Of a DNA stretch of 50,059 bases, positions 1-50,059 are shown piece after piece. Source of the stretch: Planctomycetota bacterium (GTDB taxonomy: Bacteria > Planctomycetota > Phycisphaerae > Phycisphaerales > SM1A02); the NCBI GenBank assembly GCA_003671075.1, contig QWPT01000012.1, positions 1 through 50,059 on the forward strand. The letters run 5' to 3'. Within the stretch, counting starts at the first letter, position 1. Every line of letters starts with the position of its first letter. The translations under genes and the position numbers were made by a program. Under the pieces are notes generated by a model. The model was not told where the DNA came from. It did not search any database and was given only the letters and a program-made list of their open reading frames with translations.

Positions 1-60
1 GCTCCAGGCGCCATCGCGCTCCTCGGACTCGCTGGCCTCACCGGCCGTCGTCGTCGCTGA
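1..60 (+). CDS. C-terminal tail of a PEP-CTERM-type surface/exported protein (5' end outside window)
   Basis: Only the last 19 codons plus a TGA stop are inside the window. They read A-PGAIALLGLAGLTG followed by four Arg, which is the hydrophobic helix and basic end of a PEP-CTERM-type sorting signal as used by Phycisphaerae. In this family the tail is thought to be recognised by an exosortase-like membrane enzyme; no such enzyme is encoded in this window. The same tail, nearly identical in DNA as well, ends the next gene (604-1287), so the two are probably tandem paralogs. The body of the protein cannot be judged. Confidence 0.8.
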   Translation, partial: APGAIALLGLAGLTGRRRR

Positions 61-89
61 ACGCGGAACTGACAACAAATGCTTGATTC

Positions 90-124
90 CCACCGCCGCG
101 GTTTACCGCGGCGGTGGTCTTTTT
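90..124 (+). terminator. Rho-independent terminator of the first PEP-CTERM gene
   Basis: A perfect 12-bp GC-rich stem (90-101 with 106-117) closes a TTTA loop and is followed by TC and five T. It lies 30 bp after the stop codon of the partial gene. The terminator after the paralog at 1341 has almost the same stem. Confidence 0.9.
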
Positions 125-603
125 AAATCTGAACGCGCCGCCAACAATGGAGCTCGCCAACAGGAGCAGCGTGGCCCGACGGCGCCAAGTCAAACGCGCG
201 CCATCCGACAACACCATTGTGCGAAGGGTCTTACGCAAACCGTTTTGCCAAGAGCCTTTCCGCGAACCCGCACGGCAACGCCTTTCTCCCACCCAGCTCA
301 ATCCGTTCTGCGCAAATGTTCGGCGGATTCCCAAAGAAAACGACAATCGCAACCTTGACTCCCCCCAGAATGGTCGCATGGTTGTCCTGTGAGGGTTGTC
401 TGTGCTCGAGGGAGCATCTGATCCGAGCCATTGGATCAGCGAGATCGATTCCAGTCGATCTCTAAGACGGGAACAAGGGGCCTTGGCCGACGGCGAACTC
501 GTCGCTGGCCTGGGCATGAAGTGATCCCGTGTTTCGCTTGTAAGAGCGAGACTTTCTGTCCCTGTGTCCCTGTCCCCTGTTCCACATCATAAGGATTGAG
601 ATC
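125..603. other. 479-bp intergenic region without a convincing gene
   Basis: Short open frames exist on both strands but none has a ribosome binding site, family motif or signal peptide. The first half (125-400) shows nothing recognisable. The second half holds a run of inverted repeats (403-550) described separately, then a pyrimidine-rich stretch and an AAGGA ribosome binding site just before the ATG at 604. Confidence 0.6.
403..550 (+). promoter_or_regulatory. Candidate structured 5' leader (five successive hairpins) before the PEP-CTERM gene
   Basis: Five inverted repeats follow one another: TGCTC/GAGCA (403-416), CTGATCC/GGATCAG (418-439, 7 bp), GAGATCGA/TCGATCTC (441-462, 8 bp, 6-nt loop), a nested GGCC...GCGA/TCGC...GGCC (485-510), and TCGCT/AGCGA (534-549). 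None ends in a T run, so they are not ordinary terminators. They lie 54-201 nt before the start codon at 604, as a leader RNA would. They match no riboswitch class known to me. The inverted repeats are seen directly; the regulatory role is inferred. Confidence 0.35.
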
Positions 604-1287
604 ATGAAGCTCATGGCTATGACCCTCGCGGCCGCTGTTTCCAGCGTGTCCTCCGCGACTTTCGTTGAGTTCTACACCGTTAAGTCGCAAGTCTCCGATG
701 CCGGCATCGCGCTGGACGTTTACGTGCTCTACGCCCGCTTCAACGGCGCCACAGATACGGTCTTGAACGCGTTCAACTTCAACCGCACCGATGCCAGCCA
801 GACCAACATGTTCTTTCACAAGGACAACGCGTCCGGCAACACCAGCGTTCTCCAGACGGCCTTCGGCACCTGGAACCCAGCCCTCACCGGCGGCAACCTG
901 AACCGCCCCTACGACTCCTACCTGACCATTGGTGGACTTCCGACCGCGACCAACGGCACCAGCGCCGATCCGTCGTGGGGTAACCCGCTCTCCTGGAACC
1001 GTCCTGACGTGCCGAACGGCCAGAACGCTGGTTGGTTCGCTCCGGGTGGATCGATCGCAGGTCGCGTTGGTCAGGCCGGCAACCTTGCCGACTCCACGCG
1101 CCTCGGTCAGTTCTCGATCGCTCGCGACTCGGACGCTGGCGTTTGGAACATGAAGATCGGCTACAACAACGGTGTTGCGGGTTCGGCCGTTCAGTTCGCT
1201 GAGTCGACCTTCGCCATCGGAGTTCCTGCTCCTGGCGCCATCGCGCTCCTCGGCCTCGCTGGTCTCACCGGTCGTCGCCGTCGCTAA
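604..1287 (+). CDS. PEP-CTERM-type exported protein, 227 aa
   Basis: The protein starts with a weak signal peptide (MKLMAMTLAAAVSSVSSATF), has a Thr/Asn/Gly-rich extracellular body of about 180 residues, and ends in VPAPGAIALLGLAGL plus four Arg: a Pro-containing motif, hydrophobic helix and basic tail typical of PEP-CTERM sorting signals. The body (many Asn, Phe, Trp-Asn-Pro motifs) looks like the structural surface proteins seen in such families; no catalytic motif is visible. An AAGGA ribosome binding site lies about 8 nt before the ATG. The C-terminus matches the truncated gene at 1-60 almost exactly and both are followed by matching terminators, suggesting tandem duplication. Export to the cell envelope is likely; the specific function is unknown. 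Confidence 0.85.
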   Translation: MKLMAMTLAAAVSSVSSATFVEFYTVKSQVSDAGIALDVYVLYARFNGATDTVLNAFNFNRTDASQTNMFFHKDNASGNTSVLQTAFGTWNPALTGGNLNRPYDSYLTIGGLPTATNGTSADPSWGNPLSWNRPDVPNGQNAGWFAPGGSIAGRVGQAGNLADSTRLGQFSIARDSDAGVWNMKIGYNNGVAGSAVQFAESTFAIGVPAPGAIALLGLAGLTGRRRR

Positions 1288-1340
1288 GTAACCAACCTCA
1301 AGGTCGCCCTACAAGGGCAATCACGGGGACAGACAGATCT

Positions 1341-1376
1341 CACCCGCCGCGGCTTGACCGCGGCGGGTGTTTTTTT
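1341..1376 (+). terminator. Rho-independent terminator after PEP-CTERM gene
   Basis: A perfect 12-bp stem (1341-1352 with 1358-1369), a CTTGA loop and seven consecutive T. The stem core CCGCCGCGG is shared with the terminator at 90-124. Confidence 0.92.
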
Positions 1377-1537
1377 GTCATGCCGCCAACCGAACGTCCG
1401 CATCCCGGGCTCGGACCGCGAACTTCACGCATTTTGGACAAATTACTTCGTACTACCCGCCGTTGCATATATCTTAAACGCGTGCTCGTCCGGGGCCGGC
1501 GAGCGGTTCAATCCCATTCTCAGAGCAGGAGTTTCAA

Positions 1538-2968
1538 TTGAAAACGAGTCTCACCCTCGGCGGTCTGCTTCTCGGTAGCACCGCCATCCTTCTCGGCCAG
1601 TTCCAAGCAACAGCGGTCCCAGGCGGCGGCGACGGCGGAACTGCATCCATTGGCCCCGATGTCATTGTTGGCGCAATCCCCGATGTCTCGCGGTACGCAC
1701 CAGGAACTTACCAAGGTACTGAGTACGCGTCGTATGCCTTCGGAACCACCAGCTGCAACATTGGAACTGCTCAGCTGCAGTGGCAGCCCAATCCAAGCAA
1801 TCTGCACCCGACCATTCCGCAGAACCTCTTCCGCATCAAGAATGGTGTGATCGAGCAGATCGGTCTGTCGTGGTGCAAGCACGGTTTCTGCGCGCTGCAG
1901 GGAACGCTCTGCGGAGCATGCATCCCTGCTGGTGCTGGTTGCCCGACCGTGCTGGGTATCGGTTGCTCCGATCCGTACACCTCTAGCCTCAACGGCGGCC
2001 AGTCCGATCTCAAGGGGCGTGGACCAATCAATGCGTCCACCGGTGTCTTCTCGGGAACCTATACCGACCCGACCGCACCGGCTGCTCTTCCGACTTCGCT
2101 GCGCGAGCGCTGCATGGTCGCTCGTTCCGATCTCGATCCCGCGCAGAATGTCGGCGCGACCTACTACGCCGAGTGCCAGTATCTGCATCAGGCCGACGCG
2201 GCGGCGCTGAACGACGACAACAATGCGTCGTATCGCAAGCTCACCGTGGGCGCGACTTGGTCGACCACGGCTGGCTACGCACTCACCCTCACCGGAGCAA
2301 CCTTCCAGCAGCAGCCGGCAATCGCCGCGTGGGCGGCGGAGTTCCCGGGTTCTGTCGGTGTGAAGAGTTACGACATTGCCGGCGATGGGCGCTTCCTCCT
2401 CGGCTACCGCGTGACCGCCAACGCCAATGGCACTTGGCACTACGAGTATGCCATCCACAATCTGAACTCTGATCGTTGCGGCGGAAGCTTCTCCGTTCCG
2501 ATTCCACCGGGCGTCACGCTCACGAACATTGGTTTCAAGTCGCCGAGCTACAACAACGGTGAGGGCTACACCAATGCGCCGTGGACGGTCACTCAGGCTG
2601 ATGGCGCAGTGACCTGGACTTGTGAGCCGAACACCAACGCCAGCGCCAACGCGCTCCGTTGGGCCACGCTCTACAACTTCCGCTTCGATGCCAACGTGGC
2701 TCCGCAGGCCAACCTTGGTTCTGTAACCCTCGGCCTCTGGAAGGCACCGACTGCAACGAGCACCGCGACTTCGGCCGTGATGGGCGCGCAAATTCCGAGC
2801 ATCCCAGCACCACCGCCGATCGCTGGCGACTTCAACAACGACGGTTTTGTGAACGCGACTGACCTTGCCAACCTGCTGAACGGCTGGGGCACGGCGAGCG
2901 GCGATGTCAACAGCGATGGAAACACTGATGCGACCGACCTCTCGATTCTGCTCAACAATTGGAGCTGA
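1538..2968 (+). CDS. Secreted protein with C-terminal dockerin-like repeats, 476 aa, TTG start
   Basis: The reading frame starts at a TTG codon preceded by AGGAG with about 6 nt spacing, and no better ATG is near. A signal peptide (residues 1-27, ending near QATA) is followed by a Gly/Asp linker and a roughly 370-residue Cys-containing domain of unknown type (a Cys-rich cluster around residues 110-145). The C-terminus (about 427-476) has two EF-hand-like dockerin repeats: DFNNDGFVNATDLANLLNGW and DVNSDGNTDATDLSILLNNW. Asp and Asn at the calcium positions are intact. In clostridia, dockerins bind cohesins; in planctomycetes such tails are common without known cohesins, so they may act as calcium-dependent anchoring or stability modules. 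The gene is single, with its own terminator. Confidence 0.85.
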   Translation: MKTSLTLGGLLLGSTAILLGQFQATAVPGGGDGGTASIGPDVIVGAIPDVSRYAPGTYQGTEYASYAFGTTSCNIGTAQLQWQPNPSNLHPTIPQNLFRIKNGVIEQIGLSWCKHGFCALQGTLCGACIPAGAGCPTVLGIGCSDPYTSSLNGGQSDLKGRGPINASTGVFSGTYTDPTAPAALPTSLRERCMVARSDLDPAQNVGATYYAECQYLHQADAAALNDDNNASYRKLTVGATWSTTAGYALTLTGATFQQQPAIAAWAAEFPGSVGVKSYDIAGDGRFLLGYRVTANANGTWHYEYAIHNLNSDRCGGSFSVPIPPGVTLTNIGFKSPSYNNGEGYTNAPWTVTQADGAVTWTCEPNTNASANALRWATLYNFRFDANVAPQANLGSVTLGLWKAPTATSTATSAVMGAQIPSIPAPPPIAGDFNNDGFVNATDLANLLNGWGTASGDVNSDGNTDATDLSILLNNWS

Positions 2969-3011
2969 TCGCGAGCAAGGCTGAGATGGTTTGATTGAAT
3001 GATTTCTTCTG

Positions 3012-3044
3012 CAGGTGGGGCCCTCGGGCCCCACCTGTCTTTTT
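3012..3044 (+). terminator. Rho-independent terminator after dockerin protein gene
   Basis: Complementary arms of 12 bp (CAGGTGGGGCCC, 3012-3023, with 3026-3037) are separated by only two bases, so the real loop is formed by opening one or two pairs. A T-rich tail (TCTTTTT) follows. Confidence 0.88.
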
Positions 3045-3174
3045 CCCCGTGCTGTTGTAGATCCACTTCTCGCGAATCCATTTCTCAGGAATCCATCGCG
3101 TCTGCGAGCCATCGGCGCGCGAACGCTTCTCGGATTCTGCCCACACGCACTACTTCCCTCTCAAGTCGAGCCCC

Positions 3175-5571
3175 ATGACCCGCCATTTACCCCTCGTCGT
3201 CTCCGCCCTGTTCGCGATTGCCTCGATGGCCTCGTCCACATTCGCCGTCGGCGAGGTTGCGCCGGCCGAGAGTGTTCAGAAGAGTGGTTTGGGCGCGGCG
3301 CTGACTTCCCCGGCGACTTCCCCGGCGGCTTCCTCGTTGCTTCCTCGCATCCAAGCGCTGCGCACTTACGGCGTACAGCGCTTGGATGTCCCTGTGGGCA
3401 TTCCCGAGCAGGTTGAGATCAAGGTAAACATCGAAGGTAAGTTGGAGACATTGCGCCTGTTCCGCACCTCGTTGCGATCTGCGACGTCCAAACTTCTCCT
3501 CGACCGCGGCGAAGGGAAACTGGAATCCTCACCGCTGCCGCCCCACCGAACCTATCGCGGCACCGTCGCTTCCAACGGCGCGTTGGTGGCGGCGTCGATC
3601 ATCGACGGACGGCTGTCCGCGCTGATCGACATGCCCTCGGAAACATTTTTCGTGCAGCCGATGAGCGAGTTCGCGACTGGACGCGGAGCCAACGAGCACG
3701 CGGTGTACCGCCATTCGGATGCCCTGCCCTTCGGCGACCATCACTGCGGCAACGACGATGTGAAACTGACGCCGCCCGATTGGATGCTCGATCTACCGAC
3801 CGATCCCGCGCAAGGAGGATCGGTCGCCCGTGGTGTTGATGGCGGCGGCGATGGCGGAGGCGACGGCGGAGGCGACGGCGGGATCGCGGGCACGACTCCG
3901 TTCATCTCCGATATCGCCTGTGATGCCGACTTCGAGTTCTTCCAGCTCAACGGTTCGAACGCCACCAGTGTGGTAAACGATATCGAGAATGTCCTCAACA
4001 ATGTGTCGCTCCTCTATGACCGCGATGTGAACATTTCCTACGAGGTCACCACCATCGTCGTCCGCACCACCGCGGCCGATCCGTACACCACCACGGTGAT
4101 GAACGACCTGCTGTGCGAGTTCCGCAACAAGTGGAACACTTCGCCGGAAAACGAGATCCAACGCGATGTGGCGCAACTCTTCACCGGCAAGCAGATCACG
4201 GGCAACGTGATCGGGCTCGCGTGGCTCGGCGTCGTCTGCAATCAGGCGGGCAACGACTGCGGCGCTGTGGGAAATCTGGCGTATTCCTGCGTCGAGAGCC
4301 GGTTCACCAACATTGCTGACTTTCGCACTTCACTTTCCGCGCATGAACTCGGCCACAATTGGCAGGCGGGGCATTGCGACGCGGTCAACCCGTGCAATGT
4401 CATGTGCTCCATCATCAACAGCTGCCAAGGGACTGCGGGAGCAAACCTAAAGTTCTCGCCGACCGAGCAGGCGCAGATCACGGCGTATCGCAACGCGGTG
4501 TCGTGTGATGTGGCGCTACCGCCGGCGATTGCGCTGCCGTTCAGCGACGGCTTCGATGCATCGGCGACGATCAACAGCAACAACTGGATCTACTCGAAGG
4601 GTGCGGTTGTGACCACTTCCGCGATTGGCGAACCGAGTCCAACTCGCTCGATCAACCTCGATGCGATCAGCGCCCTCGCGTATGGCGACGACGAAATTCG
4701 CACCAACTACATGCTTCTCGCGGGATTGCCTACGGTCATCGTGCGGTACTCCACCCAGCACATCGGCGTTGAAGTTGGCAAGCAGCTCATCGTCGAGTAC
4801 CTCAGCTCGACGCTGCGCTGGGCTCTGCTCAACACCATCAACTCGGACGGCGTCAATCAGACGACTTTTTCCAACTGGCTGCACACCATGCCGGCCAATG
4901 CGAAGCACAACAAGTTTCGCCTGCGCTTTCGCGCCGCCGTTGACGCGCAGGATGACGACTGGTTTATCGATGATGTGAGCGTTGTCACCGTGATCATCCC
5001 GGACAACGACGAGTGCGTGAACGCGACGGCGATCGGCGAGGGTGCGTTTGCGTTCAACAGCGCCAATGCAACAGACAGCGCAACCACGCTGCCGGCATCG
5101 TGCGACGAGGGCGCGGGAACGCTGATGAAGAACGACCTTTGGTACCTGTACACGCCGAGCTGCACGGGCACGGCGACGGTAACGACCTGCAACGGTGCGG
5201 CGTTTGATACCCGTCTGGCCGCGTACCGCTCCGCCTGTGCGCCCGCGGGCACTCTGGTCGCATGCGACGATGCAACGGCGGGCTGTGCGAACGGAACTTC
5301 GCGCATCAGTTTCACCGCGCTCGCCGGGACGGGGTACTACCTGCGCGTGGGCGGCGCGACCGGCGGAGGAACGGGCACGCTGACCACGAGCTGCGTTGCC
5401 ACCCAACCATGCGATGCTGATCTGAATCTCGATGGACTGGTGGACGCCTCCGACCTTGCGGAAGTGCTCAACGGATGGGGTACCACCATCGCCGACATCA
5501 ATGGCGACGGAACGACCGATGGCGCCGATCTCGCGGTGCTGCTCAACGCGTGGGGCGATTGCCCGGTGTGA
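3175..5571 (+). CDS. Secreted M12-type (reprolysin-like) zinc metalloprotease with dockerin-like tail, 798 aa
   Basis: A signal peptide (about residues 1-25) is followed by a propeptide-like region, a GGGD-repeat linker (222-236), then a zincin domain. The zinc site is HELGHNWQAGHCD at about residues 390-402: three His ligands and the catalytic Glu are present. A downstream CNVMC motif supplies the Met of the Met-turn. After this come a jelly-roll-like segment (about 455-605) with DDDWFIDDVSV, a PPC-like domain (about 610-740) rich in Cys, and two dockerin-type EF-hand repeats (DLNLDGLVDASDLAEVLNGW, DINGDGTTDGADLAVLLNAW). The family hydrolyses proteins outside the cell. In the usual HExxHxxGxxH motif Gly is at position 8; here it is Gln, with Gly two residues later. 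The start has no clear ribosome binding site. The gene stands alone, with a terminator. Confidence 0.88.
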   Translation: MTRHLPLVVSALFAIASMASSTFAVGEVAPAESVQKSGLGAALTSPATSPAASSLLPRIQALRTYGVQRLDVPVGIPEQVEIKVNIEGKLETLRLFRTSLRSATSKLLLDRGEGKLESSPLPPHRTYRGTVASNGALVAASIIDGRLSALIDMPSETFFVQPMSEFATGRGANEHAVYRHSDALPFGDHHCGNDDVKLTPPDWMLDLPTDPAQGGSVARGVDGGGDGGGDGGGDGGIAGTTPFISDIACDADFEFFQLNGSNATSVVNDIENVLNNVSLLYDRDVNISYEVTTIVVRTTAADPYTTTVMNDLLCEFRNKWNTSPENEIQRDVAQLFTGKQITGNVIGLAWLGVVCNQAGNDCGAVGNLAYSCVESRFTNIADFRTSLSAHELGHNWQAGHCDAVNPCNVMCSIINSCQGTAGANLKFSPTEQAQITAYRNAVSCDVALPPAIALPFSDGFDASATINSNNWIYSKGAVVTTSAIGEPSPTRSINLDAISALAYGDDEIRTNYMLLAGLPTVIVRYSTQHIGVEVGKQLIVEYLSSTLRWALLNTINSDGVNQTTFSNWLHTMPANAKHNKFRLRFRAAVDAQDDDWFIDDVSVVTVIIPDNDECVNATAIGEGAFAFNSANATDSATTLPASCDEGAGTLMKNDLWYLYTPSCTGTATVTTCNGAAFDTRLAAYRSACAPAGTLVACDDATAGCANGTSRISFTALAGTGYYLRVGGATGGGTGTLTTSCVATQPCDADLNLDGLVDASDLAEVLNGWGTTIADINGDGTTDGADLAVLLNAWGDCPV
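3303..3326 (+). repeat. 12-bp tandem duplication inside the protease gene
   Basis: GACTTCCCCGGC occurs twice in a row, encoding the repeated TSPA of the propeptide region. It keeps the frame. Confidence 0.9.
3838..3882 (+). repeat. Tandem GGGD-coding repeat (linker before the zincin domain)
   Basis: A 12-bp period (GAC/GAT followed by three Gly codons) runs for almost four copies and encodes a D-GGG-D-GGG-D-GGG-D-GG linker between the propeptide-like region and the catalytic domain. Confidence 0.92.
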
Positions 5572-5627
5572 CGGAAATCGCGATTGTGCCGGTGGCGTAA
5601 GGCGCGGCCAGCTTCATGTATTACTTC

Positions 5628-5661
5628 AAGGCGCCGCGATTCATCGCGGCGCCTTGCTTTC
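5628..5661 (+). terminator. Rho-independent terminator after metalloprotease gene
   Basis: A 12-bp perfect stem (5628-5639 with 5644-5655; core GGCGCCGCGA), TTCA loop, then GCTTTCT. The T tract is short but the hairpin is strong and lies 56 bp after the stop. Confidence 0.8.
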
Positions 5662-5711
5662 TCGAGCGCCGTCGCTTCCGATCGGCACGCGAGCGGCTAT
5701 AACCCGCAGCG

Positions 5712-6509
5712 ATGAACGATGTCCCCGACAGTTCCGCGGTTCGCTCGCGCCCCGCCCTGAGCAGGCTCGCGTTAAGTTCGGCGGTGATGGGCGTGGTCGC
5801 GCTTCCGCTCGTTTGTTGCGGCGGCGGGTTTGCCGGCGCGTTGTCCGTGCTGTTCGGAATGATCGCCCTTGATCGCATCAAGCGATCGGGCGCAACACTT
5901 CGCGGGCGCGGGTTGGCCTGGACAGGAATCGCCGCGGGCTTCGCCACCACCATTCTGTCGATGATGTGGATTTCCACGGTCACTGACCTGCAGCAACAGT
6001 GGGATGCACAACTCGACAACGGCGTTCGGCTGACATTCGACGCGGACAGCGAAACGACTTCGAAGTTGGCGCTGCAGTCGTGGTCAGCGGCAAGCAGCAC
6101 GAGCGTTTCGGCCGGGCAGATCGCTGCGTTTGCGGCGGATGTGCGCGGGCGATACGGCGCGTTTGAATCGCTCGGACTGGTGACGAAGGATGTCTTTCCG
6201 TCGCTGGTGGGCGATCACACCCTGACGCATGTAGTCACCTTCGATTTCGCGAGTGGCCGGAGGACGGGAGCGGTGACGGCGAGGTTGCACACGCCAGTGG
6301 ACTCCTGGTCGCCAACGCTGCAAATCGCGTCGATCTTGGTGAACGACCCCGACGCACCCGATGGATCGCTGGTGTTTCCACCTCCGATCGCAACGAAGGC
6401 GCAAAGCAACGACAAGGCTGGCGAGACGGCTGGCGAGACGGTGGGCGAGACGGCTGGCGATAAGACGGGCGAGACGACTGGCGAGACAAATGGGGAGACG
6501 AAGCAATGA
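5712..6509 (+). CDS. Two-TM membrane protein with GET-repeat tail, 265 aa (DUF4190-like N-terminus)
   Basis: Two hydrophobic helices (about residues 20-48 and 65-88) separated by [17 protein letters not shown] recall the small DUF4190-type membrane domain. A soluble region of about 140 residues follows and probably lies outside the cytoplasm. The C-terminus is a low-complexity run of Gly-Glu-Thr repeats (about 238-265). The stop overlaps the murD start in an ATGA, so the two genes are likely translationally coupled, but no role in peptidoglycan synthesis can be read from the sequence. No clear ribosome binding site is seen before the ATG. Confidence 0.75.
6417..6503 (+). repeat. Degenerate 12-bp tandem repeat coding (x-GET)n
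   Basis: Units like GCTGGCGAGACG are repeated about seven times with small changes, giving [12 protein letters not shown] and so on at the end of the protein, right up to the murD start. Confidence 0.9.
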
Positions 6510-7960
6510 GCCGACCAACGCACCAGCCAATCGCCATGGAAGTTCCCGAAGTCGCTGGTAAGCGGGTGACGGTCATGGGCCTTGGGCAGTTTGGCGGCGG
6601 GGTCGGCGTCACCAAGTATCTCGTCGCGCGCGGCGCACGGGTGACACTGACCGATGTTGACCGCGTTGAGAAACTCGCGGAGCCGCTGTCGCAACTTGCC
6701 AACGAGATCGAATCTGGGCGCGTGACCTGCGTGTTGGGCGAACACCGCGTGGAAGACTTCGCGACGGCGGAATTGGTGATCGCCAACCCGGCGGTGCCAA
6801 AGCCGTGGGACAACCGATTTCTGGCGGCTGCGACCGACGCGGGCGTTCCCGTGTGGACAGAGATCGGGCTGACGATCTGCGAACTCGTCGGACGAGGCGT
6901 CACCAATATTGTCGGCGTGACTGGCAGCGCGGGAAAGAGCACGACCTCGGCGATGCTGCAGGCCGCGCTTGATGACGGGCTTGGCGACAAGTACGGCGGC
7001 GGGCATGGCGGCGCGCGCGACGGTAGGCATGCGGCGCATCTCGGTGGAAACATCGGCGGCTCGCTGCTGTCGAAGCTGAATGACATCGGCACGCATGACT
7101 TCGTTGTGCTTGAACTGTCGAGCGCGATGCTCTGGTGGATCGGTCAATCGCTTCGCTGGTCGCCGCGGGTTGCCGTGTTGACGAACCTGCTGGCCAACCA
7201 CATCGATTGGCACGGGACCTTCGCCCACTACGCGCAGTCGAAGTCGATGATCCGAGCGTTTGCACCGGCGGATGCGCGTTTCATCAGCGCGTTCGAGGGC
7301 AGCGCCGATGCCCAGCGCGCGCAGGCCATGGGCGCGCAGGCCATGGGCGCGGATGCATGGTGGCGCGATGCGAACGGCGCGACGGTGGATTTGCCCGCCG
7401 CTGCGTCGATGAATACGCGCATTCCCGGAGCGCACAACCAGGCCAACGCGCTGCTGGCGCTTGAAGCCGCGGTGGCCGCGTACCAACTAGCCGGTCTCGA
7501 TGCGGCCGCTGCCATCGCAAGCCTACGCGCTCGGATCGAGCGGTTTCCCGGTCTACCCCATCGGTTGGCGTTCGTGCTCGAAAGCGCGGGCGTGCGCTTC
7601 TACAACGACTCGAAGTCAACGACGCCCGAGGCCACGCTTCTGGCGATCGAGAGTTTCACCGACCCCGCGCGCATACACCTCATCGCCGGCGGGTACGACA
7701 AGTTGGCGGATCTTTCGCGCGTACGCGCGCTCGGCGACCGAGTTGCGGGCCTCTACGCCATTGGCGTCACTGAGCCGAAGCTGCTTGGCGGCGCGCGGAG
7801 TCACGGATGTGGGACGCTGGCGGTGGCGATGGAACGGATCCGCGCGCAGGCGCGGCCCGGGGATGTCGTGCTACTTTCGCCGGCGTGCGCCAGCTGGGAC
7901 CAGTTCAAGAACTATGAACAGCGCGGCGAATTGTTCGCCGCGCTCGCTCGTGATTCGTGA
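6506..7960 (+). CDS. murD: UDP-N-acetylmuramoyl-L-alanine--D-glutamate ligase
   Basis: MurD adds D-Glu to UDP-MurNAc-L-Ala with ATP, a cytoplasmic step in peptidoglycan synthesis. The Mur-ligase signatures are present: an N-terminal Rossmann segment ([15 protein letters not shown]), the ATP loop [12 protein letters not shown] near residue 139, [33 protein letters not shown], and the C-terminal [11 protein letters not shown] and IAGGYDK motifs of MurD. At 484 aa it is slightly longer than usual (about 440-460). The ATG at 6506 overlaps the previous stop; a second ATG at 6536 ([11 protein letters not shown]) could also be used. The rest of the mur/dcw cluster is not next to it. The gene ends close to a convergent lipoprotein gene with no obvious terminator between. 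Confidence 0.95.
7319..7348 (+). repeat. 15-bp tandem duplication inside murD
   Basis: GCGCAGGCCATGGGC occurs twice in a row and codes for [10 protein letters not shown]. It lies in a loop-like region between Mur-ligase motifs and keeps the frame. Confidence 0.9.
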
Positions 7961-7970
7961 TGAGCCCGAT

Positions 7971-8471
7971 TTATTCGTAGGGCTTGGCCGGCGTCGGAAG
8001 TTCGCCGCCCTGCGGTGTCCACCAAGATGGCCGCTTGGTCATGCCGTCGTACCGATCGCCGTACTCGGCGGGTTCCTCACGCCACTCGGGACCAGTGCGC
8101 ACGAGGTAGTCGATGCGACGGCAACCCGTGGGCGGGCAGGTGAGCTGGTTGGTCAGACGCCCCGTTGAAGTTCCAATGTCCCAAATCGAATAGACCATTC
8201 GGTCGGGTCGCTCGACGGGATCATCGCCCTCGCCCTCGATGAAGTTCATCGTGAGCTGCTTGCCTGCAGGAATCTCGAGCTTGAAGAAAGGCTCTTCGGT
8301 TCGAGTATCGACGAGGGAGATGGTGACTGGCCGCATCTCCGACGACTCATAGGTGTAGCCGTTGCCCGAGTAGGGATAGATCGCTCCTCGCGGGCCGTAG
8401 CAGCCTGCGAGTAGGAGCGATGCGGCGGCAAGCGAGATCGTGGTGGCGCGAGTCGTGATCATGCGAGTCAT
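7971..8471 (-). CDS. Small lipoprotein of unknown function, 166 aa
   Basis: A signal peptide with a lipobox (LLLAGC, Cys at about residue 23) marks this as an envelope lipoprotein. The mature part is hydrophilic, with a Tyr/Gly-rich start (YGPRGAIYPYSGNGYTYESS), a central beta-rich stretch (EPFFKLEIPAGKQLTMNF), and a C-terminus containing CPPTGCRRIDYLV and PSWWTPQGG. I recognise no family. GAAGG lies about 7 nt before the first ATG and supports that start over the ATG three codons later. It is convergent with murD and divergent from ispF, which leaves a 113-bp divergent promoter region. Confidence 0.8.
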   Translation of the reverse strand: MTRMITTRATTISLAAASLLLAGCYGPRGAIYPYSGNGYTYESSEMRPVTISLVDTRTEEPFFKLEIPAGKQLTMNFIEGEGDDPVERPDRMVYSIWDIGTSTGRLTNQLTCPPTGCRRIDYLVRTGPEWREEPAEYGDRYDGMTKRPSWWTPQGGELPTPAKPYE

Positions 8472-8584
8472 GGCGTAGCCTTCAGTTGCGCACGGGTTCG
8501 TGGCACCGTGCTATCGGCCGAGTCGGGGCGGGCTCTTCGGGAATTGGCAAGCGGAGTCACCGCTTTGGGCGACAAAGAGCGTTC

Positions 8585-9106
8585 ATGAGCACCCAACTGC
8601 CCGCCCTTCGGATTGGACATGGATACGACCTGCATCGCCTCGAACCCGTGGCGCCCGCCGGCGCGGGACGGCCTTTCGTGCTTGGCGGTGCGCGGTTTGA
8701 CCATCCGCTCGGTCCAGTTGGGCACTCGGATGGCGATGCGCTGTTTCATGCGGTGGTCGATGCCCTCCTCGGCGCGCTCGGAATGCCAGATATCGGACAG
8801 TCCTTCCCCGATTCCGACCCAGCGTGGGAGGGAAAGGACTCGGCATTCTTCGTCGAAGCAGCCCGCACCAAGGTCGCCCGCGCCGGATTTGAGGTCGTGA
8901 ACATCGATGCCACGGTGATCTGTGAGCGCCCAAAGTTGTCCGAGCGCAAGCGGGAGATGATCGGAAACATCGCGCGCCTGCTCGGCATCGACGCTGCGCG
9001 GGTGAATGTCAAGGGCAAGACCCACGAGCGCGTCGACGCCGTCGGCGAGGGGCGCGCGGTGGAGGTCCATGTGGTGGCATTGTTGGCAGCGATGTCTACG
9101 CGATAG
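8585..9106 (+). CDS. ispF: 2-C-methyl-D-erythritol 2,4-cyclodiphosphate synthase
   Basis: IspF cyclises CDP-ME-2-phosphate to MEcPP, releasing CMP, in the MEP isoprenoid pathway. The protein shows GHGYDLHRL (metal-binding Asp-x-His), FDHPLGPVGHSDGDALFHAVVDALLGALGMPDIG (described here by its key HSDGD and DALLGA parts), the FPDSDP loop, and the closing region KGKTHERVDAVGEGRAVEV. Length from the ATG at 8585 is 173 aa, close to the family norm of about 160. An upstream in-frame start would add 33 residues outside the fold, so 8585 is preferred. It is a single gene here, not fused to or next to ispD. Confidence 0.95.
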   Translation: MSTQLPALRIGHGYDLHRLEPVAPAGAGRPFVLGGARFDHPLGPVGHSDGDALFHAVVDALLGALGMPDIGQSFPDSDPAWEGKDSAFFVEAARTKVARAGFEVVNIDATVICERPKLSERKREMIGNIARLLGIDAARVNVKGKTHERVDAVGEGRAVEVHVVALLAAMSTR

Positions 9107-9204
9107 GTCCGCGCGACCGCCGCATCGGTGCGAGATCGGCCGTTGTCCTGTTACGCTCTTCCGTCCAAGCCCCCGTTCTGGCGGCTGAAATTGGAGATGT
9201 CTGC

Positions 9205-10335
9205 ATGCGCGCGATCGTCACCGGCCAGATTGGAGTCGACAAGAAGCCCTACCTTCGGGCGGTGAAGGAAGCTGCGGGGATGCGCGGCGACCACGTCGAG
9301 CTCTTTAATCTCGGCGACCTGATGTACGCGGAGGCGCCTGATGTGCGCGCGGGCCGGATTCTCGATCTGCCTATCTCCCGACTGTCGACCCTCCGACGGG
9401 CTGCGTTTAAGGATGTCATCGCGACGACCCAGCCAGCGAAGGACCACCGGAATGTCATCGTCAACACCCACGCCACCTTTCGCTGGCGCCATGGGCTGTT
9501 CTCGGCGATCGACTTCGACCAGATCGCCAAGCTCGAGCCCAACATGTTCATCTGCCTGGTGGACAATGTCGAGGTGGTGCACCAGCGCCTCCACGCCGAG
9601 CACGAGATCGACGCGACACTGAAGGACTGCATGGTCTGGCGCGAAGAGGAGATCCTCGCCACCGAGCTTCTCGCCCAAGCGATGGGCTGCCAGAACAATT
9701 TCTACATCCTGTCGCGCGGGCGTTTGCAGGACACGGTGGAGACGGCGACGCGGCTGATCACTCGGCCGACGATGCGCAAGGTCTACCCGAGTTTCCCCAT
9801 GAGCCATGTGGTGGACTTGCCTGATGTTCTGGCGGAAATCGACCATTTCCGCGCTGAGCTCGCCCGCCACTTCATCACCTTTGATCCCGGCGATGTGGAC
9901 GAGAAACTGCTGCTCGATCGAGCGCTTGCGGCGGCCCGCGATGGCAAGGACTGGATCGAAACCGCTGCTCACAGCTTCGGCGCGCGCGCGGGACGCAGCA
10001 TTCGCGTCTCGGTGCGTGAGGTGCTGGATATCGCCGGCGACATCGACGGGCAGATCTACATGCGCGATTTCAAGCTCATTGACCAGAGCGACATGATCGT
10101 GTCGCTGGTGCCTGAGCTGGCCAACGGCACTCCTGGACTTTCGAGCGGTGTGGAGCGCGAATTGCACCACGCTTGGGAGCACACCAAAGAGGTGTATGTC
10201 GTGTGGAAGCCGAGGAAGGCACCGAGCCCGTTCATCACCGAAACCGCGACGAAGATCTTCCCGACCGTTGATGCGGCCCTTGCGTACTTCGAGTCGAAGG
10301 GCATGTTCCACCCCGGCGACCTCTTCGGACGCTAA
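9205..10335 (+). CDS. Archaeal-adenylate-kinase-like P-loop domain fused to a nucleoside-deoxyribosyltransferase-like domain, 376 aa
   Basis: The N-terminal 190 residues start MRAIVTGQIGVDKKPYL, followed by VELFNLGDLMYAEA, RRAAFKDVI, NVIVNTHATFRW and MFICLVDNVEVVHQRL. This order of motifs recalls the archaeal-type adenylate kinase (AdkA) fold. The phosphate loop is degenerate: GQIGVDKKPY in place of GxPGxGKT/S, keeping one Lys but no following Ser/Thr. The C-terminal part (about 265-365) has SVREVLDIAGDIDGQIYMRD, LIDQSDMIVSLVP, GTPGLSSGVERELHHAWEH and KEVYVVWKP, a pattern like nucleoside 2-deoxyribosyltransferase-type Rossmann proteins (D...sD.ii...GT..E...A). A nucleotide-related role is inferred; kinase activity is doubtful. 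A GGAG lies 8-9 nt before the ATG. The gene lies between ispF and truA, and 32 bp separate it from truA. Confidence 0.65.
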   Translation: MRAIVTGQIGVDKKPYLRAVKEAAGMRGDHVELFNLGDLMYAEAPDVRAGRILDLPISRLSTLRRAAFKDVIATTQPAKDHRNVIVNTHATFRWRHGLFSAIDFDQIAKLEPNMFICLVDNVEVVHQRLHAEHEIDATLKDCMVWREEEILATELLAQAMGCQNNFYILSRGRLQDTVETATRLITRPTMRKVYPSFPMSHVVDLPDVLAEIDHFRAELARHFITFDPGDVDEKLLLDRALAAARDGKDWIETAAHSFGARAGRSIRVSVREVLDIAGDIDGQIYMRDFKLIDQSDMIVSLVPELANGTPGLSSGVERELHHAWEHTKEVYVVWKPRKAPSPFITETATKIFPTVDAALAYFESKGMFHPGDLFGR

Positions 10336-10367
10336 CCGCGACCCGGGCACCCCGGAGCCAGACCGCG

Positions 10368-11180
10368 ATGCCGCGCTACAAGCTGACCATCGCCTACGAC
10401 GGCACCGACTTCCACGGCTGGCAACGGCAGGAGCCCGCGGATGCCCCGGCTCTGCGAACCGTGCAGGGAGTCATGCAAGAGGCGGTGACCGACCTGCTGC
10501 GGCAGAAGGTCGAGGTAGTAGGCGCGAGCCGAACTGATTCGGGCGTTCATGCGATCGGGCAGGTTGCGGCGTTCACCGCCGATGTGCGCGTGCCGCTCGA
10601 GCGCCTGGCGCAAGCGATCACCGCCCGCCTCCCCCGCGATGTACAGGTGGTGCGCGCCGAACGCGTCCATGACTCCTTCAGCCCGATTGGCGATGCGCGC
10701 AGCAAGTGCTACCGCTACACGATCGAGCACACCAGCCATCCTCACCACCCGCGTCCGCTCTTCGACCGCAATCTGGTGTTCGCGACACCGCACACGCTCG
10801 ACCTCGCGCGCATGCAGGAAGCGGCGGGCCACATGATCGGAACATACGACTGCGCGAGTTTCGCGCAGATCGACCATGGGCGTGCGACCACTGTGCGCAG
10901 CGTGCTCGACTGCGTAGCGCGTTCGCCCAGCCCGCGACGGATCGAGATCGAGGTCGCTGCTAGCGGGTTCCTCTACAACATGGTTCGCATCATCGCGGGC
11001 ACGCTGTTGGAGGCGGGGCGCGGGCGCATCGATCCAGCCGATCTTCCGCGGATCATCCAGGCTCGCGACCGCCGCGGCGCGGGACCGACGCTTCCTCCGC
11101 AGGGACTCTGCCTTCGCTGGATCTGGTACGGAGCGGCAACTGCACTGCACACACCTGCGGAGGGTACGCCGTGCGATTGA
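10368..11180 (+). CDS. truA: tRNA pseudouridine(38-40) synthase
   Basis: TruA isomerises uridines 38-40 of the tRNA anticodon arm. The frame has the diagnostic YKLTIAYDGTDFHGWQRQ start, the catalytic ASRTDSGVHA motif (Asp near residue 56), DVQVVRAERVHDSFSPIGDARSKCYRY, YDCASFAQ, and the C-terminal SGFLYNMVRIIAGTLLEAGRG. The 270-aa length is normal. It lies 32 bp after the adenylate-kinase-like fusion gene and its stop overlaps the next gene by 10 bp, so the three probably share a transcript. Confidence 0.96.
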   Translation: MPRYKLTIAYDGTDFHGWQRQEPADAPALRTVQGVMQEAVTDLLRQKVEVVGASRTDSGVHAIGQVAAFTADVRVPLERLAQAITARLPRDVQVVRAERVHDSFSPIGDARSKCYRYTIEHTSHPHHPRPLFDRNLVFATPHTLDLARMQEAAGHMIGTYDCASFAQIDHGRATTVRSVLDCVARSPSPRRIEIEVAASGFLYNMVRIIAGTLLEAGRGRIDPADLPRIIQARDRRGAGPTLPPQGLCLRWIWYGAATALHTPAEGTPCD

Positions 11181-13525
11181 TGTCCCTGCCTTGCTCTGGA
11201 ATGTGGTGCGCAAAGACGCTCCGGATGATGCTCTTGATGGCGATCCAGAGGGCCTTCCAGATCACCATCCCGCTCACACTGTGCATATGCCTCTCGAACG
11301 CGGCAACCGCCCAGACACTCAATCTCGGCGGCGTGCCGACTGGCCCGTCGATTACCCAAACCAACGGCGCGACCGACTTGGCGACGCTTCTCGAGGCTGA
11401 GTTGCGTGCGCTCAACGACCAGGCAGCCAATCTGACGGGCGAGGCGAAGTCGGGCGCGAGTGCTCGGGCGCGAGTGCGTGGCATTGCCGCATATCTGCTG
11501 CGCGCGGGCGCCATGAGGCCGTGGAACGAAAGCGCGCCCGCGGTCGATGGCGCGCGGCTTGCGCTGTTGATCGGACGGATCGACGCGTTGGTCGAGCTTG
11601 CCGTCGGAGGGCGCGCCATGCCGCCTCGCACGCTCTCGGCAGACAACGCCAAGCGCGCTATCCGCCTGCTCGAGGCAATAGCCAGCGCCTCAATCGAACC
11701 GATGCGAAAGGCAATGGTGTCTCCCACGCAAGCGCTTCCTGCCCAAACTGCGCGTGCGCTGGGCACGGTTCTCGCGCCACTTGCGGAACTGGCGGAACTG
11801 CTTGAAGGGCGGCAGAACGACGACCCTTGGCCAGTGCTCATCGACGCACGCGCGGCTTCACCTGAGCGCATGGCGCCGTGCCGTTCTTCGGCGGAGATCC
11901 GTGCGAGCTTGGACGCACTCCCGAACTGTGCCGAGAAATCGACGATGAAAGCCGCGCTCGACGCGACGATCGCCCGCGGCTCGAGCGCGGCACAGGATCT
12001 GAGGCTCCTCGATCGCGCCGCTGATACGGTCGGGTGGCTGGTGAACATGCGCGCCTCTGGAGCGCCCTTCCCCATTTCGGAGGCGGCGCTCGCGGCCTCA
12101 CTGCAACGGATCGTCGCCGCCGTAGTCGCGTTGTCGCCAACAGCGGACGAACGCGGAGCAATCGACGCCCGCAGTGCGTTGGAGGCTCTCGAGAAGACTG
12201 ATCCAGCCGCGCGCGCGATGCTCTCGATGCGCTCGACCCGAGAGATGACCGAACAATCGCGCGCGGCGCTATCCGATGCCGCGTCGTCGATACTCAGCAG
12301 CGAATCCGGAGGCGCGTCAGGAGAACTCGAGCGCGCGCGCGCCGCCACCCGCATCATCGACGCATGTGCGGCGGCCGATCGGCTCGAGAATTCACTTCTG
12401 GCCAGCGCACCGCGCGACCTGAAGGATGTGCTCCGACAACTCGACCGCGATGCGCGATTCGCTGTTCGCGCGCTGGCCCCTGCGTTCAAGGCGATCGCAG
12501 CCGATCCAGCAGCATCGAGCGAGCCTGGCAACCTGTCCGCGCTTGATCGGGTGAAGTCCATTGACGCCGACCGCCGGCGCATCGTCATGCTGCAAGGTGT
12601 CATCGACTCGATCGGTGCGATCAGCCCGGGCGCAGGACGAAGCTTTGCGACCGTCGGCAAGCGCATGGCGAAACTCCTGCTCGAACCCCTCAAGCGCGCG
12701 CAAGGGCAAGCCGCCTTTGCCGCGTTGGAGGCGCAGTTCAGCGCGGCCTTTCCCTTTGCATACGAAGATGAACTCAAGCGCCGAAGCCCGCGCGCCATCG
12801 AGTTGACGGGCGGCGCGCCCGAGCGCGTCATCGAGCGTGCGGCCTCCCTGCGCGCGGCCTGGTGCGAGGCCGTCGCAACGGGCGATCTCGGCGGATCGGC
12901 CAGCCGACGGATGGACAACGCCGCGAGGCTTTGCAAGGCGTTACGCGACCTCGACCAACTCGTCGAACCGATCAACCGCTCCGACGGCGACAAACTTGCC
13001 ACATGGGGAGGCTGGGCGACGCGTCGAGCTATGATCGCCCCTGCGACCCAAGACCTCACCGCCCTTGCAAGCCTTGCCGCCCGATCATTCGTCGCCAGCG
13101 CGACGACCGAGGGACAGGCCACCTTCGAGCGCGATCTCCTTGCGCTCGAATCCGCGATCCCGCTCGTGCGACTGACGGCCGCGATCGAGCGAAAGCTCGC
13201 GCCGCTACTTCGCGGCGATCCGGAAACCGTGGCCGCACAACTCGCGCCGCTGCTGGTTGCCCCCACAGCCAATGCATACCTCGCCGATGCATGGATTCGG
13301 CTGCTCACGATGCATCGAGCGATGATCGAGGCTGAATTCGCGCGTCGTACTGGCGATGCCAAACTGCGCCAATCGCTCGACCAATACCTCGCACTCGTTG
13401 CCTTGGAGATCGAACAGTCTGCGTTTGGTGGATCGCGCCTCGTCGGACCAGTTCCTGGCTTCGATGGTTCGCAACCTAGGACCGATGACTCGAAGCCCAA
13501 GGGCACACGCGGGCGCGATCGGTAA
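11171..13525 (+). CDS. Large secreted or membrane-tethered alpha-helical protein of unknown function, 784 aa, GTG start
   Basis: The GTG at 11171 has an excellent GGAGGG ribosome binding site 6 nt upstream, inside the end of truA; an ATG at 11180 (TGATG overlap) and one at 11225 are alternatives. An N-terminal hydrophobic segment (about 20-45, ending SNAATAQ) looks like a signal peptide. The remaining 740 residues are Ala/Arg/Leu/Asp-rich and almost entirely helical, without Cys clusters or a recognisable catalytic motif. The composition suggests long helical bundles or coiled coils in the periplasm. The overlap with truA indicates translational coupling, but a functional link is not obvious. 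No family recognised. Confidence 0.75.
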   Translation: MRLMSLPCSGMWCAKTLRMMLLMAIQRAFQITIPLTLCICLSNAATAQTLNLGGVPTGPSITQTNGATDLATLLEAELRALNDQAANLTGEAKSGASARARVRGIAAYLLRAGAMRPWNESAPAVDGARLALLIGRIDALVELAVGGRAMPPRTLSADNAKRAIRLLEAIASASIEPMRKAMVSPTQALPAQTARALGTVLAPLAELAELLEGRQNDDPWPVLIDARAASPERMAPCRSSAEIRASLDALPNCAEKSTMKAALDATIARGSSAAQDLRLLDRAADTVGWLVNMRASGAPFPISEAALAASLQRIVAAVVALSPTADERGAIDARSALEALEKTDPAARAMLSMRSTREMTEQSRAALSDAASSILSSESGGASGELERARAATRIIDACAAADRLENSLLASAPRDLKDVLRQLDRDARFAVRALAPAFKAIAADPAASSEPGNLSALDRVKSIDADRRRIVMLQGVIDSIGAISPGAGRSFATVGKRMAKLLLEPLKRAQGQAAFAALEAQFSAAFPFAYEDELKRRSPRAIELTGGAPERVIERAASLRAAWCEAVATGDLGGSASRRMDNAARLCKALRDLDQLVEPINRSDGDKLATWGGWATRRAMIAPATQDLTALASLAARSFVASATTEGQATFERDLLALESAIPLVRLTAAIERKLAPLLRGDPETVAAQLAPLLVAPTANAYLADAWIRLLTMHRAMIEAEFARRTGDAKLRQSLDQYLALVALEIEQSAFGGSRLVGPVPGFDGSQPRTDDSKPKGTRGRDR
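11450..11477 (+). repeat. 14-bp tandem duplication inside the helical-protein gene
   Basis: TCGGGCGCGAGTGC occurs twice in direct succession. The unit is not a multiple of three, so the two copies are read in different frames (SGASA versus RARVR); the duplication must be old or balanced by another indel. Confidence 0.88.
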
Positions 13526-13584
13526 CATCCGACCCTGTGCAAGAGCCAACGACAAATCCGACGCCGATCCCGACACGCGCCGCC

Positions 13585-14262
13585 ATGAACATCGTCGTGG
13601 TCGCCCCTCATCCGGACGACGCCGAGCTGGGCATGGGCGGGTCGATCGCCCGATTTGTTCGCGAAGGGCACCGCGTTCTCATCGTCGACATGACCAATGG
13701 CGAGCCGACACCCTGTGGTACTCCTGAGCGCCGCGCGACGGAAGCGGCCGCCGCCGATGCGATTCTCGGCTGCTCGCGCATCAATCTTGGACTGCCCAAC
13801 CGCCGGCTCGAGCACTCGGTGACCGCACGCCACGCGCTCGCCGCCGTTCTGCGCCAACACCGTTGCGAGATCCTCTTCGCGCCCCATCCCGAGGATGTCC
13901 ACCCCGATCACCTGGCCGCCACACGCATCGCCGAAGATGCGCGTTTCGACGCCAAACTCACCAAGTCCGACATCCCCGGCCAACCCATCTATCCACGCAA
14001 ACTCGTCTACTACTTCTGCACCCATCTGAAGGCGATGCACGATCCAACCTTTGCTCTCGATATCACGGAGTTTCGCCTGAAGAAACGCGAGGCAATCCTT
14101 GCCTATCGCTCTCAGGTGGTTGACCACACGCCCAATCAAGTGCTTCCCGAGCAAATCGATGTACGAGATCGCTTCGTTGGCACACGCATCGGCGTTGAAG
14201 CTGCGGAGCCCTTCTGGTGTCGGGAGCTTGCTGGTCTGCGCACGATCGACGCGTTGATCTGA
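13585..14262 (+). CDS. PIG-L/LmbE family deacetylase (BshB-like), 225 aa
   Basis: The PIG-L fold hydrolyses N-acetyl groups of GlcNAc-type sugars using a zinc ion. The zinc motif APHPDDAELGMGG sits at residues 7-19 of the chosen start, and the second motif is HPEDVHPDHLAA; both Asp/His sets are intact. The domain is complete and of usual length. In Bacillus, BshB1 deacetylates GlcNAc-malate for bacillithiol synthesis; this protein resembles that group most (long C-terminal segment with HLKAMHDPTFALDIT), but the other bsh genes are not in the window, so the substrate is open. The ATG at 13585 places the motif as in relatives; a GTG at 13537 would add 16 residues. It follows the helical-protein gene by 59 bp. 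Confidence 0.88.
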   Translation: MNIVVVAPHPDDAELGMGGSIARFVREGHRVLIVDMTNGEPTPCGTPERRATEAAAADAILGCSRINLGLPNRRLEHSVTARHALAAVLRQHRCEILFAPHPEDVHPDHLAATRIAEDARFDAKLTKSDIPGQPIYPRKLVYYFCTHLKAMHDPTFALDITEFRLKKREAILAYRSQVVDHTPNQVLPEQIDVRDRFVGTRIGVEAAEPFWCRELAGLRTIDALI

Positions 14263-14349
14263 TCGGTCTAGGCAGCGCGAAATCCTCCCAAGCAGTCGCC
14301 TGAACCAAAGCCCAATCGCCCCTTGGCGCTGATAGAGTGCCTGTCCATT

Positions 14350-15120
14350 ATGGACGACACTGTTCTCCAGCTCTCGAGCATCCTCTGTCAAGCGGTCGAT
14401 ACGGCCGCAACAGCGGTCGCATCGGACGGGGGCGGCCTGAGCGGCTGGCTCCAGTCCCATGGCAAGGACTTGGTAACCGAGTACGGCGCGTGGTTCATCT
14501 TCTTCGCATTCATCATCTGCGGAGTCGGACTTCACATCTCCGAAGATTTCCTGCTGATTCCCGCAGGCGCGCTGATCTTCCACGGGAACATGCACTGGAC
14601 CGAAACGCTGGCCGCCGCGTACTTCGGCCTGGTCATCGGAGATACCTGTTGGATCTGGGTCTGTCGAAACTTCGGCACCAGGCTCATACACAGCAAACGC
14701 TTCAAACGCATGATGCACCCGCGCCGCCTGCTTGAGGCGAAGTACGCGATGGAAGAGCGTGGCGCGGTTGTGCTCATCCTCGCGCGTTTCATCCCGGGAA
14801 CCCGCACTCCCGTGCTGACCATGACGGGAATCCTGCATATGGCGTGGTGGAAGTTCCTCGCGGTGGAGCTGACCACGGTGGCCATCACCTCGCCGATTCA
14901 GATCGGCATCGGCTACCTCGGCGCAATGGGTTACGAGCGTGCCGAGAGCACGGCGGACATGCTCACGCTCGCCGTCGCCGGTTTTGTGCTCTTGATTGGC
15001 TGTGCCATCGCCTACCGCTGGTGGAAGCAGGCCAAGAGCCGCAAGGGCGCCCGACCACGCGCGCCCGTGGCATGGCTGCGGACTTTCGGTCACAGCACCC
15101 GCACACCACCGTCGAATTGA
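14350..15120 (+). CDS. DedA-family (SNARE-associated/VTT domain) membrane protein, 256 aa
   Basis: The protein has an N-terminal helix region then the DedA core: EDFLLIPAGALIF, GLVIGDTCWIWVCRNFG, and the family signature ARFIPGTRTPVLTMTG in a re-entrant region, followed by two or three further transmembrane helices and a basic Arg/Lys-rich C-terminus. DedA proteins are inner-membrane transporters/scramblases linked to lipid carrier recycling (undecaprenyl phosphate or phosphatidylethanolamine) and membrane homeostasis. Acidic Glu and the Arg pair of the signature are present. The ATG at 14350 is preferred over an upstream TTG at 14323. The stop codon lies within a 20-bp direct repeat. Confidence 0.88.
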   Translation: MDDTVLQLSSILCQAVDTAATAVASDGGGLSGWLQSHGKDLVTEYGAWFIFFAFIICGVGLHISEDFLLIPAGALIFHGNMHWTETLAAAYFGLVIGDTCWIWVCRNFGTRLIHSKRFKRMMHPRRLLEAKYAMEERGAVVLILARFIPGTRTPVLTMTGILHMAWWKFLAVELTTVAITSPIQIGIGYLGAMGYERAESTADMLTLAVAGFVLLIGCAIAYRWWKQAKSRKGARPRAPVAWLRTFGHSTRTPPSN

Positions 15121-15156
15121 TCGCAGGCTCATCGGCTTGATCGCAGGCTCATCGGC
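15117..15156. repeat. 20-bp perfect tandem direct repeat at the end of the DedA gene
   Basis: TTGATCGCAGGCTCATCGGC occurs twice head to tail. The first copy contains the DedA stop codon; the second reaches into the convergent gene ending at 15149. Confidence 0.95.
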
Positions 15157-15919
15157 GATCCGGCCTAGGCAAGAGTCGATCGCGATCCAAGCGCGGCTGT
15201 GCGCCGAACTCCTCATCCTCGTCGTTTGAGCCAAAGTCAAACGGCCCGCTGAGTCCGTCTGGGGACAATGACGCCTCGTCTTCGACGAACGAGTGAATCG
15301 GATCGACATCGATGAACTCGCTCATATCTGCAGATGGTGGAATGTCGTTGATCTCCTCGACCAGGATCGTCGCGCACAGTTTGGCGAGCAGCGCCCGATC
15401 GTCGAACCCATCGGTTCCGGTCAGATAGATGCCAAGCCGCGCCAGGCCATAGAGAATCGTCCACAGGCAACGATGCACATCGGCGGCTGACTTCGGAAGC
15501 GAATCGCTCGCGGGAACCATGATGCCAAGCTCGAGCAGCTGCCGGCGGTTGGTGGTCTTTGGTGCGAATTCGGAGTCATAGGTGATGCAAGCAACGAAGC
15601 GATCGACCGGCTTGCCCTTGGCGCGCGCATCCTCGAGCACGCGAGCGATGCCTTGTTCGCGCCGTTGCGACTTGCCGGCAAACAGCGCCACAATCTGCGC
15701 GTGCGTGCGCCCAGTGGGAAAGTGTTCAGGCCGCGGCGCGTCTTCGGGCACGACGCTCGGAGCACCCGCGGCGAACCTATCGGCGGGTTCAACACGAGCA
15801 TTCGCTGGCGAAGCCTTGTCTGAGCCGCCCGACGAATCGATATCAAAACCGTGCGCAAAGAATCCATTGGTGAAACCACCACGACCTCCGTCCATGTCAA
15901 AGCAAGCGATCATCGCCAT
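15149..15919 (-). CDS. Protein of unknown function, 256 aa
   Basis: From the ATG at 15919 (preceded by GAAGGGA, about 9 nt) the protein begins MAMIACFDMDGGRGGFTNGFFAHGFD, a short hydrophobic start not typical of a signal peptide. After a low-complexity Pro/Ala region come a helical segment (THAQIVALFAGKSQRREQGIARVL), a compact part with FVACITYDSEFAP and NRRQLLELGIMVP, a hydrophobic helix (CLWTILYGLARLGIYLTG) and an acidic C-terminus rich in Asp/Glu. No catalytic motif or known family is recognised. The frame is open further upstream to 16018 but without a better start. It is convergent with the DedA gene and follows the mannoside operon on the same strand after 138 bp. Confidence 0.7.
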   Translation of the reverse strand: MAMIACFDMDGGRGGFTNGFFAHGFDIDSSGGSDKASPANARVEPADRFAAGAPSVVPEDAPRPEHFPTGRTHAQIVALFAGKSQRREQGIARVLEDARAKGKPVDRFVACITYDSEFAPKTTNRRQLLELGIMVPASDSLPKSAADVHRCLWTILYGLARLGIYLTGTDGFDDRALLAKLCATILVEEINDIPPSADMSEFIDVDPIHSFVEDEASLSPDGLSGPFDFGSNDEDEEFGAQPRLDRDRLLPRPDRR

Positions 15920-16057
15920 CACCGTTTTCCCTTCTGCTGTAGTCCAACGAATCCCGAATGCGCAGCCGAATTCTCCCGCCCGAGCGGAGGTCGCTGCGTG
16001 AGCCGAGGCTAACCGCAAAAAACGACTGATCTCAAATGCACCACACTCTTACGCGAA

Positions 16058-18541
16058 CTATTTTTCCGCGTGCGGCTTGGCGAACTGGTTCGCGCTCCAC
16101 GACCGAGCGCCGGCCGGGATCTCAACGATGTCGCCTGGAAGCAGTGTGATCCAACTCGAGGAAACCGCCGCGCGACTCGCGTGTTCGTCGTCCTCGATCC
16201 AAAGCTCGCGCACAACCCGCTCCGCGCGAACCAAATCGAGACCGCACCCACGCAACACCGGCGTGGGCAGCATGAGCTGCGCATCCTCAGCGAGAAACCA
16301 TGTCGCCCGCGCAAGAGTTGGCTCGCCCTCGATACGGGCAACGAGCAATTCGCGTCGCGCATCCGCATCCGCCAACAGCGTGCTGGGAATGCGTGCGCGC
16401 ATCGAGGCCGCGGGAAGACCAGCGCTCGCGTGTGGCGTAAGCGAAAGCTCCACTTCCGCTCGCACAACACCGTGGAAGTCGATGCGCTGCACGATTGCAC
16501 GCACGCGCGCGCTCGTGAACTCATCGGCATTCTCGAAGGCGCGATCGTCGACCAACACCACCTCCAGTTGTCCGCCCACGAGCTGCACGAAATCCCCGGT
16601 CGGCTCGATCGACAGCAGGCGTGGCGCACACGCGCGACGCACCGCATGCCACGCCGGCTTTACGCGCCCCGCAACATCAACGAGCGACCAGGAGTGCCCC
16701 GCCCACACATCGTTCCACTGCCAAATGAGCGCGCCCATCGAACGCGGCGCGTTGGCACGCAACCAGCGCATGGCAACATCCATCGCCCGCGCCTGCAGAT
16801 GCTGCGCTTGCGCGACATACTCATCGAATCCGCGCGCCACTCGAAATCGCGCATCAAGAAACGGCTTGTATTGAAAGTCGTCGCCGCCCCAAGCTTTTTG
16901 CCGAAGTTTCAACGCCTCGCTCGAGATCATCAATGCTTCAGGCGGAAACGACTCGCGAAGCGTTGCGATGCACGGCGGCGACTGATGACCGAATTCGCTT
17001 GAAAACCGCGGCAGAATCGTGCGGTATCCCTCGATCTTCGCCTCGGCGTCCCAAGTGTGGCGGTCGCCGTGATCGCAGTCGTTGGGATGAAGCTCCATCG
17101 AGCCTGAGTACGGACTCTCCGCCCAATACGGCGTGCCGGGATCGTGAGCCGCGACTGCCGCGGGCAGCGTCTCCAACCAATACTTGCGGCCCCACGACTG
17201 CCCTTCCTGGAGTCGATCCTTCCAACCCCAACTCCACCACGCAAGAATGTCCTCGTTTCCGCCGCACCAGAGCGCCATCGATGGATGACGCGAAAGTCGT
17301 CGCACCTGATGATCGGCCTCGCGAGCGATCAGCGAAGCAAACGGCTCGTCTTCGGGATAGGTCGCGCATGCGAACATGAAGTCCTGCCACACGAGAATTC
17401 CCAGCTCGTCGCAAGCGTTGTAGAACGCATGCGGCATGTACTTTCCACCGCCCCATACCCGCACCATGTTGAAGCCAGTGGCGCGGTAAAGCTGCATTTC
17501 CTCGCGCCAATCGCGCACATGAGTGCCGTCGAGCAGCGTCGGGATGAAGTTTGCGCCCTTAGCGAACATGGGCTTGCCATTGACGATGAAGCGAAATCCT
17601 CGGCCGATGTCGTCGAGGCTCGTGTCGAGTTCGATATTGCGCAGCGCAAAGCGCGCCTGCCGTCCATCCAAAAAACCATCGTCCATCGACTTGCCTTCCC
17701 ACGCGATCGCCTGCGCCATCCAACTACAACCGCGACGCGAACCGCGCTCCCACGGATGCCAGAGTCGCTTGGGCCGCACCGTGATTGATCGACATCCATC
17801 CTCAAGTTCGAAATGCTCGCCATCAGGTCCGTCGATGAGGCAAGTCACGCGACAACGAGCGGGATCAAGGTCGCCGCGCACATCGAGCGAAATCGTGCAC
17901 GATCCATCGCGATTCCAACGCTGCGCAACCGAGATCGGCTCAATGCGCGCGTCGTCCCAACAGATGAAATTCGCCGCGGAGAAACCGACACCAGGAACGC
18001 GCGGACCCCAATCCCAGCCGAAACTACAGGCGGGAACGCGGGCGAAGCAAAATGGCGTCCAATCACCGTTGACCGGCCGCGCACCGAGTTGCTTCTCCCA
18101 GCGCAGCACTTCATTGACCGGCGCCTTGAAGCGAAGCTCGAGCAACGCGGTACTTGCGCGAAGTTCGTCGGGAATGCGCGCCTCGAACGGCACAAACGCA
18201 CTCATGTGCATGCCCAACGAAACACCGCCGAGTACGACCTCGCAGGTTCCGTCGATCGTTCCAATGCGCAGCGCGCAATGGCGACCTTGTGAACGCGGCG
18301 GAATAGCCAGCGAACACGTAAAGCTCCAATCGGTGCGCCCGACCCATTCGCTGTCGAGCTCGGCGCGCAACGGATCAATCGGTTGCTGAATGCCCGCGCG
18401 AGAAAGCGCCGCGTGGATCGAACTCGTCGCCCCGCGCGCAATGGTGAAAGTGCCGATGCCGCGCGTGATTCCATCGCCGCCCGTGGCAGTCGCGGTCCAA
18501 CCATCTCTGCGCACGCCGATCGAATGGCGTAACTCAGCCAT
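16058..18541 (-). CDS. Glycoside hydrolase family 2 beta-mannosidase, 827 aa
   Basis: The GH2 plan is visible: N-terminal sugar-binding jelly roll (with ALRIGTIDGTCEVVLGGVSL), an immunoglobulin-like domain, and a TIM barrel. Barrel motifs include FNMVRVWGGGKYMPHAFYNA, LGILVWQDFMFACATYP, LWCGGNEDILAWW with the acid/base Glu near residue 430, and FSSEFGHQSPP with the nucleophile Glu near 515. IWQWNDVWAGHSWSLVD follows. These match exo-beta-mannosidases, which remove terminal beta-mannose; the lack of a signal peptide suggests a cytoplasmic enzyme. The chosen ATG at 18541 overlaps the symporter stop by 8 bp and has GGGGAAG upstream. It is the third gene of the GH38-symporter-GH2 operon. Confidence 0.9.
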   Translation of the reverse strand: MAELRHSIGVRRDGWTATATGGDGITRGIGTFTIARGATSSIHAALSRAGIQQPIDPLRAELDSEWVGRTDWSFTCSLAIPPRSQGRHCALRIGTIDGTCEVVLGGVSLGMHMSAFVPFEARIPDELRASTALLELRFKAPVNEVLRWEKQLGARPVNGDWTPFCFARVPACSFGWDWGPRVPGVGFSAANFICWDDARIEPISVAQRWNRDGSCTISLDVRGDLDPARCRVTCLIDGPDGEHFELEDGCRSITVRPKRLWHPWERGSRRGCSWMAQAIAWEGKSMDDGFLDGRQARFALRNIELDTSLDDIGRGFRFIVNGKPMFAKGANFIPTLLDGTHVRDWREEMQLYRATGFNMVRVWGGGKYMPHAFYNACDELGILVWQDFMFACATYPEDEPFASLIAREADHQVRRLSRHPSMALWCGGNEDILAWWSWGWKDRLQEGQSWGRKYWLETLPAAVAAHDPGTPYWAESPYSGSMELHPNDCDHGDRHTWDAEAKIEGYRTILPRFSSEFGHQSPPCIATLRESFPPEALMISSEALKLRQKAWGGDDFQYKPFLDARFRVARGFDEYVAQAQHLQARAMDVAMRWLRANAPRSMGALIWQWNDVWAGHSWSLVDVAGRVKPAWHAVRRACAPRLLSIEPTGDFVQLVGGQLEVVLVDDRAFENADEFTSARVRAIVQRIDFHGVVRAEVELSLTPHASAGLPAASMRARIPSTLLADADARRELLVARIEGEPTLARATWFLAEDAQLMLPTPVLRGCGLDLVRAERVVRELWIEDDEHASRAAVSSSWITLLPGDIVEIPAGARSWSANQFAKPHAEK

Positions 18542-20564
18542 GATCTTCCCCGCCACCCGTTGGCCGATTGCGCACAGATCCATCATCGCCCGCGTCGGCG
18601 CGACGCTTCTCGAGCAATTCGAACATGCGGCGAAGGTCGCGCACTCCACCGATGGAAAACCAGATCACCACGCTCGTACCCACGATGAGCGTGAAGTAGG
18701 TGTACGCGTGCCAGAATCCCAGCCAGGCCGAGTCGACGGGCGGCTTGCCGAACAGAAGAAATGGCGTGACAACGGCGAACAGAAGCGTGCCCGCGATCGG
18801 CCACGACAGCGTGATCCAAGTGACCGCGCGATCCCAGCCAGTGAAATTGCGATCGATGCCGATCTTCTCCCAAATGCTGCGTTTCTGATCGATTTGGATC
18901 GCGGCTTCCTCATCGTCGGCCACGCGGAACTTTCCACGATGCAGCAATCGATCGAGATCGAAATTCGCAGGTCGCACCAGCGCAAGTGTGGTGTAGACCG
19001 ACGCGGCGGCCGCCATGGCGAAGAAGCCGAGCAACTGGCCGTTGAAGCTCTTGATCCACATGAGCAACGCATACAGCGACGGCAGCGATTGCTCGCATGA
19101 CTTCCAAACACCAGTGAATTCATGCACAAAGAGGCCGATGGCCGCAATCGTAACGCCCGTGAGCATGCCGCCCCACGCCGACGCGCGCCCGCCGATGCGC
19201 GTGTAAAGGCCACCGATGATTGCGCACCCCGCACCCGCGTAAAACAGGCTCGCGGAGAGATTGCAGTACATCGCGATGCGTTGGTCGGGCGAACGGAAAG
19301 TCGCGCTGAAGAAGAAGCCCCAGCAAGCCACGAGAAAGATTGCGAACTTGATCAGTCGAATATGCGCCTTCGGCGAAAGCTCGCCGAAACCCATGCGCTG
19401 GCGCACGGGCATGATCACATCCTGCACAAGGATCGAGCCCCACGAGTGGAGATATGCGTTGTCAGTGCCGAGATACGCGCCAAACATCGCGGCGATCACA
19501 AAGCCGAGCAGCCCCGCAGGAAGCATGAGCCCGAGCGCAACCGGAGTGCGCAATTCGCTGACCTGCGAAGCCGGAAGCGCGGCGACAGCCTCGCGCACCG
19601 CCGCGCCCGCTTCCGCGTAAGCAGGATTTTCCAGCAGCGTCCGAATGCACAATGGCAGCACCAGCGTCACCAGCATAAACACGCGGAAGCGCCAGCCGTT
19701 GAGGATGTTCGCCATCTTCGCTTCGTGCGGGGTTGCGGCGGCCGCGTTGTAACCCTGGTCGCCCTGCCATGCTTTCGCGGTGTAAAGAATGAGAACAGCT
19801 TGGATTCCCCAGTAGGCAACATTGAAATTCTCTTCCGCCTTCAGCGACGAAGGCGCCGGATTCACCAGTGATTTTCCGTCACCCACCGAAAGCAGCGTGG
19901 TGCTGAGATCGCTCCAAGGGAACTTCCAGATGAGGAAGAGCGTGAGCGCTGCGAACACCAGATTGCAGAACACTCCTTGCAGAAAGTCGGTCACCATCAC
20001 CGTGACCTGTCCACCGAGAAAGATGAAGAACAGCGCCGTCGAAAGCATCATCACCATGAACACGAGATAGGTGTCGAACATGGTTCCCGCGAGCATGAAA
20101 TGCGACGGAAGCCCCATGAGGTGAATGAGAAAACGTGCGCTGATGCCTGGAAAGACGCCATAGTTTAAGAGACCGGCGACGAAGGCGAGCCCGCCACAGA
20201 AGATGCGGAAGTTGCGGTCGTAGCGCTGCTCGAGAAACTGCGCGAGAGTCAGCGCGCGCGTGCGACGGAAGCGATACGCGACCCAACCGGTCAGCGCGAG
20301 AAAGATCATGATCGGACCTTCGCTCAGGCCCCACCACACCGATGTGTATCCAACATCGTAATTTTGCTGGAAAAACCAGGCGAGCGTGATCAGTCCGATC
20401 GACGCGCGCGCATCGGCCAGCGCGATGAGGTAACGGCCGGCGCAACGATTGGCGGCAAGAAAGCCAGCGACGCTCTGGCCGTACTTACGCGTGCGGATTC
20501 CGACAACCGCAAGCGCGGTCACCAGAACGATCGGAAGAAGCCAGTCGAACAAAGACAGATGCAT
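18534..20564 (-). CDS. Sodium:solute symporter (SSS family), 676 aa
   Basis: About 13-14 hydrophobic helices are evident. SSS-type features include an early helix (LLPIVLVTALAVVGI), GLITLAWFFQQNYDVGYTS near the sodium-site region, LTLAQFLEQRY, VTVMVTDFLQGVFC and the TDNAYLHSWGSILVQDV stretch. The family imports sugars and other solutes with sodium across the cytoplasmic membrane. Placement between an alpha-mannosidase and a beta-mannosidase suggests uptake of mannosides or mannose-containing oligosaccharides; the substrate is inferred from context only. A soluble C-terminal part (from about 560) contains an insertion before two last helices. ATG 20564 starts at the natural N-terminus, 27 bp after the GH38 gene; the stop overlaps the GH2 start. 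Confidence 0.88.
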   Translation of the reverse strand: MHLSLFDWLLPIVLVTALAVVGIRTRKYGQSVAGFLAANRCAGRYLIALADARASIGLITLAWFFQQNYDVGYTSVWWGLSEGPIMIFLALTGWVAYRFRRTRALTLAQFLEQRYDRNFRIFCGGLAFVAGLLNYGVFPGISARFLIHLMGLPSHFMLAGTMFDTYLVFMVMMLSTALFFIFLGGQVTVMVTDFLQGVFCNLVFAALTLFLIWKFPWSDLSTTLLSVGDGKSLVNPAPSSLKAEENFNVAYWGIQAVLILYTAKAWQGDQGYNAAAATPHEAKMANILNGWRFRVFMLVTLVLPLCIRTLLENPAYAEAGAAVREAVAALPASQVSELRTPVALGLMLPAGLLGFVIAAMFGAYLGTDNAYLHSWGSILVQDVIMPVRQRMGFGELSPKAHIRLIKFAIFLVACWGFFFSATFRSPDQRIAMYCNLSASLFYAGAGCAIIGGLYTRIGGRASAWGGMLTGVTIAAIGLFVHEFTGVWKSCEQSLPSLYALLMWIKSFNGQLLGFFAMAAAASVYTTLALVRPANFDLDRLLHRGKFRVADDEEAAIQIDQKRSIWEKIGIDRNFTGWDRAVTWITLSWPIAGTLLFAVVTPFLLFGKPPVDSAWLGFWHAYTYFTLIVGTSVVIWFSIGGVRDLRRMFELLEKRRADAGDDGSVRNRPTGGGEDHG

Positions 20565-20591
20565 CGCCGCAGGATAACGCCTGCGCCGCAC

Positions 20592-23500
20592 TCACTCGAC
20601 GCGCAGGGTGACGATCTCGAACGGCTTCATGCGCAGGAGCGTGGCCGCGCCCTTGGAATGCCTGAGATCCTCGCGGGAAAGCGGCTTCTCCAAGAGGTCG
20701 ACCGACGACACTTTGCTCGCATCGATGTTCCAGAAGACCTGCACATCGCCGCGCGCGCCACGCGTCTCGACAAGTCGCAAAATGCGACCACGGCCGTCCT
20801 CCGCCGGTTTCCATGCGGCAATCTCCACGCGCATCGATGCGGCTGCGAGCACATCGAATGGCGCCCATGCGCCGCGCAAAATGCCCTTGCGGCCCTTGGT
20901 TAACGCCAACGCGCGCATTGGCTCGCGGAACATCTCGGCCGCGCAATCGACATCCGCATCACGCCAATCGCCGGCGTGCGGCATGATGGCGTAGTTGAAA
21001 GCGTGTTCGCCACGGTCGCAGGTCGGATCGGGAAACAGCGGGCTTTTGAGCAGCGAGAGCCCGAGCGTCGCGCCATCCGCCGTCGCGATCGCGCTGCGTC
21101 CGTAGCGGCCATCGTCGAGCACCGCGACTCCGAAACCAGGCTCGGCGACATCCATCCACGCGTGGCCAGGAACCTCGAAACGCGCCTCTTCCCAACTTGT
21201 GTTGCGATGAATCGGCCGCTCGATCGCGCCGAACTGCGAGCCGAACCAAGCATGACGCGCCCGCACCGCGCAGGGGAACAGCGCGCGAAGCAACTGCTGC
21301 GACTCGCGCCAATCGACCTCGGTACGAATCTCAAGCCGACCGCTTCCCGCATCAAGGCGATAGGTCTGCCAAATCCTGCTTTTTGCGCCAATCGCGCGCT
21401 CGACGCGCATCTCGCCACGCAGCGGATGCGCTTGAGATATGGCGATTTCGCAGTCGTCGTCGATCATGAGGCACTTGTCGAAATAGTCGCGATCGGTGTC
21501 CCATGCCTCCCAGCGACGCGGACGATCTTCGTACATGGCAAGTTGGTTCATCGGCATCGGGCGACCGCGCGCATCGCGCATATTGGCAAGTCGCCGCGTC
21601 GGAAGATGCTCGAGCTCGGCAACACGGCCAGCGAGATCGATGAATGCGCGCACGGTGCCGTTTGAAAGCGTCACGCCCCGCTTGGTCGCCTTCACCATAA
21701 CGGCGGGCGGAAGCGGCCCGATCTCCGCAGCATCAATGAGTTTCATGCCCAGCGCGGGCACATCGTTCACTTCGATCAAAGCTTCGCCGACCTCGACCAC
21801 TCCACAGCGCCGCTTCGACGCCGTGTTGCGCACCAAGACAGGGTTGCGCATCGCGCGGGTGTCGGCGATTTTGGCGAACGCCATCTCGAGCCGATCACGC
21901 TCACCAACCGCCACCTGCGAAATCGCGACATGGTCTGCGCGAGCGTCCTTGTAGACGATCTCGATCGACGAACCAGGAAGGATGTCGTGGAACTGATTGA
22001 GAAGCAGCGTCTTCCACGCGCGATCCAACCGCCCGCGAAATGCCGACAGATTCTTCGCATCGGTTGCGCGCGAGGCGCTCGGCAACGAGCACGCCAACGC
22101 CTCCACATCGCGCAACGCGCTTTCCGCAAGGCGATTCTGCCGCTTCAACCAAGCCTGGCTGGTGTAGGTCCCGCGGTGCAACTCGAGATAGAGCTCGCCG
22201 TCCCAAGACGCCAACGGACGGCCCGCGCTCTCGAGCGCTTCGCGTCCGGCGTGGAGGCGACCACAGAAGACATCGACGCGATGCTGCTCGAAACGCGGCA
22301 AACCAGCGCAATCCGCAGCGAGTTCGGCCCGCGCGATTTGCCAATCGGTCGGACCTCCGCCACCGTCGCCGAAGCCAAACGGCTGCAGCCACATTGGAAT
22401 GGCGCTGGCAAAGAAACTCTGTCCATCCTGGACAATGAGGTTCTTTTCGCCGTAAAGCATGTCCTTCGGTTCGATCGACGAGTTGTAGTTGTGCCCCGGT
22501 GTGAGGTGCGTGAGAAGTTCGGTGCCGTCGAGGCCGCGCCACATGAAGGTGACATGGGGAAACTTGTTCGTCTCGCACCAGCTCATCTTGTTGGTGATGA
22601 AGGTGTCGAGTCCACCAAGCCGTGCGATCTGCGGAAGACAGGGCGGAAAGCCGAAAGTGTCGGGTAGATAGAGGAAGCGCTGCTTTCCCGCTGCGCCAAA
22701 ATGCTCGGTCCAGAAGCCAGTTCCGTGCACGATCTGCCGCACGAAACTCTCGCCCGATGGACAAGTGCAATCGGGCTCGATCCACATCGCGCCGCCGGGT
22801 TCCCATCGACCCTCCTGCACGCGCTTGGCAATCTGCGCGAACACTTCGGGTGCGTCTTCCTTCACATACTCGTACTGCTGCGCCTGCGAGCAGAGGAAGT
22901 GAAAGTCAGCGAAACGCTCTTGAAGACGCAAGACATTGGAGAAACTGCGCACGCACTTGCGGCGGGTCTCGCGCAGTGGCCAGAGCCAGGCGGTGTCAAT
23001 GTGGGCGTGACCAACGGCGACGCACGCCGTCGCGGCCTCATGCGCGCCACCTCGTACGAGTTCGTCGAGCGCCGATGCCGTTTCCTCCATGCCGGGCACG
23101 GGATCTTGCGCATCGATGCACGCGTGAAAATCACGCAGCCCGTTGGCGATTTCGGTTGCGCGCGGCGAGTCTTCCGGAAGCGCCAACATCAGTCGACGCA
23201 GGAAATCCCAGGCTTGCGCGTATCGCCAGGCCGCTTCGTCCACCACGACCAACTCCGCGCTCTCAAGCCGACCCGGCTTGGGCTCGCGCCATCGCGCTTG
23301 CAGCTCAGGGTGATCCCACCAAAAGGTCGAGATCCCCAGCGGAAGATTGCACGCGCCTTCGACGAACAGGTCGATTTTCTCGCCGCCCCGCGCGCCCGCC
23401 GACCAGAGAAACGCGAGGTCGCGGTACGGATCAAATCCTTGAAACGCCACGCCATCACGCCAAAGTGTGCCTTCACTGCCGCAGGAAAACCGCAGCGCCA

Positions 23501-23771
23501 CTGTGTGGCCGCGCATCTCCGCTGGAACTCGCCCTTGCAATCTGAACCACGCCGTCGACCAGACTGGTCCCCAGCGTAGACCGATGTCCACTGGCCGATA
23601 CTGAGCGCGTTTCGCCTCGGCGAGCGAAGGATGCCCGCCCTCGAGGCCCGAACCTGGCGCTTGCCAAATGCCTACTTTGAGCGGGTTTCGCAGCGGAAAT
23701 ACCCGCGGCAGCAAAACTTCGGTGTGGAAACCTTCGTAGCGAATGGCCGCATATTGGAGATTAGGAAGCAC
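20592..23771 (-). CDS. Glycoside hydrolase family 38 alpha-mannosidase, 1059 aa, GTG start
   Basis: GH38 enzymes release alpha-mannose with a zinc ion and a retaining mechanism. The first metal motif GHAHIDTAWLWPLRE lies near residue 258, the nucleophile motif FLYLPDTFGFP near 373, and ITNKMSWCETNKFPH, HRGTYTSQAWLKRQNR (with His ligand) and LLNQFHDILPGS follow in the normal order. The C-terminal 450 residues form the usual beta-rich domains. The 1059-aa length matches bacterial/fungal GH38. No signal peptide is seen, so it probably acts in the cytoplasm on imported oligosaccharides. The start is GTG with AGGA about 8 nt upstream. It is the first gene of the mannoside operon and diverges from the gene at 23826 with only 54 bp between. 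Confidence 0.93.
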   Translation of the reverse strand: MLPNLQYAAIRYEGFHTEVLLPRVFPLRNPLKVGIWQAPGSGLEGGHPSLAEAKRAQYRPVDIGLRWGPVWSTAWFRLQGRVPAEMRGHTVALRFSCGSEGTLWRDGVAFQGFDPYRDLAFLWSAGARGGEKIDLFVEGACNLPLGISTFWWDHPELQARWREPKPGRLESAELVVVDEAAWRYAQAWDFLRRLMLALPEDSPRATEIANGLRDFHACIDAQDPVPGMEETASALDELVRGGAHEAATACVAVGHAHIDTAWLWPLRETRRKCVRSFSNVLRLQERFADFHFLCSQAQQYEYVKEDAPEVFAQIAKRVQEGRWEPGGAMWIEPDCTCPSGESFVRQIVHGTGFWTEHFGAAGKQRFLYLPDTFGFPPCLPQIARLGGLDTFITNKMSWCETNKFPHVTFMWRGLDGTELLTHLTPGHNYNSSIEPKDMLYGEKNLIVQDGQSFFASAIPMWLQPFGFGDGGGGPTDWQIARAELAADCAGLPRFEQHRVDVFCGRLHAGREALESAGRPLASWDGELYLELHRGTYTSQAWLKRQNRLAESALRDVEALACSLPSASRATDAKNLSAFRGRLDRAWKTLLLNQFHDILPGSSIEIVYKDARADHVAISQVAVGERDRLEMAFAKIADTRAMRNPVLVRNTASKRRCGVVEVGEALIEVNDVPALGMKLIDAAEIGPLPPAVMVKATKRGVTLSNGTVRAFIDLAGRVAELEHLPTRRLANMRDARGRPMPMNQLAMYEDRPRRWEAWDTDRDYFDKCLMIDDDCEIAISQAHPLRGEMRVERAIGAKSRIWQTYRLDAGSGRLEIRTEVDWRESQQLLRALFPCAVRARHAWFGSQFGAIERPIHRNTSWEEARFEVPGHAWMDVAEPGFGVAVLDDGRYGRSAIATADGATLGLSLLKSPLFPDPTCDRGEHAFNYAIMPHAGDWRDADVDCAAEMFREPMRALALTKGRKGILRGAWAPFDVLAAASMRVEIAAWKPAEDGRGRILRLVETRGARGDVQVFWNIDASKVSSVDLLEKPLSREDLRHSKGAATLLRMKPFEIVTLRVE

Positions 23772-23825
23772 CGGCGCATCCTACCCAAGCTCGCGCAGGG
23801 AAACCGACGACGATTGATTCGTAAC

Positions 23826-25034
23826 ATGGCGTCTATGCGCACGACCCCGACCCTCAGAGTTTCGATTGTCCTCGCCACGCTTGCCGTCACGGCCGTGGCC
23901 TGCGCAGCAAGTCCCGCCACCATCGCGTCGACCATGCCCGAGTCGCGCGCCACCACCATCGCCGTCGGAGTGGCGCAAATCACCGGGCTGGCGATCTCGC
24001 CGCTCCTGGTTCTGGTCGCGCTCGGTTGGACCGAATTCCTCAACGCCGGCGGCTTCAGCGCAACCGCGCTGCCGATCTACGCCAATCCATGGTTGCTCAT
24101 CCCATGTTCCGTGGTGCTTGCGCTCGCACTCGCCAAAAAGTGCGTTGCCCCAGCGATTCCACTGCCTATCCGCAAGTTGTTCGACGCCGGCGAGTATCTC
24201 GAGGCGAAGGTTTCCGCGTTGGTCGCGGCGGGCGTACTGCTCCCGAGCATCATTGCGACCATGGCGGCGGCGGCGAGTGTGACATCCGCGACTGGCGGCG
24301 ACGCATCAGCGCAATCCGCTGGAATTACAGCCGATTGGGCGGTTTACCTCTGGATGGTTCCCGCGGTGCTCGTCGTGTTCGGCGCGGTGTGGATCACCTT
24401 CCACGCCGTCGACGCGCTCATCGTGCTCAGCCCGTTCGCGCTCATCGACACCCTGCTCGTTGCGCTGCGCGCCAGCGTGTTGGCGATGCTCGCGCTTTCG
24501 CTTCTTGTGAGCCCAATCCTTGCGTTGTTGCTGTGCGCACCGATCATCCTGCTCTCGCTTCTGTTCGCCGGATGGTGCGTTCGCCTCGACATGTTTGCGC
24601 TCTGCGTTGCGCTCGATCTGCTGTTTGCGCGCGCAAAGCGCTCCGATCCGTCACGCGGACCCATGCGCGCCTTCCTCGCCACCCGTGGTCATGGAGCGCC
24701 GATTCGAACCATGGGCCACGCGCAACCCGATCCTGCTGGAATTGCGTTCACCTATCGACCGTTGTTTCTGCTGCCACGACGCACAATCCACATCGCCGCT
24801 TCACAGCCCACTCTGGTGCGCGGAGCCATCTGGTCGACCATCATCGAACAACCGCCTGGTGTTGCGCGCACGCAAAGACTGCTCGCGTTTCCGCCCCGCT
24901 ACACGCCACACGCCGAAACGATTGCAACGCGCTTTCGAGCCCGCCTATCCGAGGGCGTCATCCGCCGCGCTTGGCACAGCGTCCGTTCCGCCATCGCTGC
25001 GATCCTGGCGGGAAGCTCGGAATCACCCGCTTAA
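23826..25034 (+). CDS. Multi-pass membrane protein of unknown function, 402 aa
   Basis: The N-terminus has a hydrophobic signal-like helix (VLATLAVTAVACAASP), followed by about seven further helices up to residue 275 (for example GLAISPLLVLVALGWTEFL, WLLIPCSVVLALALA, LVAAGVLLPSIIATMAAAA, YLWMVPAVLVVFGAVWITFHA). The C-terminal 125 residues are soluble and basic, with a beta-rich part (FTYRPLFLLPRRTIHIAA). The helical core recalls DUF4126-like membrane proteins, but I cannot confirm this. ATG 23826 is chosen because upstream residues are charged and lie in the divergent promoter region; ATG 23835 is possible. It stands next to another membrane protein gene 42 bp downstream and may form a pair with it. 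Confidence 0.7.
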   Translation: MASMRTTPTLRVSIVLATLAVTAVACAASPATIASTMPESRATTIAVGVAQITGLAISPLLVLVALGWTEFLNAGGFSATALPIYANPWLLIPCSVVLALALAKKCVAPAIPLPIRKLFDAGEYLEAKVSALVAAGVLLPSIIATMAAAASVTSATGGDASAQSAGITADWAVYLWMVPAVLVVFGAVWITFHAVDALIVLSPFALIDTLLVALRASVLAMLALSLLVSPILALLLCAPIILLSLLFAGWCVRLDMFALCVALDLLFARAKRSDPSRGPMRAFLATRGHGAPIRTMGHAQPDPAGIAFTYRPLFLLPRRTIHIAASQPTLVRGAIWSTIIEQPPGVARTQRLLAFPPRYTPHAETIATRFRARLSEGVIRRAWHSVRSAIAAILAGSSESPA

Positions 25035-25076
25035 CTGCACGCGAGACGCGGTGCGGAAAGTAGAGTGGACGTCCCG

Positions 25077-25946
25077 ATGTCGGACGCCGTTGCCATCATG
25101 ATCGAAGTCGCGTTACCAGCGCTCATTGCTGGAGCGGTCGCGATCTTGGCGACGCTGGTCGTCGAGCGATTCGGCGGCGTCATCGGCGGAATTCTTTCCA
25201 GCGTTCCAAGCACCATCGTGCCCGCCGCGATCGGCATCTACGCCCGCAACACACATCCCGACGATTTTCGCCGCACCATGGCGTTCATTCCCGTTGGAAT
25301 CCTGCTGAATGCTGGCTACCTCGTGCTTTGGCGAGTCATTCCGGCCCAAGTTGCACGACGTACACACTCGCATCTGCTTGCTTGGACAGTCACGCTTGCG
25401 CTCGGTGCCTGGATCATCGTCGCGAGCCTGATCATGCTCTTACACGACGCATTCAGGCCATCGGTCCATCAGTCGGTCACCATCGGTATCACCGCGTTCG
25501 CGGCAGGAATCGCGTTGGGATTTGCGGCCAACCGCAAGCCGCATCCTGCGCCTCGCGGACACAACCGCGTGAGCACAATGGTGCTCATCACAAGAGGCGT
25601 CGTCGGATCAATCGCCATCGCAACGGCCATGCTGCTCTCGCGCGCTGGACTTCCCGTCGCCAGCGGCCTCGCCACCGTTTTTCCCGTCATATTCACCACC
25701 ATCATGGTTGCGACTTGGCTTGCCCAAGGCGCGCATGTGACAACGGGCGCCGTCGGGCCAATGACGCTCGGCACCCTCAGCGTCAGCGCGTATGCCCTGC
25801 TCGCCTCCCTGCTGTTTCCACTGATGCCCCTCTGGATTGCAGCCCTTCTCTGTTGGGTGATCGCGGTCCTGACCGTCAGTATTCCGGCCTTCCTTTTCCT
25901 GCGCCATCGCCGCCAGCGCCTCGCGCACCGGTCGGCGAACGCCTGA
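25077..25946 (+). CDS. Multi-pass membrane protein with apparent internal duplication, 289 aa
   Basis: Eight to nine hydrophobic helices fill the chain. The two halves have a similar layout: GGVIGGILSSVPSTIVPAAI in the first half and ASGLATVFPVIFTTIMVATW in the second, each a Gly/Pro/Thr-rich helix likely to form part of a pore or substrate site. This points to a small transporter built from a duplicated unit, as in many secondary carriers. I do not recognise the family. ATG 25077 (MSDAVAIMIEVALPAL) is preferred over the GTG at 25065. It lies 42 bp after the preceding membrane protein gene. A basic Arg/His-rich C-terminus ends on the presumed cytoplasmic side. Confidence 0.72.
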   Translation: MSDAVAIMIEVALPALIAGAVAILATLVVERFGGVIGGILSSVPSTIVPAAIGIYARNTHPDDFRRTMAFIPVGILLNAGYLVLWRVIPAQVARRTHSHLLAWTVTLALGAWIIVASLIMLLHDAFRPSVHQSVTIGITAFAAGIALGFAANRKPHPAPRGHNRVSTMVLITRGVVGSIAIATAMLLSRAGLPVASGLATVFPVIFTTIMVATWLAQGAHVTTGAVGPMTLGTLSVSAYALLASLLFPLMPLWIAALLCWVIAVLTVSIPAFLFLRHRRQRLAHRSANA

Positions 25947-26106
25947 CGGCGTGGCTCCGATAGTCATGATTTCCACGGGATCACCCAACTGGTTCGATTC
26001 TGCGGCGCAGCAATGTTCGCTTCGATAGACTGACTTCCTAGCGCCACCGTCGTCTCGTGGCACGATCAGACCTGAAGTCCTTGGAATAGGCGCAGCGCGG
26101 GCGCCG

Positions 26107-26562
26107 ATGCGACCGAAACAAAAGATCATGACGGGCTCTTCGCTCATCCACCGCATCTTCATCTTCACCCTTGCCGGGTGGATGTTGCTGTGCTGCTGCG
26201 ATAAGAAGTTACTGGCATCGGCGATCGCCGACGAGCCTGGGAGTGCACGCGCTTGCTGCCAAGACACTTGCTGTAAACAGTCACCCAGTTCGGATGATTC
26301 CCGTTCAGCCGACCAAGGCCAACGCGAGGCACCCGCACGCCGTTGCACCGACGGCTGCTGCAACAAAATCTGCTGTGTCTCCGCTCCGTTCGAAGTAGAT
26401 GTCGACACGATCGGAACCCTGCCTCTCATCGCGATATTCCCAGAGATTGGCGTTGATTCAGTCGCGGCAGCGGTCGAGGTCGCGCGATCGCGGTTCAATC
26501 GCTCCGATGGCGAGCCTCCCCCGCGGCTTGTGCTGATTCTCTCCGCACGCATCCGGATCTAA
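26107..26562 (+). CDS. Secreted Cys-rich protein at the head of an efflux operon, 151 aa
   Basis: A signal-like hydrophobic helix (about residues 12-30, LIHRIFIFTLAGWMLL) precedes three Cys groups: LLCCCD, ACCQDTCCKQ and RRCTDGCCNKICC, in total 13 Cys in about 70 residues. The remaining C-terminal half is Cys-free, with a hydrophobic beta-like stretch (IGTLPLIAIFPEIG). Dense CC and CxxCC pairs suggest metal or thiol binding in the envelope, but no known family is recognised. The gene stands 59 bp before the TolC-like gene and points the same way, so it is probably the first gene of that operon. Start may be 26107 or 26128 (both ATG, neither with a good ribosome binding site). Confidence 0.65.
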   Translation: MRPKQKIMTGSSLIHRIFIFTLAGWMLLCCCDKKLLASAIADEPGSARACCQDTCCKQSPSSDDSRSADQGQREAPARRCTDGCCNKICCVSAPFEVDVDTIGTLPLIAIFPEIGVDSVAAAVEVARSRFNRSDGEPPPRLVLILSARIRI

Positions 26563-26621
26563 ACGACCACGCGCCATTGAACGCGTGTTGTCTGTTTTTC
26601 CGGCCTCGTGGCGAGAACCTC

Positions 26622-27992
26622 ATGCCAAACTCAACATTCAAATCGGTTGTGCCCATGGTGGCGCGGACGCTCGTCCCCGCGATGGTCCTGACAATCGCAG
26701 CCCTTTTCATCGGCTGTGCTTCACGCGAAAAAGTCGCGCCGATGCAGACAGTCGCTGTGCCCGTCGCCGCAAACATCGATGCCGATGAGGCCGCCGCTCG
26801 GGCACTCCGCGTTTCGCCACGGGTACGCGCTGCGGCACTGCGCCTCGACGCAGCGCGCGCGCGAGCAACGGCGACCGCACTGCCGCCGGATCCAACCATC
26901 GCTATCAGCCTGGGTATTCCGATCGACGGTCTTGGTGGAACTGCAATTTCCGCTTCAATCATGCAGGGTATCGGCTGGCTGCTCGCGAAGGACGCGCTCA
27001 TCGACGCCGCAGCGCGCGAGCGTGATGTCGCCGCGCACGAATTGATCGGCGCAAGCGTCGAAACCGCCGCCGAGGCGCGACGGCTCCTCCGTTCGCTGAT
27101 TGCGGCGCGCGTTGTGACCACCGCATCGCGAGTGGCGATGGATGCGCGCGAAGCTCGCAGCGCCATCGAGCGCTCACGCCTTGAACTCGGCGAAACCTCC
27201 ACCGCAAAATTGCTCGGCATCGAGCGAGACGCCCTCATCGCCAAGTTCACGCTCAACGCAGCGGAACTCGAGGAGCACGAGTTGTCGGTCTCGTTGGCAT
27301 CAATCCTCGCCGTCGACCCGCTGCCCGGCCTAATCGATGCTGATATCGCTGCGGATTTCTCTGCTGCCGTTACTTCACTCGAGGTCATCCGCGCCCGTGC
27401 GCAGGTCGCGCGTGCCGAAGCGATGTTCGCATCGGCCGACTCGCCGCTCGGCGCCGATGCGCGCGCGGGAGGAGGATTCATGCGTGATCTCGAGGGACGC
27501 GAATCGATCGCGGGAACGTTCGAGATCGGGCTTCCGATCTTCCGTCGCTCCTTTGAACTTCAGGCTTTACGCGCTGACGCAGACGCCGCGCACGCCGAGC
27601 TCGCCGAGGCCGAGCGCCTGGCTTCCATTGAGAACGACCACGCGCGCACGCGGGTTTCTAGCGCGCGCACGAACCTTGCGCTCGCGGTGAACGGCGTTCA
27701 CAACGCGCAAAATGAGCGTGAAATCACACAGCGCTCTCACTCCAATGGCGAGGCCTCTCTCGCCGATCTCACCGACGCGCGCGTGATCGAGGCAGAGGCG
27801 CAAGCGCTTTGCGCCACCCGACGCCGCGAAGTTGCCGATGCGATCGCACGCCTTGAATCGCGCGCCTTCAAGACGGAAGCCGACGAGCAATCGCGCGATA
27901 GGCTGCAAGCGCTGTCGCAAGATTTGTCGCAAGATTTGTCGCAAGAGCAGACGCAACCACAGACCGAATCATCGAGCGGAGCCGCGCAATGA
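26622..27992 (+). CDS. TolC-like outer membrane efflux lipoprotein, 456 aa
   Basis: A lipobox (LTIAALFIGC) at residues 19-28 marks a lipoprotein. The mature chain is a long series of helices with heptad-like Ala/Glu/Arg patterns in two similar halves (about 50-230 and 240-430), as in TolC/OprM family channels, with AISLGIPI and FEIGLPIFRRS at the beta-strand positions. Such proteins trimerise into a channel through the outer membrane that joins a periplasmic adaptor. The C-terminus is a low-complexity tail with three LSQD-type repeats and Gln/Ser. ATG 26622 is chosen because it gives the signal peptide directly. Its stop overlaps the adaptor start as ATGA, showing translational coupling. Confidence 0.87.
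   Translation: MPNSTFKSVVPMVARTLVPAMVLTIAALFIGCASREKVAPMQTVAVPVAANIDADEAAARALRVSPRVRAAALRLDAARARATATALPPDPTIAISLGIPIDGLGGTAISASIMQGIGWLLAKDALIDAAARERDVAAHELIGASVETAAEARRLLRSLIAARVVTTASRVAMDAREARSAIERSRLELGETSTAKLLGIERDALIAKFTLNAAELEEHELSVSLASILAVDPLPGLIDADIAADFSAAVTSLEVIRARAQVARAEAMFASADSPLGADARAGGGFMRDLEGRESIAGTFEIGLPIFRRSFELQALRADADAAHAELAEAERLASIENDHARTRVSSARTNLALAVNGVHNAQNEREITQRSHSNGEASLADLTDARVIEAEAQALCATRRREVADAIARLESRAFKTEADEQSRDRLQALSQDLSQDLSQEQTQPQTESSSGAAQ
27912..27947 (+). repeat. 12-bp tandem repeat coding LSQD units
   Basis: Three successive units of TTGTCGCAAGAT (first base C in unit one, last base G in unit three) encode LSQD-LSQD-LSQE in the tail of the TolC-like protein. 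Confidence 0.92.
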
Positions 27993-29473
27993 CCACCAAA
28001 CAACGCTTCCCCGCATCCCGTTTCGTCGCCCGCTACTTGGTTCCTGCTGTGATCCTCGCTACCGCGGCCGCGCTGTTGGCAGTAACTGGTTGGCGCGCGC
28101 TTGAGCGTCTACCGGCTGTCCGCGTTTCGCCGGTTGCCATCATCGCTTCGCAGCGGTCGTCCACGCGCGTCGATGGCGGATTGCAGGCGCCGGGTTGGAT
28201 CGAGCCCGCGCCCTACGCCATCGATATCCGCGCACTGCGCGAAGGTGTGGTCGAGGAACTGCGCGTGCTCGAGGGAGCCCGCGTTGCCAAGGGCGATCTC
28301 TTGGTGACCCTCGAGCGGCGCGCCGAACAGGTGGCGGTTGTGCGGGAAACCGCAGGATTTCAACTCGCCGAGGCGCAAGTGCAGTCGAGCGCTGCCGCCT
28401 TGCACGCAGCCGAGCGCACACTCGCGCTTGCACTGGACGCCGACCGTGGAGTGCGTAGCGCCGACGCGGCGCTGAGCGAAGCCGAGGCGATGCGCGCGAA
28501 ACTCGTGGCCGACATGAAGGAAGCCGATTCAATGGCCGCCGAGGCGCGCGACGAGTATGCGCAAAAGTTGAAACTCGTCGATAGCGGCGCGTTTAGCGCA
28601 GGCGATGCGCGCCGATTGGGTCTCCGCGCCGACGCACTCGCGGCCAAGGCTGATTCGCTGCAACAAGAGCGGCCCGCCCGCGATGCAAAGATCATTGCGG
28701 CGCGCGGCGATCTCGAAGCCGCGCGAGTTGCTCGAACCGAGCTTATTGCCGAAACTCTCGCGCGCGACGAGGCCAAAGCCGCATTCGCCGCTGCCAACGC
28801 CTCACGCGACATCGCCGCGGCGACGCGCGATACCGCGACCATCGCCCTCGAACGCAGCGAAATCCGCGCGCCCCGCGACGGCGTCGTCCTCAACCGCATC
28901 GCGCGTCCTGGATCACGCGTCGGTGGCGATGCCGACGCGCTCATCACAATCTTCGACCCCGCTTCGCTGCAGGTTCGCTGCGATGTTCCGCTGAAGGATG
29001 CAGGAAAGCTCGCTGTTGGCCTCATTGCCGAGATTCGAGTCGATGCGTTTCCTGATCGCGTCTTTCACGGCAAGATCGTGCGCATCGTTCCGCAAAGCGA
29101 CATTCAGAAAAACACCGTGCAATGCAAGGTCGAGATCGAATCGCCCGACGAGGCGTTGCGGCCGGACATGTTGGCACGCGTGCGCATCGCCACCGCTGGA
29201 TCGCCTCAGCAAGCGCAAGGTGAATCCGTGGCAATCCCAACTGAGTCGCTGCGCGCGCGCGATGGAGACAGCGCGGATGTCCTCGTTGCAATGCCCGATG
29301 CCGGCGCCGCGCGTGCAGAACTTCGCCACATCAGCCTCGGCATCGATCGAGCCAATGGATGGATCGAGGTCATCGATGGCCTTTCCGCCGGCGACCGCGT
29401 GGTGATCGACGAATCGATCCGCCCCGGGTCGCGCCTCATTCCCATCGAAACCGCGAAGGAGGAAACGCCATGA
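27989..29473 (+). CDS. HlyD/MacA-type periplasmic adaptor (membrane fusion protein), 494 aa
   Basis: One N-terminal transmembrane helix (about 12-36) is followed by half of a lipoyl-like domain (REGVVEELRVLEGARVAKGDLLVTLE), a long coiled coil (about 110-275) made of Glu/Ala/Arg heptads, and the second lipoyl half (ERSEIRAPRDGVVLNRIARPGSRV). A beta-barrel domain (LQVRCDVPLKDAGKLAVG, EIRVDAFPDRVFHGKIVRIVP) and a membrane-proximal domain follow. These proteins link an inner membrane pump with TolC. The gene overlaps its neighbours on both sides by ATGA. Confidence 0.92.
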   Translation: MTTKQRFPASRFVARYLVPAVILATAAALLAVTGWRALERLPAVRVSPVAIIASQRSSTRVDGGLQAPGWIEPAPYAIDIRALREGVVEELRVLEGARVAKGDLLVTLERRAEQVAVVRETAGFQLAEAQVQSSAAALHAAERTLALALDADRGVRSADAALSEAEAMRAKLVADMKEADSMAAEARDEYAQKLKLVDSGAFSAGDARRLGLRADALAAKADSLQQERPARDAKIIAARGDLEAARVARTELIAETLARDEAKAAFAAANASRDIAAATRDTATIALERSEIRAPRDGVVLNRIARPGSRVGGDADALITIFDPASLQVRCDVPLKDAGKLAVGLIAEIRVDAFPDRVFHGKIVRIVPQSDIQKNTVQCKVEIESPDEALRPDMLARVRIATAGSPQQAQGESVAIPTESLRARDGDSADVLVAMPDAGAARAELRHISLGIDRANGWIEVIDGLSAGDRVVIDESIRPGSRLIPIETAKEETP

Positions 29474-30195
29474 GCGATCCCGTCGCGCGCGAGCCGTTCA
29501 TCCGCTGCTCGAAGCTCACCAAGATCTATCGCAAGGGCGATCAAGAAATCGTGCCTCTGCGCGACCTCGATCTCGAGATTCCCCGCGGTGGTTTCGTATC
29601 GCTCATGGGGCCATCGGGATCAGGAAAGACAACACTGCTCAATCTCATTGCTGGAATCGACACCGTCACCAGCGGCGCGTTATGGATCGGCGAGCACAAC
29701 CTCGCCACTATGTCGCGCGACCGTCTGGCCTCGTGGCGCGCACACGAAATCGGCATCATCTTCCAGTCGTACAACTTGGTGCCCGTGCTCACCGCCTTTG
29801 AAAATGTCGAGTTGCCGCTCTTGCTGCACAATCTCTCGCGCCGTGAGCGTTATGCCCGCGTCGACCAGGCTCTTGCCACCGTCGGTCTTTCCGATCGTGC
29901 GGGACATTACCCCAAGCAACTTTCCGGCGGGCAAGAGCAGCGAGTGGCAATTGCCCGCGCAATTGTGGCGAATCCTCCGCTCCTGTTGGCCGACGAACCA
30001 ACCGGCGACCTCGACCGCGTGAGCGCCGACATGATCCTTGCGCTGCTTGACTCGTTGCATATCGAGCGCGGGTGCACGATCGTGATGGTGACACACGATC
30101 CCAACGCCGCCGCGCGCGCCGACACGCAACTCCATCTCGACAAGGGCTCGCTGGCGCGCACGCTCCATACGGCCAGTCGCGAGGCGCGAACATGA
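29470..30195 (+). CDS. ABC transporter ATP-binding protein, MacB/LolD type, 241 aa
   Basis: The complete ABC core is present: Walker A GPSGSGKTT (about residue 47), Q-loop FQSYNLVPVLTAFENV, signature LSGGQEQRVAIARA, Walker B LLLADEPTGDLD and the switch His in VMVTHD. The layout and FENVELPLL motif fit the MacB/LolD/FtsE group, which drive mechanotransmission rather than ordinary substrate passage through the membrane. The ATG at 29470 overlaps the adaptor stop (ATGA); a longer in-frame extension upstream lies inside the adaptor gene and is not used. The next gene again starts with an ATGA overlap. Confidence 0.95.
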   Translation: MSDPVAREPFIRCSKLTKIYRKGDQEIVPLRDLDLEIPRGGFVSLMGPSGSGKTTLLNLIAGIDTVTSGALWIGEHNLATMSRDRLASWRAHEIGIIFQSYNLVPVLTAFENVELPLLLHNLSRRERYARVDQALATVGLSDRAGHYPKQLSGGQEQRVAIARAIVANPPLLLADEPTGDLDRVSADMILALLDSLHIERGCTIVMVTHDPNAAARADTQLHLDKGSLARTLHTASREART

Positions 30196-31346
30196 TTTTT
30201 GTACGCACCGCGTTGCTCTCGCTCCGCATGCTCTCACGCAGCCCTCTTCGCGCGGTGCTCGCCGTACTTGGTATCGCCGTTGCGGTGTTGCTGCTCTGCG
30301 CCGAGCGCGCGATGCACGAAGGCGTGACCGAGGCGACCTCGGCCAACGAGCGCGATACTCGACTGATTGTCTACCGCGCCAATCGCTTCTGTCCGTTTAC
30401 CAGCCGCATTCCCGAACGCTACACCGACGACATCATGCGCATTCCTGGCGTGAAGAGCGCGATTCCGATGCAGATCGTCGTGTCGAACTGCCGCGCGAGC
30501 CTCGACGTGATTGTGTTCCGTGGCGTGCGCGCCGCCGATGCCGAGCGAACCCTCGGACCGCGGCTGCACTTTCGCGCTGGTTCCATGCGTGATTTTCTAG
30601 GCCGCGGAGATGGCGCACTCGTCGGGAGCGCACTTGCAGAGCGTCGACATCTCAAAGTCGGCGATCTCTTGAACTCGGCTGGAGTGGCGGTGACCGTGTG
30701 CGGGATCGTCGAGGCCGAGGGCCCGCAGGACCGCAACGCCTGCTTCGTGCAACTCCCGTTTCTGCAGTCGGCCAATGGCAGGGCGCAGGGTGGCGAGGTC
30801 ACACAATTCGAAGTCGAGGTCGATGATCCGCGTCGATTGTCCGAGGTTGCCGCAGCGATCGATGAGCACTTCGCTTCCGACGCCACTCCAACATCGACAC
30901 GCGCGGAAAAGGCTTTCGTCGCGCGCGCGGCCGAGGATCTTGTTGCCATAGCACGATTCGCCGGATGGCTTGGATTGGGGGCGCTCGTCGCCGTGTTTGC
31001 ATTAGTGGCAAACTCGATCGTGCTATCACTCGAAGGGCGCACGCGCGAAATCGCGATTTTGCAATCGATTGGATTTAAGTCGACCGCAGTCGCATGGACG
31101 GTGCTTGTCGAAAGCACAACGCTTGCAATGTTGGGCAGCATCCTCGGCGCGGGAGTTGCCTACGCGATACTGGCGTTCGGAAAGTTCGGACTCGGCGCTG
31201 AGGGCGTGCAGGTGGAGTTCAGGCCATCGATCTCGCTCTCGCTTGTCGCGATCGGCGCCTCGGTTTGCGTTGGAATCGCTGCGGGCGCAGTCCCTGCGAT
31301 CTCCGTTGCACGAAGACCGATCGTGGAAGGACTCAAGACTTCCTAA
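30192..31346 (+). CDS. FtsX/MacB-type ABC permease, first of two, 384 aa
   Basis: A single N-terminal helix (LRAVLAVLGIAVAVLLLCA) is followed by a periplasmic domain of about 220 residues with CPFTSRIPERY and DDIMRIPGVKSAIP, then three C-terminal helices (LGLGALVAVFALVANSIVLSL, TTLALMLGSILGAGVAYAIL-like region, LVAIGASVCVGIAAGAVPA) separated by REIAILQSIGFKS. This is the MacB/FtsX architecture. The family couples ATP hydrolysis in the cytoplasm to periplasmic events such as moving small molecules, lipoproteins or peptides into a TolC tunnel. ATG 30192 overlaps the ATPase stop. Confidence 0.9.
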   Translation: MIFVRTALLSLRMLSRSPLRAVLAVLGIAVAVLLLCAERAMHEGVTEATSANERDTRLIVYRANRFCPFTSRIPERYTDDIMRIPGVKSAIPMQIVVSNCRASLDVIVFRGVRAADAERTLGPRLHFRAGSMRDFLGRGDGALVGSALAERRHLKVGDLLNSAGVAVTVCGIVEAEGPQDRNACFVQLPFLQSANGRAQGGEVTQFEVEVDDPRRLSEVAAAIDEHFASDATPTSTRAEKAFVARAAEDLVAIARFAGWLGLGALVAVFALVANSIVLSLEGRTREIAILQSIGFKSTAVAWTVLVESTTLAMLGSILGAGVAYAILAFGKFGLGAEGVQVEFRPSISLSLVAIGASVCVGIAAGAVPAISVARRPIVEGLKTS

Positions 31347-31360
31347 GTCGAGAACGCCGC

Positions 31361-32566
31361 ATGATTCCACGCATCAAACTCCTTCCATTCGACTACGCGA
31401 TCCGCAACCTCGGTCGCTCGCCGAAGCGACTTGCCCTCGTTTGTGGCGGGAGCATGCTGGTGTCGATGCTCGTTCTCGGAGCGGTTGCGTTCGCGCGCGG
31501 GATGGACAGCGCACTTTCATCGACGGGCTTGGTGACCAATGCGCTCGTCGTCGGCTCTGGTAGCGAAGAGAGCCTCGAGCGCAGCGAAATTCCGCCGACT
31601 ACCGCTGGCGTGCTGGCGGCAAGCATCGATGGACTGGCCGTGGTCGCGGGAGTTCCTGCGGTCTCGCCAGAAATTCAGGTTGCGCTTCCGCTCACGCTCG
31701 AGGGTGCGCAGAGTGAAGACGCGACCGAGGGAACCACCGCGGCTGCGAGTTCGCGCGAGGCTCCTCCCGCGATCGTGCGTGGATTTCAGAACGAGGCGTT
31801 TCTCGTGCATCCGCAGGTGCGACTTGTGGTCGGGCGTTGGCCCGATCACGGCGCCGACGAAATTGCCGCTGCCCCGGGCGCGCTTGCCCGAGTCGCGGGC
31901 GCGCAAATCGGTACGCGGGTCATCATCGCTGGAACGCCGTTCGAGATCGTCGGCATCTTCGACGCGCCCGGCACCACCATGCACGGTGAGTTCTGGATGC
32001 GCCTCGATCGCGTCGCACAGCTCACACAGCGAACAACGCATTCGTGCGTCGTTGCCGCGCTCGGCAGCGCGGATATGGACGATGTCGATGCCTTCTCCTC
32101 GTCGCGGCTCGATCTCGAAACCATTTCGATGCGCGAAAGTGCTTACTACGCGCGGCTCGGCGACTTCTTCGCGCCAATCAGGCTGTTGGTCATCGTCACG
32201 GCCTTGCTGGTTTCAAGCGGGGGGATTCTCGGCGGAATCAACGCGATGTATGCAGCGTTCGCTTCACGAGTGCGCGAGGTTGGCACGCTGCAGGCGCTGG
32301 GATTCTCGCGCAGCGCGATCGCAATCTCGCTCATTCTCGAGTCCACCGTTGCATGCGTCGCGGGCGCACTGGGCGCATGCCTCGCCGCGACGCTGTTGCT
32401 CGACGGCATCGCCATTCAGTTTTCCATGGGATCATTCGGCCTTCAAGTCGATGCAACAGCCATCGCCTGCGCACTGGCCGCCGGCATGTTGCTCGGCGTA
32501 TTGGGCGCGCTCCCCGCAATCTTCCGCTGTCTTTCTCTTCCAATTCCCAGCGCACTTCGCTCGTAG
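31361..32566 (+). CDS. FtsX/MacB-type ABC permease, second of two, 401 aa
   Basis: It has the same plan as the preceding permease: one N-terminal helix (LALVCGGSMLVSMLVLGAVAF), a large periplasmic domain (about 45-285) and three C-terminal helices (IRLLVIVTALLVSSGGILGG, a helix ending CLAATLLLDGIA, and IACALAAGMLLGVLGALPAI), with REVGTLQALGFSRSAIAIS between the first two. Two different permeases would form a heterodimer over the single ATPase. It begins 14 bp after the previous stop; the ATG at 31361 is chosen because the frame upstream lies inside the neighbour. Confidence 0.9.
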   Translation: MIPRIKLLPFDYAIRNLGRSPKRLALVCGGSMLVSMLVLGAVAFARGMDSALSSTGLVTNALVVGSGSEESLERSEIPPTTAGVLAASIDGLAVVAGVPAVSPEIQVALPLTLEGAQSEDATEGTTAAASSREAPPAIVRGFQNEAFLVHPQVRLVVGRWPDHGADEIAAAPGALARVAGAQIGTRVIIAGTPFEIVGIFDAPGTTMHGEFWMRLDRVAQLTQRTTHSCVVAALGSADMDDVDAFSSSRLDLETISMRESAYYARLGDFFAPIRLLVIVTALLVSSGGILGGINAMYAAFASRVREVGTLQALGFSRSAIAISLILESTVACVAGALGACLAATLLLDGIAIQFSMGSFGLQVDATAIACALAAGMLLGVLGALPAIFRCLSLPIPSALRS

Positions 32567-32594
32567 TTCAGCTCAACAACGCAGATAAATCATC

Positions 32595-33131
32595 ATGTTG
32601 ACATCAACCTTCGCCACCATCGCCTCGCTGTTCATGCTGTTCGCACCGCCGCCATCGACACCACCAGCTGCCGCGCCGAAGATCCCCGACGCGGTCTTTG
32701 TTGCCGAGAAGCCGAAGGATCCAAAGGGTGTTGCCGAAGTGCGCAAGACCGCCAAGAAGGGCGACACCGTTGTGATCGCCGCAAAGATCGGCGGTCGCGC
32801 CGAGCCGTTCGTGAAGAACCGCGCGGTATTTCTTGTTGCCGACCGCGCGCTCAAGAGCTGCGACCAGATCCCAGACGATCCGTGCAAGACTCCGTGGGAC
32901 TATTGCTGCGAGCCACCAGAGTCGAAGAAGATCAACATGATGACCGTGCAAGTGGTGGGCGACGACGGCAAGCCGATCAAGATGGGCGCGCAGTCGACGG
33001 GCGGTCTCGAGCCGCTCGCGCTCATTGTGTTTGAAGGCACCGTTGCTGAAATCGACGACAAGGGCACCTTCATCGTGAACGCGAAGAAGATCTTCGTGGA
33101 GAAGGCCGACAAGAAGTCGCCGGCAAAATAG
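32595..33131 (+). CDS. Secreted protein with a Cys-cluster motif, 178 aa, last gene of efflux operon
   Basis: A signal peptide (MLTSTFATIASLFMLFAPPP) leads to a Pro/Lys-rich linker and a compact domain of about 130 residues. The domain reads like an OB-type beta barrel (DTVVIAAKIGGRAEPFVKN, AVFLVAD, MMTVQVVGDDGKPI, LIVFEGTVAEIDDKGTFIV) with a Cys insert, CDQIPDDPCKTPWDYCCEP, in its middle. The insert (C-x7-C-x7-CC) could bind metal or form disulfides. It follows the second permease by 28 bp in the same direction, so it is likely part of the pump operon. The family is not recognised by name. Confidence 0.72.
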   Translation: MLTSTFATIASLFMLFAPPPSTPPAAAPKIPDAVFVAEKPKDPKGVAEVRKTAKKGDTVVIAAKIGGRAEPFVKNRAVFLVADRALKSCDQIPDDPCKTPWDYCCEPPESKKINMMTVQVVGDDGKPIKMGAQSTGGLEPLALIVFEGTVAEIDDKGTFIVNAKKIFVEKADKKSPAK

Positions 33132-33159
33132 GCGCGCGCCATCGCGCTACATTGCGCCG

Positions 33160-34683
33160 ATGGCCTCATGCGAACCGCTCTTTCTCGGCATCGATGTTGG
33201 AACCTCGGGAACCAAGTGCGTCGTGATCGACGCGCGCGGAGTCATCGTCGCCGACGCGACGGCCGAGCATCCGGTTTCCTATCCGAAGCCCGGATGGAGC
33301 GAGCAAGATCCTGAAGACTGGTGGCGCTCCACCATCGCGGCGGTTCAGCAGGCAACGGCGCAATCGCCCGGTTGCGCCGCGCTCATCGAGGCCATCGGGC
33401 TCTCGGGACAGATGCACGGATTGGTGGCGCTGGACGCCGCTGGAGAGGTGGTGCGGCCGAGCATCCTGTGGAATGATTCGCGCAGCAGCGCGATTTGCAA
33501 CAGGCTGCAGTCGCGCGATCCCGGGCTGGCGATGCTGATGCGCACCACGGGAAACCGCGTGTTTCCTGGCTTTCAAGCACCGAAATTGCTTTGGATGCGC
33601 GAACATGAACCCGCGGCATTTGCCCGCGTGGCCAAGGCGCTTCTTCCGAAAGACTGGTTGCGCTACCGACTCAGTGGCGAGTACATGGGTGAGCCGAGTG
33701 ATGCGTCAGGCACTGCGGTGTTCGACTGCGCCAAGCGCGCGTGGTCCGACGAATTGCTCGGCGCGCTGAAACTCTCACGCGCGCTGTTCCCCGACATCGC
33801 CGAATCGCCGATCCTCTCGACGCGACTCAGCGCCTCCGCCGCGCGTGCGCTCGGTCTACGCGCAGGAATCGGAATCGCCGGTGGTGCGGGTGATCAGGCG
33901 GCGGCGGCCATCGGCAGCGGAGTCGCGGCAGAAGGCACGATTTCGTGCTGCATCGGCACATCAGGCGTGGTCTTCGCCGCGAGCAACCAATGGCGCGCGA
34001 CACCCAACGGCGAGTTGCACGCCTTCTGCCACGCCGTTCCCAATCGCTGGCATTTCATGGGCGTGATGCTGTCCGCGGGCGGATCGCTGCGCTGGTTGCG
34101 CGACACGCTCGCGCAAGATGCTGTTGCGCAAGCGCAAACGCGTGGCATCGATGCTTACGAGGTGCTTGCCGAGCGCGCGGCGCGCGTGGCCATCGGCAGC
34201 GACGGTCTCGTCTTCCTCCCCTACCTCACTGGCGAACGCTGCCCGATCCCCGACCCTGCGATTCGCGGCGGTTTCGCTGGGCTCGACATCGCTCACGGCC
34301 GCGACCATCTCGCCCGCGCGGCGTTCGAGGGCATCACCGCCGGACTCGCGGGCAATGTCGACCTCATGCGCGCGCTCGGCGTTCGCGTCGACGAAGTTCG
34401 ACTTTCAGGCGGCGGTGCGAGAAGTCCGTTCTGGCGCTCGATGTGTGCCGACATGTTTGACGCGTCCGTGTGCCTGCTGGCTAGCGACGCCAGCGGCGCG
34501 TTCGGCGTCGCTCTGCTCGCTGCCGTCGGCGCTGGCGTATTTCCAACCGTTGACGCCGCCTGCGCCGCCACCGTGCGCACCCGCGATCTCCTCGCGCCCG
34601 ATGCCGCGCGCGCGCGCGCCTACAACGCCGTCAAGTCGCGCGCGCGCACCGCCGCCGAGCGCGCTTTGCGCGTGGAGCAGTAA
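33160..34683 (+). CDS. xylB: Xylulokinase (FGGY family), 507 aa
   Basis: XylB phosphorylates D-xylulose to xylulose 5-phosphate with ATP, feeding the pentose phosphate pathway. FGGY features are clear: LGIDVGTSGTKCVVID at the start (phosphate 1 loop), IGLSGQMHGLVALD (xylulokinase type), WNDSRS, GEPSDASGTAVFD, the catalytic base Asp in GGAGDQAAAAIG, CCIGTSGVVFA, LPYLTGERCP and the final LSGGGARSPFWRSMCADMF. Length is normal. No xylA or pentose transporter lies beside it. It starts 28 bp after the efflux operon gene, so it may belong to that transcript or have a promoter inside its gap. Other FGGY sugar kinases are possible but the motifs favour xylulokinase. Confidence 0.9.
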   Translation: MASCEPLFLGIDVGTSGTKCVVIDARGVIVADATAEHPVSYPKPGWSEQDPEDWWRSTIAAVQQATAQSPGCAALIEAIGLSGQMHGLVALDAAGEVVRPSILWNDSRSSAICNRLQSRDPGLAMLMRTTGNRVFPGFQAPKLLWMREHEPAAFARVAKALLPKDWLRYRLSGEYMGEPSDASGTAVFDCAKRAWSDELLGALKLSRALFPDIAESPILSTRLSASAARALGLRAGIGIAGGAGDQAAAAIGSGVAAEGTISCCIGTSGVVFAASNQWRATPNGELHAFCHAVPNRWHFMGVMLSAGGSLRWLRDTLAQDAVAQAQTRGIDAYEVLAERAARVAIGSDGLVFLPYLTGERCPIPDPAIRGGFAGLDIAHGRDHLARAAFEGITAGLAGNVDLMRALGVRVDEVRLSGGGARSPFWRSMCADMFDASVCLLASDASGAFGVALLAAVGAGVFPTVDAACAATVRTRDLLAPDAARARAYNAVKSRARTAAERALRVEQ

Positions 34684-34695
34684 GATCACCCTTCG

Positions 34696-34920
34696 ATGAT
34701 CATTTTCATCACCATCTTGCGCTGGCTGGTCGCGATCGTCGGCATGGGCGTTGTCGCGTGGATCGCGTGGAAACTGGTCAATCGCCAAGAGGCGAAAGAC
34801 TCTGATTTTCTGCAAAAACTCGATGAGGACGATGATCGCGCCGCCAAAGGCCGCTTCGGTCCACCAGCAAAGTTTGGTACTCCGCCAAGGTCAGAGCCGC
34901 CTACGAAGCCTGAGGCATGA
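34696..34920 (+). CDS. Small single-pass membrane protein, 74 aa
   Basis: A strong N-terminal transmembrane helix (MIIFITILRWLVAIVGMGVV) is followed by a charged region (EAKDSDFLQKLDEDDDRAAK) and a Pro-rich tail. It follows xylB by 12 bp and could be co-transcribed. No family is recognised. The compact size, good helix and typical codon use make it a plausible real gene; it is convergent with the amidase gene ending at 34943. Confidence 0.55.
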   Translation: MIIFITILRWLVAIVGMGVVAWIAWKLVNRQEAKDSDFLQKLDEDDDRAAKGRFGPPAKFGTPPRSEPPTKPEA

Positions 34921-34942
34921 AGCGCAAGCCGCGCGTCGGAAC

Positions 34943-35899
34943 TCAAACAGACTTCACGAGCCTCGGGAAGATCTTGCGTTCCCACGGACCCTGCAGATAG
35001 TCGCCCGGGCACTCCGTCGGCGACAGCTGCTGATGGGTGAACACTCCCACTTCCTTTGACCTTCGCCCGCCCACCAATTTTTGCGATGGAATCTTGTACT
35101 GCTTCTGCAACTTGTCCACGAACTTCGTCAGCGTCGCAAGCTGCGCCGCCGAGGGGTTCTGGAGCTCAAAATTGCCCAGCAACATGACTCCGATGTTGCC
35201 CGAGCGATTTTCGACACCCTTCCAGTTGCGGGTGTGACGGCCCTCGTAGCGAATATCGCGTGCGGCCCACACTCGGCCCGCGGAGTCGATGACATAGTGG
35301 TAGGCGATGTCGATGTGCCCCTCGCCCATCTCGCCACGCATCACATGCGCAAGCTCTTCTTTGACCTCTGCCACGCCGGTATCGGTGAACTTGTAGGGAT
35401 TTCCCGTGTGATGAATGGTGATCTTGCGAACCTTGCCCAGCGGATCCATTTCCTTCGGATCGGGACAGGACTTGCACCACGCCGAGCGCGCGATCACTTT
35501 GCCGTCGTAGGTCTTGGGAATCCCTGCCGTGCTGGTCGCTACCGCATCAGGTTTGTCGGTGGCCTTCACGACCGCCTTCTTGGGCGCTATCGCGGCGTCG
35601 ACCGATGAGGGAAGCCGCGCAGAGCCTTCCGTGCCGAATTGCGGCGAGGCTGGTTGCGCCCAGCGTTGGGCTGGAAGTTTGCCCTCGCTGGTCCACATGC
35701 CGGGAGGAAGGCCGCGATCGGATTGGCCTGCAGTTCGGGTCATTGAACCCGCCACGCCCTTGGAGCTTCCTTGAGAGGCGCAGGCGGCGAGAAATCCCAT
35801 GCTTGCCAACACGAAACCTCGCCGCGCGATCTGTGACGGCGTCAGCGCCGCCCCCAAAATCGAAGGTGAAGTATTGGAAGGCTGCTGCTCCTCAGTCAT
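34943..35899 (-). CDS. Tat-type lipoprotein N-acetylmuramoyl-L-alanine amidase (Amidase_2), 318 aa, paralog 1
   Basis: Amidase_2 cuts the bond between MurNAc and L-Ala in peptidoglycan with one zinc. Zinc ligands can be matched: His in KITIHHTGNPY, then His in FTHQQLSPTECPG with the Cys eight residues on, as in T7 lysozyme. DIAYHYVIDSAGRVWAARDIRYEGRHTRNWKG and NIGVMLLGNFELQ mark the fold (given by key parts). The N-terminus has a twin-arginine signal (ARRGFVLASMG) joined to a lipobox (LAAC). A GGAG lies 7 nt before the ATG at 35899, favouring it over the ATG four codons upstream. A similar amidase gene lies directly upstream. Confidence 0.9.
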   Translation of the reverse strand: MTEEQQPSNTSPSILGAALTPSQIARRGFVLASMGFLAACASQGSSKGVAGSMTRTAGQSDRGLPPGMWTSEGKLPAQRWAQPASPQFGTEGSARLPSSVDAAIAPKKAVVKATDKPDAVATSTAGIPKTYDGKVIARSAWCKSCPDPKEMDPLGKVRKITIHHTGNPYKFTDTGVAEVKEELAHVMRGEMGEGHIDIAYHYVIDSAGRVWAARDIRYEGRHTRNWKGVENRSGNIGVMLLGNFELQNPSAAQLATLTKFVDKLQKQYKIPSQKLVGGRRSKEVGVFTHQQLSPTECPGDYLQGPWERKIFPRLVKSV

Positions 35900-36007
35900 G
35901 TCGGTCTCCATACGCCGAGCGCGGCGTGGTCAATCGGCGATTTCGCCAAACTTGGCGCAGAATCGCAGACTGCCTGCAGAATCACCTTCCGACCTAAGGC
36001 TCAAGCA

Positions 36008-36817
36008 TTAGGCGAGGATCTGTTTACGAATCGACGCCACCCTCGGCTGCAAGTTCTCGCCTGGGCACGCGGTCTGCGCGTCCGGCCATTCCTTGTGCGT
36101 GAAGACGCGGCCGCGCTTGATGTCGTAAGTCGTTCGCAACTCGACAAGAACCTTCTTCAGCGTCGCGAGTTGCGCCGCTGTTGGTTTCTGCTCGTCGAAA
36201 TTGCCCATGACGAGAACGCCAATGTTGCCTTCGTTGTGATAGCGCACATGGGCGCCCTGCCAACGAATGGAGCGCCCCTGCCAGAGCACGCCGCCGCGGT
36301 CGATCACCAGGTGATAGCCGATGTCGGCCCAGCCTCGGCCAAGATGCCCGCGGCGGTACAACTCGATCCGCGCCGCAACATCCGCGGTCCTGCTCGACCA
36401 GATGAGCTCGTCGAGGCCATCGTGGTGGACGGTCACGCAGGTGATGGGGAGCATCGGATTGAGATCAGCCTGCATCGGCGCGCCCTTCGCCCAAAGAAAG
36501 CGTGGCTTCGCCCAAGGAAGCGCGGCTATGTTCGTCGGCTGAGAAGCGATTCGGTTGGGCGCAGGGACCTTCGACGACGGATTGCTGGCCTCCCCATCCG
36601 TCGAATCGGGCGATGCCACCGGCTGCCGCTCGACGATCAGGGCCGTCGTGGGAGGCTCGCGCCATTCACCCATCGGAAGTTGAGCAACCTTGCGGCTGGT
36701 GCAGGCGGCGAGTCCGAGCGTGCCCATCAGTGAGGCGCCGACGAAAAATCTTCGGGAAACCTGCAAAAAATCACCGCGAACCACCGCTGCCGACACCATC
36801 GCCTCAGGCTCAGCCAT
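36008..36817 (-). CDS. Tat-type lipoprotein N-acetylmuramoyl-L-alanine amidase (Amidase_2), 269 aa, paralog 2
   Basis: It is similar to the gene at 34943-35899 in the order of signal, linker and catalytic domain. The N-terminus has SRRFFVGASLMGTLGLAAC, combining a twin-arginine motif with a lipobox. Zinc ligands are His in CVTVHHDGLDE, His in FTHKEWPDAQTACPG and the Cys of that motif (two residues further away than in the paralog). GYHLVIDRGGVLWQGRSI and NIGVLVMGNFDEQ are conserved fold elements. A GAGGA lies 9 nt before the ATG at 36817. The reading frame continues upstream to 37015 through the repeat region but without a start supported by a ribosome binding site. The pair probably acts on the cell wall from the outer membrane face of the periplasm. 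Confidence 0.88.
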   Translation of the reverse strand: MAEPEAMVSAAVVRGDFLQVSRRFFVGASLMGTLGLAACTSRKVAQLPMGEWREPPTTALIVERQPVASPDSTDGEASNPSSKVPAPNRIASQPTNIAALPWAKPRFLWAKGAPMQADLNPMLPITCVTVHHDGLDELIWSSRTADVAARIELYRRGHLGRGWADIGYHLVIDRGGVLWQGRSIRWQGAHVRYHNEGNIGVLVMGNFDEQKPTAAQLATLKKVLVELRTTYDIKRGRVFTHKEWPDAQTACPGENLQPRVASIRKQILA

Positions 36818-36993
36818 GCCCACAATCCTCAGAGGATCGGGCTGCGGGTCGCTTGGTTCGCGACAGGAAACTGGCTTGAAATCAACCCTCACGGACCCCT
36901 CCCCGCTCGGTGCGCGGCGGATGCACGCGCGAAGGGCGAGTGTACGGCTTGCCCCTTGGGCGGGTACGACGGGACGTGCGGGAAAGCAGTTGG

Positions 36994-37078
36994 GTTTCGC
37001 CCATGTTTCGCCCATGTTTCGCCCATGTTTCGCGCCATTTTTTCACCCACGTTTTCACCCACGTTTTCATCATGTCCC
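36994..37078. repeat. Tandem 11-bp and 12-bp repeats between amidase 2 and gyrB
   Basis: GTTTCGCCCAT is repeated three times without change (36994-37026), continues as a partial fourth copy (GTTTCGCGCCAT), and is followed by two copies of TTTTCACCCACG and a final TTTTCATCATG. The 11-bp period is about one helical turn. A copy of the core CCCATGTTTCGC also occurs at 42066-42077. Confidence 0.93.
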
Positions 37079-37090
37079 ACCACCGCGCTG

Positions 37091-37120
37091 ATGACGGAAA
37101 TCAGCCATTTCTGCTAGGAT
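37091..37120 (+). promoter_or_regulatory. Possible sigma70-type promoter for gyrB
   Basis: ATGACG (37091-37096) and TGC-TAGGAT (extended -10, hexamer 37115-37120) are 18 bp apart. Four of six bases match at -35 and TAGGAT is a fair -10. The expected start would be about 60 nt before the gyrB ATG. Planctomycete promoters are poorly known, so this is tentative. Confidence 0.3.
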
Positions 37121-37190
37121 TTGCGCTCTCCGACCCACCCGTCGGATGGTCCTCGCGAAGCCCACGCCGAAGCCGCTCCAGAAACACTCG

Positions 37191-39848
37191 ATGACCGAAT
37201 TTACACCCGTGAAAGAACCATCCGCTGGCCTCGCCAACGCGGAAAATTACACCTCTGAGTCGATCCAGGTTCTCGAGGGACTCGAGGCGATCCGCAAGCG
37301 CCCCGGCATGTATGTCGGTGGAACCGGACTCAGCGCCCTCCATCACCTCGTCTACGAGTGTGTCGACAACGCCATCGACGAAGTCATGGCCGGCTACGCC
37401 ACCACGGTCACGGTTCGTATTGGCGTCGATGGATCCTGCACGGTGATCGACGACGGCCGCGGCATGCCCGTCGATCTGATGCGCCACGAGAACCCGACGA
37501 TCAATGGTCGCCCCGCGGTCGAGGTCATCCTCACCGAGGTGCATGCGGGCGGAAAGTTCGGCGACAACGCGTACAAGGTCTCGGGTGGACTGCACGGCGT
37601 CGGCGTGAAGTGCGTGAACGCGCTCAGCGAGTGGACCGAGGTCGAGGTCTACAAACAAGAGAAGACCTATCACATCAGCTTCTCGCGCGGCGATCTTGTG
37701 AAACCGCTCGAGTTGGTGGAGACGCTGGAGAAATCGGCGGCGACCGACAAGCGCAACGGCACGCGCATTTCGTTCCTTCCCGATTCGCAGATCTTCCCCG
37801 ACACCGAATTTCGCTATGAAACGCTGGAAAATCGCATCCGCGAGCTCGCGTTCCTCAATCCGGGCGTGAAGATTCGCTTGGTCGACGAACGCGTCGACGC
37901 GAGTGGTCAACGACGCGACGCGACTTTCCACAGCCCCGATGGCATCGGTGGATATGTCGCTTGGCGCAACGAGCAGAAGACGATCCAGAGCCCCGTGATC
38001 GCCTTCATGGCCAACGACGAGACGCAATCGATGCATCTCGATTTCGCCATGCAATATGTCGATTCGAACTCCGAGCTCACGCTTGCCTTCGGAAACAACA
38101 TCCCTAATCGCGACGGCGGAACCCATGTGCAGGGCTTCAAGGCCGCACTCACCCGCGTGGTCAACGGCTACGCGCGCAAGAACAATTTGCTGAAGGACCT
38201 CGTGCCCTCGGGCGACGATCTGCGCGAAGGACTTGTTTCGGTCGTCAGTGTGAAACTGCCCAATCCGCAGTTCAACAACCAGACCAAGGAGAAGCTGCTC
38301 AACCCCGAGGTCGAAGGCTTTGTCTCCAACGCGCTCGGCGAGAAGCTCACGGCGTGGCTCGAGGAGCACCCCAAGGACGCGCGTGAAATCTGCATGCGCG
38401 CGGTGTTGGCTGCGCAGGCGCGCGAGGCCGCCCGCAAGGCGCGCGAGCTCATCAAGCGCAAGGGCGCGCTCGATTCAGGCGGCATGCCGCACAAGCTCAG
38501 CGATTGCTCGTCGGACGATGTCGAGAAGACCGAACTCTTCATCGTCGAGGGTGACAGCGCAGGAGGAAGCGCCAAGGGTGGCCGCGACCATGTGCATCAG
38601 GCCATTTTGCCCTTGCGCGGAAAGCTCCTGAATGTCGAGAAAGCGCGCCTGGACAAGGTGCTCGGCTTCGAGGAAATTCGCATTCTCATCCAGGCGCTGC
38701 AGTGCGGCATTGGCGAGGATTTCGACATTTCCAAGCTGCGCTACGGCCGCGTCATCATCATGACCGACGCCGATGTTGACGGCTCGCACATCCGCACGCT
38801 GCTGCTGACCTTTCTGTTTCGACAGATGCAGGAACTGGTGCGCCGCGGCAAGATCTTCATCGCGCAGCCGCCGCTCTATCAGATCGCGCGCGGCAAGACG
38901 GCGACCTATGTGCTCAACGACAAGCGCATGAACGAGAACCTGGTGAACCTCGCACTGGCCCACGCCACCTTCGCGGTACGCGACGATTCAGGCGTGGTGG
39001 AATACCGCGTGCAAGGCGACGAAATTCGCCGCATGGTGCGTTCGCTTGAGCGGCTTGGTGAACTGGTCACCGTGTCGCAACGGCGCGGCATTCCCTTCAC
39101 CAAGTTGTTGGCGCGCCGCGCCAGCGACCCTGATCGTCACTTGCCCTCATGGCACCTCGCCTGGGCCGAAGGCGACATGCTGTTCGCCAATGAAGCAAGC
39201 GCGCGCGCCGCCGTTGCCAAGCATGATCTCGTGCTTGACGATCTGGTGACGCCCGACATGAAGATTGATCGGCGTCGCATCGCGAGCTTGCGCGAACTGC
39301 ATGAAAACCGCGAAATCGAGCGGATCATCGGCCAGCTTTCGCAGTGGCACATCAACATCGACGATTGGGACCGCGTGCAGGTCGAGACCGTGACTGGCGA
39401 GAAAGAGCCGACGCGATACGCCTGGATCGTCGACAGCGCAAAGCATCCGAAATCAGGCGCGAGCGCCGAGAATGGTGCAGAGAGCAACGCGGGCGATTCC
39501 ACGCAATCCAGCGAGAAGCAGTCGGCCGACACCGATGGCGACAAGCCCTCGCGCAAGAAGGACTCTGGCATTGTCGAAGCTGCGAGCGTGCCGGGAATCA
39601 TCCGCGCGTTGCTCGAAGTCGGTCGCCGAGGCATTGAGGTCAAGCGCTTCAAGGGCCTGGGCGAAATGGAGCCTATTCAGCTGTGGGAAACCACGATGGA
39701 TCAGGCGCGCCGCACACTGGTGCGCGTGACCCTCGAGAGCGCCAGCGACGCCGACGCGCTCTTCACCGTGCTCATGGGCGAAGATGTCGAGCGACGCCGC
39801 GCGTACATCGAGAAGCACGCGCTTGAGGTCAAGAACCTCGACATCTGA
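37191..39848 (+). CDS. gyrB: DNA gyrase subunit B, 885 aa
   Basis: GyrB is the ATPase subunit of gyrase and introduces negative supercoils together with GyrA. The GHKL ATPase motifs are present (ECVDNAIDEVMAG, IDDGRGMPV, GGLHGVGVKCVNALS), then the transducer part (GGTHVQGFKAALTR), the Toprim Glu in VEGDSAGGSAKGGRD and the metal motif MTDADVDGSHIRT. The C-terminal part retains the long insertion typical of E. coli-like GyrB, and within it a Ser/Asp/Glu-rich segment (about residues 760-805) before GIVEAASVPGIIRALLEVG. Length is above the usual 800. ATG 37191 is preferred to 37146 because residues before MTEFTPV are not conserved-looking. gyrA, dnaA and recF are not adjacent. It ends convergent to the TlpA-like gene. 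Confidence 0.96.
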   Translation: MTEFTPVKEPSAGLANAENYTSESIQVLEGLEAIRKRPGMYVGGTGLSALHHLVYECVDNAIDEVMAGYATTVTVRIGVDGSCTVIDDGRGMPVDLMRHENPTINGRPAVEVILTEVHAGGKFGDNAYKVSGGLHGVGVKCVNALSEWTEVEVYKQEKTYHISFSRGDLVKPLELVETLEKSAATDKRNGTRISFLPDSQIFPDTEFRYETLENRIRELAFLNPGVKIRLVDERVDASGQRRDATFHSPDGIGGYVAWRNEQKTIQSPVIAFMANDETQSMHLDFAMQYVDSNSELTLAFGNNIPNRDGGTHVQGFKAALTRVVNGYARKNNLLKDLVPSGDDLREGLVSVVSVKLPNPQFNNQTKEKLLNPEVEGFVSNALGEKLTAWLEEHPKDAREICMRAVLAAQAREAARKARELIKRKGALDSGGMPHKLSDCSSDDVEKTELFIVEGDSAGGSAKGGRDHVHQAILPLRGKLLNVEKARLDKVLGFEEIRILIQALQCGIGEDFDISKLRYGRVIIMTDADVDGSHIRTLLLTFLFRQMQELVRRGKIFIAQPPLYQIARGKTATYVLNDKRMNENLVNLALAHATFAVRDDSGVVEYRVQGDEIRRMVRSLERLGELVTVSQRRGIPFTKLLARRASDPDRHLPSWHLAWAEGDMLFANEASARAAVAKHDLVLDDLVTPDMKIDRRRIASLRELHENREIERIIGQLSQWHINIDDWDRVQVETVTGEKEPTRYAWIVDSAKHPKSGASAENGAESNAGDSTQSSEKQSADTDGDKPSRKKDSGIVEAASVPGIIRALLEVGRRGIEVKRFKGLGEMEPIQLWETTMDQARRTLVRVTLESASDADALFTVLMGEDVERRRAYIEKHALEVKNLDI

Positions 39849-39876
39849 TTCAGCTCCGCGATAGGCAAGCAGGGAT

Positions 39877-39914
39877 CAACAAACAGCGACAAACAAACAG
39901 CGACAAACAAACAG
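39877..39914. repeat. 14-bp tandem repeat (ACAAACAAACAGCG-type) after gyrB
   Basis: About 2.7 copies of a 14-bp unit built from CAAACA stretches run into the hairpin at 39912. On the minus strand they read TGTTTGTTTG, giving a U-rich tail for RNA coming from the convergent gene. Confidence 0.9.
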
Positions 39915-39938
39915 GCCCCGCGCATCGCGCGGGGCCTG
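39912..39938. terminator. Bidirectional hairpin terminator between gyrB and the TlpA-like gene
   Basis: An 11-12-bp GC-rich stem (CAGGCCCCGCGC paired with 39927-39938; loop ATC) lies 63 bp after gyrB. The plus-strand tail is only weakly T-rich; the minus-strand tail is TGTTTGTTTG, so it should work better for the gene at 39977. Confidence 0.75.
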
Positions 39939-39976
39939 TGCATTTGCATCAGCCGCAATCGATCAAGTCACGCCGC

Positions 39977-41284
39977 TCAGCCCTTCTTCGCCGCGCTCTT
40001 TGCGAGAAGCTCGTCGATCGTCGCTTGGATCCCCGCCTCGTCCGAAGGATGCATGCCGACCTTGTAGACCTTGCCGTCCTGGTCGAGAATCGCGACGAAC
40101 GGAATGCCGCGAATGCCGAAGTCGGGATTGAAAACATCCTCCTGCGTCACCGCGACCGTCCAGGTCACGCCCATGTCTTTCATGAAGACCATGAGCTCGG
40201 TCTTCTCCTTCTCGACATCGCCCGCGCACTGCACGGCCTCGCGCTTCTGATGCGCGATCATGCCTTGAATGCTAGTGATTCCGACGATTTCGACCTTGTC
40301 GGCCGGGTAACGCGCGCGCATCTCAGCGACCTTGGGGAAGCTGCCCACGCAAGGTCCGCACCATGTGGCCCAGAAGTCGAGCACGACGACCTTGCCCTTG
40401 AGTTCGGAGAGATCCTTGAATGGCTTTGTTCCGTCCACGCGTGCGACAAAGTCGCAGTGCAGACTCGGCACGGGAAAGCCAACGAGTTCGCCGCGGGCAG
40501 CCGCGCCGTTGAGCGTCTTGCCCATACGCTCGAGCATCTTCTTGTCGCGACCATCAGCAGTGGCCGTCTTCGCGACGATGCAGTCGAGCACGACCTTGCG
40601 AACGGCGACGGCCTTCTCTTTGCTGAGCGCGCGGTTGGAAACCTTGATGAAACCCTCGCCGGTCATGACCACCGACATGGGCGCATCGGCCTTGAATTGC
40701 GCGGCGTAAGCCTCGAGAACAGCGGCGCGCTTGGCGAGTTCCGCTGCGGGCGCGTCTTCGAGAAGTTCAAAGACCGCTCCGCCCTCCTCGCTGGCGACGC
40801 CCTGGGAAAAGCCTGGGTGATCGAGCAGTTCGGCGGCGTTGCTAGCAGCCTGATTCTCGCCGAGTGCGCCCAGCATCGCCGACTGCACCGCGGCCCTGAA
40901 GCCCTCAGCGGTCGGCTTCTTCGCCTTCTCGAGGAGCAACTTCTGCATGGAATCTCGGCCCTTGGGCGACATTCCCAAGAGCGGCTCGACCGCAGCCATC
41001 TGCGCTTCATCAAGCTTGGCGAAATCGAGATCGGCGATCGCAGCGTCAGCCTGCGCGGCAACATCGGCTTGGATCGCCTTCATCTGCTCTTCGTTGGGAT
41101 TCTCGATCTTGCTGTACTTCGTCTGCAGCGACTCGAAGAGCGCTGCAACGCGCGCCTCGAGCTCGGCCACAGAAGGATTGCCGTTGGCCTTCTGCGTTGT
41201 AGGCGCGACGACGACGGGCGCGGCTTGCTTGGGGTCATCGAAGGAAAGGGTGAGAACGAGCGGAAGCAGCATGAGTTCGAGCAT
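39977..41284 (-). CDS. TlpA/ResA-type thioredoxin-fold protein with long N-terminal helical domain, 435 aa
   Basis: An AGGAG ribosome binding site lies 6 nt before the ATG at 41284. A signal peptide (MLELMLLPLVLTLSF) leads to about 230 residues of helical Ala/Glu/Lys-rich sequence, then a C-terminal thioredoxin domain (about 285-430) with GKVVVLDFWATWCGPCVGSFPKV, IRGIPFVAILDQDGKV (cis-Pro region) and a final helix. The WCGPC active site is complete near residue 310. TlpA-like proteins reduce disulfides outside the cytoplasm, for example during cytochrome c maturation. The N-terminal region matches no family known to me. It follows queC after 100 bp on the same strand. Confidence 0.88.
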   Translation of the reverse strand: MLELMLLPLVLTLSFDDPKQAAPVVVAPTTQKANGNPSVAELEARVAALFESLQTKYSKIENPNEEQMKAIQADVAAQADAAIADLDFAKLDEAQMAAVEPLLGMSPKGRDSMQKLLLEKAKKPTAEGFRAAVQSAMLGALGENQAASNAAELLDHPGFSQGVASEEGGAVFELLEDAPAAELAKRAAVLEAYAAQFKADAPMSVVMTGEGFIKVSNRALSKEKAVAVRKVVLDCIVAKTATADGRDKKMLERMGKTLNGAAARGELVGFPVPSLHCDFVARVDGTKPFKDLSELKGKVVVLDFWATWCGPCVGSFPKVAEMRARYPADKVEIVGITSIQGMIAHQKREAVQCAGDVEKEKTELMVFMKDMGVTWTVAVTQEDVFNPDFGIRGIPFVAILDQDGKVYKVGMHPSDEAGIQATIDELLAKSAAKKG

Positions 41285-41384
41285 AAATACTCCTAGTTGG
41301 ATTTCGGCACGGTACCCGAGCAATCAACGCTGCGCCGCGGGGGATTCACCGTTTTAGCGGGGCGTTTTGCCCGTCTGACGCAAT

Positions 41385-42056
41385 TCAATGATCAACCGCG
41401 CCCGCTTCGGCGAACCCTCGCCGACGCAGGCTGCACGCGTCACAGCGACCGCACGGCGCGCCCGCAAGCGAGGGGTCGTAGCAGGACAGCGTGCGACCGA
41501 CGGGCACGCCGAGCTCGAGTGCAAGCTTGACGATTCCCGCTTTGGACAGCGCCTGAAGCGGCGTGTGCACGGTGAAATTCGATGCGCCCTCGGCGCCGGC
41601 CCGAGTCGCGAGATTCGCCAAACGCTCGAACGCAGCGATGAACTCGGGTCGACAATCGGGGTAGCCCGAGTAGTCGATGGCGTTCACGCCGATGGCAATG
41701 TCGCCTGCACCGATGGTCTCGGCGTAGGCAAGCGCGAAGGCGAGAAAGATGGTGTTGCGCGCGGGAACATAGGTAATCGGCACGCCGTGCGAAATCGACG
41801 CGTCGTCGCGATCCTTGGGTACGGCGATGTCGGCGGTTAACGCGCTTGCGCCAAACGCGCGCAAATCAAACTCGGCAATCTTGTGCTCGACGGCACCGAG
41901 CGCGAGCGCGATCTCAGTTGCGCGCGAGAGTTCCACGCCGTGACGCTGTCCGTAGGCGAAACTGAGCGCATGGCACGCGTAGCCCTCGCGACGCATCCAC
42001 GCGAGAACGGTTGCGCTGTCGAGACCGCCGGAAAGAAGTATCACTGCGCGTTTCAT
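41385..42056 (-). CDS. queC: 7-cyano-7-deazaguanine synthase
   Basis: QueC converts 7-carboxy-7-deazaguanine to preQ0 with ATP and ammonia in the queuosine pathway. The N-terminal PP-loop LLSGGLDSATVLAWM (Ser/Asp for pyrophosphate) is present, along with ALSFAYGQRHGVEL and PARNTIFLAFALAYAE. The C-terminal zinc site is C-x8-C-x2-C-x2-C (SCYDPS...CGRCDACSLRRRGF). Length of 223 aa is normal. queD, queE and queF are not in the window. It starts 21 bp after the MoxR gene, so the genes are probably co-transcribed. Confidence 0.95.
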   Translation of the reverse strand: MKRAVILLSGGLDSATVLAWMRREGYACHALSFAYGQRHGVELSRATEIALALGAVEHKIAEFDLRAFGASALTADIAVPKDRDDASISHGVPITYVPARNTIFLAFALAYAETIGAGDIAIGVNAIDYSGYPDCRPEFIAAFERLANLATRAGAEGASNFTVHTPLQALSKAGIVKLALELGVPVGRTLSCYDPSLAGAPCGRCDACSLRRRGFAEAGAVDH

Positions 42057-42077
42057 GCAGATTTCCCCATGTTTCGC

Positions 42078-43007
42078 TCACACTGGGCTGGGCACGCTCT
42101 CGAGCACACGCTGCATGATGCGTCGCGTAGTCAGGGTGTCGCCCTGGTGCATGTAGGTGCGGCTGATCACTCGGTGCGCGCAAACGGGCAGGGCGTTGGA
42201 GACGATGTCATCGGGCACGCAATAGTCGCGGCCCAGGACATAGGCCGTTGCCCGCGCCGCCGCCGCCAAGGCCAACGCGCCACGCGGAGAAACGCCGACC
42301 TGTAGGTCCTCGCTGTTGCGAGTGGCGGTTGCGATCGCGATGATGTAATCGACGAGGCTGCGCTCCATGCGCACCGCATCAACTTGCCGCTGCAGCGCAA
42401 GCACCTCCTCGGCGCCCATCGCGGGCTGAAGGTCGGGCAGCGTTGAACGCGCCGGCTGCTTCAACAGAATGCGCGCCTCGTCGTCGGGCGACGGATAGCC
42501 GAGCGAAAGCCGCATCAGGAAACGGTCGAGTTGGTTCTCAGGAAGGAAGTAAGTTCCCTCGAACTCGTAAGGATTCTGCGTGGCAACCACGAGGAACGGC
42601 TGCGGAAGATGGAACACGCTGCCTTCGGCCGAAACGGTTCCGTCGCTCATCGCCTCGAGCATCGCCGACTGCGTGCGCGGAGTGGTTCGATTGATCTCGT
42701 CGGCAAGGACGACATTGGCGAAGATCGGTCCCTGGCGAAACTCGAAATTCCCCGTGTCTTGGCGGTAAATGCTGGTGCCAGTGACATCGGCGGGGAGCAG
42801 ATCGGGCGTGCACTGGATGCGGGTGAACGAGCAGCGGATCGATCGCGCCAGCGCGTTGGCCAGGACGGTCTTTCCAACCCCGGGCACATCCTCGATGAGC
42901 ACATGGCCTCGGGCGAGAAGGCACACGATCAGTCGATCGACCGCCTGCACATTCCCCATGTAAACGGAGACGATGTTTGCCCGAAGGGCCTCGATCCGGT
43001 CCTGCAT
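42078..43007 (-). CDS. MoxR-family AAA+ ATPase, 309 aa
   Basis: MoxR ATPases are chaperone-like motors, usually acting with von Willebrand A-domain proteins to insert metal or assemble complexes. Walker A GVGKTVLANALARS, Walker B VLADEINRTTPRTQSAMLEAM, sensor 1 ATQNPYEFEGTYFLPENQLDRF and the sensor 2 region SPRGALALAAAARATA are intact. The usual DUF58 and vWA partner genes are absent here: upstream is a divergent zinc-ribbon gene, downstream queC. ATG 43007 (MQDRIEALRANI) is the natural start; a longer frame upstream lies in the divergent promoter region. Confidence 0.92.
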   Translation of the reverse strand: MQDRIEALRANIVSVYMGNVQAVDRLIVCLLARGHVLIEDVPGVGKTVLANALARSIRCSFTRIQCTPDLLPADVTGTSIYRQDTGNFEFRQGPIFANVVLADEINRTTPRTQSAMLEAMSDGTVSAEGSVFHLPQPFLVVATQNPYEFEGTYFLPENQLDRFLMRLSLGYPSPDDEARILLKQPARSTLPDLQPAMGAEEVLALQRQVDAVRMERSLVDYIIAIATATRNSEDLQVGVSPRGALALAAAARATAYVLGRDYCVPDDIVSNALPVCAHRVISRTYMHQGDTLTTRRIMQRVLESVPSPV

Positions 43008-43089
43008 AGCGCGAGTGTAACGGCTCGAAAGCGTCGCGCGGGTACGCCTGCGCTTGCCTTGTGCGCAGGCGCGGGTCACACTGCGAGCA

Positions 43090-43914
43090 ATGCCGGGACA
43101 CACGATCCGCAAACCGCTGCCGTGCTCGAAGTGCGGATATGACCTCGAAGGCCTCGCCGCGAAGGCTCATTGCCCTGAATGTGGGCAGGATGTCGTCGCC
43201 ACGCTCGCAGTCCGGCTCGATCCCGCGACTGAGACGCTCGCTCGGGGCAACGCTCTGGTCAGGACCGCTTGGGCGATTTACCTCGCCAGTGCGGGAAGCG
43301 TGCTCGGATGCGCCATCGCACTCGCGCCGATGGTGGATCATGCGCGCGTATCGACGACACCGACGCGTTGGATCGCGCTACTCATGGATGGAACGCGCAC
43401 CATCGCGCCGAGCATCGCCCTGGTCGGCGCCTTGATCGGGCTCCTCGCAACGATTGTTTTGCTTCCCTGGAACCGCACGCGCCCGATCGTTCGCGCGCGG
43501 CTGATCGGCGGCGCGGGATTCGTCGGTTGGACCGTGCTCGCGCTCGAGCCTCCCTCATTCACCGCAACGCTCGCAACATTGGGCGCCGTCGCGGCGGTCG
43601 CGGCCTCGATGACGCCGCTCCTTCGCCAGTTGCTCCCCCACTCCCGCCTCTTTCGGACCGCCCGCCATGCGACCCAAACCACGCGCGACCTGCTGATCTC
43701 GGCAGCGGTCAGCGGCGGCGCTGGCGTGCTCACGCTTGTGCTGTACAAACAGCGCGGCCAGTTCACTGAGTACGCCGTCTTCTCTGGCGCCGTCGCCTAC
43801 TCCGCCGCCATGCTGTTGGTCGTTGGCCTCTGCTACCGGCTGGCCAACGCCCATTGGGTGCTGCGTTCCGTGCGTCGGCCAGCGCTGCGGGTCGCCGAAG
43901 TGCTCGGCGATTGA
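43090..43914 (+). CDS. Zinc-ribbon membrane protein of unknown function, 274 aa
   Basis: A short N-terminal zinc ribbon (CSKCGYDLEGL then HCPECGQDV, two C-x2-C pairs) is followed by about 230 residues with five to six transmembrane helices (AWAIYLASAGSVLGCAIALA, IALVGALIGLLATIVLLP, LIGGAGFVGWTVLAL, ATLGAVAAVAASMTPLL and two more near the C-terminus). Cytoplasmic zinc ribbon plus membrane domain is a layout often found in planctomycetes. No enzyme motif is visible. ATG 43090 has a short GAG before it. It diverges from the MoxR gene with 82 bp between. Confidence 0.72.
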   Translation: MPGHTIRKPLPCSKCGYDLEGLAAKAHCPECGQDVVATLAVRLDPATETLARGNALVRTAWAIYLASAGSVLGCAIALAPMVDHARVSTTPTRWIALLMDGTRTIAPSIALVGALIGLLATIVLLPWNRTRPIVRARLIGGAGFVGWTVLALEPPSFTATLATLGAVAAVAASMTPLLRQLLPHSRLFRTARHATQTTRDLLISAAVSGGAGVLTLVLYKQRGQFTEYAVFSGAVAYSAAMLLVVGLCYRLANAHWVLRSVRRPALRVAEVLGD

Positions 43915-45887
<1,973 letters not shown>

Positions 45888-45979
45888 ACCGCCGGTCAGG
45901 ATTCGGCGAAAAACTCGGCGAATCCCGACTGATCCGTTCCCATCGTTTGCTTTCAACGCGCCAAACACAAATCACTTCA

Positions 45980-45989
45980 CTCTTACGAG
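45980..45989. promoter_or_regulatory. 10-bp motif shared with the groEL1 upstream region
   Basis: CTCTTACGAG, followed by AGACC, lies 11 nt before the groES start. It is the exact reverse complement of CTCGTAAGAG at 44181-44190. A shared regulatory site for the chaperonin genes is inferred. Confidence 0.4.
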
Positions 45990-46000
45990 AGACCACCACC

Positions 46001-46291
46001 ATGTCCATCCGACCGCTCGAAGACCGAATCCTCATCAAGCCCACTGAGCCCGAGACCAAGACCGCTAGCGGTCTGTTCCTTCCCGAGAGCGCCAAGGAGC
46101 GCCCGATGCAGGGAACCGTCGTCGCCACTGGCCCAGGCCTCCTGCTTGAGAACGGCGAGCGCGCTGCCGTTGTTGTCAAGAAGGGTGATGTCGTTGTGTA
46201 CGGCAAGTATGCAGGCAGCGAAATCGAGATCAAGAACCAGACCCACGTGATCATGCGCGAGAGCGAACTGCTCGGCGTCATGACTAAGTGA
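46001..46291 (+). CDS. groES: Co-chaperonin GroES, 96 aa
   Basis: GroES is the heptameric lid of GroEL. The N-terminal IRPLEDRILIKP, mobile loop (EPETKTASGLFLPESAKERP), GTVVATGPG and C-terminal KKGDVVVYGKYAGSEI and VIMRESELLGVM are as in the family (mobile loop shown with its flanks). Its length of 96 aa is normal. ATG 46001 is the natural start; a long frame upstream runs inside the end of groEL1. It is followed after 30 bp by groEL2. Confidence 0.96.
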   Translation: MSIRPLEDRILIKPTEPETKTASGLFLPESAKERPMQGTVVATGPGLLLENGERAAVVVKKGDVVVYGKYAGSEIEIKNQTHVIMRESELLGVMTK

Positions 46292-46321
46292 CGGCCGCAT
46301 TCGTCTGAAAGGCTTTGATTT

Positions 46322-47935
46322 ATGGCAAACAAGCAAATGAAGTTTGACGCTGCGGCGCGCGCTGAAATGAAGCGCGGAGTCGACCAGCTCGTCCATGCGG
46401 TCGCGGTCACCATGGGTCCGGTCGGGCACAATGTGCTCTTCGCGAAGTCCTTCGGTCCCCCGATGATCACCAAGGACGGCGTGACTGTTGCGAAGGAAAT
46501 CGATCTTCCCTCGCCGTTCGAGAACATGGGCGCCAAGATGGTGCAGCAGGTCGCCAAGAAGACCGCTGATATCGCCGGCGACGGAACCACCTGCGCGACC
46601 GTGCTCGCGGGAGCCATCTTCAATGGCGGCCTCAAGCACATCGCTGCGGGCGCCAACGCCGTAGCGGTGCAGCGCGGAATCAACAACGCGGCATTGGCTG
46701 CGTGCGACGCGATCACCGCGATGGCGCAGAAGTGCAAGGGCAAGGCTGATCTTGAGAAGATCGCCACCGTCTCTGCCAACCACGACACCGTCATCGGCAA
46801 GCTCATTGCCGAGGCGATTGACAAGGTTGGTGCCGAAGGCGTGTGCGAGATCGAAGAAGGCAAGACCGCCGAGACCACGCTCACCTATGTCGAAGGCATG
46901 GCGTTCGATAAGGGCTTCCTTTCTCCATATTTCATGACCGACCCCAAGCGCGGCGAGTGCGTGCTTGAGAATCCGTATGTCCTGATCTACGAGAAGAAGA
47001 TCTCGATGCTGCAGGATCTGCTGCCGCTGCTGAACAAGGTCGCGACTGCGGGCAAGCCCCTGCTCATCATCGCTGAGGATGTTGAGGCCGAGGCGCTCAC
47101 CGCGCTGGTCGTCAACCGTCTGCGCGGTGTGCTCAATGTCTGCGCTGTGAAGGCGCCGGGCTTTGGCGACCGCCGCAAGGCGATGCTCGCCGACATCGGC
47201 GTGCTCACCGCAGGCGTGTTCTTGGCCGAGGATCTCGGCCGGAGCCTCGAGGATGTTGAGCTCAAGGAGCTCGGCACCGCGAAGAAGGTCGTCATCTCCA
47301 AGGATGAGACCACGCTTGTGCAGGGTGGCGGAAAGACCAAGGACATCCAGGCGCGCGCTGCCCAGATTCAGATGCAGATCGATCGCACCACCAGCGACTA
47401 CGACCGCGAGAAGCTCCAAGAGCGCCTCGCCAAGATGGTCTCGGGCGTTGCGGTCATCTCCGTCGGCGGCGCAACCGAAGTGGCGATGAAGGAAGCGAAG
47501 GACCGCGTCGACGACGCGCTTCACGCGACCCGAGCTGCCGCGAAGGAAGGCTTCGTTCCCGGCGGAGGCGTCGCGCTTGTGCGCGCCGTTGACGCGGTGC
47601 TCGAGGCGAAGAAGAAGGCCAAGGGCGACGAGAAGTACGGATTCGACATCGTGGCCATCGCCATGACGCGACCGTGCGAGCAGATCGCTGAAAACGCTGG
47701 ATTTGACGGCGATCTCGTGGTCGAGAAGATCCGCGAGTCGAAGTCGAACATGGGTTTCAACGCGGCAACTGGCGCGTACGAGGACCTGGTGAAGTCGGGG
47801 ATCATCGACCCGGCGCTCGTCATGAAGACGGCGCTCCTCAACGCAGCCAGCGTTGCGGGTCTCATGCTCACCACCGATGTGATCATCACCGAACTGAAGG
47901 ATGAGACGCTGCCAGTCGAAGGCGCCGTCGTCTGA
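46322..47935 (+). CDS. groEL2: Chaperonin GroEL, divergent paralog 2 without GGM tail, 537 aa
   Basis: The whole GroEL fold is present, including [42 protein letters not shown] and the catalytic Asp in [10 protein letters not shown]. It differs from the first GroEL: the ATP-site stretch reads TMGPVGHNVLF (usual TLGPKGRNVVL), Thr is replaced by Cys in GDGTTCAT, and the C-terminus stops at ELKDETLPVEGAVV with no GGM repeat. Apical Tyr of GFLSPYF is kept here. Such tail-less second GroELs may form rings with other substrates, or mixed rings. AAAGG precedes the ATG at about 10 nt. A strong terminator follows. Confidence 0.93.
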   Translation: MANKQMKFDAAARAEMKRGVDQLVHAVAVTMGPVGHNVLFAKSFGPPMITKDGVTVAKEIDLPSPFENMGAKMVQQVAKKTADIAGDGTTCATVLAGAIFNGGLKHIAAGANAVAVQRGINNAALAACDAITAMAQKCKGKADLEKIATVSANHDTVIGKLIAEAIDKVGAEGVCEIEEGKTAETTLTYVEGMAFDKGFLSPYFMTDPKRGECVLENPYVLIYEKKISMLQDLLPLLNKVATAGKPLLIIAEDVEAEALTALVVNRLRGVLNVCAVKAPGFGDRRKAMLADIGVLTAGVFLAEDLGRSLEDVELKELGTAKKVVISKDETTLVQGGGKTKDIQARAAQIQMQIDRTTSDYDREKLQERLAKMVSGVAVISVGGATEVAMKEAKDRVDDALHATRAAAKEGFVPGGGVALVRAVDAVLEAKKKAKGDEKYGFDIVAIAMTRPCEQIAENAGFDGDLVVEKIRESKSNMGFNAATGAYEDLVKSGIIDPALVMKTALLNAASVAGLMLTTDVIITELKDETLPVEGAVV

Positions 47936-47947
47936 ACTAGAAACATC

Positions 47948-47985
47948 CGCCCGCACGCGGGAAACCGCGTGCGGGCGCTTCATTT
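47948..47985 (+). terminator. Rho-independent terminator after groEL2
   Basis: A 13-bp perfect stem (47948-47960 with 47965-47977; CGCCCGCACGCGG) with a GAAA loop, followed by CTTCATTT. It separates the chaperonin genes from dnaJ. Confidence 0.85.
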
Positions 47986-48087
47986 CCGGCGAGTTGTTCG
48001 TCGAGACCCGCCGACCCAAAGTGCCGGAAGGCGTGTCGGAAGGTGTGCCGGAACGCGACGGAACCGGTTCGAATCTTGAGGCCGCGC

Positions 48088-49224
48088 ATGCCGCAGACAC
48101 GCTGCTACTACGAAATCCTGTCGATCGAAAAAGTCGCTTCGCAGGATGACATCAAGCGTTCCTATCGCCGTCTGGCGATGAAGTGGCATCCGGACCGCAA
48201 TCCGGAGAATCCCGACGCTGAAGGCGAATTCAAGGCTTGCACTGAGGCCTATGAAGTCCTTTCCGACCCTGAGCGCCGCCAGCTCTACGACCGCCACGGT
48301 CATGCGGGACTTCGGCAGAATCCTGGCCACGACTTCCGCTCGATGCATGTCAACGACATCTTCTCGATGTTCAACGATGTGTTCGGTCAACAGGCCGGCG
48401 GACGGGCGCAGCGAGGACCCGCGCGCGGCTTCGACCTTGAAACGGAAATGGAGATCGAGCTCGAGGATGCCTTCAAGGGTTGCGAGCGCGATGTCGACTT
48501 CAAGCGGCTTGATGTGTGCGAGCCCTGCTCGGGATCGGGCGCGAAGCCTGGCTCGAAGCCCGCGACTTGCACGGTTTGCAATGGCCAAGGCCAGGTCACC
48601 CAGACTGGTTTCGGCGGCATGTTCCGCATGGTCACCGCGTGCCCCGAATGCCGAGGCCGACGCACTGTCATCACCGACAAGTGTGAGAAGTGCCGCGGTC
48701 AAGGTCGCGTCGCCACCAAGCGCAAGCTCAAGGTGCGTGTGCCGGCTGGAATCGACGACGGTCAGGTCATCCGCCTGACTGGCGAAGGTGAACCGCCGCC
48801 GCCCGAAGCAAACGCGCAGGGCAAGGGCCCGCGCGGCGACCTCCATGTCGTCGTGCGCGTTGCTGAACACGAGCGCTTTACCGAGCGCCGTGGAGCCGAA
48901 CTCATCATTGTGCAGCCGATGGCGTTCGCGCAGGCCGCGCTTGGTGCGACCGTCAAACTCGAAGGCATCGACGGCGCAGATGTTGAATTCGAAATCCCCG
49001 CGGGCAGCCAGCATGCAGATGTAGTTGTGGTTGAGCGCGCGGGCATGACGACGCTGCAATCCAAGGAGCGTGGCGATTTGCATATCGTCCTTCAACTCGT
49101 CGTCCCAAAGAGGCTCAGCGAGGACCAGCGCCGGCTCCTGAGCGAATATGCCCAGACCGAAAAAGTCGATGTTCGCGTAGGCGACTCGGGCTTCTGGAAA
49201 AAGATCAACCCCTTCGGCGGATGA
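48088..49224 (+). CDS. dnaJ: Chaperone protein DnaJ, 378 aa
   Basis: DnaJ stimulates the ATPase of DnaK and passes on unfolded proteins. The J domain (YYEILSIEKVASQDDIKRSY, HPD in MKWHPDRNPEN) spans residues 5-70; a Gly/Phe-poor linker follows; then four zinc fingers: CEPCSGSG, CTVCNGQG, CPECRGRR (variant) and CEKCRGQG; and the substrate-binding beta domains (KRKLKVRVPAGIDDGQVIRL, GDLHVVVRVAEHERF). GAGG lies 6-8 nt before ATG 48088. dnaK is not in view; grpE follows by 28 bp. Confidence 0.96.
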   Translation: MPQTRCYYEILSIEKVASQDDIKRSYRRLAMKWHPDRNPENPDAEGEFKACTEAYEVLSDPERRQLYDRHGHAGLRQNPGHDFRSMHVNDIFSMFNDVFGQQAGGRAQRGPARGFDLETEMEIELEDAFKGCERDVDFKRLDVCEPCSGSGAKPGSKPATCTVCNGQGQVTQTGFGGMFRMVTACPECRGRRTVITDKCEKCRGQGRVATKRKLKVRVPAGIDDGQVIRLTGEGEPPPPEANAQGKGPRGDLHVVVRVAEHERFTERRGAELIIVQPMAFAQAALGATVKLEGIDGADVEFEIPAGSQHADVVVVERAGMTTLQSKERGDLHIVLQLVVPKRLSEDQRRLLSEYAQTEKVDVRVGDSGFWKKINPFGG

Positions 49225-49252
49225 TGCCGCGCGCAGAAAGTCCCGAGACAAC

Positions 49253-49783
49253 ATGGTCAATCAAACTCCGAACGATCCCGAAACCACCAACGCGCCTGAA
49301 GAGCAATCGCAGGTTGCGGAACTCGCGCAGATGATCGAACGACTCGCGATCGAGCGCGACGATGCCATCGCGGCGAAGATGCGCGCGCAGGCGGACTTCG
49401 CGAACTTTCAGCGTCGCTCGATTGAGAACGAGGAGCGCGCGCGCATTCGCGGCCTCTCGCAGATCACCCGCGCGCTCATGCCCGTGCTCGACCATTTTGA
49501 CCTTGCGCTGGCGCAGGATGCGTCGAAGCTCACCGTCGAACAATTGTCGAAGTCGATCGAGATGACGCGCGCCGAATTGCAGAAGGCGCTTGAGCAGAAC
49601 GGCATTGCGCGCATTGAGCCTGCGCCCGGCACGCCGTTCGATCCGCTGCAGCACGATGCGGTCATGCGCCAACCGGCCGAGGGCATCGCGCCGAGTTGTG
49701 TGAGCATGCGCTTTCAGACTGGTTGGCGGCTTGGCGAAAGTGTGCTGCGTCCGGCAAAGGTCGCGGTTTCACCAGAAGCCTGA
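49253..49783 (+). CDS. grpE: Nucleotide exchange factor GrpE, 176 aa
   Basis: GrpE releases ADP from DnaK. A disordered acidic N-terminus (about 1-20) is followed by a long helix (ELAQMIERLAIERDDAIAAK) with RAQADFANFQRRSIENE, the family hallmark ALMPVLDHFDLAL, and a C-terminal beta domain with PGTPFDPLQHDAVMRQPAEG and RLGESVLRPAKVAVS. Length is normal. It lies between dnaJ (28 bp upstream) and the zinc-ribbon gene (6 bp downstream), so all three are likely in one transcript. Confidence 0.95.
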   Translation: MVNQTPNDPETTNAPEEQSQVAELAQMIERLAIERDDAIAAKMRAQADFANFQRRSIENEERARIRGLSQITRALMPVLDHFDLALAQDASKLTVEQLSKSIEMTRAELQKALEQNGIARIEPAPGTPFDPLQHDAVMRQPAEGIAPSCVSMRFQTGWRLGESVLRPAKVAVSPEA

Positions 49784-49789
49784 GCCTCC

Positions 49790-50059
49790 ATGCCGACCTA
49801 CGAATACATTTGCCGTGCCTGCGGACACGAGTTCGAAGAGTTTCAATCGATCAAGGCGGAGCCGACGGCTGTGTGCCCGAAGTGCCGCAAGAAGAAGGTT
49901 GATCGCAAGATTTCCGGCGGAGGCGCCGTGATCTTCAAGGGTCGCGGCTTCTACGAGACCGACTACCGCAGCGAAAGCTACAAGTCGGGCGCCGACGCCG
50001 AGAAGAAGGCGGGCGAGTCGAAGCCAGATGCCACGCCGGCGAGTGAGGCGAAGTCCTCG
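49790..50059 (+). CDS. FmdB-type zinc ribbon protein (3' end outside window)
   Basis: The 90 codons seen begin MPTYEYICRACGHEFEEFQS and continue with TAVCPKCRKKKVDRKISGGG: two C-x2-C pairs forming the FmdB/CxxC_CxxC_SSSS regulatory-type zinc ribbon. A Lys/Ala/Glu/Ser-rich tail follows (SGADAEKKAGESKPDATPA), common in this family. The frame remains open at the window edge. It starts 6 bp after grpE and probably shares its transcript. The precise role of these small proteins is unknown; some were named after formamidase regulation. Confidence 0.9.
   Translation, partial: MPTYEYICRACGHEFEEFQSIKAEPTAVCPKCRKKKVDRKISGGGAVIFKGRGFYETDYRSESYKSGADAEKKAGESKPDATPASEAKSS

Follow-up and report, generated by a model that had tools for sequence, protein, structure and literature searches.

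A Class-Wide Planctomycete Fusion of an Altered Adenylate-Kinase-Like Domain and a Putative Deoxynucleotide N-Hydrolase Domain

Results and Discussion

A 376-aa protein encoded in the planctomycete DNA analyzed here (a window of 50,059 nucleotides) joins a half that resembles archaeal adenylate kinases (AdkA) to a half with the predicted fold of nucleoside 2'-deoxyribosyltransferases (NDT) and of the human N-hydrolase DNPH1. It is quite probable that this fusion protein is a nucleotide N-hydrolase. The fuller reading, which we favor with more reserve, is that of a deoxynucleoside-5'-monophosphate (dNMP) N-hydrolase whose attached domain, derived from an adenylate kinase, does not phosphorylate but probably serves to sense or hold a nucleotide. 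A regulatory role of the N-terminal half is possible, if somewhat doubtful, and the idea of a core, class-defining enzyme in which a former adenylate kinase senses nucleotides and thereby turns a dNMP N-hydrolase on or off is put forward as a tentative suggestion.

The Fusion Gene and Its Distribution

The fusion gene occupies positions 9205..10335 of the plus strand, stop included, as read from the open reading frame. The frame, its coordinates and the motifs quoted in the initial annotation were all confirmed (VTGQIGVDKKPY, FNLGDLMYAEA, VIVNTHATFRW, LIDQSDMIVSLVP and SSGVE). On the same strand, the ispF (YgbB) frame (8486..9106, with the Pfam-scanned part starting at 8612; PF02542, E 4.8e-53) ends 98 nt 5' of the fusion gene, and truA (10368..11180; PF01416, E 7.3e-38) begins 32 nt 3' of it. 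The annotated position just upstream of truA is correct, but its use as a hint to function did not hold up. Among the loci of close relatives with sufficient room, truA follows in 55 of 79 and ispF precedes in 58 of 77, while this context occurs in none of the first 60 loci read, which were chosen for diversity and are mostly distant. Since the arrangement is confined to close relatives, it says little on function, and a function read from ispF and truA was rejected as synteny of close relatives only. A 399-aa open frame also runs antisense over the fusion gene (window 9151-10350, minus strand), which is probably a by-product of base composition.

When the same fusion was sought across Planctomycetota, a six-frame search (E ≤ 0.001) of 198 genomes of the same class found it in 170, usually as a single copy, and in 139 of the 155 class genomes with a completeness of 90% or more and a contamination of 5% or less. 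The listed matches from genomes other than that of the window show 50-89% identity, and most are full length. The recurrence in 170 of 198 class genomes indicates a real gene and not a chance frame. A draw of 392 genomes from the phylum gave 39 with a match, namely 38 of 41 class members (membership being read from the sorting of the genome table by kinship) and a single one (G406) of the 351 genomes drawn from outside the class. The G406 copy is possibly a stray contig, since it lies on a contig of 6.6 kb in an assembly of about 1020 contigs.

In a scan of contigs, the best 80 of 469 relatives all shared 74-93% identity with the window protein, and the names of these closest relatives were mostly planctomycete, often Phycisphaerales or Phycisphaerae. 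Three records named Kuenenia, Limnohabitans and Chitinophaga (L034, L042 and L071) carry the gene of this class at 79-91% identity, so that these names of metagenome-assembled genomes look wrong. One genome (G154) holds two copies (L125 and L126) on distant branches of the tree, one of them grouping with the order of the window, which reflects either horizontal transfer or contamination. A phage, plasmid or defense origin was considered and rejected: no relative of the fusion was matched in viral contigs, plasmids, phages or PHROGs, and no PADLOC defense model matched the window protein at E 10 or a distant homologue described below (L191) at E 1.

An Adenylate-Kinase-Like Half with an Altered P-Loop

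The N-terminal domain, delimited by predicted fold and hhalign, spans residues 1-187 (9205..9765, plus strand). An AlphaFold2 model of the full protein, built on 87 aligned relatives, reached a mean pLDDT of 93.3 and a pTM of 0.91, and residues 1-186 of this predicted model superimpose on the archaeal adenylate kinase 3h86_A with a VIA Z of 20.7 (rmsd 2.0, 180 residues aligned), with which 6pjw and 6ln3 tie. Archaeal adenylate kinases also head the Foldseek ranking for this half, and they are the best solved-structure matches by sequence. The Pfam model AAA_17 matches with E 1.1e-9 (39.1 bits at a cut-off of 27) and is present in all 87 relatives, and hhalign against five AdkA sequences gave a probability of 97.5 (P 5.7e-12) over residues 3-132. 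This profile alignment ends before the lid arginines (RDxxRxR region), and the NCBIfam adenylate kinase model PRK04040 scores 34 bits, below its cut-off of 155 bits. Structure prediction and structural search, together with AAA_17, bear out the earlier assignment of this half to an archaeal-AdkA-like fold.

The five AdkA sequences share a P-loop of the form GVG[KG][ST]. In the window protein, the corresponding residues 7-14 (GQIGVDKK; 9223..9246, plus strand) carry Asp instead of Gly12 and Lys instead of Ser/Thr14. Among the 219 sequences with a complete P-loop, Gly12 is kept in none (Asp or Glu in 213) and Ser/Thr14 in three, and the smaller set of 87 gave 0/87 and 2/87, respectively. The missing Ser/Thr, originally noticed in the window protein, is accordingly a family-wide trait, while the loss of Gly12 had been overlooked. 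The P-loop Lys is retained in 206 sequences and replaced by Arg in the remaining 13. By alignment to 1nks, the DTH of archaeal adenylate kinases corresponds to NTH at residues 87-89 (9463..9471, plus strand); over 226 sequences, residue 87 is Asn in 225 and Ser in one, residue 88 is Thr or Ser, and His89 is invariant. Within the set of 87, R64-R65, H89, R93, FRW 92-94, G97, KD 140-141 and WREEE 145-149 do not vary, and judged from these alignments the nucleotide-monophosphate side of the N-terminal half is very conserved.

On this reading of the alignments, the ancestor of the N-terminal half was an archaeal-type adenylate kinase, and residues used for Mg-ATP phosphoryl transfer have since been lost from it. 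Loss of the P-loop and DTH residues would abolish phosphotransfer, and this half is likely to be non-phosphorylating. However, a deviating P-loop is not proof of an inactive enzyme, since the solved methanococcal AdkA sequences have Gly where the P-loop Lys stands. The original idea of a domain that binds but may not phosphorylate nucleotides is supported by the folds and the altered P-loop.

The genome of the window (G000) gave no PF00406 match over the cut-off, which first suggested that the fusion might be its adenylate kinase. This absence, shared with eight other genomes including G182 (9 of 198), may be an assembly gap in G000, which is 97.6% complete. A PF00406 match of the adenylate kinase family over the cut-off is found in 189 of the 198 class genomes, G084 of the same genus among them; the fusion is therefore not simply a stand-in, and the view that it is the genome's replacement adenylate kinase was rejected.

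A DNPH1-Like C-Terminal Half

The C-terminal domain was delimited by predicted fold to residues 188-370 (9766..10314, plus strand). In the predicted model, residues 188-367 match the 2'-deoxyribosyltransferase 7o62_C with a VIA Z of 16.0 (128 residues aligned at an rmsd of 1.9) and human DNPH1 (9i57_A) with a VIA Z of 15.0 (132 residues at an rmsd of 2.7), and matches with the DNPH1/NDT fold for residues 185-373 range from Z 12 to 16. At the level of sequence, the Nuc_deoxyrib_tr model (Pfam PF05014, cut-off 28.8 bits) was found at E ≤ 0.1 in 16 of the 87 relatives, the best of them at E 0.027, and did not match the window protein at E 1. Comparison of the C-terminal profile with human DNPH1 by hhalign gave a probability of 23 (P 8.8e-4), where 20 shuffles reach at most 7.1. 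A PDB search with the 77-aa C-terminal piece found nothing, and one with the full profile returned only adenylate kinases below E 0.02; by sequence, this half is therefore without a significant solved relative. The sequence link to DNPH1 is weak and the fold relation, as seen in the model, clear, so that the NDT-type fold proposed at the outset was recovered by structure with a weak trace in sequence.

The DNPH1-type residues nevertheless stand out in conservation. According to hhalign, Asp288 (10066..10068) pairs with Asp80 of DNPH1, Ser313 and Glu319 in SSGVERE (residues 313-319; 10141..10161) with Ser98 and Glu104, and Ser341 (10225..10227) with Ser128' of the second subunit, all on the plus strand. 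Each of the four is invariant (226/226). In a study of DNPH1, Asp80 is described as the acid, Glu104 as the nucleophile, and Ser98 and, from the other subunit, Ser128' as phosphate-binding residues (PMC10603095). Outside the stretch aligned by hhalign, Tyr194 (9784..9786, plus strand; 226/226) matches Tyr24 of DNPH1 by eye, and Asp227 (9883..9885, plus strand; 225/226), part of the FDPxD at residues 226-230 that is nearly invariant in the 87 relatives, lies by eye near Glu55.

Two features point to the kind of substrate. The Tyr of DNPH1 is described as suiting deoxyribose and a Phe in MilB as suiting ribose, which separates deoxyribo- from ribonucleotides (PMC10603095). Since Tyr194 is invariant, a deoxy substrate is predicted. 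Ser98 of DNPH1 is taken here to occupy the same position as the Asp or Asn of nucleoside-level NDTs. That Asp/Asn holds the 5'-OH (PMC12884076), and it is absent from the fusion family, where Ser313 takes its place in 226/226; the invariance of this phosphate-type Ser favors a nucleotide rather than a nucleoside as substrate. For Arg30 and His56, the base-recognition residues of DNPH1, no counterparts could be placed in the C-terminal half.

A Distant Homologue

One class genome without a close match (G011) encodes a 421-aa homologue (L191:580-1842), which aligned to fusion residues 52-340; identity over the 332 alignment columns is 23%, with an E of 4e-7 in this single comparison. In a wider alignment, Y194, D288, S313 and E319 are conserved in this protein, whereas D227 and S341 are not; Gly12 and Ser/Thr14 are likewise missing from its P-loop (GPTGTQKH). 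Its model is of moderate quality (pLDDT 70.2); the N-terminal half matches AdkA (Z 15.8), and none of the best 50 structural matches fell on the C-terminal half. A homologue of this type was found in one of 24 class genomes searched, all of them fusion-less. Searching the 392 phylum genomes with it gave five weak matches (E 3.8e-4 to 9.3e-4), two of them outside the class, of which one (L210) was judged spurious because a long membrane-protein frame runs opposite to it, and the other (L208) contains internal stops. The two-domain design may predate its class-wide form, or the G011 protein may be a fast-evolving offshoot; on both views the P-loop has been lost in each.

Gene Neighbors

At least 13 of the 170 fusion genomes, in families f12, f16, f19 and f22, have a deoC gene 3' of the fusion gene and in the same orientation; this figure is a lower bound obtained by comparing position lists by eye after the class had been searched with TIGR00126. 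In 11 of the 13, the gap between the matches is 27-246 nt, and in the other two 1.06 and 2.6 kb, whereas in G023 and G136 deoC lies on the opposite strand at a distance of 3.4 and 5.5 kb, respectively. The gene was identified in one representative by NCBIfam TIGR00126, with 242 bits at a cut-off of 117. Reading out the loci recovered the same 13, ten of them with only 3-77 nt between the fusion stop and deoC. Altogether 120 loci were read; G154 contributed two of them, and the family of the window and G406 one each. The first 60, picked to cover diversity when no link to deoC was yet suspected, contained five cases, all eight loci picked for a known nearby deoC (L231-L238) contained it, and 52 further loci picked regardless of deoC contained none (L239-L241, 0/3; L242-L290, 0/49). 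As L231-L238 were fetched for deoC, the pooled 13/120 is biased upwards, and we rely on 13 of 170 genomes instead.

The deoC adjacency is a minority feature, and in the order to which the window belongs the fusion is flanked by ispF and truA. Several members of f19 and f22 are without this neighbor, and contig ends may cut some loci. When the fusion proteins are arranged in a tree, the f16 case stands apart from the f12/f19/f22 group and the deoC label needs seven changes, so that the pairing was gained or lost more than once. With regard to whole genomes, deoC is present in 144 of 170 with the fusion versus 9 of 28 without it (Fisher p 2.9e-8, a test that ignores kinship and assembly gaps), counted from genome lists copied by hand after dropping seven weak deoC matches (E > 1e-5); the search did not find deoC in 26 of the 170.

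Of the 120 loci, 13 have a LOG-type gene 3' of the fusion gene and in the same orientation, at a distance of -3 to 765 nt (L133, L138, L140, L184, L254, L256, L264, L266, L272, L273, L275, L283 and L285). All belong to f10, where they make up 13 of 21 loci, and two representatives score 169 and 176 bits with TIGR00730 (cut-off 96). Two unrelated putative nucleotide glycosidases, the fusion and the LOG-type protein, are found side by side in this family. Further neighbors are, in two f14 loci, a deaminase gene 111 and 166 nt 5' of the fusion, one of the two being assigned to PF00383, and, in one f10 locus, a MazG-like gene 31 nt 5' of it. In four f8 loci (L136, L258, L260 and L270), a dihydropteroate-synthase-like gene, named by sequence reading, starts at or next to the fusion end, which makes a second close pairing, and para-aminobenzoate-type genes, named in the same way, lie beyond deoC in f19/f22. 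Both kinds are folate genes.

Proposed Mechanism and Alternatives

From predicted folds, conservation, P-loop loss and gene neighbors, we infer a scheme of catalysis, substrate, dimer and regulation. By homology, the 5'-phosphate of a dNMP would be gripped by S313 and by S341', the latter probably contributed by a second subunit. Attack of Glu319 on C1' would give an ester between sugar and enzyme, with Asp288 protonating the departing base, and water would then release 2-deoxyribose 5-phosphate, a step with which the deoC neighbor is in agreement. DeoC, identified by its family model, would split the 2-deoxyribose 5-phosphate. The N-terminal half probably binds a nucleotide and, more speculatively, may gate or feed the hydrolase in a manner that is PpnN-like in principle.

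The initial annotation had envisaged base exchange or nucleotide sensing for the C-terminal half. Its fold was confirmed, but the deoC and LOG neighbors favor nucleotide N-hydrolysis over base exchange or pure sensing, as does the invariant Ser pair. We consider it unlikely that the protein acts mainly as a deoxyribose-5-phosphate transferase, exchanging the bases of deoxynucleotides as phage DmtZ does, with the N-terminal domain supplying or selecting the base or nucleotide. The fold and the catalytic Glu and Tyr are the same in such an enzyme, and DmtZ, a single NDT-family enzyme, does both reactions (PMC12884076); an adjacent deoC, however, needs free deoxyribose 5-phosphate, and DmtZ is modeled with phosphate residues other than the DNPH1-type Ser pair (PMC12884076), which is invariant here. 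More improbable again is a protein in which neither half is catalytic on free nucleotides, that is, a sensor or nucleic-acid-modifying factor using both folds to bind nucleotides. The conserved FRW, KD, WREEE and FDPxD motifs, for which there is no evident AdkA or DNPH1 counterpart, would fit such a factor, yet binding alone would not call for the invariance of the DNPH1 catalytic and phosphate set, and the deoC and LOG neighbors speak against it as well.

With regard to the N-terminal domain, a working kinase with a non-canonical P-loop, which would make the protein a bifunctional kinase and N-hydrolase, also has a low probability. The P-loop Lys (or Arg), His89, Arg93, Gly97 and the Thr or Ser at residue 88 are what such an enzyme might retain, the methanococcal AdkA sequences are without the P-loop Lys as well, and a bifunctional HGPRT/adenylate kinase fusion is known (PMC7326950). 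Against this stand the replacement of Gly12 in all 219 sequences (by an acid in 213), a Ser/Thr14 kept in only 3/219, the loss of the DTH Asp in 226/226, and the Adk-family protein that 189 of 198 class genomes already possess. A non-phosphorylating domain attached to a dNMP N-hydrolase remains our preferred reading.

Comparison with Known Systems

To our knowledge, dNMP N-hydrolases are known chiefly from mammals, where DNPH1 is a drug target, and now from phages with DmtZ. DNPH1 (RCL) resembles the C-terminal half in fold, in the Asp acid, the Glu nucleophile, the two phosphate Ser and probably the Tyr, but it is without a kinase-like domain, its sequence is barely recognizable in the comparison, and its Arg30 and His56 could not be placed in the fusion. 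AdkA (3h86, 6pjw, 6ln3, 1nks) shares the N-terminal fold over 180 residues and the TH segment; it stands without a second domain, however, and in the fusion family its P-loop Gly, Ser/Thr and DTH Asp are replaced.

The nearest precedent found is DmtZ, alone or joined to DutZ. DmtZ and DmtZ-DutZ of Z-DNA phages represent an NDT-family nucleotide hydrolase, which one phage carries fused to a second nucleotide-handling domain, and DmtZ was assayed together with DeoC (PMC12884076). The partner there is a dUTPase-like dNTP hydrolase in a phage gene (PMC12884076), whereas the partner here is adenylate-kinase-like and the gene a core bacterial one. PpnN (YgdH), described as a nucleotide nucleosidase gated by attached (p)ppGpp domains (PMC6717881), works as a precedent for the mode of action, but its catalytic and regulatory domains differ from those of the fusion, and a separate LOG-family gene adjoins the fusion in f10. 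A literature search of titles and abstracts, with subscription papers mostly outside its scope, found no description of this fusion among the publications listed. The folds are known; what is new is their combination, the altered kinase and the clue to a pathway.

If the proposed function is correct, these planctomycetes would have a route from deoxynucleotides to base and deoxyribose 5-phosphate and on to DeoC, without nucleoside phosphorylases. This would be a new route of deoxynucleotide disposal or pool sanitizing in most genomes of one bacterial class, and a fresh case of a nucleoside monophosphate kinase turned into a regulatory domain.
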